A DNA stretch of 64,000 nucleotides from Flexistipes sinusarabici DSM 4947 (GTDB lineage: Bacteria; Chrysiogenota; Deferribacteres; Deferribacterales; Flexistipitaceae). The notes beneath the pieces were generated by a model that saw only the letters and a list, made by a program, of their open reading frames with translations, did no database searches and was not told the DNA's origin. The first letter of the stretch is position 1; every line of letters begins with the position of its first letter. The position numbers were made by a program, and so were the translations under genes. The stretch covers positions 992,001-1,056,000 of the forward strand of contig NC_015672.1 in NCBI RefSeq assembly GCF_000218625.1. The letters are read 5' to 3'. Below, piece by piece: positions 1 to 64,000 of this stretch.

Positions 1-414
1 AGCACCGGCAAAAAATATATGGCTCTTACTGTGGGATATTTTAAGAAGGACGGCGAAAATGCTCCTGATTTTAATGGAAAATTGAATTTGGCTGTTAGAA
101 GAATCTTGGATATAAAAGATAACGGCACTGTTAGTCTGATTACCACTCTACCTTTTGAAAGGGGAAGCATGGTGATAGATGGCAATAAAGCATATACTAC
201 TATAACATATTTAGATCCGGATACAAATGAAGAAAGAACGGTAACCCCGACTTTTGATGTGGATAAATCTTACGGTTTGTATCATATGCACGGTTATGAT
301 TATGAAGATAATGACAATGTCAGTATTTACTGGCCGGTGGGTGGTAATAAAGCACTATTCAGAGTAGATTATGATGGTGGAGTTGAAGTAGGAGAAGCGT
401 ATATAACTTATTAG
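1..414 (+). CDS. C-terminal part of an unrecognised protein (runs off the left edge)
   Basis: The frame is open from the first base (residues STGKKY before the first ATG at 19) and ends with TAA at 412-414, so this is probably the tail of a longer gene. The visible 137 residues are polar and rich in Asp, Gly and Tyr, with alternating hydrophobic and charged positions that suggest beta strands, for example GGNKALFRVDYDGG near the end. There is no membrane segment and no cysteine. I do not recognise the family and assign no function. A strong hairpin terminator follows 27 bases after the stop, so this is the last gene of its transcript. Confidence 0.6.
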   Translation, partial: STGKKYMALTVGYFKKDGENAPDFNGKLNLAVRRILDIKDNGTVSLITTLPFERGSMVIDGNKAYTTITYLDPDTNEERTVTPTFDVDKSYGLYHMHGYDYEDNDNVSIYWPVGGNKALFRVDYDGGVEVGEAYITY

Positions 415-440
415 CAGATAAATTAATCAACTAAAAGTTT

Positions 441-466
441 GGCGGGATAAAATATCCCGCCTTTTT
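441..466 (+). terminator. Rho-independent terminator
   Basis: A perfect 8-bp stem, GGCGGGAT (441-448) with ATCCCGCC (454-461) and loop AAAAT, is followed directly by five T residues. It lies 27 bases after the preceding stop codon and ends that gene's transcript. Confidence 0.9.
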
Positions 467-686
467 AAATTATCATCTATCTAAAACTTTCTTTAGAGAT
501 TCCTTATTTTTAATCCATAAATTGACTTAAATCTGAAAATATTAGCAACCTCCCAAAATTTTTGCACTTGTGCTACTTGACAATAGTTTATCTAAATATC
601 GGGATTTTCACGCATGAAGATATCTCAACATTAAGCACAGTTGTATATTTATTCGTTATGCCGTTTCATATGGCAGAGATTTCTTC

Positions 687-793
687 CCGAGCACTTAAAG
701 CATTAAGTGCTCGGTCGAAAGAATGCCTGCGGCTAGCACCAGTCTTTTAGACTGGTAAATATGTGTAACATCCTATTTAGCTATCGCTGATAG
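687..793. repeat. Run of three hairpins in a non-coding stretch
   Basis: The stretch 467-1021 holds no convincing gene. Here three hairpins follow one another: an 11-bp stem (687-697 with 704-714, core CGAGCACTTA), a 7-bp stem CCAGTCT/AGACTGG (739-745 with 749-755), and CTATC/GATAG (781-785 with 789-793). None is followed by a T-run, so these are not ordinary terminators. Confidence 0.6.
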
Positions 794-814
794 ATAGTAT
801 GCATGTAATTGTCA

Positions 815-949
815 CCTCGAGCGAAGCCGAGAGGTCTCTTTGCAATATAACAGTAGAGATCTCTCCGCTCCACTCCGTTCCGGTCGAGATAACAAAAAGT
901 CATCCCTCGCCCCGTTAAATGCCGTAGGCAATCAGCTAAGCCGAGGGAT
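815..949. repeat. Two adjacent palindromic intergenic repeats
   Basis: The left palindrome pairs CTCGAGCGAAGCCGAGAGGT (from 816) imperfectly with the reverse complement of 854-887. The right one has perfect 8-bp ends ATCCCTCG (902-909) and CGAGGGAT (942-949) around GCCGTAGGC. The pattern GTCAT, GCCGTAGGCA, ATCTC recurs at 12735-12800 in front of the IS1380-type transposase, so this is a dispersed family and not a one-off structure. Confidence 0.6.
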
Positions 950-1021
950 CTCTATCTATGTACTAACAATATCTGCGTATTGTCATAGCTCTAAAAAATG
1001 GGAGGACGCCAAGAAAATATA

Positions 1022-1050
1022 TTGACAATATATAGCATGCTATGTATTGT
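1022..1050 (+). promoter_or_regulatory. Promoter with overlapping palindromic operator for the MarR-type gene
   Basis: A -35 box TTGACA (1022-1027), a 17-bp spacer and a -10 box TATTGT (1045-1050) precede the regulator. A 26-bp inverted repeat covers 1025-1050, with outer arms ACAATA/TATTGT, core ATAGCATGCTAT and a single mismatched pair. It occupies both promoter boxes, which is how a MarR repressor would silence its own operon. The assignment of the site to the adjacent regulator is inference. Confidence 0.75.
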
Positions 1051-1069
1051 GCGGCTTTTGGAGGTTATG

Positions 1070-1504
1070 ATGTTTAACCCTAAGAAACGTTCGATCTGCT
1101 ATAAATTACATTTTGTCACCAGAACCGGTTTTATGGAACTCAACAGATTGATTGAGCCGTATGGAATTACTCAGGGACAATTTATTGTGCTTACTTTCCT
1201 GTGGGAAAATAACGGATTGAGTCAAAAGGAGCTTTGTGAGCGGGTTAGGGTTGAGCAGCCTACTTTGGCAAACACCCTGAAAAGAATGGAGAGAGACGGC
1301 TTGGTTTACAGAAACCGGGATAAAGAAGATAAAAGATATTGTAAATATTATCTTACCGATAAGGGGGAAAAATTAGGTTGTGAAATGGATATCAATTTAG
1401 AGACCATTCAGGATAATATTTTGAAAACTTTGACAAAGAGTGAGCGGGAACTTTTTAACGAATTTCTCGACAGAATAATTGATAATATCAGCGAAAAGGA
1501 GTGA
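1070..1504 (+). CDS. MarR-family transcriptional regulator
   Basis: A protein of 144 residues with the winged-helix layout of MarR regulators. It has an N-terminal dimerisation helix, then GITQGQFIVLTFLWENNGLS and QKELCERVRVEQPTLANTLK (helix-turn-helix), the wing RMERDGLVYRNRDKEDKR, the YYLTDKG segment and a C-terminal helix. I start it at ATG 1070 because GGAGG at 1060-1064 lies five bases upstream; ATG 1067 is too close to it. The frame is open further left, but that part overlaps the promoter. The gene is followed three bases later by a flavin oxidoreductase gene, so it probably controls that enzyme and itself through the palindrome at 1025-1050. The ligand is unknown. Confidence 0.88.
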   Translation: MFNPKKRSICYKLHFVTRTGFMELNRLIEPYGITQGQFIVLTFLWENNGLSQKELCERVRVEQPTLANTLKRMERDGLVYRNRDKEDKRYCKYYLTDKGEKLGCEMDINLETIQDNILKTLTKSERELFNEFLDRIIDNISEKE

Positions 1505-1507
1505 ATT

Positions 1508-2872
1508 ATGAAAAAGTACGATGTTGTGGTAATAGGCTCCGGCCCCGGAGGACTTGAGGCTGCACTTAATCTGAAAGCACAGGGAAAATCTGTATGTGTA
1601 GTGGCTCTCAGCAGACAGCATTTTGGAGGTGTATGTCTTAACAGTGGATGTATGCCCACAAAAGGGTACTTAAAAACTGCTGCAATTTATAAGAATGCCC
1701 ATATAGCCGGTGAGTTCGGTCTTGATATTAAACCTGGTGATATTGATTTGAATAAGATTAAATCTTCTGTTTATGAGACAGTCAATATGCTTTCTGAAGG
1801 CATGAGCAATATGATGGATGGGTCAGGACTTGATTTTTCATTTGGTAAAGGCAGTTTGAAAAGCGAAAAAGAAGTATTGGTGGATAAGGGTAATGGAGAA
1901 ACGGAAATCTTGGAGTCAGATTATATCATCATTGCTACTGGCTCTACATCTGCAAGGCTTCCTTTTGCCGATTTTGACGGCACATATATTTTAAATAGTG
2001 ATCAGCTACTGTTGAATACCGATCTCCCGGAGAAAATGTTAATTATTGGCGGCGGAGCTATTGGATGTGAGTTTGCAACCCTTTACAACAGTTTCGGTAC
2101 AAAGATAAAAATCGTTGAGGCGATGGACAGCTTACTCCCCTGTGAAGACAAAGATGTTACAGATGCACTGAAGGAAAATTTTAAAAGTAAAGGCGTAAGC
2201 GTGGAAACCGGCACTATGGTGGAATCTTTGGATGTGGAAGATGGAATTGTTAAGGCCAAGTATAAAAATGCTGAGCTTGTGGAAAAATTTGACAAAGTAT
2301 TAATCAGCACGGGAAGAATACCTCTTACTGCTGAACTGAACCTGGATGCAGCCGGCATTCAAACAGACAAAAATTTCATAGTAGTGGATGAATATTTGAG
2401 GACTACCTGTGAAAACATTTATGCTGTGGGCGATGTTATAGGCGGTAATATGTATGCACACTCTGCAAGTTATGAGGGAAGGGTGGCTGCTAACAATATT
2501 TTGAATTCCCGCAGTGAAAAATTGGATGAGAGGGCTGTTCCGCGTGTTGTTTTTACTGATCCTGAAATCGGCTCAACGGGAATAGTAAAAGCGGATGAAC
2601 ATGTAAAAGAGCTCTATGTGCCTGGGATTATGAAAGGAAGACCTGTGGTTGAAAGAGCTGATGTGGGTGTAATGAAAATTTTTGTTTATAAAGATTCTGA
2701 TACTGTAGCAGGTGCAACTTTTTTTGGGAAGCATGCCACAGAAAATATTCATCAGATGGTGATGGCTGTTCAGAACAAGCTTAATGTTAAAGATATAGCT
2801 GCTACTATGTTTGCCCACCCAACATATGCAGAGCCTTTGGCCGACCTTGCTTCAACAGTTACAGATACATAA
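1508..2872 (+). CDS. FAD-dependent pyridine nucleotide-disulfide oxidoreductase (dihydrolipoamide dehydrogenase-like)
   Basis: A protein of 454 residues with the class I flavoprotein disulfide reductase layout. It has an N-terminal FAD site GSGPGG (residues 10-15), the redox pair Cys43 and Cys48 in GGVCLNSGCMPTK, a central NAD(P)H site GGGAIGCEFA, a second FAD motif IYAVGDVIGG, and a C-terminal dimer domain with the His-Glu pair in AHPTYAE. These features fit lipoamide dehydrogenases, and mercuric or related reductases. No 2-oxoacid dehydrogenase, glycine-cleavage or mer genes are nearby, so the substrate is open. AAGGAG lies just upstream of the start. It forms an operon with the MarR-type gene, which suggests induction by a small molecule or thiol/oxidative stress. 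Confidence 0.88.
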   Translation: MKKYDVVVIGSGPGGLEAALNLKAQGKSVCVVALSRQHFGGVCLNSGCMPTKGYLKTAAIYKNAHIAGEFGLDIKPGDIDLNKIKSSVYETVNMLSEGMSNMMDGSGLDFSFGKGSLKSEKEVLVDKGNGETEILESDYIIIATGSTSARLPFADFDGTYILNSDQLLLNTDLPEKMLIIGGGAIGCEFATLYNSFGTKIKIVEAMDSLLPCEDKDVTDALKENFKSKGVSVETGTMVESLDVEDGIVKAKYKNAELVEKFDKVLISTGRIPLTAELNLDAAGIQTDKNFIVVDEYLRTTCENIYAVGDVIGGNMYAHSASYEGRVAANNILNSRSEKLDERAVPRVVFTDPEIGSTGIVKADEHVKELYVPGIMKGRPVVERADVGVMKIFVYKDSDTVAGATFFGKHATENIHQMVMAVQNKLNVKDIAATMFAHPTYAEPLADLASTVTDT

Positions 2873-2885
2873 CAGAGTTTTACGG

Positions 2886-2921
2886 GGGTGGAGCAGCTGT
2901 ATTCTCCGCCCAGTAATTTTT
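2886..2921 (+). terminator. Probable terminator between convergent genes
   Basis: GGGTGGAG (2886-2893) pairs with CTCCGCCC (2904-2911) with one G-T wobble, and a T-rich run begins five bases later. It lies 13 bases after the oxidoreductase stop and faces the convergent prfC gene. Confidence 0.5.
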
Positions 2922-2971
2922 ACAATTTTGTAGTTTTTCCCTTCAAAAATTACATTCACTGGCTCAAAAAA

Positions 2972-4579
2972 CTATTCAGGCAATGCTGCAGGTGAGCTGT
3001 GCAGTGTGATTTCTTTGTTCTTTTCAGAAAAATACTGCAGTGACCAGTTGTTTCTGAATAGTATTACCATTCGTCCGCAGTCATCTTCTCCATAGGCTGA
3101 ATCATAGGAGATTACTTTTTTAACTGTTTCTTCTGAGACAGAAGGATCCACCCAGCGTAGAGCTGTCCACGGCTTTACATCAAGTGTTGTATCCACACCG
3201 TATTCATTTTTCATCCGGTACTGCAAAACGTCAAATTGAAGTGTTCCAACTGCTCCCAGCAGCGGAATCGGACTTTGTTCCTGCGCCGGCCAGAAAGACT
3301 GTACAATATCCTCTGCCAGGAGATGATCCAGACCTTTACGAAATGCTTTTTGAGCAGAAGGGGAATGATTAACAAGATAAGCGAAACATTCCGGAGCAAA
3401 CCGCGGAATTTCATTAAATGCCAAACCCTTTTTAGTGCTTAAGGTGTCACCGATACGCAAATCAGCATTTGTTATACAGCTGATAACATCACCGGCATAT
3501 GCTTCATCCAGCGTCTCTCTTTGCTGTCCAAAAAGATTATGTGTGTTGGAAAGGCGGACATTTCTTCCGGTTCGGCTATTTGTTACCATCATATCCCTTT
3601 CAAATTTTCCGGAACAAACCCTGATAAATACCATTCTATCCCTGTGTTTGGGGTTCATGTTGGTTTGAATTTTAAATACAAAACCGGAAAAGAACGGGCC
3701 TTCGAGAGGGACGGTCTCACCACCGGCTTTTCGGGGAGCAGGCGGTTGAGAAAATTCCAAAAATCTCTCCAATAACAGCTCTATACCAAAATTATTTGTG
3801 GCACTGCCGAAAAACACCGGCGTCATCTGCCCTTCGTGAACTGCTTCAAGGTCGAATTTTTCATGGGCAATGTCCAGCATTTCCAGTTCTTCCAGGATTT
3901 CAGTATATGCATCATCAGAAATCACATCTTTAACCTGCTTATCAGTAAGATCTCTGACAGATACCGGCGCTCTGTATGCTCCGCCCGGAGTTTTCTCAAA
4001 CAAATGTACCTCACTTCTCAAACGGTCATATACACCTTTGAAAAATGGGCCGCTTTCCAAAGGCCAGTTTATAGGATATGCATGAATATTTAATACACTT
4101 TCCAGTTGATCAATCAACTCCAGGGGTGATTTTGCCGGCCTGTCCATTTTGTTCATAAAAGTAAAAATGGGAACACCGCGCTGACGGCAAACTTCAAAAA
4201 GCTTTAACGTTTGAGATTCAATACCTTTACCTGCGTCAATAACCATGACCACCGCATCCACTGCCATCAGCACACGGTAAGTATCCTCTGAAAAATCTTT
4301 GTGACCCGGCGTATCCAGCAGATTGAAGCGATACCCGTTATATTCAAACTGCAGAACTGTCGAGGAAACTGAGATTCCCCGCTTTTTTTCCAATTCCATC
4401 CAGTCAGAAGACGTTTCCCTCTGTTTTTTCTTGGCTGTCACTGAGCCTGCCAAATCCAGCGCTCCACCATACAACAGTAACTTTTCCGTTAATGTTGTTT
4501 TTCCGGCATCCGGGTGGGATATAATAGCAAAAGTCCTTCTTCTGTTAATTTCGGACTTCATAACATTTGATTCATTCAT
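2972..4579 (-). CDS. prfC: Peptide chain release factor 3
   Basis: A translational GTPase of 535 residues, the usual RF3 length. It recycles RF1 and RF2 from ribosomes after peptide release. The G domain is complete: G1 HPDAGKTT, G2 region around RGISVSSTV, G3 DTPGHKDF, G4 NKMDR, followed by the RF3-type insert and domains II and III (for example FFGSATNNFGIELLLE). The ATG start has AAGG about nine bases upstream; an ATG at residue 7 is an alternative. It stands alone, convergent with the oxidoreductase operon. Confidence 0.96.
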   Translation of the reverse strand: MNESNVMKSEINRRRTFAIISHPDAGKTTLTEKLLLYGGALDLAGSVTAKKKQRETSSDWMELEKKRGISVSSTVLQFEYNGYRFNLLDTPGHKDFSEDTYRVLMAVDAVVMVIDAGKGIESQTLKLFEVCRQRGVPIFTFMNKMDRPAKSPLELIDQLESVLNIHAYPINWPLESGPFFKGVYDRLRSEVHLFEKTPGGAYRAPVSVRDLTDKQVKDVISDDAYTEILEELEMLDIAHEKFDLEAVHEGQMTPVFFGSATNNFGIELLLERFLEFSQPPAPRKAGGETVPLEGPFFSGFVFKIQTNMNPKHRDRMVFIRVCSGKFERDMMVTNSRTGRNVRLSNTHNLFGQQRETLDEAYAGDVISCITNADLRIGDTLSTKKGLAFNEIPRFAPECFAYLVNHSPSAQKAFRKGLDHLLAEDIVQSFWPAQEQSPIPLLGAVGTLQFDVLQYRMKNEYGVDTTLDVKPWTALRWVDPSVSEETVKKVISYDSAYGEDDCGRMVILFRNNWSLQYFSEKNKEITLHSSPAALPE

Positions 4580-4691
4580 GACAACAACCTTTAAAATTAA
4601 TAATTATTTCCAAAAATAGAGGCGGATTCTAAGAAAGTTCGGAAAATTATGCAAGGGATTTGTTTTTTCTTAAGAAAACTGTTGCGGGAGT

Positions 4692-4718
4692 CCCCATTTT
4701 TCATGGCGAAAAATGGGG
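4692..4718. repeat. Perfect 11-bp hairpin related to the TCCCCATTT repeat
   Basis: CCCCATTTTTC (4692-4702) pairs perfectly with GAAAAATGGGG (4708-4718) around the loop ATGGC. It lies just past the end of the minus-strand gene at 4728, but no T-run follows on that strand. The arm resembles the TGTCCCCATTTCC repeats found elsewhere in the window. The upstream stretch 4580-4691 also holds a 14-bp palindrome TTTTCTTAAGAAAA (4665-4678). Confidence 0.55.
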
Positions 4719-4727
4719 ATAAAATAA

Positions 4728-5441
4728 CTAATAAACCTTTTCAGAAAAGAAAACTTTTTTAAAGTTTTTCTTTATAGGTCCGCTTTGCATGTATGCCTTA
4801 TCAATATTCCCCTGTTCAGCATAATTTAAGAATTTTTCAACTGCTTTTTTCTCTTTGGTTGCATCTTCAATAATTTTTCCTTCATAATCATGCTGCTGCA
4901 TAAAAGATAAAATTTCATTCCACTTTATTTTAAGCCATAAGCCCTGTCTTTCAGCTAACATTTTAAGTTTTCCGGGATTCTCCATAAGAACAACTTCTTC
5001 AAGTATCATCTCCATTATTTCATGATAATCGTTAAGCTTGTCTCCGAGTGTTACAATTCCGGCCTTAGCCCTGAGGTTCCATAAAATATATCTGACTTTC
5101 TCCAGGGTGGTGTGAGCTTCTATGACCTCTCCATTTTTGATTTCAGCGAGTGCTTTTCCGGCAACTTCAGTAACATTAGAAATATCTTCTGAAAAAGACT
5201 CCACTTGCTTCAGCTCTTCTGGCGGGTTGTTTTTATATTTATTTTCCAATAGCTTCCAGTGATTCAAAAATTTATTGACATTTTTAATCGAATTTTTCTG
5301 GTTGTTCGCTTTTGTGGTTAGAAGCCCTTGTTTCCATGCTAAATATGCAGGCTTCATATCATTCGCAAAATCGCTGTAGCTGGAAGAAAAAGCCGGTAAA
5401 GTTAACAGTGTCACAAAAAGAATTATAAAAAATGATCTCAT
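4728..5441 (-). CDS. Exported helical protein of unknown function
   Basis: A protein of 237 residues. An N-terminal signal peptide is clear (MRSFFIILFVTLLTLPAFSS), so it should be periplasmic. The rest is almost all alpha-helix, with regularly spaced Glu, Lys and Leu that suggest a helical bundle. It contains a segment THTTLEKVRYILWNLRAKAGI; its His and Glu could be metal ligands, which is speculation. GGAGGG precedes the ATG by five bases. It is transcribed divergently from an Fe(III)-type ABC importer with a shared 332-base control region, so a role in metal uptake or sensing is possible. I do not recognise the family. Confidence 0.75.
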   Translation of the reverse strand: MRSFFIILFVTLLTLPAFSSSYSDFANDMKPAYLAWKQGLLTTKANNQKNSIKNVNKFLNHWKLLENKYKNNPPEELKQVESFSEDISNVTEVAGKALAEIKNGEVIEAHTTLEKVRYILWNLRAKAGIVTLGDKLNDYHEIMEMILEEVVLMENPGKLKMLAERQGLWLKIKWNEILSFMQQHDYEGKIIEDATKEKKAVEKFLNYAEQGNIDKAYMQSGPIKKNFKKVFFSEKVY

Positions 5442-5466
5442 CTCATCCCTCCATATTGTTGAAAAA

Positions 5467-5494
5467 TTAATATATTTTTATAAACATATGTCAA
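5467..5494 (-). promoter_or_regulatory. Promoter for the exported helical protein gene
   Basis: On the minus strand TTGACA (5489-5494) and TATTAA (5467-5472) are separated by 16 bp, about 25 bases before the start codon at 5441. The -35 box overlaps a degenerate copy of the GTCAAGT..AATTTACCTGT repeat. Confidence 0.5.
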
Positions 5495-5645
5495 GTGTAA
5501 TTTACCTGTATCTTTTTTTTCTTGTCTATTTTCCCCTTTTTCGCTTTAATAACTAACGATTGCCAGTTTATTTACAGAAAGATAATTTTGAATAATGTAT
5601 TCTTATAAATTTTACCACCCATTAATCCCCCCTAACTCTTTGAAA

Positions 5646-5670
5646 GTATTATTTATCTGTCCCCATTTCC
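5646..5670 (+). repeat. REP-like repeat copy
   Basis: GTATTATTTATCTG followed by TCCCCATTTCC. The same 25-base pattern recurs at 9494, 14176 and, partly, at 14578, 17188 and 19476. It sits in the divergent control region, just left of the importer promoter. Confidence 0.65.
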
Positions 5671-5688
5671 ATTTAACAACTGTATAGA

Positions 5689-5755
5689 AAAAGTTAGATT
5701 TATCTAATTTTTCTGTTGACACTCCTGGAAACAAAAGTTATACACATCTAACTTT
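5689..5755 (+). promoter_or_regulatory. Promoter and paired operator half-sites for the iron-type importer
   Basis: TTGACA (5716-5721), a 17-bp spacer and TATACA (5739-5744) form a strong promoter. The 10-mer AAAGTTAGAT (5690-5699) recurs inverted as ATCTAACTTT (5746-5755), and the two copies flank the promoter. The left copy is itself part of the inverted repeat TTAGAT-TT-ATCTAA (5694-5707). The right copy forms AAAGTTA-N8-TAACTTT (5734-5755) over the -10 box. This does not match the classical Fur box, so the regulator is unknown. Confidence 0.65.
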
Positions 5756-5773
5756 AAACAACAGGAGGAAAAA

Positions 5774-6775
5774 ATGAGAAAATTTGTAATGTTATTTGCA
5801 GCCATAGCACTTTTTTTAGTAGAAACTGGTGCCTATGCAGGCGGTGAAGTAGTGGTATACTCCGCAAGAAAGGAACACCTTATCAAACCCTTATTTGACC
5901 AGTTTACAAAAGATACCGGAATAAAGGTTATCTACACCACAGACAAAGCTCCGGTTCTTTTACAGAAAATTCTGGCAGAAGGTAAAAACACAAGAGCCGA
6001 TATCCTTATGACAGTTGATGCAGGCAACTTATGGCATGCGGCTGAGCAAGGGGTATTGCAACCTATCAAATCGGGTACACTTAACAGTAATATTCCTGAA
6101 CACCTTAAGGATCCGAAAAAGAGATGGTTCGGTTTATCTGTCAGAGCGAGAACTATTATTTATGACTCAAGGGATGTACAGCCTGATGAGCTCAGCACTT
6201 ACGCTGATCTGTCAAATCCCAAATGGGAAAATGAACTTTGTTTGAGAACATCCAAAAAAGTTTATAACAGATCCCTTGTTGCTATGCTTATCGCCGAGAA
6301 AGGTTATGTTGAAACGCTTGATATTGTTAGAGGGTGGGTTAATAACCTTGCAATGAAACCGACATCCGGCGATACAAAGGTTATCGAGGCCATTCTGGCA
6401 GGCAAGTGTAACGTGGGGGTTGTTAACTCCTACTATTTGGGAAGATTTGTGGACAAAAACGGCGAAATTCCTGTAAAAATATTTTGGGCAAATCAAAATT
6501 CCACCGGTACACATGTTAATGTTTCCGGCGCTGGCGTTACAAAATATGCTAAAAACAAAGAAAATGCGGTAAAACTGATTGAATGGCTTTCAGGAGAAAA
6601 GGCTCAAAAAATATTCGCAGAGCTTAATCATGAATACCCCGCAAACCCGGAATCCAAAGTCAGTAAACTGCTTGCAGAGTGGGGCACATTCAAGCAGAAT
6701 GTAATAAATGTATCACTTGCCGGCGAGCTCCAGGATGAGGCGATAAAACTTATGGATGAGGCCGGATATAAATAA
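5774..6775 (+). CDS. Fe(III)-type ABC transporter substrate-binding protein
   Basis: A periplasmic binding protein of 333 residues in the FbpA/FutA family. A signal peptide ends near AYAGG (residues 19-23). The mature part starts VVVYSARKEH, typical of this family, and the paired tyrosines in NSYYLGRF (Tyr220, Tyr221) match the tyrosines that bind ferric iron in FbpA/FutA. Tyr164 in KKVYNRS may also contribute. AGGAGG lies a few bases before the ATG. Permease and ATPase genes follow at once. Ferric iron is the most likely cargo, judged from family residues only. Confidence 0.9.
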   Translation: MRKFVMLFAAIALFLVETGAYAGGEVVVYSARKEHLIKPLFDQFTKDTGIKVIYTTDKAPVLLQKILAEGKNTRADILMTVDAGNLWHAAEQGVLQPIKSGTLNSNIPEHLKDPKKRWFGLSVRARTIIYDSRDVQPDELSTYADLSNPKWENELCLRTSKKVYNRSLVAMLIAEKGYVETLDIVRGWVNNLAMKPTSGDTKVIEAILAGKCNVGVVNSYYLGRFVDKNGEIPVKIFWANQNSTGTHVNVSGAGVTKYAKNKENAVKLIEWLSGEKAQKIFAELNHEYPANPESKVSKLLAEWGTFKQNVINVSLAGELQDEAIKLMDEAGYK

Positions 6776-6778
6776 GCT

Positions 6779-8383
6779 ATGAAAACAGAAAAAATCAGAA
6801 ACTTATCATTAATAATGGTCGCGGCAGCTTTTGCCGCGCCATTTGTTTACATTACTCTAACTTCTTTCGCATTCAGCCCGGAAGAGTTTAGAGAAATTTT
6901 CAACAGATATGACCTGTTCACATTACTACTGAACACTTTTGTACTAATTGTATGTGTCGGACTATTGTCAATGACTTTCGGGCTTTTCTCCGCATGGTTT
7001 GTTACAATGTACGATTTCCCGCTAAGAAAATTGTTTTCCGTACTATTGATATTTCCCCTGGCTTTTCCGGCTTATGTTCTTGCTTTCAGCTGGACAGGAT
7101 TTTTTGGTTTTTCCGGGATTATAAATAAAACTCTTTCTCCAAACAGCATATTTTTCTTGGATATATTCAGAAATCTTGCCGGTGCAACGCTGGTATTGTC
7201 TTTTGCCTTGTATCCTTATATATACTTAATAGCAAAATCGGCTTTTGCTACAATGGGCAAGCGAAGTCTCGAAGTGGCAAATATTCATGGATATTCAGAT
7301 TTTGAAGCTTTTTTCCGTATCATAATCCCACAGATTAAACCCTGGCTTATCTCAGGTTTAATAATTGTATGGTTTGAAACACTTGCTGATTTCGGTGCAG
7401 TGTCAATTCTAAGTGTGGATACATTTACAACAGCTATATATAAAGCCTGGTACGGGTATTTTAAAATTGAAGAATCCCTTCTTCTTGCTTTTTTTCTTCT
7501 TATAAAAGTTTTTATTCTGCTGTGGGTACTGCGCTTGATAGAGGGTAATAAATATTATACTCAGACTGAGAGACAGGACACAAATATTGCTCAAAAGAAA
7601 AACCTTTCGCCTTTTTATAAATCTCTGGTTTTTATATTTTTAACATCTTTATGTACACTCTCCTTTGCTATACCTTCAGCTCAGTTGTTCCATTGGATTT
7701 TTGCTGCTGATCAGCTTAATTTATCGGATATATCACAATATACTTTTAATACTTTTTCTCTTGCCGTTGCCGGGGCGCTATGCATTGTTTTGCTCTCACT
7801 ATATTTAGGGTTCTGTAATAAATTTTATAAAAATAAATTAAGTGGTGCGGTGGGATATTTGGTTAAATCCGGATATGCTTATCCGGGTTCGGTTTTAGCT
7901 GTTGCGCTTTTTATCCCCATAATTAATTTAAGCCAAAACATCAGCAGTTTTACAGGTGTTTCTTTGAATATGCAAAGCACTGTGCTCCCGTTATTTCTTG
8001 GATATATAATAAGATTTTCCGCAGTAGCTTCTGCTCCTGTAAACGGAGGATATCAGAGGCTCAAAAAGTCCGTACTCGAATCAGCAGCATTACTGACAGA
8101 CTCCGTTTCAAGCAAACTTTTCAGAATTGTTCTGCCTGTCTTAAAACCCGGCATAATATCGGCTTTTATTCTCACATTTATCGACATCTCCAAAGAAATG
8201 CCGCTGACACTTATGACACGTCCCTTTGGTTTCGACACACTGGCGGTGAAAATATATGGGTTAACCAGTGAAGGTGAATGGGAAAGGGCTGCACTACCTG
8301 CTATTATTATTGTTTTCCTGGGATTTATACCGATTGCATTTTCTGCGTTATTAAGGAGGAAAAATGTACACCCTCGAAGTTAA
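6779..8383 (+). CDS. Fe(III)-type ABC transporter permease, fused two-domain
   Basis: A protein of 534 residues with about twelve hydrophobic segments, the length expected for FbpB-type permeases in which two permease units are fused. Each half carries an EAA-type loop that contacts the ATPase: SLEVANIHGYSDFEAFFRII in the first half and LESAALLTDSVSSKLFRIVL in the second. It starts three bases after the stop of the binding-protein gene and overlaps the ATPase gene by 20 bases, so the three are translated together. It acts in the inner membrane. Confidence 0.9.
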   Translation: MKTEKIRNLSLIMVAAAFAAPFVYITLTSFAFSPEEFREIFNRYDLFTLLLNTFVLIVCVGLLSMTFGLFSAWFVTMYDFPLRKLFSVLLIFPLAFPAYVLAFSWTGFFGFSGIINKTLSPNSIFFLDIFRNLAGATLVLSFALYPYIYLIAKSAFATMGKRSLEVANIHGYSDFEAFFRIIIPQIKPWLISGLIIVWFETLADFGAVSILSVDTFTTAIYKAWYGYFKIEESLLLAFFLLIKVFILLWVLRLIEGNKYYTQTERQDTNIAQKKNLSPFYKSLVFIFLTSLCTLSFAIPSAQLFHWIFAADQLNLSDISQYTFNTFSLAVAGALCIVLLSLYLGFCNKFYKNKLSGAVGYLVKSGYAYPGSVLAVALFIPIINLSQNISSFTGVSLNMQSTVLPLFLGYIIRFSAVASAPVNGGYQRLKKSVLESAALLTDSVSSKLFRIVLPVLKPGIISAFILTFIDISKEMPLTLMTRPFGFDTLAVKIYGLTSEGEWERAALPAIIIVFLGFIPIAFSALLRRKNVHPRS

Positions 8384-9401
8384 AAATATAGAAAAAACAT
8401 TTTCAGCAGAAAAACCCCTTAAGAGTGTTAATCTGAATCTGGCCTCAGGTGAAATCGGGTGCCTTGTGGGGCCTTCCGGTTGTGGGAAATCAACATTGTT
8501 AAGAATTATCTCCGGGCTTGAGACAGCTGAAAGAGGCTCAGTAAAGATAAATAACAGAATGGTTTTTGATAAAAATATCAATATGCCTCCATTTAAACGC
8601 AATGTGGGAATGATATTTCAGGATTTTTCACTTTTTTCCCATATGAATGTTTTTGAGAACGTTGCCTTCAGTATAAAAAAAGGTTCAAAAGCAACAATAA
8701 AGAAGAAAGTATACAGTATCCTTGAGTGCTTTCAGATATCAGATATTAAATTCAAGTATCCACATGAATTATCAGGCGGGCAGCAGCAGAGAGTCGCACT
8801 TGCAAGAACTTTTATAAAAAATCCAGATATTTTGCTTATGGATGAGCCTTTTTCAAATCTCGATGTCAGCCTGAAAGATAAACTTTTAAAAGAAATTAAA
8901 TCAATAATAAAGAGTTACCAAACAACTACATTAATGGTTACCCACAGCATGGAAGAAGCTTTGAAAATGTCCGACAAAGTGGGAATTTTAAAAAATGGTG
9001 AAATAATTCAGTGGGCTTCTCCGTATGCGATTTATCACAGGCCTGTAGACAAGTTTACCGCAGATTTTTCAGGAGATACCAGTTATATACATGCCAGACT
9101 GATCAACGGAGTTTTAGAAACGGGGCTGGGAAAATTCGATTTTAATGATAAGAAATATTCTGACGGGGAGTACGATCTTTTGATTCGCCCTGAAGATATT
9201 ACAGTCAGCAGCGAAGGCATAGATGCAAAAGTGCTGAATAAAGAATTTATGGGTGCATACACCAATTATCAGATTAAACTTAGCAGCGATGACAAAATAC
9301 TCATAAAACTCCCCAGCCATTTAAATTTTTCAATAGGAACTAATATTAATGTAACACCTGACTTCAAACATTTTATTATGTTTCCGTCAGAAAAGACATG
9401 A
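8364..9401 (+). CDS. Fe(III)-type ABC transporter ATP-binding protein
   Basis: An ATPase of 345 residues. Walker A is GPSGCGKST (residues 36-44), the Q-loop is in MIFQDFSLF, the signature is LSGGQQQR, Walker B is ILLMDEP and the H-loop is MVTHSMEEAL. The last third is a TOBE-like beta domain, as in FbpC/PotA transporters, seen from LIRPEDITV onward. GGAGG precedes the ATG, which lies inside the end of the permease gene. It closes the importer operon. A frame of REP-like repeats and a gene remnant follow. Confidence 0.9.
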   Translation: MYTLEVKNIEKTFSAEKPLKSVNLNLASGEIGCLVGPSGCGKSTLLRIISGLETAERGSVKINNRMVFDKNINMPPFKRNVGMIFQDFSLFSHMNVFENVAFSIKKGSKATIKKKVYSILECFQISDIKFKYPHELSGGQQQRVALARTFIKNPDILLMDEPFSNLDVSLKDKLLKEIKSIIKSYQTTTLMVTHSMEEALKMSDKVGILKNGEIIQWASPYAIYHRPVDKFTADFSGDTSYIHARLINGVLETGLGKFDFNDKKYSDGEYDLLIRPEDITVSSEGIDAKVLNKEFMGAYTNYQIKLSSDDKILIKLPSHLNFSIGTNINVTPDFKHFIMFPSEKT

Positions 9402-9450
9402 TTTAAAACTCAGCTTCCTAAGGCATGCGGAATTGACTGATAACAAGTGA

Positions 9451-9537
9451 GGAAATGGGGACACCCATAACAAGTTTTTTGTCAAGTAGACAAGTATTAT
9501 TTATCTGTCCCCATTTCCCTATCTGTCCCCATTTCCC
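9451..9537 (+). repeat. Cluster of three REP-like repeat copies
   Basis: Three copies lie close together: one inverted (GGAAATGGGGACA, 9451-9463) and two direct (9494-9518 and ATCTGTCCCCATTTCCC, 9521-9537). The inverted copy and the first direct copy form a perfect 13-bp inverted repeat (9451-9463 with 9506-9518). The right edge lies against the remnant gene at 9541. Confidence 0.7.
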
Positions 9538-9540
9538 TAC

Positions 9541-9699
9541 TATTCTTTTTCAGGTGAGAAAATAACTATAAGCTACAACCAAGAAAGCAGATTTGCAAAA
9601 GTAACGGATACTGAGGGGGATGAAATTTCTTCCGTTATTTCTTTTTGGTTCGCCTGGCAGGCATTTTATCCGGATACTTTTTTGTGGAGGAAAAAATAA
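9541..9699 (+). pseudogene. Remnant: C-terminal tail of a DUF3179-like gene
   Basis: The frame ending with TAA at 9697-9699 encodes ITISYNQESRFAKVTDTEGD and then SFWFAWQAFYPDTFLW. The FWFAW-AF-PDT ending is the hallmark of the C-terminus of DUF3179 proteins as I recall the family. Only about 50 residues remain, with no start codon, and the left side runs straight into the REP-like repeats. This looks like a gene whose first part was deleted. Confidence 0.6.
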
Positions 9700-9712
9700 G
9701 GTGGAGATTTAT

Positions 9713-10303
9713 CTATTTCCTTATATTTTCCGTGCTGATACACACTTCTTTCAGATCAAGCATTGAATTAATTAGCGAAACCTTTTTAAAGTGGAAAATA
9801 TCTTTAACACGCATTTCTACAGGAATAATTTCGCCCCGGTCTATGTAAAGCTGTCTTTTTGTCCCGTTTAGTAGATATGTATTCGGAGTAAACCATGATT
9901 TACCATCTGAAAAAGCAAGGTTTGCATAAGTACAGTCGGTTACAAAACCGTTTTTAATTATAATTGCCTCTTCATTTTTTCCGGTAATAATATTCTGAAA
10001 ACATTTTCTGTCTGCATATTTGTAATAATAAGAAATATTATTATTGATTACAACCTTTAGGGAAGTAATTGTCACTGGAGTGTAACTGACAAAACTCGTA
10101 TTTTTGAAATTCTCAGCATATTCAACTCTTACTTTGAAGAGCCCTTTTTTGGGATAGTCGAACTCTCTGAGGTAACTGTAAAGATCAAGAGGTTCGGATT
10201 TCTTGAAAATATTTTTTCTGGAATTATTTAGCCTTTCATTGTGGTAGTCAAGGTTGTGAAAAATACCGTTTTGCAGCTTTATCGTTTCAATTAACAGGCA
10301 CAT
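9713..10303 (-). CDS. pabC: Aminodeoxychorismate lyase-like class IV aminotransferase
   Basis: A PLP enzyme of 196 residues, short for fold-type IV (usually 250-290), lacking part of the N-terminal domain. Recognisable parts are the lysine region YYYKYADRKCFQ (Schiff-base Lys candidate), the motif EEAIIIKNGFVTDCTYANLA with its usual E..xNG....xxxN pattern, and the cofactor-domain segment TPNTYLLNGTKRQ. It overlaps the 3' end of pabB by 17 bases, and together they would make 4-aminobenzoate for folate. Branched-chain or D-amino-acid aminotransferase activity is less likely given this partner. Confidence 0.82.
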   Translation of the reverse strand: MCLLIETIKLQNGIFHNLDYHNERLNNSRKNIFKKSEPLDLYSYLREFDYPKKGLFKVRVEYAENFKNTSFVSYTPVTITSLKVVINNNISYYYKYADRKCFQNIITGKNEEAIIIKNGFVTDCTYANLAFSDGKSWFTPNTYLLNGTKRQLYIDRGEIIPVEMRVKDIFHFKKVSLINSMLDLKEVCISTENIRK

Positions 10304-11297
10304 AAATTTTGTTTACAAGCTCCTCATATTCTTTTTTCGGATCGGAGTATACGGTTAGCCCCCCTCCGCTTTTATAAAACATTTTTCCGGAGTTTTTCTC
10401 GATAAATCTTATCATAACGCAAGAATCTATATCTTTTCCGTCATAGACTCCTGCAATACCGGAGTAAAAACCTCTGTTATAATTTTCTGCAGTTTTGATA
10501 ATTTCCAGTGTTCTTTTTTTCGGTGCACCGCATATGGAGCCTGCCGGAAGTAACTTAAGTATTGCCTCACCGGGGTTTTCCATATAATATTTCGTCAGCT
10601 TACCATTAATCTCGGAACTTGTGTGCAGCAATTGACGATTACCTGTATTTATTTCCGATAAAAATCTGAATTTAGTGACCTCAATCTCTGAGGATACCAT
10701 ATTCAAATCATTACGCATTAAATCCACTATAGTTAAATGTTCTGCTATCTCTTTTTCATCTTCCATAAGGTTAGCGGCAGCATTTTTGTCACCGGCTACA
10801 ACTGTACCTTTCATCGGATAGGTGTAAATATATCCATCAGAAATTTTTACGAATGTTTCCGGTGAAAATAAAACAAAATCATCATTGTATTTAATTTTAT
10901 ACTTTGCTTTACTTTTATGAAAAATTTTTTTCAAGCTCAGACTGGAATAAATTTCAGATTTGAATGTCAGGTTTGCCAGATAAGTGTTGCCTTCCAGGAG
11001 GTTTTTCCTGACAATCTCAAAACCTCTGAGGTATTTATCGTAGGATGGAGGACAAATTGACAAGTTTACGTTTTTGGAGACATCAATATCTGAAATGTTT
11101 TTTAAGCCTGGAAAAATAAAACTTATCCCTTTATCATCTGCATCTGTTATTTTTTCAATTAAAAGGTTGTTTACATTATAATCGATTATAAACACAAAAG
11201 GTATTCTTTTTGCAAATAAGTTGTTGAACTTTTCTGTAAACTTAGCTTTATCTGTAGTAAAATGTTCTTTAGTAAATTTTGATGTTTTAATACTCAA
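10287..11297 (-). CDS. pabB: Aminodeoxychorismate synthase component I
   Basis: A chorismate-binding enzyme of 336 residues, compact compared with PabB of about 450 because most of the N-terminal domain is missing. The catalytic domain is complete: GNTYLANLTF, SPETFVKI, the lysine motif YPMKGT, DLMRNDLN, LLPAGSICGAPKKRT and GFYSGIAGVYDG. With PabC it makes 4-aminobenzoate. The start is TTG at 11297 with AGAGG six to seven bases upstream; no ATG lies nearby in frame. No glutaminase subunit (PabA) is encoded here, so ammonia or a TrpG/PabA from elsewhere must supply nitrogen. Confidence 0.87.
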   Translation of the reverse strand: MSIKTSKFTKEHFTTDKAKFTEKFNNLFAKRIPFVFIIDYNVNNLLIEKITDADDKGISFIFPGLKNISDIDVSKNVNLSICPPSYDKYLRGFEIVRKNLLEGNTYLANLTFKSEIYSSLSLKKIFHKSKAKYKIKYNDDFVLFSPETFVKISDGYIYTYPMKGTVVAGDKNAAANLMEDEKEIAEHLTIVDLMRNDLNMVSSEIEVTKFRFLSEINTGNRQLLHTSSEINGKLTKYYMENPGEAILKLLPAGSICGAPKKRTLEIIKTAENYNRGFYSGIAGVYDGKDIDSCVMIRFIEKNSGKMFYKSGGGLTVYSDPKKEYEELVNKIYVPVN

Positions 11298-11413
11298 ACT
11301 TTGCCTCTGGACAGTTATTCAGCATGTAACCCTGTGTTATATACTGCATTATTTTTTTATCAAAATAGCTTACATAATTTGAATTATAATCAGTATATTA
11401 CTTTTCAAATAAG

Positions 11414-12460
11414 TTATGCTTTATTTCCTAAATCCTGTATATGTTTTTTCAGTGTGGGATCTTTTCCGTACAGAAAGTGCTTAGTAATATCCGGCGAATA
11501 CTCTGAGTTGATTGTATTTCTTCCTACGGCTTCAGCCATTGCCCTAAGAAAAGCAGGATTGCAGCCGCAGCATAATCCGAGATATCTAATATCATTTTCA
11601 TAGGCTTTTTTTGCAAATTCAGCAATTTCATACCTGTTGCAGTATAGTGGTTCAAGGGCATCAGGAAAACATCTGCCGTGTTGCGGGCATGCAGTTCTTT
11701 TTTTATCAGTGATATTAAAAAAAGTCGGTTCTTCTGCAGTTGTTCTGTATGTAACAGGAAGTACCGCAATATGACCGGAAACATTCCTTCTGATATCGAG
11801 AGCTATGTCAAGCATTGTCTCCGGACCTCTGAAGCAATTAAGTCCAACAACATCCGCACCGCTATCTTTTAGGATCTTACATGCTTCGGTAGGAGTATAA
11901 CCATCTTCGAGAATATTTTCAGCCATAATACCAAGTGTGATTACGGACGTAAAATTATGCTGTTTCATAACTTCAAGAGCTAAGAGTGCTTCTTCCAGAT
12001 AGTAGAATGTCTCGCCAATGATCATATCTACATCTTCTTCTTTACACCAGCCTATCATTTCTGAAAACATTAGTCTGACTTTTTCTTTTGAAGAATGATC
12101 GGACGGGTTGAAAATATTTGTATTTGATACATTGCCAGCAACCAAGGGCTCATCATTAAAATCTGAAGCAACTTTTTTTGCGACTCTGATTGCCGATCTG
12201 TTGAGGGATTCAAGTTTTTCTTCCTTGCCTATTATGCGCATTTTTTCACGGTGCCCGTTATAAGTGAAGGCCTGGACTATATCTGAACCGGCTTTTACAA
12301 AATCTCTGTGGACTTCTTCAAGCACTTCAGGGTTATTCAGGGCTACCTCGGGCACAAAACTACCAGCCTGAAGGTATCCCCGCCTCTCAAGTTCAAATAG
12401 ATAACCTTCTCCGCAGATAACAGGTCCTTCGTCAAGCCTTTGTAAGAGTGGTTTTTTCAT
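11414..12460 (-). CDS. Homocysteine S-methyltransferase family protein (betaine-homocysteine methyltransferase-like)
   Basis: A barrel enzyme of 348 residues. The start LDEGPVICGEGYLFELERRG matches the Hcy-binding domain. The zinc ligands are visible: Cys in GLNCFRGPE and the Cys pair in GLCCGCNP near the C-terminus. The length and sequence style resemble betaine-homocysteine methyltransferase more than MetH. The methyl donor (betaine, S-methylmethionine or another) cannot be told from the sequence. AGGAG lies seven bases before the ATG. I saw no SAM riboswitch in the 444-base upstream gap, which is instead filled by an inverted repeat in front of a transposase gene. Confidence 0.85.
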   Translation of the reverse strand: MKKPLLQRLDEGPVICGEGYLFELERRGYLQAGSFVPEVALNNPEVLEEVHRDFVKAGSDIVQAFTYNGHREKMRIIGKEEKLESLNRSAIRVAKKVASDFNDEPLVAGNVSNTNIFNPSDHSSKEKVRLMFSEMIGWCKEEDVDMIIGETFYYLEEALLALEVMKQHNFTSVITLGIMAENILEDGYTPTEACKILKDSGADVVGLNCFRGPETMLDIALDIRRNVSGHIAVLPVTYRTTAEEPTFFNITDKKRTACPQHGRCFPDALEPLYCNRYEIAEFAKKAYENDIRYLGLCCGCNPAFLRAMAEAVGRNTINSEYSPDITKHFLYGKDPTLKKHIQDLGNKA

Positions 12461-12647
12461 AATAAACTCCTGTCTTCCCTCTTAGATTAATTAAAATTTT
12501 GATCAAGTTTTGTATTTACATATTTATATTTAAAAATCTGTTCGTAATATAATAAGTTAACCCACTTTAAAGATCAAGCAGCATTGTTTAAAAGCTTTGA
12601 AATGGCAAGTGTGCTTAATTAGTGTCCATCCGAAAATTATTAGACCC

Positions 12648-12791
12648 TGAATCAAGTGATTACCTTCGGTAAATTTATCTTCGCTTTGGCTCAGATGCTA
12701 CAGGGTGACTATTAGGTTAAGTTGTTGGTAGAACGTCATGCTGTAGCAGCAACAAAGTTGCTAAATTTGCCGTAGGCAACCACTTGGTTCA
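12648..12791. repeat. Long imperfect inverted repeat upstream of the transposase gene
   Basis: The left arm 12648-12709 (TGAATCAAGTGATTACCTTC onward) matches the reverse complement of the right arm 12735-12791 (read inverted as TGAACCAAGTGGTTGCCTAC onward) over about 60 bases. It could form a large cruciform or RNA hairpin. The right arm carries the GCCGTAGGCA core also seen at 920-929. The rest of the 12461-12904 gap holds no gene. I found no clear terminal inverted repeat for the transposon. Confidence 0.65.
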
Positions 12792-12904
12792 GCATCTCGT
12801 ATTTATAAACTTTAAGATTGCATTAGGAGTTGCAAGCCACCTTTAAGATGTTGTAGATTAAGGTTTTAAGAAAACAAAAACCACAACCAAAAAGGTGACT
12901 TACA

Positions 12905-14218
12905 ATGAGCAAACTAAACTACAAATTAGAAAGAAGCAATGATAAAATTACCCCATTTGGTGGAATATCTTTGTTAATCCCACTGTTAGATAAGATGGGC
13001 ATCCGAGATTTCCTTGATAAAGAACTTGATCATCCAGGCTCTAACAGAGGCAAACCGCCATCTTCTAAAATAATTCCTGTTATTCTATCGATGATATGCG
13101 GTGGCAGGAGTTTCAGTGATATCGACAAACTTTCTTTTGATAAGGTTTTAAGCTATATCAGCGGTATTGAAGATATCCCGGATAGTTCCAGCATCAGTAG
13201 GTATTTTTCAAAAACAGAAAGCATGTTGGATGAAGTAGCAGTTAATAAAACAATCAGCAAACTGGGCAGTCTCAACTATAAAATAGTGAAAGATGCTTTA
13301 AAAAGAGAAAATTTATTTTCAGTTACTCTGGATCAGGACGCCACTTATGCAAAGGTGTATAAAAGGGATGCCAAGTATTGTTATAAGAAATTTAAAGCAT
13401 ACAGTTCTATGACGTGTTTTATAGGAGAGAGCGGTTATTGTATAGACGAGGAATTTCGGGAAGGCAATGTAAGTGCCCAGGTTGGCATACTTGAACAGCT
13501 TCAGAGAGTCCATAAATATCTTGAATCTTGTGGTATAGAAGTATCCAATGTTCGTAATGATTCTGCCGGTTACCAATCTAAAGTATTGAATTACTGTTTT
13601 GATAACGATTTAACGTTTTTTATAGGAGGTGACCTTGATAGTTCAGTTCGTAAAGGAATAAATCATATACCATCTGATTCATGGAAAAGATATAGAAATA
13701 GGTATGGAGATGAAAGCGATAATGAGGAAATAGCAGAGTTTATTCACTGTATGGAAAACACTAAGGAGAGTTTCCGTATAATAGTTGTTCGTAAGAAAAT
13801 TGAGTCAGACAACCCCACAGTTCCGGAGCTTCTTGGTGATAAATATGAATATCGTGTTATTGCAACTAATTCAAAACTGGATGCAGAAAAGGTGGTACAT
13901 TTTTATAATTTGCGCGGTGTTTGTGAATACAATATAAAAGAAGCAAAGTATGGTTTTAATTTAAAAAGCTTTCCTTCGGGTAATCTTGCGGGTAACGGCT
14001 TATGGTTTAAGACAGGAATACTGGCATATAATCTGATTATGTACCTCAAACGAATCATAATGGGAGGTGTCTATAAAAATAAAGAGATGGGTAGTATACG
14101 TTATCAGGTCATATCTATAGCGGGGAAACTTGTGTCCCACGGCGGTAATAAACTGAAGTTGTGCTGCAGTGTGAAGTATAATTTACCTGTCCCCATTTCC
14201 CTTTCCATTTCCCTTTAA
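12905..14218 (+). CDS. IS1380-type DDE transposase, C-terminus altered
   Basis: A transposase of 437 residues in the IS4-like IS1380 group. The N-terminus KITPFGGISLLIPLLDKMGI is typical. Likely DDE residues lie in VTLDQDATY, VRNDSAGYQS and CEYNIKEAKYGF. AAAGGTGA precedes the ATG. The last 15 or so residues (VKYNLPVPISLSISL) are encoded by a REP-like repeat, not by transposon sequence, so the natural end and the right terminal repeat appear to be lost. The element may no longer transpose as a unit, although the catalytic core is open. No second copy is present in this window. Confidence 0.85.
   Translation: MSKLNYKLERSNDKITPFGGISLLIPLLDKMGIRDFLDKELDHPGSNRGKPPSSKIIPVILSMICGGRSFSDIDKLSFDKVLSYISGIEDIPDSSSISRYFSKTESMLDEVAVNKTISKLGSLNYKIVKDALKRENLFSVTLDQDATYAKVYKRDAKYCYKKFKAYSSMTCFIGESGYCIDEEFREGNVSAQVGILEQLQRVHKYLESCGIEVSNVRNDSAGYQSKVLNYCFDNDLTFFIGGDLDSSVRKGINHIPSDSWKRYRNRYGDESDNEEIAEFIHCMENTKESFRIIVVRKKIESDNPTVPELLGDKYEYRVIATNSKLDAEKVVHFYNLRGVCEYNIKEAKYGFNLKSFPSGNLAGNGLWFKTGILAYNLIMYLKRIIMGGVYKNKEMGSIRYQVISIAGKLVSHGGNKLKLCCSVKYNLPVPISLSISL
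14176..14215 (+). repeat. REP-like repeat copy at the transposase/remnant junction
   Basis: GTATAATTTACCTG followed by TCCCCATTTCC (14176-14200) and then a partial second unit TTTCCATTTCCC. It forms the 3' end of the transposase frame, and its right edge meets the flavoprotein remnant at 14218. Confidence 0.65.
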
Positions 14219-14487
14219 TTGACAGAACTTACAGTTTGTATGCCAATTATCACCAGCCTGGTCATATCTCTTTGTTAGAAGGAAAAAGTACAGCTCTTTT
14301 GGTAACCGGAGCAGGGCCTTATGAAAACAATGCCGAAGGGATGATTGATGCGTTCAGGCGTATGCAAAAACCTCACAAATCTATCAGCGCAGGTGAATTG
14401 TATATCGGTCGCTGCACCACTCCCGAAGCTCTTGGCAAAGATATCAAACAGCAGAGCATTGACTTTGCCCAAAAAATTGCCGGTTAG
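14218..14487 (+). pseudogene. Remnant: C-terminal half of an NAD(P)H-dependent flavin reductase-like gene
   Basis: The frame reads DRTYSLYANYHQPG, then LLEGKSTALLVTGAGPYENN, AFRRMQ, GELYIGRCTTPEALG and DFAQKIAG before its stop. This fits the second half of WrbA/iron-sulfur-flavoprotein-type flavodoxin-fold reductases, where DR.Y and the glycine-rich loop contact FMN. The N-terminal FMN-binding half is missing. A TTG at 14236 could initiate, but half a flavodoxin fold is unlikely to work. The gene was probably cut when the REP-like sequence and transposon came to lie next to it. Confidence 0.7.
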
Positions 14488-14497
14488 CCAGTATTAC

Positions 14498-14518
14498 CTT
14501 ACACTTCGTAAGTGTAAG
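14498..14518. repeat. Hairpin after the flavoprotein remnant
   Basis: A perfect 9-bp stem CTTACACTT (14498-14506) and AAGTGTAAG (14510-14518) with loop CGT. No T-run follows. A similar but imperfect hairpin around CTTACGAAG lies near 16037, so the two bracket the ATPase gene. Confidence 0.5.
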
Positions 14519-14577
14519 TGATGGTATTACACGCTGGTATTTAAACAGGCTAAAATCAAATAAATTGATTTATAGGA

Positions 14578-14602
14578 AATAATTTACCTGCCTCCATTTT
14601 TC
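14578..14602 (+). repeat. Diverged REP-like repeat copy
   Basis: ATAATTTACCTGCCTCCATTTTTCC-type sequence (about 14578-14602), a looser match to the other copies. It lies just left of the end of the minus-strand ATPase gene. Confidence 0.45.
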
Positions 14603-14634
14603 CCTTCAACTATTTCTTCATATTTGGATGGATG

Positions 14635-15945
14635 TTATAAATCATGCAGTGAAAAAATACGATACTCCACTTTATAATCATTGAATTTTCTGATAATTTT
14701 TTGTGATTTTTCTTTTAATTCATCCAAAGAAGCTTTCTTTGAGTCCAGCTTAACTTCTGCAAAAAAAAGCAGCTTCTCATAATCATTGACTCCAACAATA
14801 TCAATCTCGTTTTTATTTCCTTTTTCCCAATAATTTCCGATGATATTAAAGTTTCTTTCCATAGTCAGCTTGGCTCTGAAATATTTCTCCAAAATTTTAC
14901 CTGCATACGAATTAAAGTCACGCCTGACAACATCTTTTAAGTATTCATAATTACCTATTTCCACTGCACTGTTGTATTTGTAGATAAAGCGAAACCAAAA
15001 GCTCAAAAAATTATCTTCAATTGCATACTTTTGAACTCTGCTGTTAGGTTTGCTAAAAACCGGCTTTATCTTTTTAATAATACAAAAATCTTTCTCAAGG
15101 CGCTGTAGAAAACCGCCCACATCTTTTTCCAGAATACTCTCTATTTCACTGCGGCTGGTTTTAGATGAAGCTATCAAAGACAGTATGGAGAAATAAGTAG
15201 TATACTCTTTTCCAAATTCTTCTATTAAAGTGGTTTTACCTTCTTCAACGAAAAAAGAGTTCTCCCGGAAAATTTCATTGATAATTGCATCAAAACTAAA
15301 TATTTTCCTGTCAACAAAATATTCAACGTACTTAGGAACACCGCCGGTAATAGCGTAAAAGGCAAAAAAATCAAAGTTATCAGTTTTATCTACATTGCTC
15401 GAATAAATATCCTTAAGTGTTTTTATGTCAAAAGGGGTTAGATTAATTTTTAAAGATGCTCTGCCAAACAGTGGCTCTTTGGAATTTTCAAAAATATCTT
15501 TCATCATAGAATAAACGGAGCCGGAAAAAATCAGCTGCAATGATGCAGAATCTTTGTACATATCCCAAAGTTTTTGAATTTCACTATACACAGATGGATT
15601 TATGTATTTGAATTCCTGGATTTCATCAAAAACTATTACAAAGTTTTTATCCTTAAAATTCTCCAGCAGAAATTCAAAAAAATCATGAAACCTTTCTATT
15701 TTTCCGAAAAATTTTACATTCGTTTGTTTTTGAACAATATCGACAAACTCCTCACACAAAAGATGCTCATCTTTCCTTGAAACAACAAAATAAATAGCAC
15801 TTTTATCTTCAACGAATTTTTGAATCAGTCTGGTTTTACCAACCCGCCTTCTTCCTGTTATTACAGCCATTTGGGAATTTACAGCAGATAGTCTGTATGA
15901 ATTATTTAAGTCTGATAGCTCTGATTTTCTACCATAAAACCGCAC
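14635..15945 (-). CDS. AAA-type ATPase with C-terminal DUF234 nuclease-like domain
   Basis: A protein of 436 residues. The N-terminal P-loop is ITGRRRVGKTRL (Walker A about residues 30-37), Walker B is FVIVFDEIQEF, and a sensor-like FSGSVYSMM follows. A winged-helix-like middle comes next. The C-terminal DUF234 part has the PD-(D/E)XK pattern E-I-D-I-V then F-A-E-V-K. This matches the ATPase family common in archaea and thermophiles, whose role is unresolved; some are viewed as toxin- or mobile-element-associated. The start is GTG with GGAG about nine bases upstream. A 32-bp palindrome sits 18 bases before the start. Its neighbours are a gene remnant and a REP transposase, so horizontal transfer is plausible. 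Confidence 0.85.
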   Translation of the reverse strand: MRFYGRKSELSDLNNSYRLSAVNSQMAVITGRRRVGKTRLIQKFVEDKSAIYFVVSRKDEHLLCEEFVDIVQKQTNVKFFGKIERFHDFFEFLLENFKDKNFVIVFDEIQEFKYINPSVYSEIQKLWDMYKDSASLQLIFSGSVYSMMKDIFENSKEPLFGRASLKINLTPFDIKTLKDIYSSNVDKTDNFDFFAFYAITGGVPKYVEYFVDRKIFSFDAIINEIFRENSFFVEEGKTTLIEEFGKEYTTYFSILSLIASSKTSRSEIESILEKDVGGFLQRLEKDFCIIKKIKPVFSKPNSRVQKYAIEDNFLSFWFRFIYKYNSAVEIGNYEYLKDVVRRDFNSYAGKILEKYFRAKLTMERNFNIIGNYWEKGNKNEIDIVGVNDYEKLLFFAEVKLDSKKASLDELKEKSQKIIRKFNDYKVEYRIFSLHDL

Positions 15946-15962
15946 AATCCATCTCCGTAATG

Positions 15963-15994
15963 TTTATTACTGTAATATATGTTACAGTAATAAA
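15963..15994 (-). promoter_or_regulatory. Perfect palindromic operator candidate for the ATPase gene
   Basis: Two perfect 13-bp arms, TTTATTACTGTAA (15963-15975) and TTACAGTAATAAA (15982-15994), surround TATATG. The site ends 18 bases upstream of the GTG start on the minus strand, where it would cover the transcription start. Its high symmetry points to a dimeric repressor; the ATPase itself, with its winged-helix region, or a host factor could bind. Confidence 0.6.
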
Positions 15995-16126
15995 GCAAAA
16001 ATATCAAGGCATTTTCCAAAGTAACCATTCTCACTCTTACGAAGTGTGGGTGTGGATTCATAAGTTTTAAAACAGCAGTATTGCTTAACTAACTTCATTT
16101 GATTTTTTCTTTCGAATTTCCCAATA

Positions 16127-17011
16127 TTAAACAGAATTCAATCGTTGTATCGAATAAAGTTGATATGGCAAATCTATAGGGACTTTGTGTGCCTTACGTT
16201 CCTTCTTGCTTATTTTATCATCAAACGTTTTATATGCATATTCTATAAAACCTTTGGAGCCTATCACAAGCGTATCTGTAAAATATCTCACCTTGTGATG
16301 CCAGATATTTACCGCCGCATCTGTTTCATCACTTATTCTACCTTTCTCTTTACCCTTCTCTGTCTTTTTCTCAAGTTTGCCTACTCCATAAACAAACGAC
16401 ACATAATCTTTAAAACTATCAATCTCAGTGCCTTCAAAGCTTAATAAATCATCGGAAGATTTCGCTAACCTATGGGAAAAACTGCTCCATCTGTACTCTT
16501 CAGGCTTATTGCAGATTTTTGCCCGTACAGGGTTTAAATCAATGTAGGCAAGCATGTTCAAAAGACTTTCCCCACTTTCCACCAATACACTCTTAAATCT
16601 GTCTCCCCAGAAATAGCCTTTACGGTTGTTTCTTTTGTTGTACCATCTGGAAAACGTCATTTTTATCGATTTTACATACTCAGATATGTCAGTCAGCTTC
16701 TTTTTATATTTTATTATTTCAGATTCCGTGATTTCATCCGAAATATTTTTATTGTGGCGGGATAAACGCTCTTTAAGTTCTTCATTATCTATATCTTCCA
16801 CTGATGAAGTTTTTACGAGAAGGTGAAAATGGTTGTCCATAATACAATATCCAATGACACTTACGAAATACAGAGAACTGAACTGTTTTATCACAGACAA
16901 AAGCTTTTCTTTTTCAACATCACCTAATAAAAATTCTCCGCCTACTGTCCGGGAGATCACATGATAATATCCAACATCACCGTTAATTTTAAACCGTTTT
17001 GTCCTTGCCAT
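16127..17011 (-). CDS. REP-associated tyrosine transposase (Y1/HUH, IS200-like)
   Basis: A protein of 294 residues. The N-terminus ARTKRFKINGDVGYYHVISR is characteristic of the family, and the HUH metal site is His61-Phe-His63 in IMDNHFHLLVK. A catalytic tyrosine candidate is Tyr124 in SRWYNKRNNRKGYFWGDRFK, followed by the conserved DLNPVRA and YRWSSF. These single-strand transposases (RAYTs) act on or spread short palindromic REP sequences. That agrees with the many TGTCCCCATTTCC repeats around it, one of them 172 bases upstream of the start. No IS200-type element ends were resolved. It stands alone and may still be active because all key residues are present. Confidence 0.9.
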   Translation of the reverse strand: MARTKRFKINGDVGYYHVISRTVGGEFLLGDVEKEKLLSVIKQFSSLYFVSVIGYCIMDNHFHLLVKTSSVEDIDNEELKERLSRHNKNISDEITESEIIKYKKKLTDISEYVKSIKMTFSRWYNKRNNRKGYFWGDRFKSVLVESGESLLNMLAYIDLNPVRAKICNKPEEYRWSSFSHRLAKSSDDLLSFEGTEIDSFKDYVSFVYGVGKLEKKTEKGKEKGRISDETDAAVNIWHHKVRYFTDTLVIGSKGFIEYAYKTFDDKISKKERKAHKVPIDLPYQLYSIQRLNSV

Positions 17012-17182
17012 ATCAACTCCTCAAATGCTTCAACCATACCAATGTATTTTCTTTTTATTTGTATTTCTTTCCATTTAACTACCTTTCCTATCGTCCCAAC
17101 TCAATCAACCATCATTTACTTCCACATTCACGCTCACATTTTCTAAAGCCATCACTTAAATCTTAGCACTTATTGCTACCAT

Positions 17183-17209
17183 GTCAAGTATTATTTACCT
17201 GTCCCCATT
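17183..17209 (+). repeat. REP-like repeat copy upstream of the REP transposase
   Basis: GTCAAGTATTATTTACCTG followed by TCCCCATT. This is the clearest form of the longer consensus that begins GTCAAGT. It lies in the 405-base gap 17012-17416, in which I see no gene and no other clear signal. Confidence 0.65.
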
Positions 17210-17416
17210 CAAGTAATATATGTTTCATTTCTTTTTTTCATTAATTATGCTCCCCGCATATAAATTTCCAACATTACTATTTTATGATCTAAGTGCATTT
17301 TCACCAGAAAATGTGCAGCTGATAATAGTTAAGTACATCTTATTTCTATATAGTTTTTCATATTTTTTGAAGATTATTTATTCTAAATATGATCCGCTAC
17401 CTCCTTTAAGTATTAT

Positions 17417-19162
17417 TCACTGCAAAATTTTTTGAAATTCATGTTTCAACATTTTTTCTCTCCTTTCAAAAAATTCAATAAAGTTTTCAAAACTCAAATC
17501 TACATCAGGAATTAAATGTTTCTTCATATAATCTTTTCTGTCATTTTCGTTTGGATAAGTTTCATAAAGCCACAAATCAAAGTTTTTGTTTAGTTTTTCA
17601 ATATTGGGCGTTGCTTCAAGCAACTGCAAATTACCGAGAAAATTAACGTATTTTTGAAAAGTGTCAATCTCATCCTCTGAAATTCCTTTTTTTCTCAATT
17701 TAGCTTTTGTAAATTGGCTCTTTGGGAAAATATGATCAACATGGAACAGATTCTTGTAATCTAGACTCGGGTAAAGTAAAGACAAAACAGAAAAAGTGAA
17801 CCCTTGACCATATTTATAGTATAAGAGATTTTCGATATCCTCATCAGAGAATATGAGTGTTTTGTTTGTTCCTTTAAAATAAGAAATAATTGTTTCCAAT
17901 GGATAACGGTCTTTTCCACTTTCTTGAATTATTTTTCTTATTGGACGCAGCACATTGTCTGGTTGACCACTAAAAGCTCTTTTAATTAGGGATAGAACAA
18001 GCCATTTTTTTATCTTTATTTTTTTTTCTAAGTTTTTATTTGATAAGGCATAAGTATCTTTAGCATTTATTTTATTTAGAAAATACGCTATAGGAATAAT
18101 TGCGTTATTTGATGTCAATGTTTCGCGGTTATAACCAAAACTTGCTACTAAACTGACCGCAATTCTAATTGAGTTTGTAATTCGGTCCCAATTATTTTCA
18201 ATTTTCAACATATTTGCTTTGTTAAAATTATCTACTTTGAAGGCAATATCATTGAAATCGCTAAGCACAAGGCAGGATTTGAGTACAAAATCCTTGTTAA
18301 AATTAAAACCGTCACCAATATTGTTGATTTCGTCAACAAAATTATTAATTTCTTCTCTTGCATCTTTGGATTCCCATTGAGCAGTTGCAATTGAAAGAAG
18401 TAAATCTGAATAGCTCAATACTGTTCCACCACTATTGATTCTAATGAAAATATTTAAGACTTTGTCCAATAGTTGGCTTTTCTCTTGATAATAACTTATT
18501 GAGCCTTGATTATGGATAGTAGCATGAAGTTTGAAAAGAGCATGATTAGCAAAGTCTGCTTTTTCTTTATTGAAATTTTGAAAAACATTATTTTGCAGTA
18601 AGTAGCTATTGACCTTTCCAGGTTCTTTGTAGTTTAATATTTCTCCAACAGGAAACCAAAAATACTCCTCATCAATTTTCTCTGACTCTTGTTTAGTTAA
18701 AAAAGCAAATTCATACTCAAAGTCAGGATCTTTTGATTGACTAACTAAATTTAAGAATAATTTTCTCCTTGGATAAGCCTGGTCATTATCCCACCTTTTA
18801 CGTGGGAGCTTATACGCAAAACTTCCTTTTAAACCTATATATAGTGAAGTAAGTCTCTGTTGCCCATCCAGCACAGCAGTAATTTCTTCATCACCTGTAA
18901 TGTTTGCTTTTGGATTATGCTTTTTGTCTCTCTCGTGGTATTCTCTTAAAAACTCATAAAATTCATATTCACTAGTTTTGTCTTTTTCTACTTTCCAAAA
19001 TAAAAATGAACCAATTGGATAGTCCCTCATTAAACTATCAAAGAGTCTTTCTATCTGGTAAGTACTCCAAACAAATTCTCGTTGTATAGCAGGCAACAAG
19101 TATTTTTTCCTATGAATTTCATTAATAACATCAGAAATTTTTAATGCAGTTTCATACGACAT
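17417..19162 (-). CDS. DUF262/DUF1524 (GmrSD-like) HNH nuclease, probable defence protein
   Basis: A protein of 581 residues. The N-terminal DUF262 domain, a ParB/Srx-like NTPase, has LPAIQREFVWS and its signature DGQQRLTSLY (Asp99-Arg103 core). The C-terminal DUF1524 part has an HNH-type site: His474-Val-Asp-His477 in HVDHIFPKSQF and Asn511 in LGNLQLL. Members such as GmrSD cleave modified DNA and block phage; others sit with other defence systems. The known partners are fused here in one chain. AAGGAG lies just before the ATG. It lies next to the CRISPR array, oriented like the cas operon, which supports a defence island. The target is unknown. Confidence 0.85.
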   Translation of the reverse strand: MSYETALKISDVINEIHRKKYLLPAIQREFVWSTYQIERLFDSLMRDYPIGSFLFWKVEKDKTSEYEFYEFLREYHERDKKHNPKANITGDEEITAVLDGQQRLTSLYIGLKGSFAYKLPRKRWDNDQAYPRRKLFLNLVSQSKDPDFEYEFAFLTKQESEKIDEEYFWFPVGEILNYKEPGKVNSYLLQNNVFQNFNKEKADFANHALFKLHATIHNQGSISYYQEKSQLLDKVLNIFIRINSGGTVLSYSDLLLSIATAQWESKDAREEINNFVDEINNIGDGFNFNKDFVLKSCLVLSDFNDIAFKVDNFNKANMLKIENNWDRITNSIRIAVSLVASFGYNRETLTSNNAIIPIAYFLNKINAKDTYALSNKNLEKKIKIKKWLVLSLIKRAFSGQPDNVLRPIRKIIQESGKDRYPLETIISYFKGTNKTLIFSDEDIENLLYYKYGQGFTFSVLSLLYPSLDYKNLFHVDHIFPKSQFTKAKLRKKGISEDEIDTFQKYVNFLGNLQLLEATPNIEKLNKNFDLWLYETYPNENDRKDYMKKHLIPDVDLSFENFIEFFERREKMLKHEFQKILQ

Positions 19163-19454
19163 CCTTTCTCCTTATGCTTAGATTGTGCCAAAATATTTAT
19201 TTTTCCCCTTTTTCATGGAAGCTATACACATTGCATTTTAAAAATTAAGCTTACTTTCATAATAATCAGCAAATATTTGTTTGTTACGTAAAAAACATGT
19301 TAATTAATTATTTATTTTTATTTTTTTAGCACTTCAACGTTTAATGTCAAGTAGTGAATGATCTATAAATATACTGGTATCATCCCAAAAATTATACAAA
19401 AGTATTGTTTTACATATACTTAGCCAACATAACATTGAAAAATGTTCTTGCTGC

Positions 19455-19499
19455 AAAAATGGGGTGACGTGATGCATAATTTACCTGACCCCATTTTCC
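19455..19499 (+). repeat. REP-like repeat at the trailer end of the CRISPR array
   Basis: ATAATTTACCTGACCCCATT (from 19476) is a REP-like copy, and an inverted partner AAAATGGGGT (19456-19465) pairs with ACCCCATTTT (19488-19497). Its right edge merges into the last, truncated CRISPR repeat. The rest of 19163-19454 is AT-rich with no gene. Confidence 0.6.
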
Positions 19500-22319
19500 T
19501 CCCCAGAATTGGGAACTAAAACAGGCTAGAACACTGGCACACAAACTTAACATTCCATTCTTTAAATCCCAGAATTGGGAACTAAAACCTGCTGTGTTTA
19601 AACCTTGTGCCATATCATACAAATCTTTAAATCCCAGAATTGGGAACTAAAACTAACATTATATTTCCATTATTAACTTGAACGCTATACTTTAAATCCC
19701 AGAATTGGGAACTAAAACTCAAGATTTGCCCGTAAAGGTCTGCATCTTAACATTAACTTTAAATCCCAGAATTGGGAACTAAAACCACTTGAGATATTTG
19801 AATATTATTTTTTATTAGAAGCTTTAAATCCCAGAATTGGGAACTAAAACAACTCGTTCGTTGATTGTATAATCAACGTGAATAATCTTTAAATCCCAGA
19901 ATTGGGAACTAAAACTCAAGATTTGCCCGTAAAGGTCTGCATCTTAACATTAACTTTAAATCCCAGAATTGGGAACTAAAACCACTTGAGATATTTGAAT
20001 ATTATTTTTATTAGAAGCTTTAAATCCCAGAATTGGGAACTAAAACACATCACCGATCATCTACATGTACTTGCTCTTTATGCTTTAAATCCCAGAATTG
20101 GGAACTAAAACTCGCAAATCCATTGTCCATTCCGGTATTTGGAGACGCTTTAAATCCCAGAATTGGGAACTAAAACCCCTCCACTATTCTTTGTGTACCG
20201 TCTTCTGTAGTACTTTAAATCCCAGAATTGGGAACTAAAACCCAGTAGCGAACTGTTTTAACAATATTAACTTCACTCTTTAAATCCCAGAATTGGGAAC
20301 TAAAACTTTTTTAGCGACTGCAATATGCCGAGCCCCTCCGTTCTTTAAATCCCAGAATTGGGAACTAAAACTTCTATGAGCTCCCGTTACAATTATATTC
20401 TTAAACCTTTAAATCCCAGAATTGGGAACTAAAACCTCTGCTGTATCTGGTACATATACTGAAACATCAAGCTTTAAATCCCAGAATTGGGAACTAAAAC
20501 AAACTGTCAATCTCTTGTCCACGTATATTAAATACGCTTTAAATCCCAGAATTGGGAACTAAAACGAGTTGGGAGAATATAAAACATTAGGTACTTATGA
20601 GCTTTAAATCCCAGAATTGGGAACTAAAACTTTTTCTCAAGATTTTGTGCGCTTCTGAGTGTTGCCCTTTAAATCCCAGAATTGGGAACTAAAACTGCCT
20701 TGTAAATCTTCTTCTGCTTCCGCCCTTTAATCTTTAAATCCCAGAATTGGGAACTAAAACCACTTTGTACGATATCGAATAATGCAGGATTCCGTTCTTT
20801 AAATCCCAGAATTGGGAACTAAAACTTCTCGTCTCACTTTTCTAGCCTCGCTCCATGTAATCTTTAAATCCCAGAATTGGGAACTAAAACCTGCTTGTGC
20901 TATTCTATCCCCTACATTTATTTTAACTTTAAATCCCAGAATTGGGAACTAAAACGCTGTCTTCTATAAAGCAGAACAAATGCCCGAAATGCTTTAAATC
21001 CCAGAATTGGGAACTAAAACTTTATGTAAACAATTGACTAAAATTGCTGAAAGAGTCTTTAAATCCCAGAATTGGGAACTAAAACGGAACACGTTTCATT
21101 GCGTGTTCCTGAATCAAGCGACTTTAAATCCCAGAATTGGGAACTAAAACGTTGAAGGAATTTTCGGTAAACTTGACGGCATTTTTCTTTAAATCCCAGA
21201 ATTGGGAACTAAAACAACATATTATGACACAAAAACCGAAGTAAGTTCAGACTTTAAATCCCAGAATTGGGAACTAAAACCGGGAGGAAGCCAAAAGCGA
21301 TTCCTTTTTCCGCAAACTTTAAATCCCAGAATTGGGAACTAAAACTTTCTCACCTGCATATTTAATATAGTTCGTTTCATTCTTTAAATCCCAGAATTGG
21401 GAACTAAAACTTGCTACTGCTGACATAGTTCCTTTAATGCTCACTACTTTAAATCCCAGAATTGGGAACTAAAACTACAGAAGCGTCTCTAATACCGTAT
21501 TGCTTTCTTATCTTTAAATCCCAGAATTGGGAACTAAAACTATCTTGCAATGACCCTAATGTACTTCAACAACAATCTTTAAATCCCAGAATTGGGAACT
21601 AAAACACTGCTAACGCTGAATATGAAGATACTGCTTTTATTCTTTAAATCCCAGAATTGGGAACTAAAACACTCTCTTATTTTCTTCGGGACTTTTTTCA
21701 AGTCCTCTTTAAATCCCAGAATTGGGAACTAAAACGTCTGAAATAGTAAAACTTATAAGGCCATTATCATACTTTAAATCCCAGAATTGGGAACTAAAAC
21801 GCTATCTACCGTCCCTACAGATGATAAGTCAAGCTGCTTTAAATCCCAGAATTGGGAACTAAAACAGGCGTGCTGCCTTCCAAAGTGCTACTAAGAACGC
21901 CTTTAAATCCCAGAATTGGGAACTAAAACATTTTGTTAGGTCTGGAGATAAGGTAGAAGCTTTTACTTTAAATCCCAGAATTGGGAACTAAAACAATACC
22001 GTTTATCGTTACATCTATACTATCCAATTGCTTTAAATCCCAGAATTGGGAACTAAAACTGTTCATCTTGCCGTTGTTTACAGAATTCTGCAACTCTTTA
22101 AATCCCAGAATTGGGAACTAAAACAACAGCACCGACAATGCCTACCTCTCTAACATCAGCCTTTAAATCCCAGAATTGGGAACTAAAACCAGAGGACAGA
22201 AAGATGAAATACGTAGCAAGGGACTCTTTAAATCCCAGAATTGGGAACTAAAACTTCTTGAGCATTATTAAAGCGTGTGCCTCTGAAATTCTTTAAATCC
22301 CAGAATTGGGAACTAAAAC
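19494..22319 (-). CRISPR. CRISPR array, 44 repeats and 43 spacers
   Basis: The repeat is 29 bp. On the plus strand it starts CTTTAAAT, has the palindromic core CCCAGAATTGGG, and ends AACTAAAAC. I place copies starting at 19494 (degenerate), 19560, 19625, 19690, 19757 and so on to 22291. Spacers are 35-38 bases, mostly 36. The left-most copy has lost its first eight bases; such decay marks the trailer end, and the AT-rich leader with a promoter lies at 22320-22454 next to cas2. The array is therefore read on the minus strand, where the repeat begins GTTTTAGTTCCC. Two spacers near the trailer are duplicated (19719-19821 and 19916-20017). Confidence 0.98.
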
Positions 22320-22454
22320 CCATAATTTATATATATTTTTCTTATCTCTTATCAGATACATATACCTATTTTATTTTCAAACATCAACGAAAAATTTCCC
22401 GAAGTTCCGGTAATGCATTTTGTGATTACAAATATAATATTTGTATGATCTGTT
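22320..22454 (-). promoter_or_regulatory. CRISPR leader with array promoter
   Basis: The 135 bases between the array and cas2 are AT-rich and non-coding. On the minus strand TTGATG (22382-22387) and TATATG (22359-22364) are separated by 17 bp and point into the first repeat, which starts at 22319. New spacers should be added at this end. Confidence 0.7.
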
Positions 22455-22736
22455 TTAAATTATAGTCTCATTTGGATCTGAGCCAATGCCATACATCATC
22501 CTTTTGACATTGTTTTTATTATCAATTTTGTAGAAGACTATATAATCCTGATCTTCATTGATAATATTTTGCGACTTTTTTTGTAACTCAAATAATTTTG
22601 ATTCGCTTATTTCTCCTTCAAATACTGATTTTTGCGTATGATGAAGATATTGCCGCAATAGTTTCATCATTTTTGATAATCTTTTTTGTCCTTCTAACTC
22701 TACAGTGGAAATATCATAAACAGCAATAACAAACAC
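22455..22736 (-). CDS. cas2: CRISPR-associated endonuclease Cas2
   Basis: A protein of 93 residues. It has the Cas2 start MFVIAVYDIST with the conserved Asp8, then GQKRLSKMMKLLRQYLHHTQ and SVFEGEISESKL, and the ferredoxin-like pattern to the end. It forms the spacer-integration complex with Cas1. It is the last gene of the cas operon, three bases after cas1, and ends next to the array leader. Confidence 0.95.
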   Translation of the reverse strand: MFVIAVYDISTVELEGQKRLSKMMKLLRQYLHHTQKSVFEGEISESKLFELQKKSQNIINEDQDYIVFYKIDNKNNVKRMMYGIGSDPNETII

Positions 22737-22739
22737 TTA

Positions 22740-23729
22740 TTACCACCATATTCTCAGACTTTTGTAGTTCTTCTCATTTAAAATATGCTTTATAAGCTTA
22801 TACAATTCAAGTCTTATAAATTTACGGTAAGAGACATCTCTTTTTAGCTGTTTATGTCTTACGGTCTTTTTCATCTTTTCATCAAAAGCTTTAACTACGA
22901 TTTTCCTTCCATCTTCTTTTAAGTAAGCAAAATTAAGGTCTTTATCAAAGTGCTTGGGTTGCAATTCATCATTATTTAAAAGATCAAAAATAATTCTGTC
23001 TCCATATATTGGTTTAAAGATTTCAGCTACATCAAGTGCAAGAGAAAATCTTCTGTACCATGGTTCATGAAGAAAGCTTATTGTCGGATTGAGCTGAGTG
23101 CGGTAAATTTCTCTTAATACATTTGAATAAATCAATCCGTTCATAAATGAAATAATGGCATTCATCATATTGTTAGGAGGATTTTTTATTCTTTTTTCAA
23201 AGTCAATTTTTTGTTTTATAATTTTTTTGAAAGACGAATAATATATTTCTTTTATGTTTCCTTCTACTCCCATAAGAGAAGGAACAGAGTATTGCTCATC
23301 AATTGCTGAAATTAGTAGTTTTATTTTATCGATTTGCTCAAAAGTATATGTTTGATATCTTTTTAAATTTTGCAACATTCCGTGTGCAGCACCTTTTACA
23401 AATTCCTGTGCCAATTCCAATCTATATGAATTGTTCAAATAATGTTCCGACTGTTTTACAACTACTTCACCGGCGTTTAAAAATTCTTTTGGATAAAACG
23501 TACCGGTATAATAGCCGTAATAGTTAAAAAAATGAATCATTACATTATTTTTGGAAAAAAAGTTTATCAGTTTTGTATTAAAATCAGTTTCGCTAAAAAC
23601 AAAAATAGAGTCTATATCATTTACCGGGATGGGGATTTTTTTGGCCACACCGTTGTCAAAATAGTCAAACATTACACTATTGTCTTTTCGGCTTATTCTG
23701 CCGGATTTAAAAATATAATAATCTCTCAT
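22740..23729 (-). CDS. cas1: CRISPR-associated integrase Cas1
   Basis: A protein of 329 residues. The N-terminal beta domain is followed by the helical catalytic domain with Glu156 in MGVEGN, His221 in SFLHEP and Asp233/Glu236 in LALDVAEIFKP, the expected metal-binding set. The late motif RKFIRLELYKLIKHIL is also typical. It catalyses insertion of new spacers at the leader with Cas2. Gaps of three bases on both sides show one operon. Confidence 0.96.
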   Translation of the reverse strand: MRDYYIFKSGRISRKDNSVMFDYFDNGVAKKIPIPVNDIDSIFVFSETDFNTKLINFFSKNNVMIHFFNYYGYYTGTFYPKEFLNAGEVVVKQSEHYLNNSYRLELAQEFVKGAAHGMLQNLKRYQTYTFEQIDKIKLLISAIDEQYSVPSLMGVEGNIKEIYYSSFKKIIKQKIDFEKRIKNPPNNMMNAIISFMNGLIYSNVLREIYRTQLNPTISFLHEPWYRRFSLALDVAEIFKPIYGDRIIFDLLNNDELQPKHFDKDLNFAYLKEDGRKIVVKAFDEKMKKTVRHKQLKRDVSYRKFIRLELYKLIKHILNEKNYKSLRIWW

Positions 23730-23732
23730 TTT

Positions 23733-24227
23733 TTAAACGTAACAAAGCTCAAAATAACTGCATTTTTTACATATTTTTTCATTAATCACATCCGGAGGCG
23801 TTTCTCTACTTGTTATTTCATTTATTTTATCACAAATATTTACAATATGATAAATATCTTCATCATTTAAATCTATATTCTCTGTTTTGCGAATCAGAGG
23901 ATAATTAATTTTTCCGGTCACATTTATGCCCAGTTGTCTGAAATAGTAAATGTAATATTTAAGCTGCCATATGTGTGCATCTTCTATTGCTTTTGATTTT
24001 TTTACTTCATGAATAATACCTTTGTTTTTGTCAAAAAAGTCTATTTTTATACCATCAAGTTCGATTTCTTTTCTTTTTCTTTCGTAAGAAGTTTCATGAA
24101 CTATTTTGCCTATTTCAACACTTTCACTGTATTGTTCCATGCTTATATTATGCGAGAAAAGCCACAGCTTCCTTTTGCAAACAAAGTAGTAATTTATCTG
24201 AGTACCGGTAACTATTGGATTCAACAT
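23733..24227 (-). CDS. cas4: CRISPR-associated exonuclease Cas4
   Basis: A protein of 164 residues of the small Cas4 type. The four iron-sulfur cysteines are Cys17 in YFVCKRKLW and Cys153, Cys156 and Cys162 in ICKKCSYFELC. The RecB-like nuclease core has HEV and the Lys in EVKKSK, then the QLKYYIYYF motif. Cas4 trims prespacers and helps select those with a correct PAM. It lies between cas3 and cas1, a position usual for I-B. Confidence 0.95.
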   Translation of the reverse strand: MLNPIVTGTQINYYFVCKRKLWLFSHNISMEQYSESVEIGKIVHETSYERKRKEIELDGIKIDFFDKNKGIIHEVKKSKAIEDAHIWQLKYYIYYFRQLGINVTGKINYPLIRKTENIDLNDEDIYHIVNICDKINEITSRETPPDVINEKICKKCSYFELCYV

Positions 24228-24230
24228 GAG

Positions 24231-26372
24231 TTATAGTATAAAATTATCCATATCGTTATATTCTTTTTTAAACTCAACACCTTTTTCATAAGTATATTCT
24301 ACACCTTTTAACATTTTGATTTCACTTTTTTTTATATATTTTGAGTCTACTGGTAAAGGTTTTACGATATCTTTAGCCTTATTTGCAAATATTTGTAGGC
24401 TTACACAATATTTGTTTAGCTTTTCTTTCAATTTAATCCGTTCTAAACTACTTGTTTCTTCAATCTGAGAGATTATTTCTTTTATTTCCTCTTCATTTTT
24501 ATTATATACAGGTTCAGGTATTACATTATGGGTATTTGTAATTTTTCTGAAGAGTTTTTGTGCTTCATTTTTACTTGATTTAAAACCACTTTTTAGTAAT
24601 TCTTTGTATTCTTTATAAGATTTGTAGTAGCAAGTTTTTTCAATATCCTGAAAAACTTTATCAATCATTTCTTGCTTATCTTTTTCAGTCAACAGTTTTT
24701 TGTTATAATCATTTCTAAGTATAGAGAAGCTTCTCTGCAATAAATTTTTATCGTAAATTTTTTCAGAAATGTTATCAAATTTAAATATGAGAATATTAGG
24801 ATTTTCTCCATAATATTCTCTTTTTCGATAACATCTGCCAAACCTTTGAAGTAGACCATCAATCGTGCAACATTCAGTAAGCAGTAAGTCGAAATCGATA
24901 TCAAGACTTGCTTCAACAATTTGTGTTGTTATCCAAATTCCATTGCTACATTTCATAATTGTTTTTTCTTTAACATTTCTGTGTTTGTTAATAAATTTGG
25001 AATGTAGTAATTTAGGTTTCTTCTCTTTCAATTTTTCATAGATTTTTTGTGCTTTGGATACGGTGTTGCAAATAACAAGGACATTGTTCGATTGAATTTT
25101 TTCAAAATCATAATCTTCTATTTGCATATCTAACACTTCGATCTTATGTCGTTTTTTTTCTGACAATTGGGGGTTCTCAAAGTGAACAATATTTTTAAAC
25201 TCTTCTTTTATAAAAGGTGGTAAAGTTGCTGTCATGATTAAAAATTTAGCCCCAAGATGTGATACTTCCTGCAAAAAGACTACAATGCACGCTATTGACT
25301 CAGGAGCAAAGCTTTGGATTTCATCAACAACTACTTTGGAGTAGCTTGCTACTAAATAGGGGAGTTCGAATCCATTATATTTGAATACACTTGTAACCAT
25401 TTGATCAGCAGTGGCAATTGTTAGTGGATAACTTAATTGTTTTGCTTTGGACATTTTGTGATCGTAGTCATTTTTGCTGTCAGTTTCATTTGTCAAGAAA
25501 TAACTTATATCACCGTGAAGAAGTGCAACATTTTCTTTGCTAAAAAAATCGGCAAAACGTTTGTGCATAGCGTTTACAGCAATACGAATCCCTAAAAGAT
25601 AGAATGCTTTGTTACCTTTAATCCAATTCATGGAATATTCAGTTTTACCTATTCCTGTAGAAGCTATCAAAATAACATTTTTATCTGAAAGATTTTTTGC
25701 ATTTTTTTGAAAAGGTTTTAACTCTTTAATTCCCCTCTTTTGCAATCCTATCTTGAAATCATTTTGGTAATTACCTTTATATTCTGTTTCACACGGAGTG
25801 CCGGCTGAAGCAGAGAAGTCACATTTATGCAAAATTCCCTTAAAAAGAACAAGATACTCAAAAATATTCTCAAAGTTGTCATTTATACTATTTTCAAGAT
25901 TAGTCAGGTTTAATAATTTGTTTAGTGCGTATTTTATACCTAATAAATGTTTGTTTCTTTCTAAATCATATTCAACAGTTGATTTAAAGTCATTTTTATC
26001 AAAAATTTCATTTCTGGTGTGATGAAATGCAATTGAGTATCTCAATACATTGTAAAGATTAAAATTATTAGCATCCAAGTTAAGTATTTCTTCTTTTAAG
26101 TTTTTTGGAATAAAGGCTAATGAAAGCCATTCGTGTGGTACTTCCGGGATATCAGTTAATTCCTTCGGAATTTTATTTTTGCATATCCCTAATTTGTTTT
26201 GAAACCTTGTGTTGATTTTGCCATAATCATGCAACTCTAGCATTTTTTGCAAATATTTATCATATTTTTCTATAAGTTGGGGTGATATATATCTTTTTAA
26301 AATATCGTAATTCTTTACAAGATCTTCATTATGTTCAAAAATAGTTTTAGGAGGATTTGATTTAGCATACAT
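24231..26372 (-). CDS. cas3: CRISPR-associated helicase-nuclease Cas3
   Basis: A protein of 713 residues with both parts fused. The N-terminal HD nuclease has His14 in EHNEDL, His48-Asp49 in ELHDYGK, the His pair in AFHHTRNE and Asp185 in HKCDFSAS. The superfamily-2 helicase has Walker A ASTGIGKT (237-244), motif II as DEIQ (350-353) in place of the more usual DE.H, SAT-like TATLPP, and motif VI QRFGRCYRKR. It is recruited by Cascade to unwind and degrade target DNA. The DEIQ form is worth noting but occurs in this family. Confidence 0.95.
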   Translation of the reverse strand: MYAKSNPPKTIFEHNEDLVKNYDILKRYISPQLIEKYDKYLQKMLELHDYGKINTRFQNKLGICKNKIPKELTDIPEVPHEWLSLAFIPKNLKEEILNLDANNFNLYNVLRYSIAFHHTRNEIFDKNDFKSTVEYDLERNKHLLGIKYALNKLLNLTNLENSINDNFENIFEYLVLFKGILHKCDFSASAGTPCETEYKGNYQNDFKIGLQKRGIKELKPFQKNAKNLSDKNVILIASTGIGKTEYSMNWIKGNKAFYLLGIRIAVNAMHKRFADFFSKENVALLHGDISYFLTNETDSKNDYDHKMSKAKQLSYPLTIATADQMVTSVFKYNGFELPYLVASYSKVVVDEIQSFAPESIACIVVFLQEVSHLGAKFLIMTATLPPFIKEEFKNIVHFENPQLSEKKRHKIEVLDMQIEDYDFEKIQSNNVLVICNTVSKAQKIYEKLKEKKPKLLHSKFINKHRNVKEKTIMKCSNGIWITTQIVEASLDIDFDLLLTECCTIDGLLQRFGRCYRKREYYGENPNILIFKFDNISEKIYDKNLLQRSFSILRNDYNKKLLTEKDKQEMIDKVFQDIEKTCYYKSYKEYKELLKSGFKSSKNEAQKLFRKITNTHNVIPEPVYNKNEEEIKEIISQIEETSSLERIKLKEKLNKYCVSLQIFANKAKDIVKPLPVDSKYIKKSEIKMLKGVEYTYEKGVEFKKEYNDMDNFIL

Positions 26373-26374
26373 AT

Positions 26375-27094
26375 TTAAGTTTCCAAAAAACTTACAAATA
26401 ACCCATCTTCATCGATTAAAAATGTTTCTGCTGTGTATTCATTTAAGATAGTATTTTTAGAAATAAACTGACAGTTTACTTTGTGAAAAATTCTACTATC
26501 AGAAAAAGAAGTTACATTTTCATAGCGAAAAGGTAGCCTGAAACTGGTTCCGGATAATTGCAACTTTTTTGCATCTTCTGAATTTACGTAAATTGAGTAT
26601 GGAAGTTCATTTTCATCATCTGAATAAGAAATTTCTGTTAATTTTGTTTCGTCAAAATTGACTCTTGCAATATCCTCATTGCGTCCCAAAATGACAGTGT
26701 TTTTCATTACTTTTTCATAAAGATTTTTGGTTAATTCTTCATTTTCAAAAGCAATATGTATAATTAGTTTGCAGTTTATTAGATTGTCAACAAAAGCAAT
26801 ACCGTGTGTTGCAGTTTTTACAGAGTTACCAACTTTAACAATATAAGGATTGATTGGTCTTGATTTCGGATCTCTATCAAACTTCATAACTTTCTGCATA
26901 TTTACTGTTACGCTGTCAGAGTTTCCCTGTATTGAGATTTTCAACGGATTATATTTTGTTAATTCAAGAATTTGATGAGCCATTCCCCTCACCATTGAAG
27001 GGGTAGGGAGGGGATAACTTTGAACATGACCAAAACTGTTTTCTTTTCGGAAGTTAACCATATTTTGATACAAAGAGAGCTTTAAAGATATCAA
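26375..27094 (-). CDS. cas5: CRISPR-associated protein Cas5 (I-B/Tneap type)
   Basis: A protein of 239 residues with the RAMP-type N-terminus MISLKLSLYQNMVNFRKENS and the typical SYPLPTPSMVRGMAHQIL, matching Cas5 of the Tneap group. In Cascade it caps the 5' handle of crRNA. It overlaps cas7 by four bases (ATGA), so the two are translationally coupled. Two bases separate it from cas3. Confidence 0.9.
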   Translation of the reverse strand: MISLKLSLYQNMVNFRKENSFGHVQSYPLPTPSMVRGMAHQILELTKYNPLKISIQGNSDSVTVNMQKVMKFDRDPKSRPINPYIVKVGNSVKTATHGIAFVDNLINCKLIIHIAFENEELTKNLYEKVMKNTVILGRNEDIARVNFDETKLTEISYSDDENELPYSIYVNSEDAKKLQLSGTSFRLPFRYENVTSFSDSRIFHKVNCQFISKNTILNEYTAETFLIDEDGLFVSFLET

Positions 27095-28026
27095 TTTTGA
27101 CCCTCAAAGTATTGTTTTATTTTGTTGTTTAAATTTGTAAAAAATTCTTCAACGCTTTTAATTTCAATATTTAATTTGTCAGTATTTTTAAAATGACCAT
27201 CTACTGCACCTGCTTGAGTATTGTTCTTTATTGGTTTTTCATTAAATAATTGTGTTTCTAATATTGAATTAACAATATTTTCATTTAAAAAAACTCCATC
27301 TTTTGAAAATGAAAGTTTAAGTTGGTTATAGAAAAAGGGATTTCCGCTTTCATATATGCCGCCAATAACAAAAATTGGATTTAAATTTTCCCTTCTGCCT
27401 TTTATGTCTCTGTTTAGTGTTTTTACTGAATAGAATAATGCTTTTAATCTTTTGATTTTTTCAGTAGTGTCCAGATTTACACTGTCATTTTCATCCACAC
27501 CTACTTTATCAAGATCTACTGTAACACTATATGAATAATAGCTTCTGTGGGTTTCTGTTTGATAAATTTGGTTTTCAAGGTTTTTTCTGGCAGCCAACCC
27601 CATATTAGTTGAGAAATCAATTTCATTGTAAAATGGTTCTAAACTTACTGCATCACTAATACGTGCTATTGCCTTTCTTATTTTTGTTTTTCCTTCATTG
27701 TCACTCTGATTTTTATCTTCATCTTTGTTACTTTTTTTCTTTTCTGTTTTCATATATCCAAAGAAGTCAATTTCAGGATAATCAGTTATCTTGGCACCGC
27801 TTGCAAACTGAACGACCTTTTGTACATTGTCTATTTCGGCTTTATCATATCCGCATTCTTCTTCCATAATTCTTACTATATCATACCTTATAGCTTGACG
27901 GGTTATATAACTATAGGTTTGCTCTCCAATTGAACACTTTTTCAGAGAAGTATAATTACCCATACTTTCTCCATAATTAAGGTTGGTTCCTTTAAAGATT
28001 ATTCCTAAATGTAAGTGTTTACTCAT
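27091..28026 (-). CDS. cas7: CRISPR-associated protein Cas7 (Cst2/DevR family)
   Basis: A protein of 311 residues. The start LHLGIIFKGTNLNYGESMGN with SYITRQAIRYDIVRIM, and the later SDAVSLEPFYNEIDFSTNMG, resemble the Cst2/DevR branch of Cas7. It polymerises along the crRNA to form the Cascade backbone. A lysine- and glutamate-rich loop (KKKSNKDEDKNQSDNEGKTK) interrupts the middle. It overlaps cas8 by eight bases. Confidence 0.9.
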   Translation of the reverse strand: MSKHLHLGIIFKGTNLNYGESMGNYTSLKKCSIGEQTYSYITRQAIRYDIVRIMEEECGYDKAEIDNVQKVVQFASGAKITDYPEIDFFGYMKTEKKKSNKDEDKNQSDNEGKTKIRKAIARISDAVSLEPFYNEIDFSTNMGLAARKNLENQIYQTETHRSYYSYSVTVDLDKVGVDENDSVNLDTTEKIKRLKALFYSVKTLNRDIKGRRENLNPIFVIGGIYESGNPFFYNQLKLSFSKDGVFLNENIVNSILETQLFNEKPIKNNTQAGAVDGHFKNTDKLNIEIKSVEEFFTNLNNKIKQYFEGQN

Positions 28027-29599
28027 TGTTTTCCCCCTTTTCGTTCTGATAGGTATTTAAAAGACCGTTTATAAAACTGTACCCAAATTGTAAAAAAGCA
28101 TCTTTGTTATTCATTTCTACATTTCCAAATCTTGATTCAAGACCGTTTGAAATTGTAACCCTCAAATACTTGTCTAAAAATTTTTCTCTATTAGCAACTT
28201 TCAAATCATTAAGAAATTGGTATACAAGGCTATTTATTTGGTTTTCCCGTTCACTGGATCTAAATAGATTACCTATTTCTTTTCCATTTGCGAAACCTTT
28301 CTTAGATATTTTTTCCATATCCATGCTGTTTCCTCCATGTATAAAATTTATATATCTTAGAATGTATTTTATTATTTTATAGGGGCTGAATTTCCTGCCT
28401 CCATCAGTGTTGCTAATATAAATACGTATATATTTATCAATATCTTTATAACCTAACGTTTGTTCTATTGTAGATTTTAAAATATTTTCTTCTATATCAA
28501 AAAAACTTTTATCAATTTTATAATATCCTTTGGGGATTAACTGATTGTTTTTATCTATAAAATTAGCTAGTTTTTCTGGCATTGAAAAAGAGTAAACATT
28601 ATAACCTTTTGTACTTTGCCCTCCCATCCCGCTTTCTTTAACTTCTACAAAAGATATGTTGTGTAATGTTTTTTCGGCTTTGGTGGATTTTGTAAATTTA
28701 ACAGATTCCTTTACCATGACCGGATATATAGAGAATGAGCTTTTAATATCTTCTAATTGATACCTAAACTGTATATAACTTTTTAACAATAAGTTAATAT
28801 TACCATTATGGTTTACAAAATAAAAACAGTTATTATAATTTTTTCCTTTTTTGCTGAAAACCAAGCCTACACTGGCTGATATATAAATTAAGGAACATAC
28901 TGAACAAAACTTGACTTTGTTGGCGTCAAATCCCCATATCCAGTTTGAATTGTCACTATTAAAACCTATAATATTTGAGATTGCATTACTTACATCAAAT
29001 TTTCCTTTTCTTTCCTGACAGGAAATACAAAATCTGTTTTTTTTACTCTTTATTTTATATTTTTTATCAACAGAGTCATTAATATACTGACCTATTTTTG
29101 ATAATCCTATTATTCCATTTGTAAGATATCCTAATAATTTTTCTAGTGAAGCCTTGTCTTTATTTTTAATTAATTCATATATTTGTTCTTTTGTTATACT
29201 TTCTATTTTTGCGTAAAATTCAAGAAAATCATTTTTACTTTCCAGGCTTTGATCAAGTGTTTTCCATAACCCTTGAAACGGAAACTTATCTACTTCTTTT
29301 TTAGATTTGGAAATATTCAAACTATTGTCTTTGTTTTTGTGAGTTAAAGCTTTGTTTATATAAGCTAAATATTGCGTTTTGTTAAAATAATTAAGAAATA
29401 ATTGTTTATAAAAGTTTTCTTTGAAGTATTTCAATATATTAGGATTGAAGTCTAAAAAATTATCTCCGATGTAAAGGTCTTGATTGTCGAACTCTGAGAG
29501 TTTTTCAAAATTATTGTTACAAATAGTTCTTAAAAAACCGACTATTCCGGCGTTAAAGTACCAGTCTCCTGTGTAAATTCTTATTAATTCATCACTCAT
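28019..29599 (-). CDS. cas8: CRISPR-associated Cascade large subunit, Cst1 (CXXC-CXXC) type
   Basis: A protein of 526 residues. The start IYTGDWYFNAGIVGFLRTI and two zinc-finger halves, Cys191/Cys194 in FCISCQERKGK and Cys232/Cys235 in FCSVCSLIY, are the mark of the Cst1 family. This subunit recognises the PAM in Cascade. Cst1 has been placed under different Cas8 subfamilies in successive classifications; with Cst2 and a fused Cas3 I call the locus subtype I-B (Tneap). Very AT-rich and Lys/Asn-rich. It overlaps cas6 by four bases. Confidence 0.88.
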   Translation of the reverse strand: MSDELIRIYTGDWYFNAGIVGFLRTICNNNFEKLSEFDNQDLYIGDNFLDFNPNILKYFKENFYKQLFLNYFNKTQYLAYINKALTHKNKDNSLNISKSKKEVDKFPFQGLWKTLDQSLESKNDFLEFYAKIESITKEQIYELIKNKDKASLEKLLGYLTNGIIGLSKIGQYINDSVDKKYKIKSKKNRFCISCQERKGKFDVSNAISNIIGFNSDNSNWIWGFDANKVKFCSVCSLIYISASVGLVFSKKGKNYNNCFYFVNHNGNINLLLKSYIQFRYQLEDIKSSFSIYPVMVKESVKFTKSTKAEKTLHNISFVEVKESGMGGQSTKGYNVYSFSMPEKLANFIDKNNQLIPKGYYKIDKSFFDIEENILKSTIEQTLGYKDIDKYIRIYISNTDGGRKFSPYKIIKYILRYINFIHGGNSMDMEKISKKGFANGKEIGNLFRSSERENQINSLVYQFLNDLKVANREKFLDKYLRVTISNGLESRFGNVEMNNKDAFLQFGYSFINGLLNTYQNEKGENNE

Positions 29600-30333
29600 C
29601 CGATGACCTCCAGCATTCCAAAACCCTGAGAACGCTTAGCTCCTAAGCCGGCATCATAGATTAGCTGGAGTATTTCACCTGGTGCTGAAATTTTGATGAT
29701 ACCAGTGTTTCCGATTTCTCCACCATAGTGGTTAATTATGTCCGATTTCATTTTGACAGGCTCAACGGAAATTTCATTTTCGGATATATTTGTTTCCTGT
29801 AAAAAGTGATTTGCAAGATGTGTGATATTTTTTGTAAGATTGCCTGAAAAATTTTTATGATTAGAATCTATAAAACCTTTCCCCTTCCCATTATGTAAAT
29901 CACGGACAAGAATAGGGGAGAGGGTTTTAAAGACTGTTGTACTGTCATCAATCTTTTTGTCTTTTTCGAGATTTATGTGCTCAATTTTCTGGACAGCATC
30001 TCCAAAAATTTTTGCCTCGTTTTTTTCTTGTAATAAAGCATTGTATACTGTCATTCCAAAAGTATAATCCGCAAAAGAAAAATGTATTTTTAAAGAATCG
30101 TTTTCCAAGATAAAATAATCGTTTCTACTGTTCGGTTTTTCGGCAATACTAAAAGAGACAGAGAATGTGAAAGGTTTCGGTTGGTTTTCCTTTTTATTTG
30201 CATAATATTTTTCGTAAATTTCCGGAGCATATTCGGACAAAGAGTTTTTAATATATCTTAAAACATCACGCCTGTATTCTGTCCTTATTTTATTATCACC
30301 TTTTGCAAATTTAAGCCAATATGTTAATCTCAT
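29596..30333 (-). CDS. cas6: CRISPR RNA endonuclease Cas6
   Basis: A protein of 245 residues and the first gene of the cas operon. It has the RAMP fold with the C-terminal glycine-rich loop GLGAKRSQGFGMLEV. It processes the array transcript within each repeat, leaving an 8-base 5' handle. On the minus strand the repeat can form a 5-bp stem TCCCA/TGGGA, a likely recognition element. AAAGGTG precedes the ATG. Confidence 0.92.
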   Translation of the reverse strand: MRLTYWLKFAKGDNKIRTEYRRDVLRYIKNSLSEYAPEIYEKYYANKKENQPKPFTFSVSFSIAEKPNSRNDYFILENDSLKIHFSFADYTFGMTVYNALLQEKNEAKIFGDAVQKIEHINLEKDKKIDDSTTVFKTLSPILVRDLHNGKGKGFIDSNHKNFSGNLTKNITHLANHFLQETNISENEISVEPVKMKSDIINHYGGEIGNTGIIKISAPGEILQLIYDAGLGAKRSQGFGMLEVIG

Positions 30334-30372
30334 AATACACCTTTATTATTGAATGTCTTATTTCGATTTAAA

Positions 30373-30401
30373 AATTTATCATTTTCTACTCACAATTTCA
30401 A
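30373..30401 (-). promoter_or_regulatory. Candidate cas operon promoter
   Basis: On the minus strand TTGAAA (30396-30401) and TAAATT (30373-30378) are separated by 17 bp, about 40 bases upstream of cas6. The match is moderate. Confidence 0.35.
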
Positions 30402-30627
30402 ACTTTACCCGCATAATCACCCTATTGATTTAGTTCCATTTACTTCGGTAGTTACGCTGTTTCAGGGAGGAAACCCCCGCCTCCTTAAAAAATACATCAA
30501 TATAATTTTACCGGGTGGAATCAGCGGATGCAAGTGAAATGTATGAAAAAATATTATTAAAAGAATTTTGGAATTGGTTGAGTTGTGTATTGGTGATTTT
30601 GTTTAGTTGTGTATTAGTTGAGATGAT
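30402..30627. other. Non-coding stretch between cas6 and hybD
   Basis: No gene is convincing here. The frame around 30430-30490 (plus) reads PIDLVPFTSVVTLFQGGNPR, which loosely resembles the start of threonine synthase and might be a decayed fragment. The 11-mer AGTTGTGTATT occurs twice, at 30581 and 30605. I saw no clear terminator for the hydrogenase operon. Confidence 0.3.
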
Positions 30628-31116
30628 TTAATTGATTGATTTTTTATAAAATGGTATGTTTAACGACTCCAGTTCTTTTAATAAAATATTTTCAACTTCT
30701 TTCAAGCAGTTTTTCAGCGTTTTACTCAGTGAATCCCCGATAGTCATTGATTCCGGAACGACGCTGATAAGTTTAAGATTATCAGGGGAGACACCCCTGA
30801 TATCACACATGAGAAGCATTTCCTGGACGCCGATTTGATGAGGGGAAAGCTTGGCAGGCATTTTATTCAGTCTTATATCATCGTAGTCATAAATCAAAAT
30901 TGTACCGGGTTTATCCTTTATCTCAACCACATCAATAATAAAAACATAGTCGTAATTTTCAATAAAACCGGATGCAAGCATTCCCATTGTACCTGCATCC
31001 ACCACATCAATATTTTCCGGGAAGTCGTATCTGCTCTGCAAATATCTTACAAAATGAACACCAAAGCCCTCATCTGAAAGGAGTGTGTTTCCGGCTCCAA
31101 ATATGCTTATCTTCAT
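30628..31116 (-). CDS. hybD: Hydrogenase maturation protease
   Basis: A protein of 162 residues. Glu16 in GNTLLSDEGFG, Asp62 in FIIDVVE and His93 in LSPHQIG fall at the same positions as the nickel ligands known in E. coli HybD. It checks for nickel and then cuts the C-terminal peptide from the large subunit, whose gene it overlaps by four bases. It is the last gene of the operon. Confidence 0.95.
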   Translation of the reverse strand: MKISIFGAGNTLLSDEGFGVHFVRYLQSRYDFPENIDVVDAGTMGMLASGFIENYDYVFIIDVVEIKDKPGTILIYDYDDIRLNKMPAKLSPHQIGVQEMLLMCDIRGVSPDNLKLISVVPESMTIGDSLSKTLKNCLKEVENILLKELESLNIPFYKKSIN

Positions 31117-32795
31117 AAAACTTTAACTTTTACAATATCTCCCCCATCCGGATCTACGGCATGAACGGCACATGCAATACAGGGGTCATAAGAGTGTATA
31201 GTCCTTAGAATTTCCAGAGGTTTTTCTGTTTCAGCAAGTTGTGTATTGATAAGTGAGTTTTCATAGGGGCCCATTACTCCGTTTTCATCTCTCGGGGAGG
31301 CATTCCAGGTTGATGGAACAACGGCCTGATAATTTTCAATCTTTTTGTTCTTTATATGTATGAAGTGGCTCAGCATACCTCTCGGCGCCTCATGAAATCC
31401 GACTCCCTTGTATTCTCCCGAGGGAATTTCCGTAGGGTTGGCGTAATCGCTGTCGCCTGCTGCAATATTTTCTATCAGCTTGTCAAGGAAATATTCGGCA
31501 GTCTCAGCTGAAAATTTAGCTCTGTATCCTCTGGCCAGTAATCTGCCCATCGTGGAGTTGTATTTGCTGTTGTCTATGGAGAGCGTTGAGTTGTAAAAAT
31601 CAATTTCTCTTTTAATAAACTCATTTCCTGTGTGGTATCCGGCCAGAATCTGTGCCACCGGTCCGGTCTCTATTGCTTTTTCCTTAAAGCGGGGTGCTTT
31701 GCACCATGTGTATTTTGAATCATGGTCATACCCTGTAAACCGGGGATCTGAACTGCCTTCCCATGGATGAAGCGGGGCAGGGTTGTTATACCATGCAAAC
31801 TCGGATGATTCGGTGATATTGTTAATAAGGTAATCGTCTGAATGATCCAGTATTTTGTGGTGAATATTCTGCTCACCGTTAAAAAAGATACCGCCCTGTA
31901 TGAGAAATTCTTTACTGTGTATATCCAAAGGGTATTCCGGAACCGCAATATAATTACCGACGCTCTGTCCGATATCGAACCATTCTCTGTATCTGTCGGC
32001 AAGAAGAACAAGATCATTCATATATACTTTGTCTATGAATTTTTTGACTTCTCCCAGTTTTTTCCTGATAAGACTGAGACGCTCCACATTGAGAGTTGCC
32101 ATATTGTCCATATTAACTGCAGTGGCAACCCCTCCTACAACAAGATTCTGGATGTGCGGATTCTTGCCTCCGATTACAGCCACAGCCTGGGCTGCTTTTT
32201 TCTGGTAATCCAGTGCTGTAAGATAGTGTGAAAATAACAAAAGATTTTCTTCCGGACTGAGCTTCATCGCCTGATGCCCCCAGTAACCGGATGCGAAAAT
32301 TCCCAGCCTGCCGCTGTCCACAAAGTGTTTCAGTTTTTTCTGAACATTCTTAAAATCATCGACTCCGTGTCCGCCGAAATCTGACATACTTTCTGCCAGC
32401 AGTGAGGTTTTTTTGGGATCAGCCTTCAGACATGATGTGATATCGACCCAATCAAGTGCTGAGAGATGATAAAAATGAACTATATGATCCTGCATGGAAT
32501 GCATGGCAATCATGAGATTTCTCAGATACTGCCCATTTAAAGGAACCTGGACATTTAATGCATTTTCAACGGAACGGATGGAGGCTATGGCGTGAACAGT
32601 TGTGCAGACACCGCAAAAGCGCTGAGCATATGACCAGGCGTCTTCCGGTCGTTTGCCTTTTAATATTGTTTCTATACCACGGAACATCTGCGCTGAAGAC
32701 CAGGCGTTTGTAACCCTGTCATTGTCCACTTCAACATCGATTCTCAGATGCCCCTCTATTCTCGTGACCGGATCTATGGTAATTTTTTTAGACAT
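31113..32795 (-). CDS. hybC: [NiFe] hydrogenase large subunit
   Basis: A protein of 560 residues. It has the N-terminal motif TRIEGHLRIDVE, the first Cys pair Cys61/Cys64 in RFCGVCTTVH, and the second Cys539/Cys542 in DPCIACAVH. HybD should cleave after His545 and remove the last 15 residues. Its active site oxidises H2 at a Ni-Fe(CN)2CO centre. The order O-A-B-C-D and Tat-exported partner place it in the Hyb-type (group 1c-like) uptake enzymes on the periplasmic side. Genes for the Hyp cofactor machinery are not in the window. Confidence 0.96.
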   Translation of the reverse strand: MSKKITIDPVTRIEGHLRIDVEVDNDRVTNAWSSAQMFRGIETILKGKRPEDAWSYAQRFCGVCTTVHAIASIRSVENALNVQVPLNGQYLRNLMIAMHSMQDHIVHFYHLSALDWVDITSCLKADPKKTSLLAESMSDFGGHGVDDFKNVQKKLKHFVDSGRLGIFASGYWGHQAMKLSPEENLLLFSHYLTALDYQKKAAQAVAVIGGKNPHIQNLVVGGVATAVNMDNMATLNVERLSLIRKKLGEVKKFIDKVYMNDLVLLADRYREWFDIGQSVGNYIAVPEYPLDIHSKEFLIQGGIFFNGEQNIHHKILDHSDDYLINNITESSEFAWYNNPAPLHPWEGSSDPRFTGYDHDSKYTWCKAPRFKEKAIETGPVAQILAGYHTGNEFIKREIDFYNSTLSIDNSKYNSTMGRLLARGYRAKFSAETAEYFLDKLIENIAAGDSDYANPTEIPSGEYKGVGFHEAPRGMLSHFIHIKNKKIENYQAVVPSTWNASPRDENGVMGPYENSLINTQLAETEKPLEILRTIHSYDPCIACAVHAVDPDGGDIVKVKVL

Positions 32796-33987
32796 TGCTC
32801 CCTCCTATTGCTTTGCTTTTGTGAACTGCCGGCAATACCGGAAAAATCTTAACAAAAATGCTGTATAACAGAATTTCAAAGGAAACTATTCCCACTGTTA
32901 TCATGAATTCGCCGAAAGCCGGGAAATAAGAAAATCCCACACCCGGATCAAAACCTATGATGTAAGTATTGAAGCGATACAACCCGCCTCCAAGAACAAT
33001 CAGAGAAGCGCTGATGAACAGCTTACGGGGAGAATTAAGGTTGTGTACGGACATCAGTATTACTGAGCCTAAAATTATCAGAGCGGATTCTATAAGAAAC
33101 ATAACAGAATAGAAATCGAAACTGAAAGCTTCCATCAGCTGGTTTCTTACAAAGAGGTCAGTAAATCTTATTGCAATCCACCCAAGAGCCAGAAAGCGGG
33201 CTATTCTGCCGAGTCCTGCAAGTTGGTTGGTTTCGTAAGGTCTGCCAAATTTAAATGATGATGTGATGGATTCAAAAATTACAATTGAATATCCAATGAA
33301 AATGCAGTTTATTAGAAATAAAAGCGGCAGGATAGGTGTATGCCAGTTCGGGTGCAGTTTGAATGCGGCAATTATCATCATTGAGCCCAGAGATGACTGG
33401 TGCATTGTTGGCAGTGTAATTCCCAGAATTATAAAATATATAAGATATTTATCGAGGAATTGTGAGAACTTTGCGGATAGTCTGGCCATCCCGTAATTTT
33501 CCGATTCCTGCAGTTTCTCAAAAATTGCCGGGCTGAATTCTAAAAATAATACAAAAGTGTATGTCATAACACACATTGCAACTTCGAACATAATAGAATT
33601 CAGCTGCCAGAACTGCGGTTTTAAAAGGTTAAACATATTCCAGAATCTTCCCAAATCTATAACCACCGAAAAACCGGCCAACCCGTATCCGAAAAGGCTT
33701 GTCAGCATAGCTGAGCGCATCAGCGGATGATAATGATTATTATTCAGGATATATACCAGGATAGCTACAGCATATCCCCCGCAGGCTATGGCAGTTCCCG
33801 TGGCTACATCATAAGCAATCCAGATCCCCCAGGGATAAGCATCGCTGAGGTTTGTCACTGCGCCTATTCCTTCGAAAAACCTTACTCCAATAAAATAAAA
33901 GCCTATCGCTGTAAGAACAGACAATATAACAAAAGAGGGGGTTAAAATCTTTCTGTTTAAGATTTCATATTCTTTATGACTGCTCAT
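32788..33987 (-). CDS. hybB: Hydrogenase membrane subunit, NrfD/HybB family
   Basis: About 399 residues with around ten hydrophobic helices, as in HybB, which passes electrons from the hydrogenase to the quinone pool. It contains SDAYPWGIWIAYDVATGTAI and the family's characteristic polar residues in helices. I start at ATG 33987 because AAGGA lies eight bases upstream; the ATG at 33996 lies against that site. It overlaps hybA by about 14 bases and hybC by eight. Confidence 0.9.
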   Translation of the reverse strand: MSSHKEYEILNRKILTPSFVILSVLTAIGFYFIGVRFFEGIGAVTNLSDAYPWGIWIAYDVATGTAIACGGYAVAILVYILNNNHYHPLMRSAMLTSLFGYGLAGFSVVIDLGRFWNMFNLLKPQFWQLNSIMFEVAMCVMTYTFVLFLEFSPAIFEKLQESENYGMARLSAKFSQFLDKYLIYFIILGITLPTMHQSSLGSMMIIAAFKLHPNWHTPILPLLFLINCIFIGYSIVIFESITSSFKFGRPYETNQLAGLGRIARFLALGWIAIRFTDLFVRNQLMEAFSFDFYSVMFLIESALIILGSVILMSVHNLNSPRKLFISASLIVLGGGLYRFNTYIIGFDPGVGFSYFPAFGEFMITVGIVSFEILLYSIFVKIFPVLPAVHKSKAIGGSNV

Positions 33988-34867
33988 TATCACCATCCTT
34001 TTTCGACTTTCTGTTGCGGAAAGCTACAAAGCAGAGTGTTCCGTACAAGGCAACAGGTGCTATAAACCCTTTATAAATGGTATGCTGAATATTTTCCGAA
34101 AGTGCAGCTGCAGAAGGATTAGGCAGGTTTGGAAAGGAAAGTTTATTGAAATCCACCCCGGCCAGGTAAATGCAGTTTGCTCCTCCTACTTCGTGCTCAC
34201 CGTAAATATGATGTATGTAAATATCCGGATGATCTTTAATACGCTTTTTAGCAATTTTAATCAGATCACCGCGTTTACCGAAAAGAATTGCATCTGTTGG
34301 GCAGACTTCCGCACATGCTGTGATTCCTTTCTGTTTAAAGTTCGTGAATTTGCACATATCGCATTTAACAATTTTTGGTATAGGTTTTTCCCATTCAAAT
34401 TTCGGAATATTGTACGGGCATGCTATAAGACAATAACGGCAGCCTATACAGATGTCTTTGTCGTAAAACACTATACCGTTATCTGATTTTTGCATTGCGG
34501 ATACCGGACAAGCGGAAACGCAGGATGGCTTTGCACAATGCATGCACTGCTTTTTAACAAAAGCATATTTTTCCGGTGATTCCTTATAGAGTTTGATTAT
34601 TGTCCGTGTGTTACTGTCCAGTTTTTCAGGGGAATCCCATAAATTGTTCTTATCAAATTTTCCCTGTTCTGTGGCAAGATCGTTAACCTGCTTGCAGGTC
34701 GTAACGCAGGCTTTGCATCCCACACATATTGTGGAATCATAAAGCATGGAGAAATCTTTGTTATCTGTGAAAACCTTCCCGCTTGAAGCATCTGCGGCTG
34801 CAGGAACAGCTGTACCCAAAGCAGCAGCGCCACAAATTTTAAGAAAATCCCTTCTACTTTTCATCAT
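33974..34867 (-). CDS. hybA: Hydrogenase iron-sulfur subunit HybA
   Basis: About 297 residues. A twin-arginine signal SRRDFLKICGAAALG heads the protein. Four cluster-binding Cys groups follow: CVGCKACVTTC, CMHCAKPSCVSACP, CIGCRYCLIACP and CDMCKFTN with CAEVCP, so four [4Fe-4S] clusters are expected. A C-terminal helix, GFIAPVALYGTLCFVAF, anchors it to the membrane. It links the small subunit to HybB. GGGAG precedes a cluster of ATGs; I choose the one six bases after it (34867), with 34873 as an alternative. Confidence 0.92.
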   Translation of the reverse strand: MMKSRRDFLKICGAAALGTAVPAAADASSGKVFTDNKDFSMLYDSTICVGCKACVTTCKQVNDLATEQGKFDKNNLWDSPEKLDSNTRTIIKLYKESPEKYAFVKKQCMHCAKPSCVSACPVSAMQKSDNGIVFYDKDICIGCRYCLIACPYNIPKFEWEKPIPKIVKCDMCKFTNFKQKGITACAEVCPTDAILFGKRGDLIKIAKKRIKDHPDIYIHHIYGEHEVGGANCIYLAGVDFNKLSFPNLPNPSAAALSENIQHTIYKGFIAPVALYGTLCFVAFRNRKSKKDGDNEQS

Positions 34868-35945
34868 TGTCATCTCCCTCGTCGGGAAGCTTTTTTATCA
34901 TGACTGCTCCTGCTCCGAGAGCAACCCCGGCAAGTCCACTTACAGCTGCAACCGCTCTTAAATCCACCGGTTTATCTTTTTTCTTGGGCGCAACGGATGG
35001 GTAAAAGTTGGGAGGTGTTTGATTATGGATTCTGATATGATCAGCAATGTCCCTTTTGAACAGGATATCTTTTTCAGTGCACCCGATACATGGATGACCT
35101 ATGGAAACCGGCCAAACTCCAACATCGTTAAACCGCTGGACAGAACAGTTTGCAAATGTTGCAGGACCTTTACAGCCGAGTTTATACAGACAGTATCCCA
35201 GTCTGTGACCTTTGTCTCCATATTCTTCTGCAAATCTTCCGGAGTCAAAGTGAGGCCTTCTTTCGCAATGCTCATGTATAACCCTTCCGTATGCGAAAAG
35301 AGGGCGCTTTTTATCATCCAGCTTTGGAAGTTTTTCAAACGAGAGCAGATACAGTATTGTGGACAGAAAGTTATAAGGATTGGGGGGACAGCCGGGTATA
35401 TTTACGATAGGTTTGTCTTTTATGATATTTTCCACACTTTTGGCATTTGTCAGTTCCGGCATAACAGCCGGTATTCCGCCGAAAGAGGAACAGGAGCCTA
35501 TGGCAATAACAGCTGATGCATATTTGGAAGCCTCTTTAAGTAATTTATAAGCTTCTTTGCACCCGATTTTGCAGAATCCTTCATTATCAGAAGGTATTGA
35601 GCCTTCGATAACCAGCAGATACTCACCTTTATATTTCTCAAATGCGTGATGCAAAGTTTCTTCAGCCTGGATTCCTGAGGCGGGCATAAGAGTTTCGTGG
35701 TATTCAAGCGAAATCATTTCAAAAAGGAGTGAGACAACATCAGGATGGGTGGATCTTAAAATACTTTCCGAGCATCCTGTGCATTCCTGAAAGTGTAGCC
35801 ATATCACAGGGGGTCTTTTTTTATGCTCGGCGGCTTCAGCCATTTTAACACCGCTGGCGTAGGGAAGCCCCATTAATGATGCTGCTGAAACAGAAAATTT
35901 GAGGAAACTTCTTCTGGATACCCCTCCGAGTTGTAATGAAAACAT
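34854..35945 (-). CDS. hybO: [NiFe] hydrogenase small subunit
   Basis: A protein of 363 residues. The twin-arginine motif SRRSFLKF near the start exports the folded dimer. Cluster ligands begin with ECTGCSES and continue through GSCSSFGGIP, PGCPPNP and the C-terminal set around HCERR, GCKGPATFANC and GHPCIGC. The protein ends with a membrane-anchoring helix near AVSGLAGVALGAGAVMI. I start at ATG 35945 because GGAGG lies just before it; the frame remains open to 35999 but without a site. It is the first gene of the hyb operon. Confidence 0.95.
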   Translation of the reverse strand: MFSLQLGGVSRRSFLKFSVSAASLMGLPYASGVKMAEAAEHKKRPPVIWLHFQECTGCSESILRSTHPDVVSLLFEMISLEYHETLMPASGIQAEETLHHAFEKYKGEYLLVIEGSIPSDNEGFCKIGCKEAYKLLKEASKYASAVIAIGSCSSFGGIPAVMPELTNAKSVENIIKDKPIVNIPGCPPNPYNFLSTILYLLSFEKLPKLDDKKRPLFAYGRVIHEHCERRPHFDSGRFAEEYGDKGHRLGYCLYKLGCKGPATFANCSVQRFNDVGVWPVSIGHPCIGCTEKDILFKRDIADHIRIHNQTPPNFYPSVAPKKKDKPVDLRAVAAVSGLAGVALGAGAVMIKKLPDEGDDNDEK

Positions 35946-35994
35946 ATTTATTCCTCCGTAAATAAAAATCCTAATTAAATGATTGAACCGGAGA

Positions 35995-36022
35995 ATCATA
36001 TTAAAATTACAGAAGTTGTAAA
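35995..36022 (-). promoter_or_regulatory. Candidate hyb operon promoter
   Basis: On the minus strand TTTACA (36017-36022) and TATGAT (35995-36000) are separated by 16 bp, about 50 bases before hybO. The -35 region lies in a short inverted repeat TTACA-N5-TGTAA (36007-36021). Confidence 0.5.
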
Positions 36023-36212
36023 TATTTTTTTATTGAATTTTCAATGTTTTGCAGATTAATAACAGGGTTTTGGGAACGGCGGATTAGTGAACAGTGCTGA
36101 GCAGAGAATCAATGAAAATAAACTTGTTTTTGAATAGAACAATATTAATTTATGTTATATTTTTTATCAGTATATATAAATATTTGTATGGAATGACTAT
36201 AATAGTTTGCAG

Positions 36213-36252
36213 TTCCGGATTAAAGTTACAAGGTTTTCATCCGGAATTTTTT
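36213..36252 (+). terminator. Hairpin with T-run facing the plus strand, after the DUF2325 gene
   Basis: TTCCGGAT (36213-36220) pairs perfectly with ATCCGGAA (36239-36246), with T residues directly after it on the plus strand. It lies beside the end of the minus-strand DUF2325 gene but points the other way. It may stop antisense transcription. Confidence 0.45.
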
Positions 36253-36254
36253 GT

Positions 36255-36566
36255 TTATATACTGCATGCTGCGGGGTTGTTTTTCCTGCTTGCCATGCAT
36301 GATATTAAACTATCAAGAGAGTTCACGCTGGCTTTGTCCGTAAATATCATCGGAATATTGTTTTTTTTGCATGTTTGTTTGGCACTCTGCACCATCTTAT
36401 GGCTGGCGTTATCCACCATAAAAATTACTGCATCGCTGTCTTTCAGGCATTTATTGCAGTTCGTGCAGTGGGTGTTCAGCACCCGTGTTTTGCATCCGTG
36501 TTTCCTGCCTACTTTTTTGTATTCCTTTTCTAGTCTCTTTAAACCGCCCAATATGTATACATTCAT
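36255..36566 (-). CDS. DUF2325 family protein with extra cysteine cluster
   Basis: A protein of 103 residues. The start VYILGGLKRLEKEYKKVGRK and the middle VDNASHKMVQSAKQTCKKNN, then SVNSL, match the DUF2325 family. This copy has four cysteines in the variable part: Cys25, and Cys34, Cys37 and Cys40 in HCTNCNKC. That pattern could bind zinc or an iron-sulfur cluster and might sense redox state or metal; this is inference. GGGGG lies a few bases before the ATG. It is upstream of the hyb operon on the same strand, about 310 bases away, with its own promoter and operator. Confidence 0.82.
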   Translation of the reverse strand: MNVYILGGLKRLEKEYKKVGRKHGCKTRVLNTHCTNCNKCLKDSDAVIFMVDNASHKMVQSAKQTCKKNNIPMIFTDKASVNSLDSLISCMASRKNNPAACSI

Positions 36567-36614
36567 AATAATCCCCCTTGTTAATTATTTAAGACTATTT
36601 AAATCTTATTAAGT

Positions 36615-36642
36615 ATGATATTTTATATCATGAAAATGTCAA
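36615..36642 (-). promoter_or_regulatory. Promoter and operator for the DUF2325 gene
   Basis: On the minus strand TTGACA (36637-36642) and TATCAT (36615-36620) are separated by 16 bp. The palindrome ATGATATTTTATATCAT (36615-36631) covers the -10 box and most of the spacer, so a repressor bound there would block the polymerase. Confidence 0.65.
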
Positions 36643-36726
36643 TAAAAAAATTAGGGCTATCTAACTTTTTTATTATTGTTAAAATAATGATTAGAAAATT
36701 CATGAAATTGTGTTAATATAAAGTAA

Positions 36727-36755
36727 TTTACGAAAATATTGTTTTTTTGTATACT
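36727..36755 (+). promoter_or_regulatory. Promoter at the head of the long plus-strand gene run
   Basis: TTTACG (36727-36732), a 17-bp spacer and TATACT (36750-36755) lie 20 bases before the first gene's start. It is the only clear promoter I see for the genes that follow; internal ones may exist within coding sequence. Confidence 0.55.
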
Positions 36756-36774
36756 TATTTTGTGGAGGATTTTT

Positions 36775-38325
36775 ATGAAGAAACTTGGTGAAATCCTGGT
36801 GGATAAGGGACTCATAAACCATGAGCAGCTTAATAAAGCGCTGAAAAAACAGTCTGAAACCGGCGACAGACTGGGAAAACTACTTATTAAAATGGATATT
36901 GTATCTGAAGAACAGCTTTTTACGTTTTTGTCAAAACAATATGGTGTTGTAATGTTTAACGAGCAGGAGCTGACAATACCCGCTGATGTGCAAAAACTGG
37001 TGAAATATGATCTGGTGTACAATTACGGAATCATACCCTTCAAAGTGACCGACAAAGGTGTCCATATTGGATTTTCCGATTTCAGGGTTTTGAACGATAT
37101 AGATGAGATTGCTTTTAAAACCGGAAAAAATGTTATTCCGGTACTATTTCCCGATTCTATGTATGAAAAGATTCTGAGTGATATAAAAGAGATAGATTAC
37201 GGTGAAGAAGACTATTACTTTCAGTCGTTTAAAAAGAAGATTGAAACAGAATTCAATAAAGGTGCCGGTGTTGAGGCTCTTTTATCTGCTATAGTATCTT
37301 TTGAGCCGAATCTTACAAAGGTTTTCTTTGCGGAAGACTCTGCCCCGGCAATCAGAAAAAACGGAAGATTTTATAAACTGAACACCGATCCGATGAAGAA
37401 AGAGGATCTTCTCAATTATATTAAATCGTTAACGGATGAGGCAACGAGAAAGACTTTACTTCACAAGAAAACGGTGCGTTTTTATAAAACAATTGCCGAT
37501 AAAAACTTTTTCATAAATATAGTGAGACAGAAGAGCAGCTATCTGATCGTTTTAACGATTACATCCAGTGAAATTCCTAAATTTAATAATCTCGGTTTCA
37601 AAGATGATGTTTCCAGGTATATACTGGAGCCAACCAAAGGCTTTTATTTTTTCATTGCACCTTTTGGGCATGGCAAAGCCACAACAATGGCTTCTATAGT
37701 AAACCATTTTAACAAGTCCAAAACGCGGAATATCCTTTTTCTGGAAAAACAGAGTATGTACGAAATAGTATCGGATAAAAGTATTGTTACCAAGCTTGAT
37801 GTGGGTATGCGTACTTATAATAAAGAAAACTTTTTCAAAATAATATATGATATCGATCCGGAGATTATCTTTCTTATGGATATTGACAGCCTGGAAATAC
37901 TGGAGATGGCTTTGAAATTTGTGGAGTCGGGGAGAACCGTTTATGCATGTTATGAAGGTGGGAGCATCTCCGGAGCACTGGAAAAACTTTTCCTGCTGGA
38001 CAACAGTGAGAATAAATATTATGTGAATAAGTTCGCAAGCCATTTGCGGCTTGTGGTGAATTTCAGGCTGGTGCCGGTGGAAACAATAGAAAGGAAGGCT
38101 ATGATTTATGAGTATATGTACAATTCATTTAAACTCAGAAAAGCCCTTAAGGAATCTAATTTTATGTATATAGATACTCAACTGAGAGGGACAGCGGATT
38201 ATATGCCTTTTGAAAAGACACTGGCAGAGTTTTACGTGAAAAAACTGATTGATTTTGATACTGCTGAAAACTACTCGCTTGATTTTGAACTCTTTAAGAA
38301 TTATGCGGGCATCAAAGAGAGCTGA
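36775..38325 (+). CDS. GspE/PilB-like ATPase, degenerate
   Basis: A protein of 516 residues. The N-terminal 130 or so residues are a GspE/MshE N-terminal domain (KKLGEILVDKGLINHEQLNK, DRLGKLLI, DIVSEEQLFTFLSKQYG). The rest has the outline of a type II/IV secretion ATPase, but key parts are altered. The Walker A region is APFGHGKATT, with Ala where Ser or Thr is expected, the Walker B segment lacks its acidic signature, and the Cys zinc motif is missing. It may bind c-di-GMP or act as a regulator instead of a motor; this is inference. GGAGG lies six bases before ATG 36775. Its stop overlaps the helicase start. Confidence 0.75.
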   Translation: MKKLGEILVDKGLINHEQLNKALKKQSETGDRLGKLLIKMDIVSEEQLFTFLSKQYGVVMFNEQELTIPADVQKLVKYDLVYNYGIIPFKVTDKGVHIGFSDFRVLNDIDEIAFKTGKNVIPVLFPDSMYEKILSDIKEIDYGEEDYYFQSFKKKIETEFNKGAGVEALLSAIVSFEPNLTKVFFAEDSAPAIRKNGRFYKLNTDPMKKEDLLNYIKSLTDEATRKTLLHKKTVRFYKTIADKNFFINIVRQKSSYLIVLTITSSEIPKFNNLGFKDDVSRYILEPTKGFYFFIAPFGHGKATTMASIVNHFNKSKTRNILFLEKQSMYEIVSDKSIVTKLDVGMRTYNKENFFKIIYDIDPEIIFLMDIDSLEILEMALKFVESGRTVYACYEGGSISGALEKLFLLDNSENKYYVNKFASHLRLVVNFRLVPVETIERKAMIYEYMYNSFKLRKALKESNFMYIDTQLRGTADYMPFEKTLAEFYVKKLIDFDTAENYSLDFELFKNYAGIKES

Positions 38326-40115
38326 TGGGTATAAGGAAATATTTCCTGGAAAGTGAATATTTGCAGCGGTTTATTCCGAACTTTTCTTACAGGGATTACC
38401 AGGCCGATTTGGCTGAATATATTATGAATGCACTGGCTGACTATAATACGACTGTCATTGAGGCTCCAACCGGCTCCGGAAAAACACTGGCGTACCTGCT
38501 GCCGGTTTTTGAGCTCGGTCGTAAAACGATTGTGTCCACTAAAACCAAGCAGCTGATGAGTCAGATATTGAATAAAGATATTCCGACAGTATCCGCTCTT
38601 TCCCCTGAGAAAGATAACGAGGTTGTGTCACTGAAGGGAAGAAAAAATTATTTTTGTTATTACAGGTATTTTAAGTTTATAAGTCCTGATGCCGATATGT
38701 ATCCGGATGTAATACGCTGGTATGAGAGCAATGCCCCGGAAATCAGTGAGGTTCCGCAGCATCTTTTTGATTTCAGCACGATTGAAAAGATGACAGCTGA
38801 CAGTATGCAGTGTATAGGTGGCAAATGCCCGTATTTTGAAGTCTGTCCTTTTTATCTGAAAAAAGCTGAAGCAGCTGATGCGGATATTGTTGTTACAAAT
38901 CATTTCATGCTGCTCAGTGATATGGGGATGCGGTATAAAAATGATATGATGTATAATTTCGAGTTTGCTGATAATATTATTTTTGACGAGGCACATTCCT
39001 TGCCGGATATTTTTCCTCAGTTTATCGGAGATGATGTTAATTTTGGCTCCTTGATGACGTTTCTGAAAGAAAACCGGGTTTTGATGAGTGAATCGACATA
39101 CTCATTTTTCCAGAATAAGTTTGCAGGTATAAAGGGGGAACTGGAATCGAAAAAGGTTATCAATGAGAAAATTCAGGATGAACTTGAAATATTTTTCAAT
39201 GAATTGAAAAGTCTTGCGGAATCAGATTTTGATGATGAAAATTATGAGTTGTACAAAAAATACAGGGATAAGTTTAAAAATATTTTCAATACCGAAGGAT
39301 TAAGGTTGATTGAGCCTCACAAAAACAGCTTCAGCTTGAAGAACCTCCCCTTAAGTGTTTCTGATTCATTTGGTGAGTCATTGGGAAAGATTTGTGTCTG
39401 TTCAATCTTTATAAGTGCAACGTTGTCGGTGAACGGCTCTTTTGATTATTTTTGCAACGAACTGGGGCTTTCTGATGTTGCCACCAAAAAGGTTGAGGGC
39501 GGGGGCGATTTTTTGAAAAACGGTGTATGCTGTATCCCTGAGAAAGAGTTTTACGGAGAAAAGAAACTTGAGGCTTATTTTTCTATTATTAAAAAGTTAG
39601 AGGGCGGATGCCTGATTATTTTTAACAGCCTGGAGATGATGAATAAGGTGTATAATTATCTGCGCATGAAAAAAACAGGAAGGCAGCTGATATTGCAGAC
39701 CGAAGTTGATTTGTCACAAATTGACATAACAGCTGAAACTGTTGTTTTGGGGTGTTCGATTGTGCGTGAAGGTATTGATTTTTCAGGAAATAACCTTAAA
39801 TATGTTATCCTTGATAAGCTCCCTTTTGAAAATATTTCTGATGTTTATCTTAATGCACGTAAAGAAGCTTTTGAAAAAGAATATGGGAACGCATTTATGA
39901 ATTTCTATTTGCCACGTGCAGTAATTTACTTTAAACAGGCTGTGGGAAGATTAATAAGGCATGAAGATGATAACGGTGCCTGGATAATCCTCGATAACAG
40001 GGTATTGACAAAAGCCTACGGTAAATATTTTATGGACGTACTAAAAGATGTGCAGGTATGTCACAGATTAAGCGATTTACCGTCTTTTGCAGGAGGTAAC
40101 AATGAGTTACATTAA
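38325..40115 (+). CDS. DinG/XPD-family ATP-dependent DNA helicase
   Basis: A superfamily-2 helicase of 596 residues. Walker A is PTGSGKT (48-54), DEAH lies at 221-224, and motif VI is QAVGRLIRHEDD near the C-terminus. Four cysteines, Cys111 with Cys163, Cys168 and Cys174 in QCIGGKCPYFEVCP, are placed to bind a [4Fe-4S] cluster, as in DinG and XPD. It should unwind DNA 5' to 3', perhaps at R-loops or damage. The iron-sulfur domain is intact. The start overlaps the stop of the ATPase gene by one base. Confidence 0.9.
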   Translation: MGIRKYFLESEYLQRFIPNFSYRDYQADLAEYIMNALADYNTTVIEAPTGSGKTLAYLLPVFELGRKTIVSTKTKQLMSQILNKDIPTVSALSPEKDNEVVSLKGRKNYFCYYRYFKFISPDADMYPDVIRWYESNAPEISEVPQHLFDFSTIEKMTADSMQCIGGKCPYFEVCPFYLKKAEAADADIVVTNHFMLLSDMGMRYKNDMMYNFEFADNIIFDEAHSLPDIFPQFIGDDVNFGSLMTFLKENRVLMSESTYSFFQNKFAGIKGELESKKVINEKIQDELEIFFNELKSLAESDFDDENYELYKKYRDKFKNIFNTEGLRLIEPHKNSFSLKNLPLSVSDSFGESLGKICVCSIFISATLSVNGSFDYFCNELGLSDVATKKVEGGGDFLKNGVCCIPEKEFYGEKKLEAYFSIIKKLEGGCLIIFNSLEMMNKVYNYLRMKKTGRQLILQTEVDLSQIDITAETVVLGCSIVREGIDFSGNNLKYVILDKLPFENISDVYLNARKEAFEKEYGNAFMNFYLPRAVIYFKQAVGRLIRHEDDNGAWIILDNRVLTKAYGKYFMDVLKDVQVCHRLSDLPSFAGGNNELH

Positions 40116-41463
40116 ACTGGACTATAATTACACTATGTCAGAGTTTCTGGAAAACGGACTCACGGATGAGGAGCTGGAAGCATCCAACGATGCCGCTAAG
40201 AAAGGGCTGTCGGATTTTATTACCCTTAGTGAAGAAAGCGAAGTGGGGTTTTCTAACCTGCCAGAGTTTGATCTGTCTCAGATAAAGAAGACGGTTAAAG
40301 CTTCCAAAGGGCAATATAACGATTTGATAATAGTGGGTATAGGCGGTTCATCCCTTGGAGTGGAAGCTGTGACCAATGCACTTCTGCCGCATGGATACAA
40401 CGCTCTTTCTTTCGGAGAGAGGGGGTGTCTGCCCAGGGTATGGTTTGCCGATAATGTTGATCCTCATAAACTTTACTGGATATTAAAAAAGTGTGAGGCT
40501 GAAGATACACTGGTGTGTGTTATTACCAAATCGGGCAGTACAGTTGAGACAATTTCCAATTTTTCAATAATTTACAAGTGGCTTAATGAAAATCTAAAAG
40601 ACCCTTTTTCCCATATTTATGTTATTACCGACCCTGAAAAAGGCCCTCTGAGAGAATTTGCTGAAATGCATAATATAAAAACATTTTCCATCCCGTCCAA
40701 TGTTGGGGGGAGATTTTCAGTACTGAGTCCGGTGGGGATTGTGCCAGCGGCGTTGCTCGGTCTTGATATTGACCGTATGATGGAAGGGGCTGAGGAAATT
40801 GTTAAGTCGGAAAAGGAAAAAATACTCCATTTATCTGCGATTTATCTCAGTTTTATAAAAAGAGGGTTAAATATAAACGTTATGATGCCCTATACTTCGA
40901 GACTGAAATCGTTCTGTGAATGGTTTTCCCAGCTGTGGTCTGAAAGTCTGGGGAAACGATACACAAAAGACGGTTCAGAAATTCATGCAGGTACAACGCC
41001 GGTGGGGGCAGTTGGAGCAAATGACCAGCATTCCCAGCTTCAGCTGTATAAAGAAGGGCCTTCGGACAAACTGATTACATTTGTTGAGTTGGGCAGTCAT
41101 GATTTTGATGCAGAAATTCAGGCTGGATTTCATCCTGAATTTTCCTATCTTACAGGTCACTCACTGGGGCAGCTGATGAATTATGAGCTGCATGCTACCG
41201 AACTGTCTTTACGTAAAGCCGGCAAACCTTCACTAAAACTTGTGATGGACGGTGTCGATGAATGTTCAGTGGGTAAGCTTTTTATGCTTATGCAGTATGT
41301 AGTGGCTGTGACAGGGCTTTCTATGGATATAAATCCGTTTGACCAGCCGGGAGTGGAGGAAGGAAAACACTTTGCCTATGGTATGCTTGGCAGAGAAGGT
41401 TTTGAAGAAAAGAAAAAAGAGTTTGATGATCAGTATATAAAATCAGATGAATACATCCTTTGA
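40102..41463 (+). CDS. pgi: Glucose-6-phosphate isomerase
   Basis: A protein of 453 residues, the shorter bacterial form. It has the sugar-phosphate sites VGIGGSSLGVEA and ITKSGSTVETISNF, and the signature GGRFSVLSPVG with a later HAGTTPVGAVGANDQHSQ. It interconverts glucose- and fructose-6-phosphate in the cytoplasm. I start at ATG 40102 after AGGAGG; an ATG at 40087 has no such site. The start overlaps the helicase gene by 14 bases. Its product feeds the GlmM and Kdo steps encoded downstream. Confidence 0.95.
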   Translation: MSYIKLDYNYTMSEFLENGLTDEELEASNDAAKKGLSDFITLSEESEVGFSNLPEFDLSQIKKTVKASKGQYNDLIIVGIGGSSLGVEAVTNALLPHGYNALSFGERGCLPRVWFADNVDPHKLYWILKKCEAEDTLVCVITKSGSTVETISNFSIIYKWLNENLKDPFSHIYVITDPEKGPLREFAEMHNIKTFSIPSNVGGRFSVLSPVGIVPAALLGLDIDRMMEGAEEIVKSEKEKILHLSAIYLSFIKRGLNINVMMPYTSRLKSFCEWFSQLWSESLGKRYTKDGSEIHAGTTPVGAVGANDQHSQLQLYKEGPSDKLITFVELGSHDFDAEIQAGFHPEFSYLTGHSLGQLMNYELHATELSLRKAGKPSLKLVMDGVDECSVGKLFMLMQYVVAVTGLSMDINPFDQPGVEEGKHFAYGMLGREGFEEKKKEFDDQYIKSDEYIL

Positions 41464-42691
41464 AAAAAAACTGTATGAAAGGCTGAGTGAGTTCAGGAAC
41501 AAAAAATTTGTTGTTGGTTTTTCCGGCGGCAGAGATTCATCTGCTTTGCTTCATTTTCTGAACCGCTTTAGGGATGAATTTTCTTTTGAGCTGTATCCTT
41601 GTCATATAAACCACCGCCTAAGAAAAAATGCCGGCGAGGATGAAGGATTTTCCTTAAAAGTGTGCAGAGAGTATTCTCTGAAGCTTGAAGTTATAAGCGG
41701 GGACGTGAAGAATATTGCAGAAACACAGGGCATAAGTGCAGAGCAGGCTGCCAGGAAGTTCAGAATCGAAAGCTTTACAAAGATAAAGGAAAAGTATAAT
41801 GCCGATTATATAGTTACCGCTCACCACATGGATGATTTGATTGAAACGTTCTTTCTGAAAATTTTCCAGGGTACGACTGTGTATAATCTGAAAGGTTTTA
41901 ACTATGAAAGCGGAACTTTTCTCAGACCAATGCTGGAAATCAGTGGAGATGAGATAGATGAATATATTAATAAATACAGGATAATGTATGTTAATGATCC
42001 GACAAACAAAGATATAAATATACCCAGAAACTGGATCAGACAAAGAATTATTCCGGAAATTAAAGAATATAACCCCGGGTATTTTAAAAATATTCTGAAA
42101 CTGCAGAATGAGTCGAGTGTCCTGGACGGATATCTGAGCTCGAAAGTTGAAAAGGTTCAGGTGAGGAAAAACGGAGCGGTATACAAAATCAATCTGAATG
42201 ATTTTAATACGCTCAGTGAATATGAAAAACGATATCTTGTCAGTGCTGTTATCGCTGATTTTTGTAGACCGGGAAAGCAGATTATAGAGAATATACTGGA
42301 CATAAGTAACAAAAGAGAGTCGAGAAGGATAAATCTTCCGAACGATTTTATATTTGAAAAATCGTATAGTTATATTTACTTTTTTCCTTCATCCGCTGTG
42401 GAAAGTTATGAGTATTTAAAAAAACCTTCCGAAAAGGTTGTAATTTTGTCAAAAATAGGTAAAATTATAACTTTTGGTAATGATTTAAAAAATGAAAGTC
42501 TGAGAGTGCGTAACAGAAGAAAAGGCGACCGTTTCGGAAGAAAAAAATTAAAAGATCTTTTCATTGATGCAGGCAAAGATCTTTTTGTAAGAGACACTTC
42601 TGTTGTTGTTGAGAAAGAAGGGCAAATTATTTTTGTGGAAGGGCTATCAGACAGAAAAAATATACGAATTGATAAAATCAGTCAGGGGTAA
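41447..42691 (+). CDS. tilS: tRNA(Ile)-lysidine synthase
   Basis: A protein of 414 residues. The PP-loop is FSGGRDSSAL, with Arg at a position that varies in the family. NHRLRKNAGEDE, TAHHMDDLIETFFLK and the PRNWIRQRIIPEI segment are typical, and a C-terminal TilS domain ends the protein (RNRRKGDRFGRKKLKDLFID). It attaches lysine to C34 of tRNA-Ile(CAU) so that AUA codons are read correctly, and is essential. It overlaps pgi by 17 bases; hpt follows, a common pairing. Confidence 0.94.
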   Translation: MNTSFEKKLYERLSEFRNKKFVVGFSGGRDSSALLHFLNRFRDEFSFELYPCHINHRLRKNAGEDEGFSLKVCREYSLKLEVISGDVKNIAETQGISAEQAARKFRIESFTKIKEKYNADYIVTAHHMDDLIETFFLKIFQGTTVYNLKGFNYESGTFLRPMLEISGDEIDEYINKYRIMYVNDPTNKDINIPRNWIRQRIIPEIKEYNPGYFKNILKLQNESSVLDGYLSSKVEKVQVRKNGAVYKINLNDFNTLSEYEKRYLVSAVIADFCRPGKQIIENILDISNKRESRRINLPNDFIFEKSYSYIYFFPSSAVESYEYLKKPSEKVVILSKIGKIITFGNDLKNESLRVRNRRKGDRFGRKKLKDLFIDAGKDLFVRDTSVVVEKEGQIIFVEGLSDRKNIRIDKISQG

Positions 42692-42693
42692 AG

Positions 42694-43224
42694 ATGAAAG
42701 CAGAAGGTCTTGATATTTTTCTTGGAGAAAAAGAGATAAGAGAAAAAGTGAAAGAACTCGGACAGAAGATAACAGAAGATTTTAAAGGTGAAGACGTACT
42801 TCTCGTTGGGGTTTTAAAGGGCTCATGGATTTTTCTTGCCGACCTTGCAAGGGAAATTGATACAAATGTGGAAATCAGCTTCATTTCGGTATCCAGTTAT
42901 GCCGGGAAGAAGACTGTCAGCAGCGGCGTTGTAAGGCTTTTGTGCGACATAGACAGACCGTTGGACGGCCGCAATGTTATCTTGGTGGAAGATATTGTTG
43001 ATACCGGCCTGACTCTGAGCTATCTTAAGAAGCTTTTATATGTGCGGAATCCCAGCACCATAAAAATCTGCACGCTGCTTGATAAGCCGTCGAGAAGACT
43101 TGCCGATATAAACCCCGATTATGCCGGTTTTGAAATACCGGACGAGTTTGTTGTGGGGTACGGTCTGGATTATGACGGAAAATATCGTAATTTAAAAAAT
43201 GTATGCAAATTAAAGGTTAAGTAA
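42694..43224 (+). CDS. hpt: Hypoxanthine phosphoribosyltransferase
   Basis: A protein of 176 residues, standard length. The PRPP loop is ILVEDIVDTGLTLSYL, preceded by LVGVLKGSWIFLADL and SSYAGKKTVSSGVV, with the base-recognition end FVVGYGLDYDGKYRNL. It salvages hypoxanthine, and perhaps guanine, to nucleotides. The tilS-hpt-ftsH order is widely conserved. It starts two bases after tilS, with AGGGG before the ATG. Confidence 0.95.
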   Translation: MKAEGLDIFLGEKEIREKVKELGQKITEDFKGEDVLLVGVLKGSWIFLADLAREIDTNVEISFISVSSYAGKKTVSSGVVRLLCDIDRPLDGRNVILVEDIVDTGLTLSYLKKLLYVRNPSTIKICTLLDKPSRRLADINPDYAGFEIPDEFVVGYGLDYDGKYRNLKNVCKLKVK

Positions 43225-43240
43225 TTATTGAGGAGGAATA

Positions 43241-45142
43241 ATGAAAAATAATTTTTTCAAAAATATTACACTGTGGTTCGTTATCGCCCTTTTAATGGTG
43301 ATAATGTTCAACTTTTTCAATACAGGACAGGGGGTCAGGGAAAAAATATCCTACACGGCTTTCCTTGAGAAGGTTCAGAAGGGGAATATAAAAACCGTTG
43401 TTATTAAGGAACAGCATGTAACAGGTGAGTATGCTGACGGAACCCAGTTTGAAACATATGCTCCCAAAGATTCCGGAATGGTAAGTATTCTCCGGGAAAA
43501 CAATGTCCAGATTTTTGCCAAGCCGCCGGATCAGAATCCGTGGTATGTTCAGGTTCTTATATCCTGGCTTCCGTTTATACTGCTGATCGGCATATGGATA
43601 TTTTTTATGCGGCAGATGCAGGGGGGAAGTGGAAAGGCTTTTAATTTCGGCAAAAGCAAGGCAAAGCTTCTGACCAAAGATCAGCAGAAAGTTACCTTTA
43701 AAGATGTAGCCGGTGCTGATGAGGCTAAGGAGGAGCTTGAAGAAATTATAGAGTTTCTTAAAGAGCCTCAGAAATTTCAGAAACTCGGCGGCAGAATCCC
43801 CAAAGGAGTTTTATTGGTGGGGCCTCCCGGAACCGGAAAAACACTGCTTGCAAAAGCTGTTGCCGGTGAAGCGGGTGTGCCTTATTTCAGTATAAGCGGA
43901 TCTGATTTTGTGGAAATGTTTGTCGGTGTCGGAGCATCAAGAGTAAGGGATTTGTTCGAGCAGGGTAAGAAAAATGCTCCCTGCATTATTTTCGTGGATG
44001 AGCTTGATGCTGTTGGAAGGCACAGAGGCGCCGGCCTGGGCGGCGGTCATGATGAAAGGGAGCAGACCCTTAATCAGCTTCTTGTGGAAATGGACGGATT
44101 TGAGTCCACTGAAGGTGTGATTTTGATTGCAGCCACAAACAGACCGGATGTTCTTGATCCGGCTCTTCTCAGACCCGGACGATTTGACCGGCAGGTTGTT
44201 GTTCCGCCCCCGGACAGAAAAGGTAGACTGGAAATTCTCAAAGTCCACGCTAAAAAAATACCTTTATCCGATGATGTGGATCTTGATGTTGTGGCAAAAG
44301 GTACACCGGGGTTTGCAGGTGCTGAACTGGCTAATCTTGTAAATGAAGCATCCCTGCTTGCAGCAAGACAAAATAGAGATAAAGTCACTATGGATGATTT
44401 TGAAGAAGCTAAAGACAAGGTAATGATGGGTAAGGAGCGAAGAAGTATTGTGATCTCAGATGAAGAGAAGAAAAATACGGCTTATCATGAAGCCGGTCAC
44501 GCTATTGTGGCGATACTGACCCCGGGAGCGGACCCTCTGCATAAAGTCAGTATTATTCCCAGAGGGATGGCACTTGGTGTTACCCAGCAGCTGCCTGAAG
44601 ATGACAGATATATGCATACCAAAGAGTATCTTCTTGGAAGGCTTGCCGTTCTTATGGGTGGAAGAGCAGCTGAGGAGCTTGTTTTCAACAGGCTCACCAC
44701 CGGAGCGGGAAATGATATAAGCAGAGCGACGGATATTGCCAGAAAGATGGTTTGTTCCTGGGGGATGAGCAGTAAAATTGGGCCACTGTTTTTCGGCAAA
44801 AAAGATGACGCTGTGTTTCTTGGAAAAGAGATTTCATCTTCAAAGGATTACAGTGAAAAAACAGCTATAATGATTGATGAAGAGATAAAAACTATAGTAT
44901 CCAACAGTTACAAGAAAGCCACAAATATATTGAAAGAAAATTTTAATCTGCTTGAACAAACGGCTCAGCTTCTTTTGGAAAAAGAAACCATTGAAAATAA
45001 AGATATACAGGATTTAATCAAGAAACTGGATGAAGGTGAAGAGGAAAATAAAGAAGCTGAAAACGAGAATGAAGAGAAAAAAGAAGATAGCAAGAAAGGT
45101 GGAAATGTAGAAGATGAGTCGGTTCCTCCAACTGATCAGTAA
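43241..45142 (+). CDS. ftsH: ATP-dependent membrane metalloprotease FtsH
   Basis: A protein of 633 residues. Two membrane helices ([16 protein letters not shown] and [15 protein letters not shown]) flank a small periplasmic domain. The AAA module has [21 protein letters not shown] and the second-region RPGRFDRQ; the zinc site is HEAGH. It degrades membrane and regulatory proteins, often including LpxC in bacteria that make lipid A. The C-terminal tail is rich in Glu and Lys, unusual in length. GAGGAGG precedes the ATG; the 16-base gap before it is the widest in this gene run. Confidence 0.97.
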
Positions 45143-46310
45143 TGATGCTGAACGGTTAAAATATGAATTTAAGCGTATAGGTGTGGATGAATACGCCTTT
45201 AAAATGGCAGGAAAGGGGAAATCTCTGAATATAAAAGTCAAGGATCTCATTCCCGCCCAGGCCAATATTATCAAGCAGGAATCGCTGGCTGCAGGTATGG
45301 ATGCTGCTGTCAGCAGGGGAACCGTTGGTTGTAATGTAAACAAAACTGATCTTCTTTTGATGGGTAACACAATACAGTATAAGCGTTTGATTGACAGACT
45401 TAAAGTTCAACCGTATTCTTTAAAGTTATTTGCTGAAGAACTGTTTAACTTTTTGGACAAGAAGAAAAATAGGATGTTGGTTACTCCATCAGGTGAGTTG
45501 GCTCTCGATGAGCCTGAGATTATGGGAATCCTTAATGTTACCCCTGACTCATTCAGTGACGGCGGTGATTATTTTTTGCATACCGACTATAGGCGCCGTA
45601 TAGATGAAATAAAAGACGCCGGTGTTAAGGTTATCGATATTGGGGGAGAATCATCCCGACCGGGTTCGACCCCTGTGGATGCGGAAACGGAAAAAGAGAG
45701 GATTGCCGGTGCTGTTGAATATGCTTTGAGCAGCGGGTTAAAGGTATCTGTTGATACGTATAAATCGGCAGTTGCCAAAGATGTGTTGGAAAAAGGCGCA
45801 GATATAATTAACGATATCAGCGGTTTCAAATTTGACCGGGATATGCCGAAAGTGTGTGCGGATTATGGTGCAGCCGTGTGCCTTATGCATACAAGCAGTA
45901 CACCTGATAAAATGCAGCAAAAAACGGATTATGCGAATTTTCTGGAAGAAGTAAAAGCCTATTTGTTTGACTCTGCAGAAATGGCTCTAAAAGCCGGGAT
46001 AAAGGAAGAAAGTATAATCTTGGATCCAGGGTTCGGATTTGGCAAGAAACTTAATGATAATTATCTTTTGTTGAAATATCTTGATGAGTTTAAATCTACG
46101 GGAATGCCGATAATGATTGGTGTTTCCCGAAAATCTATGATAAACAGGGTTGTGGATAAACCTCCCGGTGAAACTGCACTGGCATCAAAAATTGCTGAAA
46201 CCATTGCTTTGGTTCAGGGTGCAGATATTGTGAGAACCCATGACATATCGGAAACTTTGGATATGGTTAAAATAATACGTGAATACAGGAAGGCAGATCC
46301 TGATGGTTGA
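45114..46310 (+). CDS. folP: Dihydropteroate synthase with N-terminal extension
   Basis: A protein of 398 residues, longer than the usual 280. The last 270 or so form the enzyme: [53 protein letters not shown] and GVSRKSMI. It joins 4-aminobenzoate to the pterin pyrophosphate in folate synthesis, so it uses the product of pabB and pabC. The first 130 residues match a known extension in some bacteria; its role is not clear. It overlaps ftsH by 29 bases; ftsH-folP is a common pair. Confidence 0.93.
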
Positions 46311-47088
46311 TATATTTTCCGTTGTTTCTTTGATTGATGTTCTGGATATAGCCATTATCAGCTATATTATTTACAGACTTCTTCTCCTTATTAAAGGCAC
46401 CAGAGCCTTTAATATGCTGTTCGGCATAATTTTTCTGATATTCATGTCTTTTGTTGCGAAGTATCTTGGGTTGAAAACCACCAGTTGGGTTTTGAGTAAT
46501 TTCTCCGGTTATCTGTTTCTGACAATAATAATCCTTTTTCAGCCTGAAATAAGAAGGGCACTTGCCTTTATCGGTGAGACGAAAATGTTCGGTTACCAGG
46601 GAGAAAACATTGCCCAAACCATAGATGAGATTGTTAAGGCCGCAACAATTCTTGCTAACAGGCAGATTGGGGCTTTAATTGTTTTGCAGCGTGATACAGA
46701 GTTGTCACATTATATACAGGCCGGCACAGTGCTGGATTCAGTTGTAGGAAAAGACCTTCTCATAAGTCTTTTTATTCCATATTCGCCGCTGCATGACGGA
46801 GCAGTTATCATCTCGGAAGGTAAAATAAAGTATGCCGGTTCGATTTTACCTCTCACCAAACATGAAGATATAGACAAAAAATTTGGCACAAGGCACAGAG
46901 CGGCTTTGGGAATAACGGAAGAGACTGATGCTGTAAGTATTGTTGTAAGCGAGGAAAGGGGTACAATATCTGTAGCGTATAAAGGCAATATTACCTCAGA
47001 ACTGGACGCAGATATGCTTAGGGATACATTGTATAATATTTACCAACATCCGGGTAAATCGAAGAGTAAAAAAAATGCTGCTGAATAA
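46303..47088 (+). CDS. cdaA: Diadenylate cyclase
   Basis: About 261 residues. Three N-terminal membrane helices are followed by the DAC domain with the catalytic LHDGAVII and GTRHRAALGI motifs. It makes c-di-AMP from ATP at the membrane. I place the start at ATG 46303, about nine bases after AGGAAGG; ATG 46279 is an alternative. The next genes, ybbR and glmM, form the conserved trio in which YbbR (CdaR) and GlmM modulate the cyclase. Confidence 0.94.
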   Translation: MVDIFSVVSLIDVLDIAIISYIIYRLLLLIKGTRAFNMLFGIIFLIFMSFVAKYLGLKTTSWVLSNFSGYLFLTIIILFQPEIRRALAFIGETKMFGYQGENIAQTIDEIVKAATILANRQIGALIVLQRDTELSHYIQAGTVLDSVVGKDLLISLFIPYSPLHDGAVIISEGKIKYAGSILPLTKHEDIDKKFGTRHRAALGITEETDAVSIVVSEERGTISVAYKGNITSELDADMLRDTLYNIYQHPGKSKSKKNAAE

Positions 47089-47977
47089 TATTTTTTTAAA
47101 AATTTTGAGCGTACTTTTGGCAATTTCCCTTTGGCTTATTGTTGCTACATCAGACTATGATCAAATACAGTTTAATGTCCCGGTAAAACTTATTAATGTT
47201 CCTGACAAAAAAGTTGCTGTTACTGACGAAAGTTTGATAAATGTTACACTCAACGGGCCGAGACTTGTACTGAATTCCCTTTCTTATAATGATGTGAGCG
47301 TTGAAGTGGATGTGAGCAATTTTTCCGGATATAAAACGGATTACCGCATAAAACCTTCCGACGTAAAAGTACCGTCCAGTGTGAATGTTGTCAGAATCCA
47401 GCCGGCTGAAATTACGGTTACTATAGATAAAATTATTCATAAAAATATTGAGGTGACCCCAGCTTTTATCGGTGAGCCTGCTGAAGGGTTTAAAGTGGGG
47501 AGCCTTCAGATAACACCTTCGGAAGTGGAAGTCACCGGAGCCGCTTCCACATTGAACGACATTGATTATATAGAAACTCTTCCCATTAATTTATCAGGTA
47601 AATCGGAGAAGATGAGCTACTCTGTTGGACTGAAGAAATCCAGCGGAATAAAAAAAATCGATCCTTCACAGGTGGAGGTAACTGTTATTTTTAGTGAAAA
47701 TATGGTCAAGCGAAAGCTCAGCAATATACCTGTAACGGTTGTCAAAAAAAACAAGGACTACATTTATAAACTTCTGACAAATGAGGTGGATGTTCAAATT
47801 GATGTCAGGAGCGATATTGCTGATAGTAAAGACTTGAAAAAGAGGATAAATATTTACGTTGATGTTTCACAGCTGGCCCCTGGTCAGTATTTACGGAATA
47901 TTGAATATTCTTCAGGCGAAAATATTAAAATTATTGAAATTACTCCTGGTAAGGCACGTGTGGAGGTAACAAAGTGA
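47075..47977 (+). CDS. ybbR: YbbR-domain protein, CdaA regulator-like
   Basis: A protein of 300 residues. An N-terminal membrane anchor (IFLKILSVLLAISLWLIVAT) is followed by about three YbbR-type beta repeats outside the membrane, visible through recurrent patterns such as PSDVKVPSSVNVVRIQPAEI and PSEVEVTGAAS. In Firmicutes such proteins (CdaR) regulate CdaA. It overlaps cdaA by 14 bases and glmM by four. Confidence 0.88.
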   Translation: MLLNNIFLKILSVLLAISLWLIVATSDYDQIQFNVPVKLINVPDKKVAVTDESLINVTLNGPRLVLNSLSYNDVSVEVDVSNFSGYKTDYRIKPSDVKVPSSVNVVRIQPAEITVTIDKIIHKNIEVTPAFIGEPAEGFKVGSLQITPSEVEVTGAASTLNDIDYIETLPINLSGKSEKMSYSVGLKKSSGIKKIDPSQVEVTVIFSENMVKRKLSNIPVTVVKKNKDYIYKLLTNEVDVQIDVRSDIADSKDLKKRINIYVDVSQLAPGQYLRNIEYSSGENIKIIEITPGKARVEVTK

Positions 47978-49335
47978 GAAAATATTTCGGTACGGACGGA
48001 GTCAGAGGGAAGGCCAATGTTTTTCCCATGACTTCTGAATTTGCGCTTTTGCTGGGTAAAGCGGTGGCACAGACATTTAAAAACGGTAACAAAAAGCATA
48101 AAATTGTTGTGGGAAAAGATACAAGAATCTCCAGTTACATGTTTGAAAATGCAATTGTCTCAGGTATTTGTTCAATGGGTGTTGATGCCATAATGCTTGG
48201 AGTTCTTCCCACTCCGGCTATTGCTTTTATTACCAGAAGCCTGCGGGCTGACTCCGGTGTTGTGATTTCTGCATCACATAACCCTTATGATGATAACGGC
48301 ATTAAATTTTTCTCCAATACCGGTTTCAAGCTGAATGATGATATTGAAGCGAAAATAGAGAATATAATAGACACTGAGGACTTTAATGAAAGTTCAAGTG
48401 AAGTGGGAAAAGCATATCGTATAGAAACGGCAATCGGCCGTTACGTGGAGTATACCAAAGGAACGTTTGATAAAAATTATGATTTAAAAGGCCTGAAAAT
48501 TGTGCTTGATTGTGCCAATGGAGCCACATATAAGGTTGCTCCCATGGCTTTTGAAGAACTGGGTGCCGAGGTGCATGTAATAGGTGACGATCCGGACGGT
48601 TACAACATTAATGATAACTGCGGCGCTGTCCACCCTGAAAGGGTTGCCGAAAAAGTTGTTGAACTCGGGGCTGATTTGGGAATTTCATTTGACGGCGACG
48701 GAGACAGAGTGATTTTTGCCGATGAAAAGGGAAATATAGTTAACGGAGACCATATCCTCGGAATATGCGCACAGTATATGCATACCAGAGGTTTATTAAA
48801 CGGTAATACTGTTGTAGCAACGGTGATGAGCAATATTGGTCTGGAGAAGACATTACAGGGACTTGGAATAGATTTTATCAGAAGCGGAGTTGGAGACAGA
48901 TATGTTATTGAGGAAATGCTGAAAGGTGGTTATAATTTAGGGGGTGAGCAGTCCGGGCACATTATTTTCAGCGACTATAACTCAACCGGTGACGGTATGA
49001 TCAGCGCGTTTCAGCTGCTCAGGGCTATGGTAAACGAAAATAAACCTTTAAGTGAATTGGCTGCTTTTGTAGAGATATGTCCTCAGGTGTTAAAGAATTT
49101 TGCCGTCAGCAGCAAAGTGCCTATTGAGAATCTTAAAGAAACAAGACGTATGATAGATGATTATGAAACCAAATTCAACGGAAAAGGGAGGATACTGGTA
49201 AGATATTCCGGAACTGAGAATAAACTCAGGGTTATGGTTGAAGGTGAAGATTTAAATTTTATAAAAGGAATTACAGAAGAAGTGGGGCTAAAGGCTGTGG
49301 ATGAAATAAATAAAAATTTTGCAGGAAAAATCTGA
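47974..49335 (+). CDS. glmM: Phosphoglucosamine mutase
   Basis: A protein of 453 residues, standard length. It begins RKYFGTDGVRGKAN, has the active phosphoserine loop ISASHNPYDDNGIKFF, the metal loop FDGDGDRVIF and the sugar-binding GGEQSGHIIF, then the phosphate-binding RYSGTENKLRVMVEG. It makes glucosamine-1-phosphate for peptidoglycan and lipopolysaccharide. The start is GTG, overlapping the ybbR stop by four bases. Confidence 0.96.
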   Translation: MRKYFGTDGVRGKANVFPMTSEFALLLGKAVAQTFKNGNKKHKIVVGKDTRISSYMFENAIVSGICSMGVDAIMLGVLPTPAIAFITRSLRADSGVVISASHNPYDDNGIKFFSNTGFKLNDDIEAKIENIIDTEDFNESSSEVGKAYRIETAIGRYVEYTKGTFDKNYDLKGLKIVLDCANGATYKVAPMAFEELGAEVHVIGDDPDGYNINDNCGAVHPERVAEKVVELGADLGISFDGDGDRVIFADEKGNIVNGDHILGICAQYMHTRGLLNGNTVVATVMSNIGLEKTLQGLGIDFIRSGVGDRYVIEEMLKGGYNLGGEQSGHIIFSDYNSTGDGMISAFQLLRAMVNENKPLSELAAFVEICPQVLKNFAVSSKVPIENLKETRRMIDDYETKFNGKGRILVRYSGTENKLRVMVEGEDLNFIKGITEEVGLKAVDEINKNFAGKI

Positions 49336-50054
49336 TGATAAAGCTTGGTGTAAACGTTGATCATGTGGCCACTCTGAGACAGGCCAGACTTATAAAAGAG
49401 CCGGATCCGGTGGAAGCGGCAGTGTGGGCGGAGCATGCAGGTGCTGACGGAATAACGGTACATCTCAGGGAAGATACAAGGCATATTCAGCACAGAGATG
49501 TTTCACTGCTGAAAGATATATTAAAGACACGATTAAACCTTGAAATGTCTGTGAATCATGAAATAGTGGAATTTGCATGTGAGATAAAGCCTTATATGTC
49601 AACACTGGTTCCTGAAAAAAGAGAAGAACTGACCACCGAAGGCGGCCTTGATGTTATAGGCAACGAAAAAGAGCTCTCGGAGGCGCTAAAGCGCTTAATC
49701 AATAATAATATAAAGGTGAGTCTTTTTATCGATCCGGATATACAGCAGATAAAGGCAGCAAAAAATCTTGGTGTGAATACCGTTGAGCTGCATACTGGTT
49801 CTTATGCCGAAGCTGAAGATGATGAGCAAATTTTGTTTGAACTGCAGAAACTGATAAAGGCAGCAGAATTCGCAAAGGATTCAGGAATGGTGGTTAATGC
49901 CGGGCACGGCCTGAACTACAGGAATACAAAGGAGCTTTGCCGGAATATTCCGTTCTTGAATGAACTTAATATAGGTCATTCGATTGTTGCCAGAAGTGTG
50001 TTTACAGGGATATGTGAGGCGGTAAAAGAAATGAAACGTCTTATAGGCGAATAA
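49335..50054 (+). CDS. pdxJ: Pyridoxine 5'-phosphate synthase
   Basis: A protein of 239 residues. It begins LGVNVDHVATLRQAR and has VHLREDTRHIQHRDV, NLEMSVNHEIV, VSLFIDPD and AGHGLNYRN, all typical of PdxJ. It makes pyridoxine phosphate from deoxyxylulose phosphate and aminoacetone phosphate. Its start shares one base with the glmM stop. The pdxJ-acpS order is widely conserved. Confidence 0.96.
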   Translation: MIKLGVNVDHVATLRQARLIKEPDPVEAAVWAEHAGADGITVHLREDTRHIQHRDVSLLKDILKTRLNLEMSVNHEIVEFACEIKPYMSTLVPEKREELTTEGGLDVIGNEKELSEALKRLINNNIKVSLFIDPDIQQIKAAKNLGVNTVELHTGSYAEAEDDEQILFELQKLIKAAEFAKDSGMVVNAGHGLNYRNTKELCRNIPFLNELNIGHSIVARSVFTGICEAVKEMKRLIGE

Positions 50055-50401
50055 ATGATGATCGGTTGCGATATAGTTGAAATCGAAAGAATTAAAAATG
50101 CATACACTAAACTAGGGGATTCGTTCTCCGACAGGGTACTTTCCGAAAGGGAAAGAGAAATTTTTATACAAAAAAAAAGAAGTATGAGTTTTCTCAGCGG
50201 ACGTTTTGCGGCCAAGGAGGCCGTTTCAAAAAGCTTGAAAACGGGGCTTGGAAAACTTGGACTTAAAAATATAGAAATCTTGGCCGGTGAAAACGGAGAA
50301 CCGGTTGTTTATTTAAACGGGAATAAAGCAGATATGGAGGTTTCCATCTCTCATTCGAAAAATATGGCTATGGCTGTTGCCATAAAAAACAGAGGAAATA
50401 A

Positions 50402-50405
<4 letters not shown>
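50055..50405 (+). CDS. acpS: Holo-[acyl-carrier-protein] synthase
   Basis: A protein of 116 residues. It has the start GCDIVEIERIKNAY, the metal site GRFAAKEAVSKSL and the end SISHSKNMAMAVAI. It transfers phosphopantetheine from CoA to apo-ACP. It directly follows pdxJ with no gap and overlaps kdsB by four bases. Confidence 0.95.
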
Positions 50406-53527
<3,122 letters not shown>

Positions 53528-53531
<4 letters not shown>

Positions 53532-54490
53532 AAATTAAAGAAATTGCTCAGAAAACGTTAAGAATAGAAGCAGATGCCATCTATCGCCTTGCTGACAGGA
53601 TTAATGATGATTTTGAGAGGGCAGTGGAAATACTGATGAGCTGCAAAAGCCGTGTTGTTGTAACAGGAATGGGCAAGTCCGGTATAATAGGGAAAAAAAT
53701 TGCCGCCACTTTATCTTCCACCGGCACCCCATCGCTGTTTCTGCACCCGGCTGAGGGTGTTCACGGAGATTTGGGGATGCTTATGAAGGGTGATGTTGTC
53801 ATTGCTATCTCCAACAGCGGCGAAACCGAGGAAATTGTTTCAATACTTCCCATTATAAAACGGTTTAACGTTCCAATAGTTTCCCTTGTTGGCAGAATGG
53901 ATTCCACTTTGGCAAGACGGAGTACCTGTGCAATTGATGCTTCTGTAGAGAAGGAAGCCTGTCCGCTTAACCTTGCTCCCACTGCAAGCACAACCGTTGC
54001 GTTGGCAATCGGGGATGCTCTTGCTGTTGCCCTGCTTGAAAAACGAGGATTTAAAGAAGAAGATTTTGCCGTATTCCATCCTTCCGGCTCTCTCGGGAAA
54101 AAGCTTCTGTTAAAAGTTGGTGACTTATACCATACAGGGGAGGAAGTCCCGGTTATCAATGAGAATGAACTTATTTCAAAAGCTGTAATCGAGATGAGCA
54201 GCAAAGGTTTTGGCTGCACATCAGTGGTTGATAATGACGGGAAACTTGTTGGAATTATTACTGACGGTGATTTAAGGCGTTCCCTGGAAAAATACCAAAA
54301 CATTTTTGATAAACCTGTTTACCAGCTGGCAACGAAAAACCCCAAAACGATTTCTCCGGATGCTCTGGCGGCAAAAGCACTGCAGATTATGGAGGAATTT
54401 TCAATTACCACAATTTTGACGGTTGATGATAATAAGCACCCGACGGGTATTATACATTTACACGATATTCTGAGTGCAGGGATTGTGTGA
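53528..54490 (+). CDS. kdsD: Arabinose-5-phosphate isomerase
   Basis: About 320 residues. The SIS domain has VVVTGMGKSGIIGKKIAATL, HPAEGVHGDLGM and ISNSGETEEI; two CBS domains follow (DLYHTGEEVP onward). It makes arabinose-5-phosphate for KdsA. I start at ATG 53528, which overlaps the kdsA stop as ATGA; ATG 53507 is possible but lies inside kdsA with no better site. Confidence 0.95.
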
Positions 54491-54984
54491 TGATAAAGAT
54501 TCTGATTATGGATGTGGACGGAGTTCTCAGCGACGGGAAAATTATATATGATGAGACCGGCAAAGAGATAAAAAATTTTGATGTAAAAGACGGTTTTGGG
54601 ATAAATATGGCAAGAAAAGCCGGGTTGCAGTTGTGTATTATTTCCGGCAGGAAGTCAAAAGTTACTGAAATGAGAGCCAGAGAGCTGCTGATCGATGATG
54701 TCTATCAAGGGGTTGAAGATAAACTGGATACATTTAAAAAAGTAATGCACATTAAAAACTTACTTCCTGAAGAGGCCGCATTTATAGGTGATGATCTGAA
54801 CGATATCAGGTTGATGAATGCCGTGGGTTTTTCAGCTGCAGTTGCTGATGCATCAGAAGAAACCAGGAAAGCAGCGAAAATTGTGCTGGAAAATAAAGGC
54901 GGCAGCGGTGCAGTGAGGGAATTCGTTGAAAAAATATTAAAGTTAAATGGTTTATGGGAAAAAACGTTAAGCTTGTATTATTGA
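54490..54984 (+). CDS. kdsC: 3-deoxy-manno-octulosonate-8-phosphatase
   Basis: About 164 residues, a small HAD phosphatase without a cap domain. It has the nucleophile motif IMDVDGVLSDGKI, the KDGFGINMARKAGLQ segment, IISGRKS and the late FIGDDLNDIRLMNAVG. It removes phosphate from Kdo-8-phosphate. The ATG at 54490 shares a base with the kdsD stop; a GTG lies three bases earlier. Confidence 0.95.
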   Translation: MIKILIMDVDGVLSDGKIIYDETGKEIKNFDVKDGFGINMARKAGLQLCIISGRKSKVTEMRARELLIDDVYQGVEDKLDTFKKVMHIKNLLPEEAAFIGDDLNDIRLMNAVGFSAAVADASEETRKAAKIVLENKGGSGAVREFVEKILKLNGLWEKTLSLYY

Positions 54985-55499
54985 TTATGTTCTTATTAAT
55001 TATTCTTTTATCGGTTGTCTATTATTCAACCCGGGATGATAAAAATAAGCTTGAAAAGATTGATATTGCAAAGAATAATTTGGTAATAAAGAATTTCGAT
55101 CTCAGCAAAAATCTGACGGACAGCCAGGGTTTTTACAGAGTGACAGCGGCCATCGCAAAGTTTGATAAAGATATGGGGAAATCAGAACTTGATAACTGCT
55201 CTATAGAATATAAAACAGATAATACATCTGCAACGTTTCATGCTGCAGAATGTACATATTGGGTGGATAAAAAAATTGTGTTAGAAGGTAGTGTAAATGG
55301 TCAAATAAACAGTGTAAAAATAAATACAGATGATAACGGCGTATTTAATTACTACTTTGACAATGCTTCAGGAATTATTAAAAACGGTGTGGAAGTTCAT
55401 GGAAACAATATTATTATTACTTCCGAAAAGGCATTAATGTCCAGGTCTAACCGCACTATTGAATTTATAGACAATGTAGAGGTTGATTATGCATATTAA
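54954..55499 (+). CDS. lptC: Lipopolysaccharide export protein LptC
   Basis: A protein of 181 residues. One N-terminal membrane helix (LVLLIMFLLIILLSVVYYST) is followed by a beta-jellyroll-like domain with LVIKNFDLS, GFYRVTAAIAKFD and the late ALMSRSNRTIEFIDNVEV. The sequence is diverged, but the position between kdsC and lptA is the conserved one. It passes LPS from LptBFG to LptA. It overlaps kdsC by 31 bases. Confidence 0.88.
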   Translation: MGKNVKLVLLIMFLLIILLSVVYYSTRDDKNKLEKIDIAKNNLVIKNFDLSKNLTDSQGFYRVTAAIAKFDKDMGKSELDNCSIEYKTDNTSATFHAAECTYWVDKKIVLEGSVNGQINSVKINTDDNGVFNYYFDNASGIIKNGVEVHGNNIIITSEKALMSRSNRTIEFIDNVEVDYAY

Positions 55500-56013
55500 G
55501 AAATTATCTGTATTATTTTTTATTATTGTCTGTATCTCTGTTGCAGGTGCAGCTCAAAACAAGGTTAAGATTGAGTCCGATTCTCTAAAGTATTTCGGTA
55601 ATAGGAATGTATCGTACTTCAGTGGTAATGTGTTTGTAAAAAGTGATAATCTGACAATGCATTCGGATAATATGAGTGTTTACTTCAATGATAACAGAGA
55701 ACCGGAAAAGATAGTTGCACAAGGTAACGTAAGTATCACTAAACAGGAGTTGTACGCATTGTCCAATAAAGCTGAAATGCTGATGAATGAGAATGTGATA
55801 AAACTGTCCGGAGATGTCAGAGTCTGGCAGGGGGAAAATTATCTTGAAGGTCAACAGGTAATCATATACAATGATGAAAATCGGATTGAAGTGAAAAAAA
55901 GTGACAAGAGCAGAGTAAAAATTATTTTCTATCCGGATCAAAAGGGGAAATCTATTGTCAATACAGGCAAACCATCTGAAAAAGAGCTACAAGAAAAGGA
56001 CGGTAGTAGATAA
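55489..56013 (+). CDS. lptA: Lipopolysaccharide transport periplasmic protein LptA
   Basis: About 174 residues. A signal peptide (LSVLFFIIVCISVAGAAQ) precedes an OstA-type domain: VKIESDSLKYFGNRNVSYFS, GNVFVKSDNLTMHSDNMSVY and a second repeat with GNVSITKQELYALSNKAEM. It forms the periplasmic bridge for LPS. GAGG lies six bases before ATG 55489. It overlaps lptC by 11 bases. Confidence 0.92.
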   Translation: MHIKKLSVLFFIIVCISVAGAAQNKVKIESDSLKYFGNRNVSYFSGNVFVKSDNLTMHSDNMSVYFNDNREPEKIVAQGNVSITKQELYALSNKAEMLMNENVIKLSGDVRVWQGENYLEGQQVIIYNDENRIEVKKSDKSRVKIIFYPDQKGKSIVNTGKPSEKELQEKDGSR

Positions 56014-56695
56014 CGTAACATTAAAAGTCGACAAAGGCGAAATTGTCGGCCTGCTCGGCCCGAACGGTGCAGGCAAAACAACCACTTTTTACATGATAGT
56101 GGGTATTGTTAAATCTGATGAAGGCAGCGTAGTTCTGAATGACTCCGATATTACCCATGACGCAATTCATAAGAGAGCAAAAAGAGGAATAGGATATCTC
56201 CCCCAGGAGCCATCAGTTTTTCGTAAACTTAAGGTATATGAAAATATAGCTGCAGCTATTCAGCTTAAATTTCCTTCAAAAACCAAAACAAGATCCGGTA
56301 AAAGAATGATCAGAGAAAGAGTTGAGAAACTAATCGAAGACTTCGGGCTTGAAAAAGTAGTTGATTCTTACGGGTATTCACTCAGCGGCGGAGAACGCAG
56401 AAGAGTTGAAATTGCAAGGTGTATGAGTATTGATCCTGAATTCATTTTGCTGGATGAGCCGTTTGCAGGTATTGACCCGATATCTGTAGCTGATATACAG
56501 AATATGATATTTAAACTAAAAGAGATGGGAATAGGTGTTCTTATTACTGATCATAATGTAAGAGAAACTTTAAAAATTACAGACAGAGGCTATATTATAT
56601 ATGAAGGTAATGTTCTTACAGAGGGCGTTCCTGAAGAAATAATAAGCCATAGGGAAGTTATTAACAGGTATCTTGGCGAAGGGTTTTATTTATAA
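55955..56695 (+). CDS. lptB: LPS export ABC transporter ATP-binding protein LptB
   Basis: A protein of 246 residues. Walker A is GPNGAGKTT, the signature is LSGGERRR, Walker B is FILLDEPFAGID and the H-loop is LITDHNVRE, with the LptB-typical GYLPQEPSVFRKL. The start is TTG at 55955, with GGGG seven bases before it. This places it 59 bases inside lptA, an unusually deep overlap, but the residues from the start (ANHLKKSYKKRTVVDNV) fit the family. lptF and lptG are not in the window. Confidence 0.94.
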   Translation: MSIQANHLKKSYKKRTVVDNVTLKVDKGEIVGLLGPNGAGKTTTFYMIVGIVKSDEGSVVLNDSDITHDAIHKRAKRGIGYLPQEPSVFRKLKVYENIAAAIQLKFPSKTKTRSGKRMIRERVEKLIEDFGLEKVVDSYGYSLSGGERRRVEIARCMSIDPEFILLDEPFAGIDPISVADIQNMIFKLKEMGIGVLITDHNVRETLKITDRGYIIYEGNVLTEGVPEEIISHREVINRYLGEGFYL

Positions 56696-56696
56696 T

Positions 56697-58088
56697 ATGC
56701 AAAACACAAAAATGGGTCTGACGCTTGAAAACAAGCTTTCACAGAAATTAATGATTACTCCTCAAATGAAGCAGTCGTTAAATCTGCTTCAGATGCCTGT
56801 TGTGGAGCTTCTGCAGGAAGTTAACAGTATTCTGGAAGATAATCCTGTTATTGAGGAAATGGAAAGCAAACAGGAAGAAGAATATTTTGAAAAAGATGAA
56901 TTCCTTGAAGACTTGAAAAAGGTTGAATGGGATGATTATTTTCAAAACGATGAATGGTATTATTTGCCACGTGATGATGAAGAGGTAAATTTTGAAAAAT
57001 TTGTAAGCAGCAATGAAAATCTATATGAGCATTTGTTGTTTCAGCTCACCATTTCGGATGTCAGTAAAGAAGTGAAACGAGCAGGGGAATATATTATAGG
57101 GAATATTACGGAAAATGGTTATTTTACGCTGGACCCATCTGTTGTTGCAGACGAGATAAATATTGGTGTGGATGTTGTAAATGAAGCACTAAGTGTAATC
57201 AGGGAGTTTGATCCGACAGGGATAGCCCAGACAAATCTTAAGGACTGTATTTTGAAGCAACTTCACAGTTTCGATATTAATCCTAACGATATAGATTTCA
57301 TTGCAGAGATACTGGACAATTATGAGGAAGAAATAATTATAGGCGATTTTAATAAGGTTGCTGAGACTTTGTCTATTGATATGGAAAGTCTTGAAAAGCT
57401 TTTTGGATATATTAAAATGACAGATCCCAAGCCGGGGTTAAAGTTTTCTTCTGCTGCAAGATATGTGGTTCCCGATGTGTATATTGTGGAAAGAGACGGT
57501 TTTTTTGATGTTGTTTTGAATGAAGAGGGGTTTCCTCCCATAAAGCTGAACAGCTATTATGTTAAGTTGCTCAAGAATGACAGCCTTGACAGCAATACCA
57601 GGGAATATGTGGAAGAGAAGGTAAAAAATGCACTTTGGCTGCTGAAAAGTCTCAATCAGCGTAAAAAAGCTATTCAGAGAGTGGTGGAGGAAATTGTAAA
57701 AAAACAGTATGATTTTCTTAAAAAAGGGAAGGAATTTCTGAAACCGCTGAAGCTTAAAGATATCGCAGAGGCCACCGGTTTGCATGAATCCACAGTCAGC
57801 AGAGTCACATCAGGAAAATATGCCATGTGCACACATGGGGTTCTTGAATTGCGCTCCTTTTTTATTAAAGGGATCGAATCGGAAAATGGTGAAATTTCTA
57901 CAATGAACATAAAAATGCAGATCAGGGAACTCACAGAGAATGAGCCGAAAGAAAAACCGTACAGTGATCAAAAAATTGTGGAAATTTTAACAAAAAAGGG
58001 TATAAAGATTGCAAGGAGAACTGTGGCTAAATACAGGGAAAGTATGAACATCCCTGCTAGATCAGAAAGAAAAAGGAATAGGAGGTAA
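56697..58088 (+). CDS. rpoN: RNA polymerase sigma-54 factor
   Basis: About 463 residues. The activator-contact region LTLENKLSQKLMITPQMKQS is at the start, followed by an acidic stretch, the core-binding region with FDPTGIAQTNLKDCI, the helix-turn-helix with LKDIAEATGLHESTVSRVT, and the RpoN box ARRTVAKYRES. It directs polymerase to -24/-12 promoters that need enhancer activators. ATG 56697 follows the lptB stop by one base; ATG 56712 is a possible alternative. I found no convincing sigma-54 promoter in the window. Confidence 0.95.
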   Translation: MQNTKMGLTLENKLSQKLMITPQMKQSLNLLQMPVVELLQEVNSILEDNPVIEEMESKQEEEYFEKDEFLEDLKKVEWDDYFQNDEWYYLPRDDEEVNFEKFVSSNENLYEHLLFQLTISDVSKEVKRAGEYIIGNITENGYFTLDPSVVADEINIGVDVVNEALSVIREFDPTGIAQTNLKDCILKQLHSFDINPNDIDFIAEILDNYEEEIIIGDFNKVAETLSIDMESLEKLFGYIKMTDPKPGLKFSSAARYVVPDVYIVERDGFFDVVLNEEGFPPIKLNSYYVKLLKNDSLDSNTREYVEEKVKNALWLLKSLNQRKKAIQRVVEEIVKKQYDFLKKGKEFLKPLKLKDIAEATGLHESTVSRVTSGKYAMCTHGVLELRSFFIKGIESENGEISTMNIKMQIRELTENEPKEKPYSDQKIVEILTKKGIKIARRTVAKYRESMNIPARSERKRNRR

Positions 58089-58089
58089 T

Positions 58090-58623
58090 ATGCACATTCA
58101 AATTACGGCGAAAAATATTGATCTGACCGATGCCATAAGGTCTTATGTGAATAAGAAGATTGGTAAAGTGAAAAAGTATTTCGATCAGGTTATAGAGGTT
58201 CATGTGGTGCTTGAAGTACAGAAAAATCTTCATATTGCTGAAGTACTTGTAAATGCAAAGGGTGTTTTTCTGAAAGGTCTGGAAAAATCGGAAGATCTGT
58301 ATGCTTCCATCGATCTGGCTGTTGATAAGATTGAAAGGCAGCTGGTGAAGTACAAAGAGAAAATTCAAAGTAAAAAGCTGATGAACAAAGACTTTGAAGA
58401 ACCCTTCAAGCTTAATGTCATAGAAACCGGCAGCCTTGATACTGATAATCCCGTAACTGTAATATCGAAACAGATACCTGTGAAACCCATGGATGTGGAA
58501 GAGGCTGTTATGCAGATGGATTTGTTAAATAAAAACTTTTTTGTTTTCAGAAATGCAGACAGCTCTGAAGTAAACGTAGTATACAAAAGAGATGACGGAA
58601 ATATCGGATTAATTGAGCCATAA
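58090..58623 (+). CDS. hpf: Ribosome hibernation promoting factor, long form
   Basis: A protein of 177 residues. The N-terminal 100 form the YfiA/HPF ribosome-binding domain (IQITAKNIDLTDAIRSYVNK and ASIDLAVDKIERQLVKYKEK). A linker leads to the C-terminal dimerisation domain (VKPMDVEEAVMQMDLL, FFVFRNADSSEVNVVYKRDD). The long form pairs 70S ribosomes into 100S particles in stationary phase. AGGAGG lies before the ATG, one base after rpoN. Confidence 0.95.
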   Translation: MHIQITAKNIDLTDAIRSYVNKKIGKVKKYFDQVIEVHVVLEVQKNLHIAEVLVNAKGVFLKGLEKSEDLYASIDLAVDKIERQLVKYKEKIQSKKLMNKDFEEPFKLNVIETGSLDTDNPVTVISKQIPVKPMDVEEAVMQMDLLNKNFFVFRNADSSEVNVVYKRDDGNIGLIEP

Positions 58624-58632
58624 GAGGTTGGT

Positions 58633-59094
58633 ATGAATTTGAGTGATTATGTTGATGAGGATCTTGTATGCGAGGTTGACGGGAGCCCTGATAAGAATAC
58701 CGTTTTGAGTGACCTCGTGGAAATTCTTTATGATAAGGAATTATTGAAAGACAAAGAGGGTGCATATGACGCCCTCGTGGACAGAGAAAAATTGGGAAGT
58801 ACCGGCGTGGGGGAAGAAGTTGCCATCCCCCATGCAAAACTTGATTCAATAGATGATGTCATTGTCCTTTTAGCAATTTCAAAAAAAGGGATTGAATTTG
58901 AGTCTCTTGATAAGCAGCCGGTAAAGGTTATTTTTCTGGTACTGGCTTCTGTTAAGAAAATGAATCTGCATTTAAAAACACTGGCAAGAATTTCCCGCTT
59001 GATTAAATCCACCGATTTCAAAACCAGGGTTTTGAGTGCATCAAGTAAAAGTGAGATTTTGAATATTCTGAATGAAGAGGAAGCTAAATTGTAA
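58633..59094 (+). CDS. ptsN: PTS IIA-type nitrogen regulatory protein
   Basis: A protein of 153 residues with the EIIA-Ntr/fructose fold. The phosphorylated His is in EEVAIPHAKLDSIDDV, preceded by DREKLGSTGVG. It probably takes phosphate from HPr and regulates by protein contact and not transport. The order rpoN-hpf-ptsN resembles that in Proteobacteria. It overlaps hprK by one base. Confidence 0.93.
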   Translation: MNLSDYVDEDLVCEVDGSPDKNTVLSDLVEILYDKELLKDKEGAYDALVDREKLGSTGVGEEVAIPHAKLDSIDDVIVLLAISKKGIEFESLDKQPVKVIFLVLASVKKMNLHLKTLARISRLIKSTDFKTRVLSASSKSEILNILNEEEAKL

Positions 59095-60071
59095 TGAACA
59101 AAGTCGCCGTATCTGAATTACTGGGAGATGATGCGAAACATCTCAAACTGGAGTTGCTGTACGGCAAAGCCTGGCTGGATTCGAAATTTATAAGCAGTTT
59201 TCGAATTCAAAAGCCCGGGCTTGGCCTGGCAGGCTATACCGATCATATACACGGCGGCAGAGTCCAGATATTAGGCAATACGGAGATATCTTATCTCCAA
59301 ACGCTCAACAGGGATGACAGATATTTTTCCATATCAGAGCTTTGTAAAAAAGACATTGCCTGTTTTGTAGTCACAAAAAATCTTAAAGTTCCTTCTGAAC
59401 TTTTAACATGTGTAAAAAAACATAATATTCCGCTTATGAGAACAGCTTTGGTTAGCTCTGAAGCAATAACAAAAATATCTGACTTTCTGGAATATAAACT
59501 TGCACCGGAAACAGTAATTCATGGTGTTCTGATGGATGTTTACGGTGTGGGCGTACTGATAATAGGGCGCAGCGGCATAGGCAAAAGTGAATGTGCATTG
59601 GAATTAATCAAAAGAGGTCATAGATTAGCGGCGGATGATGCTGTTCATATCATAAGAAAACAGGACTTTTTGATAGGAGCAAGTAACGACCTTTTACATT
59701 ACCATATTGAATTAAGAGGTCTGGGTATACTGAACGTAAAGGATATGTACGGTGTGAATGCAATAAGAGTGAGGAAAAAGGTGGAGCTTGTTGTAAATTT
59801 TGTAGACTGGAACAGTGAGGAAAGCTATGAAAGAACAGGCCTTGATAATAAATTTTTTGAAATTCTGGGTATTCATCTTCCTATAATAATGCTTCCTGTT
59901 TCGCCGGGACGTAATATGGCCGTTATTGTTGAATCAGCCGCCAAAAATCAGCTTTTAAAGTACATGGGGTATGATGCTGCCCGGGAATTTGAGAATAAAC
60001 TCAACAAAAAGCTAAAGGAAAGCGAGAATATCGAATCCGACAGTTTTTTTGACAGCAAAGGGGTTGAATAA
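59094..60071 (+). CDS. hprK: HPr kinase/phosphorylase
   Basis: A protein of 325 residues. The N-terminal regulatory domain is followed by the P-loop GRSGIGKSE, ELIKRGHRLAADDAV, the HPrK motif IELRGLGILNVKDMYG and the late PVSPGRNMAVIVESAA. It phosphorylates and dephosphorylates the regulatory serine of HPr; that serine is present in the HPr gene here. In Gram-negative bacteria it usually serves regulation and not carbon catabolite repression by CcpA. Confidence 0.95.
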   Translation: MNKVAVSELLGDDAKHLKLELLYGKAWLDSKFISSFRIQKPGLGLAGYTDHIHGGRVQILGNTEISYLQTLNRDDRYFSISELCKKDIACFVVTKNLKVPSELLTCVKKHNIPLMRTALVSSEAITKISDFLEYKLAPETVIHGVLMDVYGVGVLIIGRSGIGKSECALELIKRGHRLAADDAVHIIRKQDFLIGASNDLLHYHIELRGLGILNVKDMYGVNAIRVRKKVELVVNFVDWNSEESYERTGLDNKFFEILGIHLPIIMLPVSPGRNMAVIVESAAKNQLLKYMGYDAAREFENKLNKKLKESENIESDSFFDSKGVE

Positions 60072-60926
60072 TTGCCGAATATCTCAGTGGTTGTTTTGAC
60101 AGGATTGTCAGGTGCCGGCAAATCTGTGGCGGCGAATGCCCTTGAAGATATTGGCTTTTATACGATAGATAATCTGCCTCTGGTGATTATAGAAAAGTTT
60201 GTTGATATTATTTTTGACTTTAACGTTGAAATAAACAAAATTGCTCTTGTTATTGACTCCAGAAGCAAGGATTTTGAAAAAATATATGAAATCATCAAGC
60301 TGCTTAAAGATAAATATTATGCTGAAGTGGTCTTTTTAACTTCGGATAATCAGACAATCATAAATCGATATAAAGAAACCAGACGAAAGCATCCTATGGG
60401 CGATGATTTGCCGGAAGCCATTAAAAGTGAAAAGGAAGGGATGTCAGCTGTTAAAGATCTTTCCGATGTAGTGCTGGATACTTCAGATTATAATGTGCAT
60501 CAGCTCTCAGCTGTTATAGAGGATTATTTTAAAGATGCCACCGCTTCCTCTATTTATATAACCGTTCAATCGTTTGGCTTTAAATACGGGATACCTGCTG
60601 AATCCGATCTTGTTCTGGATGTAAGGTTCTTGAAAAACCCTCATTTTGTTAAAGAATTCAGAGATTTGACGGGGGTTGATACCAGGGTCAGAGACTATAT
60701 ATTCAAAGATAAAAGGACAAAGGAGATGCTGAAGAAGATTAAACCGTTATTTGATTTTCTTCTGCCTAATTATGTAACGGAAGGTAAAAAATTTTTAACA
60801 GTATCTATAGGTTGTACCGGCGGGAAGCACAGGTCTGTGGCTATTGTTGAGGAAATTGGGAAATACCTGGAGAAAAAACATAAGAATAAAATTTATATAA
60901 AACACAGAGATATTGACAGGAGTTGA
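60072..60926 (+). CDS. rapZ: RapZ/YvcJ-family nucleotide-binding protein
   Basis: A protein of 284 residues. P-loop GLSGAGKSVAANALEDIGFY and IDNLPLVI are at the start; RRKHPMG, the YGIPAESDLVLDVRFLKNPH segment and the C-terminal SIGCTGGKHRSVAIVE are typical. In E. coli RapZ controls GlmS by steering sRNA decay; whether that applies here is unknown. The start is TTG, directly after the hprK stop. GlmM is encoded in the same run. Confidence 0.93.
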   Translation: MPNISVVVLTGLSGAGKSVAANALEDIGFYTIDNLPLVIIEKFVDIIFDFNVEINKIALVIDSRSKDFEKIYEIIKLLKDKYYAEVVFLTSDNQTIINRYKETRRKHPMGDDLPEAIKSEKEGMSAVKDLSDVVLDTSDYNVHQLSAVIEDYFKDATASSIYITVQSFGFKYGIPAESDLVLDVRFLKNPHFVKEFRDLTGVDTRVRDYIFKDKRTKEMLKKIKPLFDFLLPNYVTEGKKFLTVSIGCTGGKHRSVAIVEEIGKYLEKKHKNKIYIKHRDIDRS

Positions 60927-60927
60927 T

Positions 60928-61326
60928 ATGGTTGGTGTTATACTTTTAACACACGGTTCCTTGGGAATTGAGTTATTAAAAACGAGTGAAATGATAATAG
61001 GCAAGCAGGATAAAGTAGATTTCTTATCTGTACAGAGCGGAGCTTCTCTTGGGGATTTGGCAGGAGATCTTGATAGGCTGATTAACAAATATAAAGACGG
61101 AGGAGTGCTTATTCTGACGGATATGTTTGGCGGTAGCCCCTCCAATATTGCCATGGCTTATCTGGAGAAAAGCAAAGTGGATGTAGTTACAGGTGTAAAC
61201 CTGCCTATGCTTATTAAAACTTTCAGCATGAGAAAAGATATCAAAAATCCGCAGGAACTGGGAAGAGCCGCTATACAAACCGGTAAGGAGAGTATAATTC
61301 TGGCAGGGGACTTGATGACTAAATGA
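60928..61326 (+). CDS. PTS mannose-type IIA component
   Basis: About 132 residues. The phosphorylated His9 lies in VGVILLTHGSLGIELL, and ILTDMFGGSPSNIAMAYL and TGVNLPMLIK follow, as in EIIA-Man. It accepts phosphate from HPr and gives it to IIB. ATG 60928 has AGGAG just upstream and follows the rapZ stop by one base. It starts the IIA-IIB-IIC-IID set. Confidence 0.92.
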   Translation: MVGVILLTHGSLGIELLKTSEMIIGKQDKVDFLSVQSGASLGDLAGDLDRLINKYKDGGVLILTDMFGGSPSNIAMAYLEKSKVDVVTGVNLPMLIKTFSMRKDIKNPQELGRAAIQTGKESIILAGDLMTK

Positions 61327-61811
61327 ATAAGAAAATTATATTCAGAGTGGACGACAGGCTTATACACGGGCAGGTTATAGAAGGATGGATAAAATATTAC
61401 AAAATTAATGATATTATAATTGTGAGTGACAGAATATGTTCCGATGATCTTCAAAAAATGATTTATTCAAGTATACTTCCTGCCAACTGCACACTTAATT
61501 TTTACGGTGTGGATGATTTTACCAAAAATTATCGGGAAATTTCTACTACAAAGAACAGTCTGCTTATTTTGTTTGAATCGGTGAATGATCTCTACAGAGT
61601 GCGTGATATACTTGATGAAAGCATATTTATTAATATAGGGTGTGTTGCTTCGAGAGAACATAAAATTGAAATTACGGATACAGTTTTTCTCGACAAAGAA
61701 GAAGTGTTGAAACTAAGCGAGCTTCGTGACAGGTTCAATATCTATGTAAAAAAGCTGCCATGGGAGACAGCTGTTGAAATTAAAAATTTTATAAATCTTA
61801 TAGAGGATTAA
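61323..61811 (+). CDS. PTS mannose-type IIB component
   Basis: A protein of 162 residues with the IIB-Man signature: VDDRLIHGQVIEGWIKYY, in which His15 carries the phosphate, and IIIVSDRICSDD. The C-terminal part is diverged and charged. It overlaps the IIA gene by four bases. The sugar it would phosphorylate is unknown. Confidence 0.9.
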   Translation: MNKKIIFRVDDRLIHGQVIEGWIKYYKINDIIIVSDRICSDDLQKMIYSSILPANCTLNFYGVDDFTKNYREISTTKNSLLILFESVNDLYRVRDILDESIFINIGCVASREHKIEITDTVFLDKEEVLKLSELRDRFNIYVKKLPWETAVEIKNFINLIED

Positions 61812-61812
61812 T

Positions 61813-62466
61813 GTGAATTATATTGCTTTGCTGCTCCTCGCCGGTTTTTCTTCTGTAGACAGGAATGCGGCATTTCACATTATGCTTTCAAGGCCGCTGG
61901 TACTATCTACAATCATAGGTCTGTTGTTCGGCAATGTGTATCTGTGTTTTCTTTCCGGACTGCTTATAGAGTTGTTCGGAAATATTGATGTTCCTGTGGG
62001 AACGAAAATATCCAAAGATGACACATTCATGGCATATTCCATGGGCATTCTTGTAAGTTTCGGAATAATTCAGACGTTGAGTGACTATCTTCTGGGCCTA
62101 TTGTTGGTAATCATTTTTGTTTTTCCTGTTACATACGTGGATATGCTTACGAGAAAGTGGAATCAGCACATGCTTGATAGATATCTTAAATACAGAATCT
62201 ACAAATCCCCTTTTGGGATTTTAATTAAAGGTATAACTGTAGCTTTTGTAAAAGGTGTGGTGTTTTACAACATTTTTTGTCTCGTTGCTGCTTTTATCCT
62301 TGTACGTATTGAAGATTATTTGAGTATACAGGGGGAAATAACGGCCTATATTTTTCTCATAGCATCTTTTCTGGCAGGTTATCTTATAAGATTTTTGAGC
62401 TTTAAGAGTGTATATAAATATATTGTTTTTTCATTGGGGTTGCTTTTAGGATGGTTGGTCATTTGA
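61813..62466 (+). CDS. PTS mannose-type IIC component
   Basis: A protein of 217 residues, shorter than the usual 260. About six hydrophobic segments can be seen, and FSSVDRNAAFHIMLSRPLVL and LLIELFGNIDVPVGTKIS are family-like. The start is GTG with GAGGA a few bases before it. It is the translocation channel together with IID. Its short, diverged form suggests a regulatory or reduced system. Confidence 0.8.
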   Translation: MNYIALLLLAGFSSVDRNAAFHIMLSRPLVLSTIIGLLFGNVYLCFLSGLLIELFGNIDVPVGTKISKDDTFMAYSMGILVSFGIIQTLSDYLLGLLLVIIFVFPVTYVDMLTRKWNQHMLDRYLKYRIYKSPFGILIKGITVAFVKGVVFYNIFCLVAAFILVRIEDYLSIQGEITAYIFLIASFLAGYLIRFLSFKSVYKYIVFSLGLLLGWLVI

Positions 62467-63161
62467 ACAAAGGCAAAAGCTTTCTGAAAAGTCTTATTTT
62501 TACCGGAAACTGGAACTATGAGAATATGCAGGGCTCCGGATTCAGATATCTTTTGGAAGAAATTGACCATGCAAATGACTTGGGTATGGACCATAATCAG
62601 CTGAGCAGACAGACAGAATACTTCAATACCCACCCCTTTTTGGTAACCTTTGTTCTGGGGGTATGGTTCAAAGAGTTTATCAGGGAAGGGCAGCCGGATT
62701 ACTTTAAGAAGGTTTATTCATCGGCGCTGGCTGCTCTTGGTGACAGTTTTTTCTGGCATTCACTGCGCCCTATCTCTTTTATAATTGCAGCTTTGTTCGG
62801 ATTGGTACACCCCGTTTTGGGTGTTGTAATGTATCTTTTGGTGTTTAACTTTTTCCATTTTATTTTTCTATATATCGGTTTTGATATGGGGTATGTTTTA
62901 GGCAAGGAAGTTATTTCATGGTTTAACAGAATTAAGTTTAACAAATGGTCGGCTTATTCCGACTTCATAACCTCTTTTCTTCTTGGGGTACTTCTTTCGC
63001 TGGGGCTTAAGGAATATGGTATGGAGACTGTAACCTACTATTTCTTTGCCACCTGTTTCCTGCTGGTCGGTTTTTTTATTGCTAAAAAACTGGATGTTTT
63101 GTTCAGTCTTATAATAGCAATAATAGCTTGTTTAGTTATGCTGTATGTAAAGGGGGGTTGA
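62451..63161 (+). CDS. PTS mannose-type IID component
   Basis: A protein of 236 residues. It has NWNYENMQGSGFRYLLEEI near the start, QTEYFNTHPFLVTFVLG, GDSFFWHSLRPI and C-terminal hydrophobic helices, matching IID-Man. It overlaps the IIC gene by 16 bases. It completes the mannose-type membrane complex. Confidence 0.88.
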   Translation: MVGHLNKGKSFLKSLIFTGNWNYENMQGSGFRYLLEEIDHANDLGMDHNQLSRQTEYFNTHPFLVTFVLGVWFKEFIREGQPDYFKKVYSSALAALGDSFFWHSLRPISFIIAALFGLVHPVLGVVMYLLVFNFFHFIFLYIGFDMGYVLGKEVISWFNRIKFNKWSAYSDFITSFLLGVLLSLGLKEYGMETVTYYFFATCFLLVGFFIAKKLDVLFSLIIAIIACLVMLYVKGG

Positions 63162-63168
63162 GTTGGAT

Positions 63169-63450
63169 ATGGCGGATACCAAGATGTCTACAGAGATAGA
63201 AATTGTTAATGAGCTGGGCATGCATGCAAGAGCTGCGGCCAATTTCGTGAAAGTGGCCAATAAATACTCGTCCGAGGTTACCGTGGAGAAAGACGGTGTT
63301 TCTGCTAACGGTAAAAGTATAATGGGTGTCATGATGCTTGCTGCCTCAAAGGGGTCTAAAATCAAAGTAACCACAGAAGGTGAAGATGCTAAAGAATCTT
63401 TGGAGGCATTGGAGAAACTTATTAAAGATAAATTTGGTGAGGCTAAATGA
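63169..63450 (+). CDS. ptsH: Phosphocarrier protein HPr
   Basis: About 93 residues. The active His is in NELGMHARAAANFVKVAN and the HprK target serine in GKSIMGVMML. It carries phosphate from Enzyme I to the IIA proteins. The start is uncertain: ATG 63169 lies about 11 bases after GGGGGG, TTG 63163 five bases after it, and ATG 63184 would give the canonical 88-residue HPr. It ends inside the Enzyme I start. Confidence 0.93.
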   Translation: MADTKMSTEIEIVNELGMHARAAANFVKVANKYSSEVTVEKDGVSANGKSIMGVMMLAASKGSKIKVTTEGEDAKESLEALEKLIKDKFGEAK

Positions 63451-64000
63451 ATATTATAAAAGGAATACCAAGCTCAGATGGTATAGTCACAGGCAAGTGC
63501 CACCTTTTGGATAGATCCAAGATTCATGTAGTTAAATATAGGATTGATAAAAGTGGTGTGCCTGAAGAATACAAAAAGCTTGATGATGCAATAAAAAAGA
63601 CTGAGGATTATATCAGTCATGTCCGGGAAATTTCTCTGGACAAGCTCGGCGAAGATCATGCTTTTATCTTTGATGTTTATCTTCTCCTTTTGAAAGATGA
63701 TATGCTTGTTGGTGAAACCAAAAGGTTTATTGAAAAAGAGCTGGTTAATGCCGAATATGCCCTGAAAAAAGTATCCGGCAATATTCTTAAAGTTTTTAAT
63801 GAATCTGAAGATGAATATTTCCGGGAAAGAAAGAGTGATGTGGAACAGGTGGTTCAAAAACTTCTGCGTTTTATGTCGGCTGATGAGTACGAAAGTATAC
63901 TTAATATAGATGATGAGAAGATCATTATTGCTCATGATCTCACTCCGTCGGATGCAGCAGCCGCAATTAAGAGGAAGGTGAAAGGTTTTGCCATGGATCT
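63447..64000 (+). CDS. ptsI: PTS Enzyme I, N-terminal part (runs off the right edge)
   Basis: The frame from ATG 63447 stays open to the window end, giving 184 residues: MNIIKGIPSSDGIVTGKCHL, DEYFRERKSDVEQVVQKLL and IIIAHDLTPSDAA match the Enzyme I start. The first helical HPr-binding domain is present; the phosphorylated His lies beyond the edge. It would take phosphate from phosphoenolpyruvate and pass it to HPr. The ATG overlaps the ptsH stop (ATGA), so both are coupled. Confidence 0.93.
   Translation, partial: MNIIKGIPSSDGIVTGKCHLLDRSKIHVVKYRIDKSGVPEEYKKLDDAIKKTEDYISHVREISLDKLGEDHAFIFDVYLLLLKDDMLVGETKRFIEKELVNAEYALKKVSGNILKVFNESEDEYFRERKSDVEQVVQKLLRFMSADEYESILNIDDEKIIIAHDLTPSDAAAAIKRKVKGFAMD

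Follow-up and report, generated by a model that had tools for sequence, protein, structure and literature searches.

In the window, by which we mean the whole 64,000-nucleotide stretch of DNA analysed, the trailer end of a type I-B CRISPR array is very likely a deletion junction made by mobile DNA. Three parts meet at this point: a MITE that has lost its right end and its right target duplication, a solo 25-nt transposon end followed by five nucleotides, and a CRISPR repeat cleanly truncated to 21 of its 29 bases (Table 1). Because the same 25-mer is found at other truncation points in the chromosome, the most apt reading is a deletion associated with the TIR, which took away trailer flank as well as part of the terminal repeat. 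The initial annotation had already proposed a rearrangement at a sharp junction, and this proposal is supported by the loss of the MITE end and by the 25-mer at the other truncations. In most descriptions of CRISPR arrays the trailer is the conserved, anchored end, and the locus provides a concrete case in which debris of mobile DNA has, on this reading, clipped that end.

Table 1. Features of the window and of the junction at the trailer end of the array (positions are those of the window, except in the first line, which gives chromosome positions).
Feature	Position	Strand	Remark
Window	992001-1056000		Part of a single 2,526,590-bp contig, equal in length to the published Flexistipes sinusarabici MAS10T chromosome (PMC3236037)
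TIR copy	5644..5668	+	No counterpart found in sister species; uninformative
TIR copy	9492..9516	+	No counterpart found in sister species; uninformative
DDE insertion sequence (IS) copy cut at TIR edge	12810..14173	+
Solo TIR	14174..14198	+	Inner edge directly abuts the truncated IS
Diverged TIR	14575..14599	+	Surrounding block collinear between the two species; counter-example, no break
Y1/HUH tyrosine transposase (RAYT/TIRYT type)	16127..17011	-	TIR ~175 nt upstream of start
TIR beside transposase	17186..17210	+	Sister-species homology stops at outer edge
9 bp left of MITE (ATAAATATA)	19365..19373	+	No counterpart on right side
MITE copy	19374..19470	+	Lacks terminal ~3 nt (CAG) and right target duplication
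Solo 25-nt TIR ("REP-like")	19472..19496	+	Motif GGGGTCAG on - strand; outer edge toward array, inner edge toward MITE
Filler TCCTC, 5 nt	19497..19501	.	Between 25-mer TIR and repeat
Retained 21 nt of terminal repeat	19502..19522	-	Last 8 transcribed nt (ATTTAAAG) missing, expected at 19494-19501
Oldest surviving (last) spacer, 37 nt	19523..19559	-
CRISPR array, 44 repeats / 43 spacers	19502..22319	-	Leader right, leftward transcription
Block duplication inside array	19690..20009	-	123 nt at 19690-19812 again at 19887-20009
Type I-B cas genes cas1, cas4, cas3, cas5, cas7, cas8b1/Cst1, cas6	22740..30333	-	NCBIfam

The array and its three-part trailer end

The CRISPR-Cas system is type I-B, as all seven type I-B Cas families were matched beside the array in an NCBIfam profile search, with the Cas5t match falling under its own NCBIfam cutoff and over the general Cas5 cutoff. 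The trailer is the left end of the array, which runs from 22319 down to 19502, and the cas genes lie to its right on the - strand. Repeats of 29 nt alternate with spacers of 35-38 nt, and repeats 2-44 are identical at 29/29 bases (43 of the 44 repeats are letter-perfect), reading CTTTAAATCCCAGAATTGGGAACTAAAAC on the + strand. The duplicated block inside the array comprises two repeat-spacer units, and the second spacer of the copy differs by one T in a homopolymer run. CRISPR repeats are tabulated as 0 for this chromosome in the genome paper (PMC3236037), as against the 44 repeats located here. In addition, the Rfam family rliB, a Listeria sRNA, matches the array at 19896-20259, probably via similar CRISPR repeats only.

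The sequence of a sister species (G001) is 97% identical to the window from 30387, just right of the cas operon. Hydrogenase genes beside the CRISPR-Cas site (window 30334-30400) are common to both species, and the CRISPR island is not conserved. Immediately left of the 97% block, the sister species has a Cas6 that differs from the one in the window, together with a putative Cas8-like reading frame, both recognised by eye (G001:C17:1-1800, L136). As a different putative module thus stands beside the same genes, an exchange of CRISPR modules appears to have taken place at this hydrogenase-adjacent site.

All 21 retained bases of repeat 1 (19494-19522) are identical to CCCAGAATTGGGAACTAAAAC, and at positions 19494-19501 the sequence reads TTTTCCTC where CTTTAAAT is expected, with 3/8 bases matching. 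Alignment of the array confirms the earlier statement that the last repeat keeps 21 of 29 bases and that its final eight are replaced. The edge of a REP-like copy had been named as the replacement; the eight bases are indeed replaced, but the 25-nt unit ends at 19496, with TCCTC and then the 21 nt of the repeat following it. The pattern is not that of a terminal repeat decayed by point changes, given that no retained base has changed, that the other repeats are all perfect and that point decay is absent array-wide.

The element to the left of the 25-mer is a MITE, with TIRs, with target duplications in its full copies and without coding capacity. The ends of the family read CTGRYRTCACCCCA, full copies span 101 to ~370 nt, and target duplications of 8-10 bp are present in 8 of the 9 distinct full-length copies. 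The copy in the window, on the other hand, ends at GACGT and not at GACGTCAG. The absence of both this end and the target duplication shows that flanking DNA was removed, independently of any feature of the array. An apparent 10-bp hairpin at this place takes its left arm (AAAATGGGGT, 19456-19465) from the right end of the MITE and its other arm from the 25-mer. As a terminator for the array this hairpin was rejected, since it folds no better than shuffled sequences (z about -1.3) and was missed by the terminator scan.

The 25-mer and its place at other truncations

The 25-mer is the TIR of a TIRtron, that is, of a Y1 transposon with a RAYT-like transposase. Its consensus, from 40 copies in three genomes, is AA[AT]G[CT]AT[AT]ATTTACCTG[AT]CCCCATTT, and ~26 copies within 3 mismatches are present in the 2.53-Mb chromosome. 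This identification follows from the position of the 25-mer upstream of and around Y1 genes, from its fit to a known motif and from its lack of a palindrome. At several independent loci it lies in fixed orientation upstream of RAYT-type Y1 transposase genes, and at one of them (L185 5642-6901) inverted TIRs, on the - strand at 5642 and on the + strand at 6877, bracket an intact Y1_Tnp reading frame at 5695-6603. A miniature element bracketed by inverted 25-mers keeps 47 nt of the transposase gene of this locus at 89% identity. In the transposase profile search, Y1_Tnp was the only match at E <= 5. TIRYT elements are recognised by flanking inverted copies, by the motif GGGGWSAS and by a subclass 2.1 transposase with a C-terminal helix-turn-helix; this motif belongs to the TIRYT terminal repeats (PMC3733652, PMC6006769), and the other strand of our consensus contains GGGGWCAG, which fits it.

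The initial annotation had called the replacing sequence REP-like. Its multicopy nature was borne out, as the 24-mer so described has a second copy in the window against 0 expected in 100 shuffles, but the sequence comprises two elements, a MITE end and a TIR, and is not a REP. A canonical REP is ruled out for the 25-mer: the copy at 14174 folds no better than shuffles (z = 0.82) and forms no palindrome, a GTAG/GTGG-type head is absent from the consensus, and its 26 copies compare with the more than 100 of a high-copy REP family.

Several copies of the 25-mer stand where another sequence breaks off. The DDE insertion sequence cut at 14173/14174 has ~30 near-identical copies, and the five that were read onward continue for at least 130 nt past the cut point. 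At 772,920 in the chromosome, a Glycos_transf_4 gene is truncated at the 25-mer, with just profile positions 122-159 of 160 surviving, and the counterpart in the sister species is a 710-aa stop-to-stop frame without the 25-mer. The flanks of the copy at 878,026 lie ~23.7 kb apart in the sister species, with homology on either side ending no more than ~5 nt from the 25-mer. At 1,906,660, sister-species homology (661 bp, 92%) ends at the 25-mer, which reading frames enter from both sides. These four cases were kept as breaks, and the copies at 617643/618880 and 17186 were set aside as normal transposon ends. Flanks in the genus-mate were placed among the matches listed (40 scored candidates), where an unmapped flank does not stand for absence. 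Truncated putative defence genes meet at a solo TIR (L187 5894-10415, chromosome 1,905,893-1,910,414), and in the same region an AbiEi antitoxin gene has another TIR near its end; no AbiEii toxin was seen next to this gene.

Origin of the junction and the fate of older spacers

In the sequence of events that we favour, a TIRtron, or a solo copy of a TIRtron end, would have landed within a trailer-side CRISPR repeat or next to one. From the inner edge of the TIR, an adjacent deletion would then have extended to the right end of the nearby MITE. Along with the last bases of the MITE and its target duplication, this deletion would have taken out the DNA in between, the final eight bases of the repeat and probably also older repeat-spacer units. 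We infer the order of these steps, the involvement of a transposase and the loss of spacers from these remains, and we consider the full account, including the probable loss of older units, likely.

The 21-nt repeat could instead have been the terminal repeat from the outset, truncated or decayed past the Cas6 site before the TIR and the MITE accumulated next to it in a gene-free flank; any deletion would then have been small and local, and all spacers would have been kept. The 5' handle of a type I crRNA is 8 nt long, and a terminal repeat is dispensable beyond the Cas6 cleavage point. The repeat breaks off exactly 8 nt before its end, at what we take to be the predicted Cas6 cleavage point and the start of the next crRNA's 5' handle, and as a last repeat can do without the eight bases that follow, this one may be the original. 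Terminal repeats commonly carry 3' substitutions or truncations without any mobile element (PMC8047081), the terminal repeat is likewise 3'-truncated or substituted in the arrays of two relatives, and the perfection of all other repeats leaves no sign of a lost decayed tail. What makes this explanation unlikely in our view is the presence, no more than 5 nt from the cut, of one of the ~26 25-mers of the chromosome, a proximity that ties the deletion to the truncation of the repeat and would arise by chance with a probability of the order of 1e-4, together with the flanking DNA lost at the MITE and the truncations that the same 25-mer marks elsewhere.

Homologous recombination between direct 25-mers, one in the array and one at the MITE, might also have deleted the segment without any transposase. 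The window does carry six same-orientation 25-mers between 5.6 and 19.5 kb, copies of REP and IS elements are described as hot spots of recombination (PMC11708052), and the 123-nt block has been duplicated within the array; however, 25 bp is short for homologous recombination, and two independent TIR insertions would be needed at this one place. In addition, one TIR edge borders a gene that the sister species has in intact form and without a TIR, which means that an insertion must have come first in any case, and we regard this route as quite improbable. An artefact of assembly or sequencing, which might be suspected where three repeated sequences meet, is extremely improbable, as the record is a single contig whose length exactly equals that of a published, finished chromosome (PMC3236037), the sequence context of the junction is unique, and comparable junctions are seen at other places.

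Returning to the TIR-associated deletion, a cut within a repeat would more probably have hit one of many internal repeats than the original last one, and because it could fall in any internal repeat of a longer array, we lean towards the view that older spacers were lost with it. We go no further than to infer such a loss, since the collections scanned gave no related array, orphan repeats were absent and 3' truncation is ordinary. Orphan spacers had been suggested as something to seek in the left flank, but neither orphan repeats nor orphan spacers are present there, the best repeat-like stretch in the 2.3 kb left of the array matching at 17/29 against a flat background of 16/29. Elsewhere in the chromosome there are likewise no orphan repeats or spacers, and the 21-base repeat core does not recur with <=2 mismatches. 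Scans of GTDB species genomes, IMG/VR and plasmids yielded no array with this repeat, and no phage records matched any part of the array.

Two repeat-like sequences in other genomes were observed. One genome (G010, L001 1501-1595) contains an orphan mini-array, with a repeat matching the focal one at 28/29, a 37-nt spacer and a degenerate second repeat (18/29), and searches of this genome with the focal Cas1 and Cas7 gave nothing. A 26/29 match to the CRISPR repeat lies within the 5' end of a putative conjugation lipoprotein gene in the sister species (L003 1501-1529, G001:C4:134185).

The breaks described above suggest that solo 25-bp ends of this transposon family, which has been little studied, mark deletion junctions at other places in the genome as well. 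A wider proposal, in which TIRYT transposon ends act as fixed endpoints of adjacent deletions genome-wide and prune CRISPR arrays from the oldest end, is tentative, and we hold it to be possible but doubtful. If true, such pruning would be a way for arrays to lose memory other than by recombination between repeats.

Comparison with known systems

The truncated repeat recalls the degenerate terminal repeats of other arrays (PMC8047081), but here there are no other changes, the replacing sequence is mobile DNA, and the loss is supported by independent evidence. REP and REPIN sequences with their RAYTs are similar in being short multicopy units tied to a related transposase, and differ from the 25-mer in the palindrome, GTAG-type tag and copy number discussed above. 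The junction resembles IS-adjacent deletions without target duplications (PMC11708052) in having a mobile element at the deletion junction and a target duplication missing; the difference is that only a 25-bp transposon end is left here and that the lost DNA lay beside or inside a CRISPR array. There is also a likeness to TIRtrons and TIRYT elements (PMC3733652, PMC6006769), which share with the 25-mer a Y1 HUH transposase associated with a repeat family, the motif, inverted copies flanking the gene, and both solo and paired copies. A difference is that in this genome solo TIRs recurrently fall together with truncated genes, with an IS, with a MITE and with a CRISPR array, an association not described in the passages of the two papers that were consulted.
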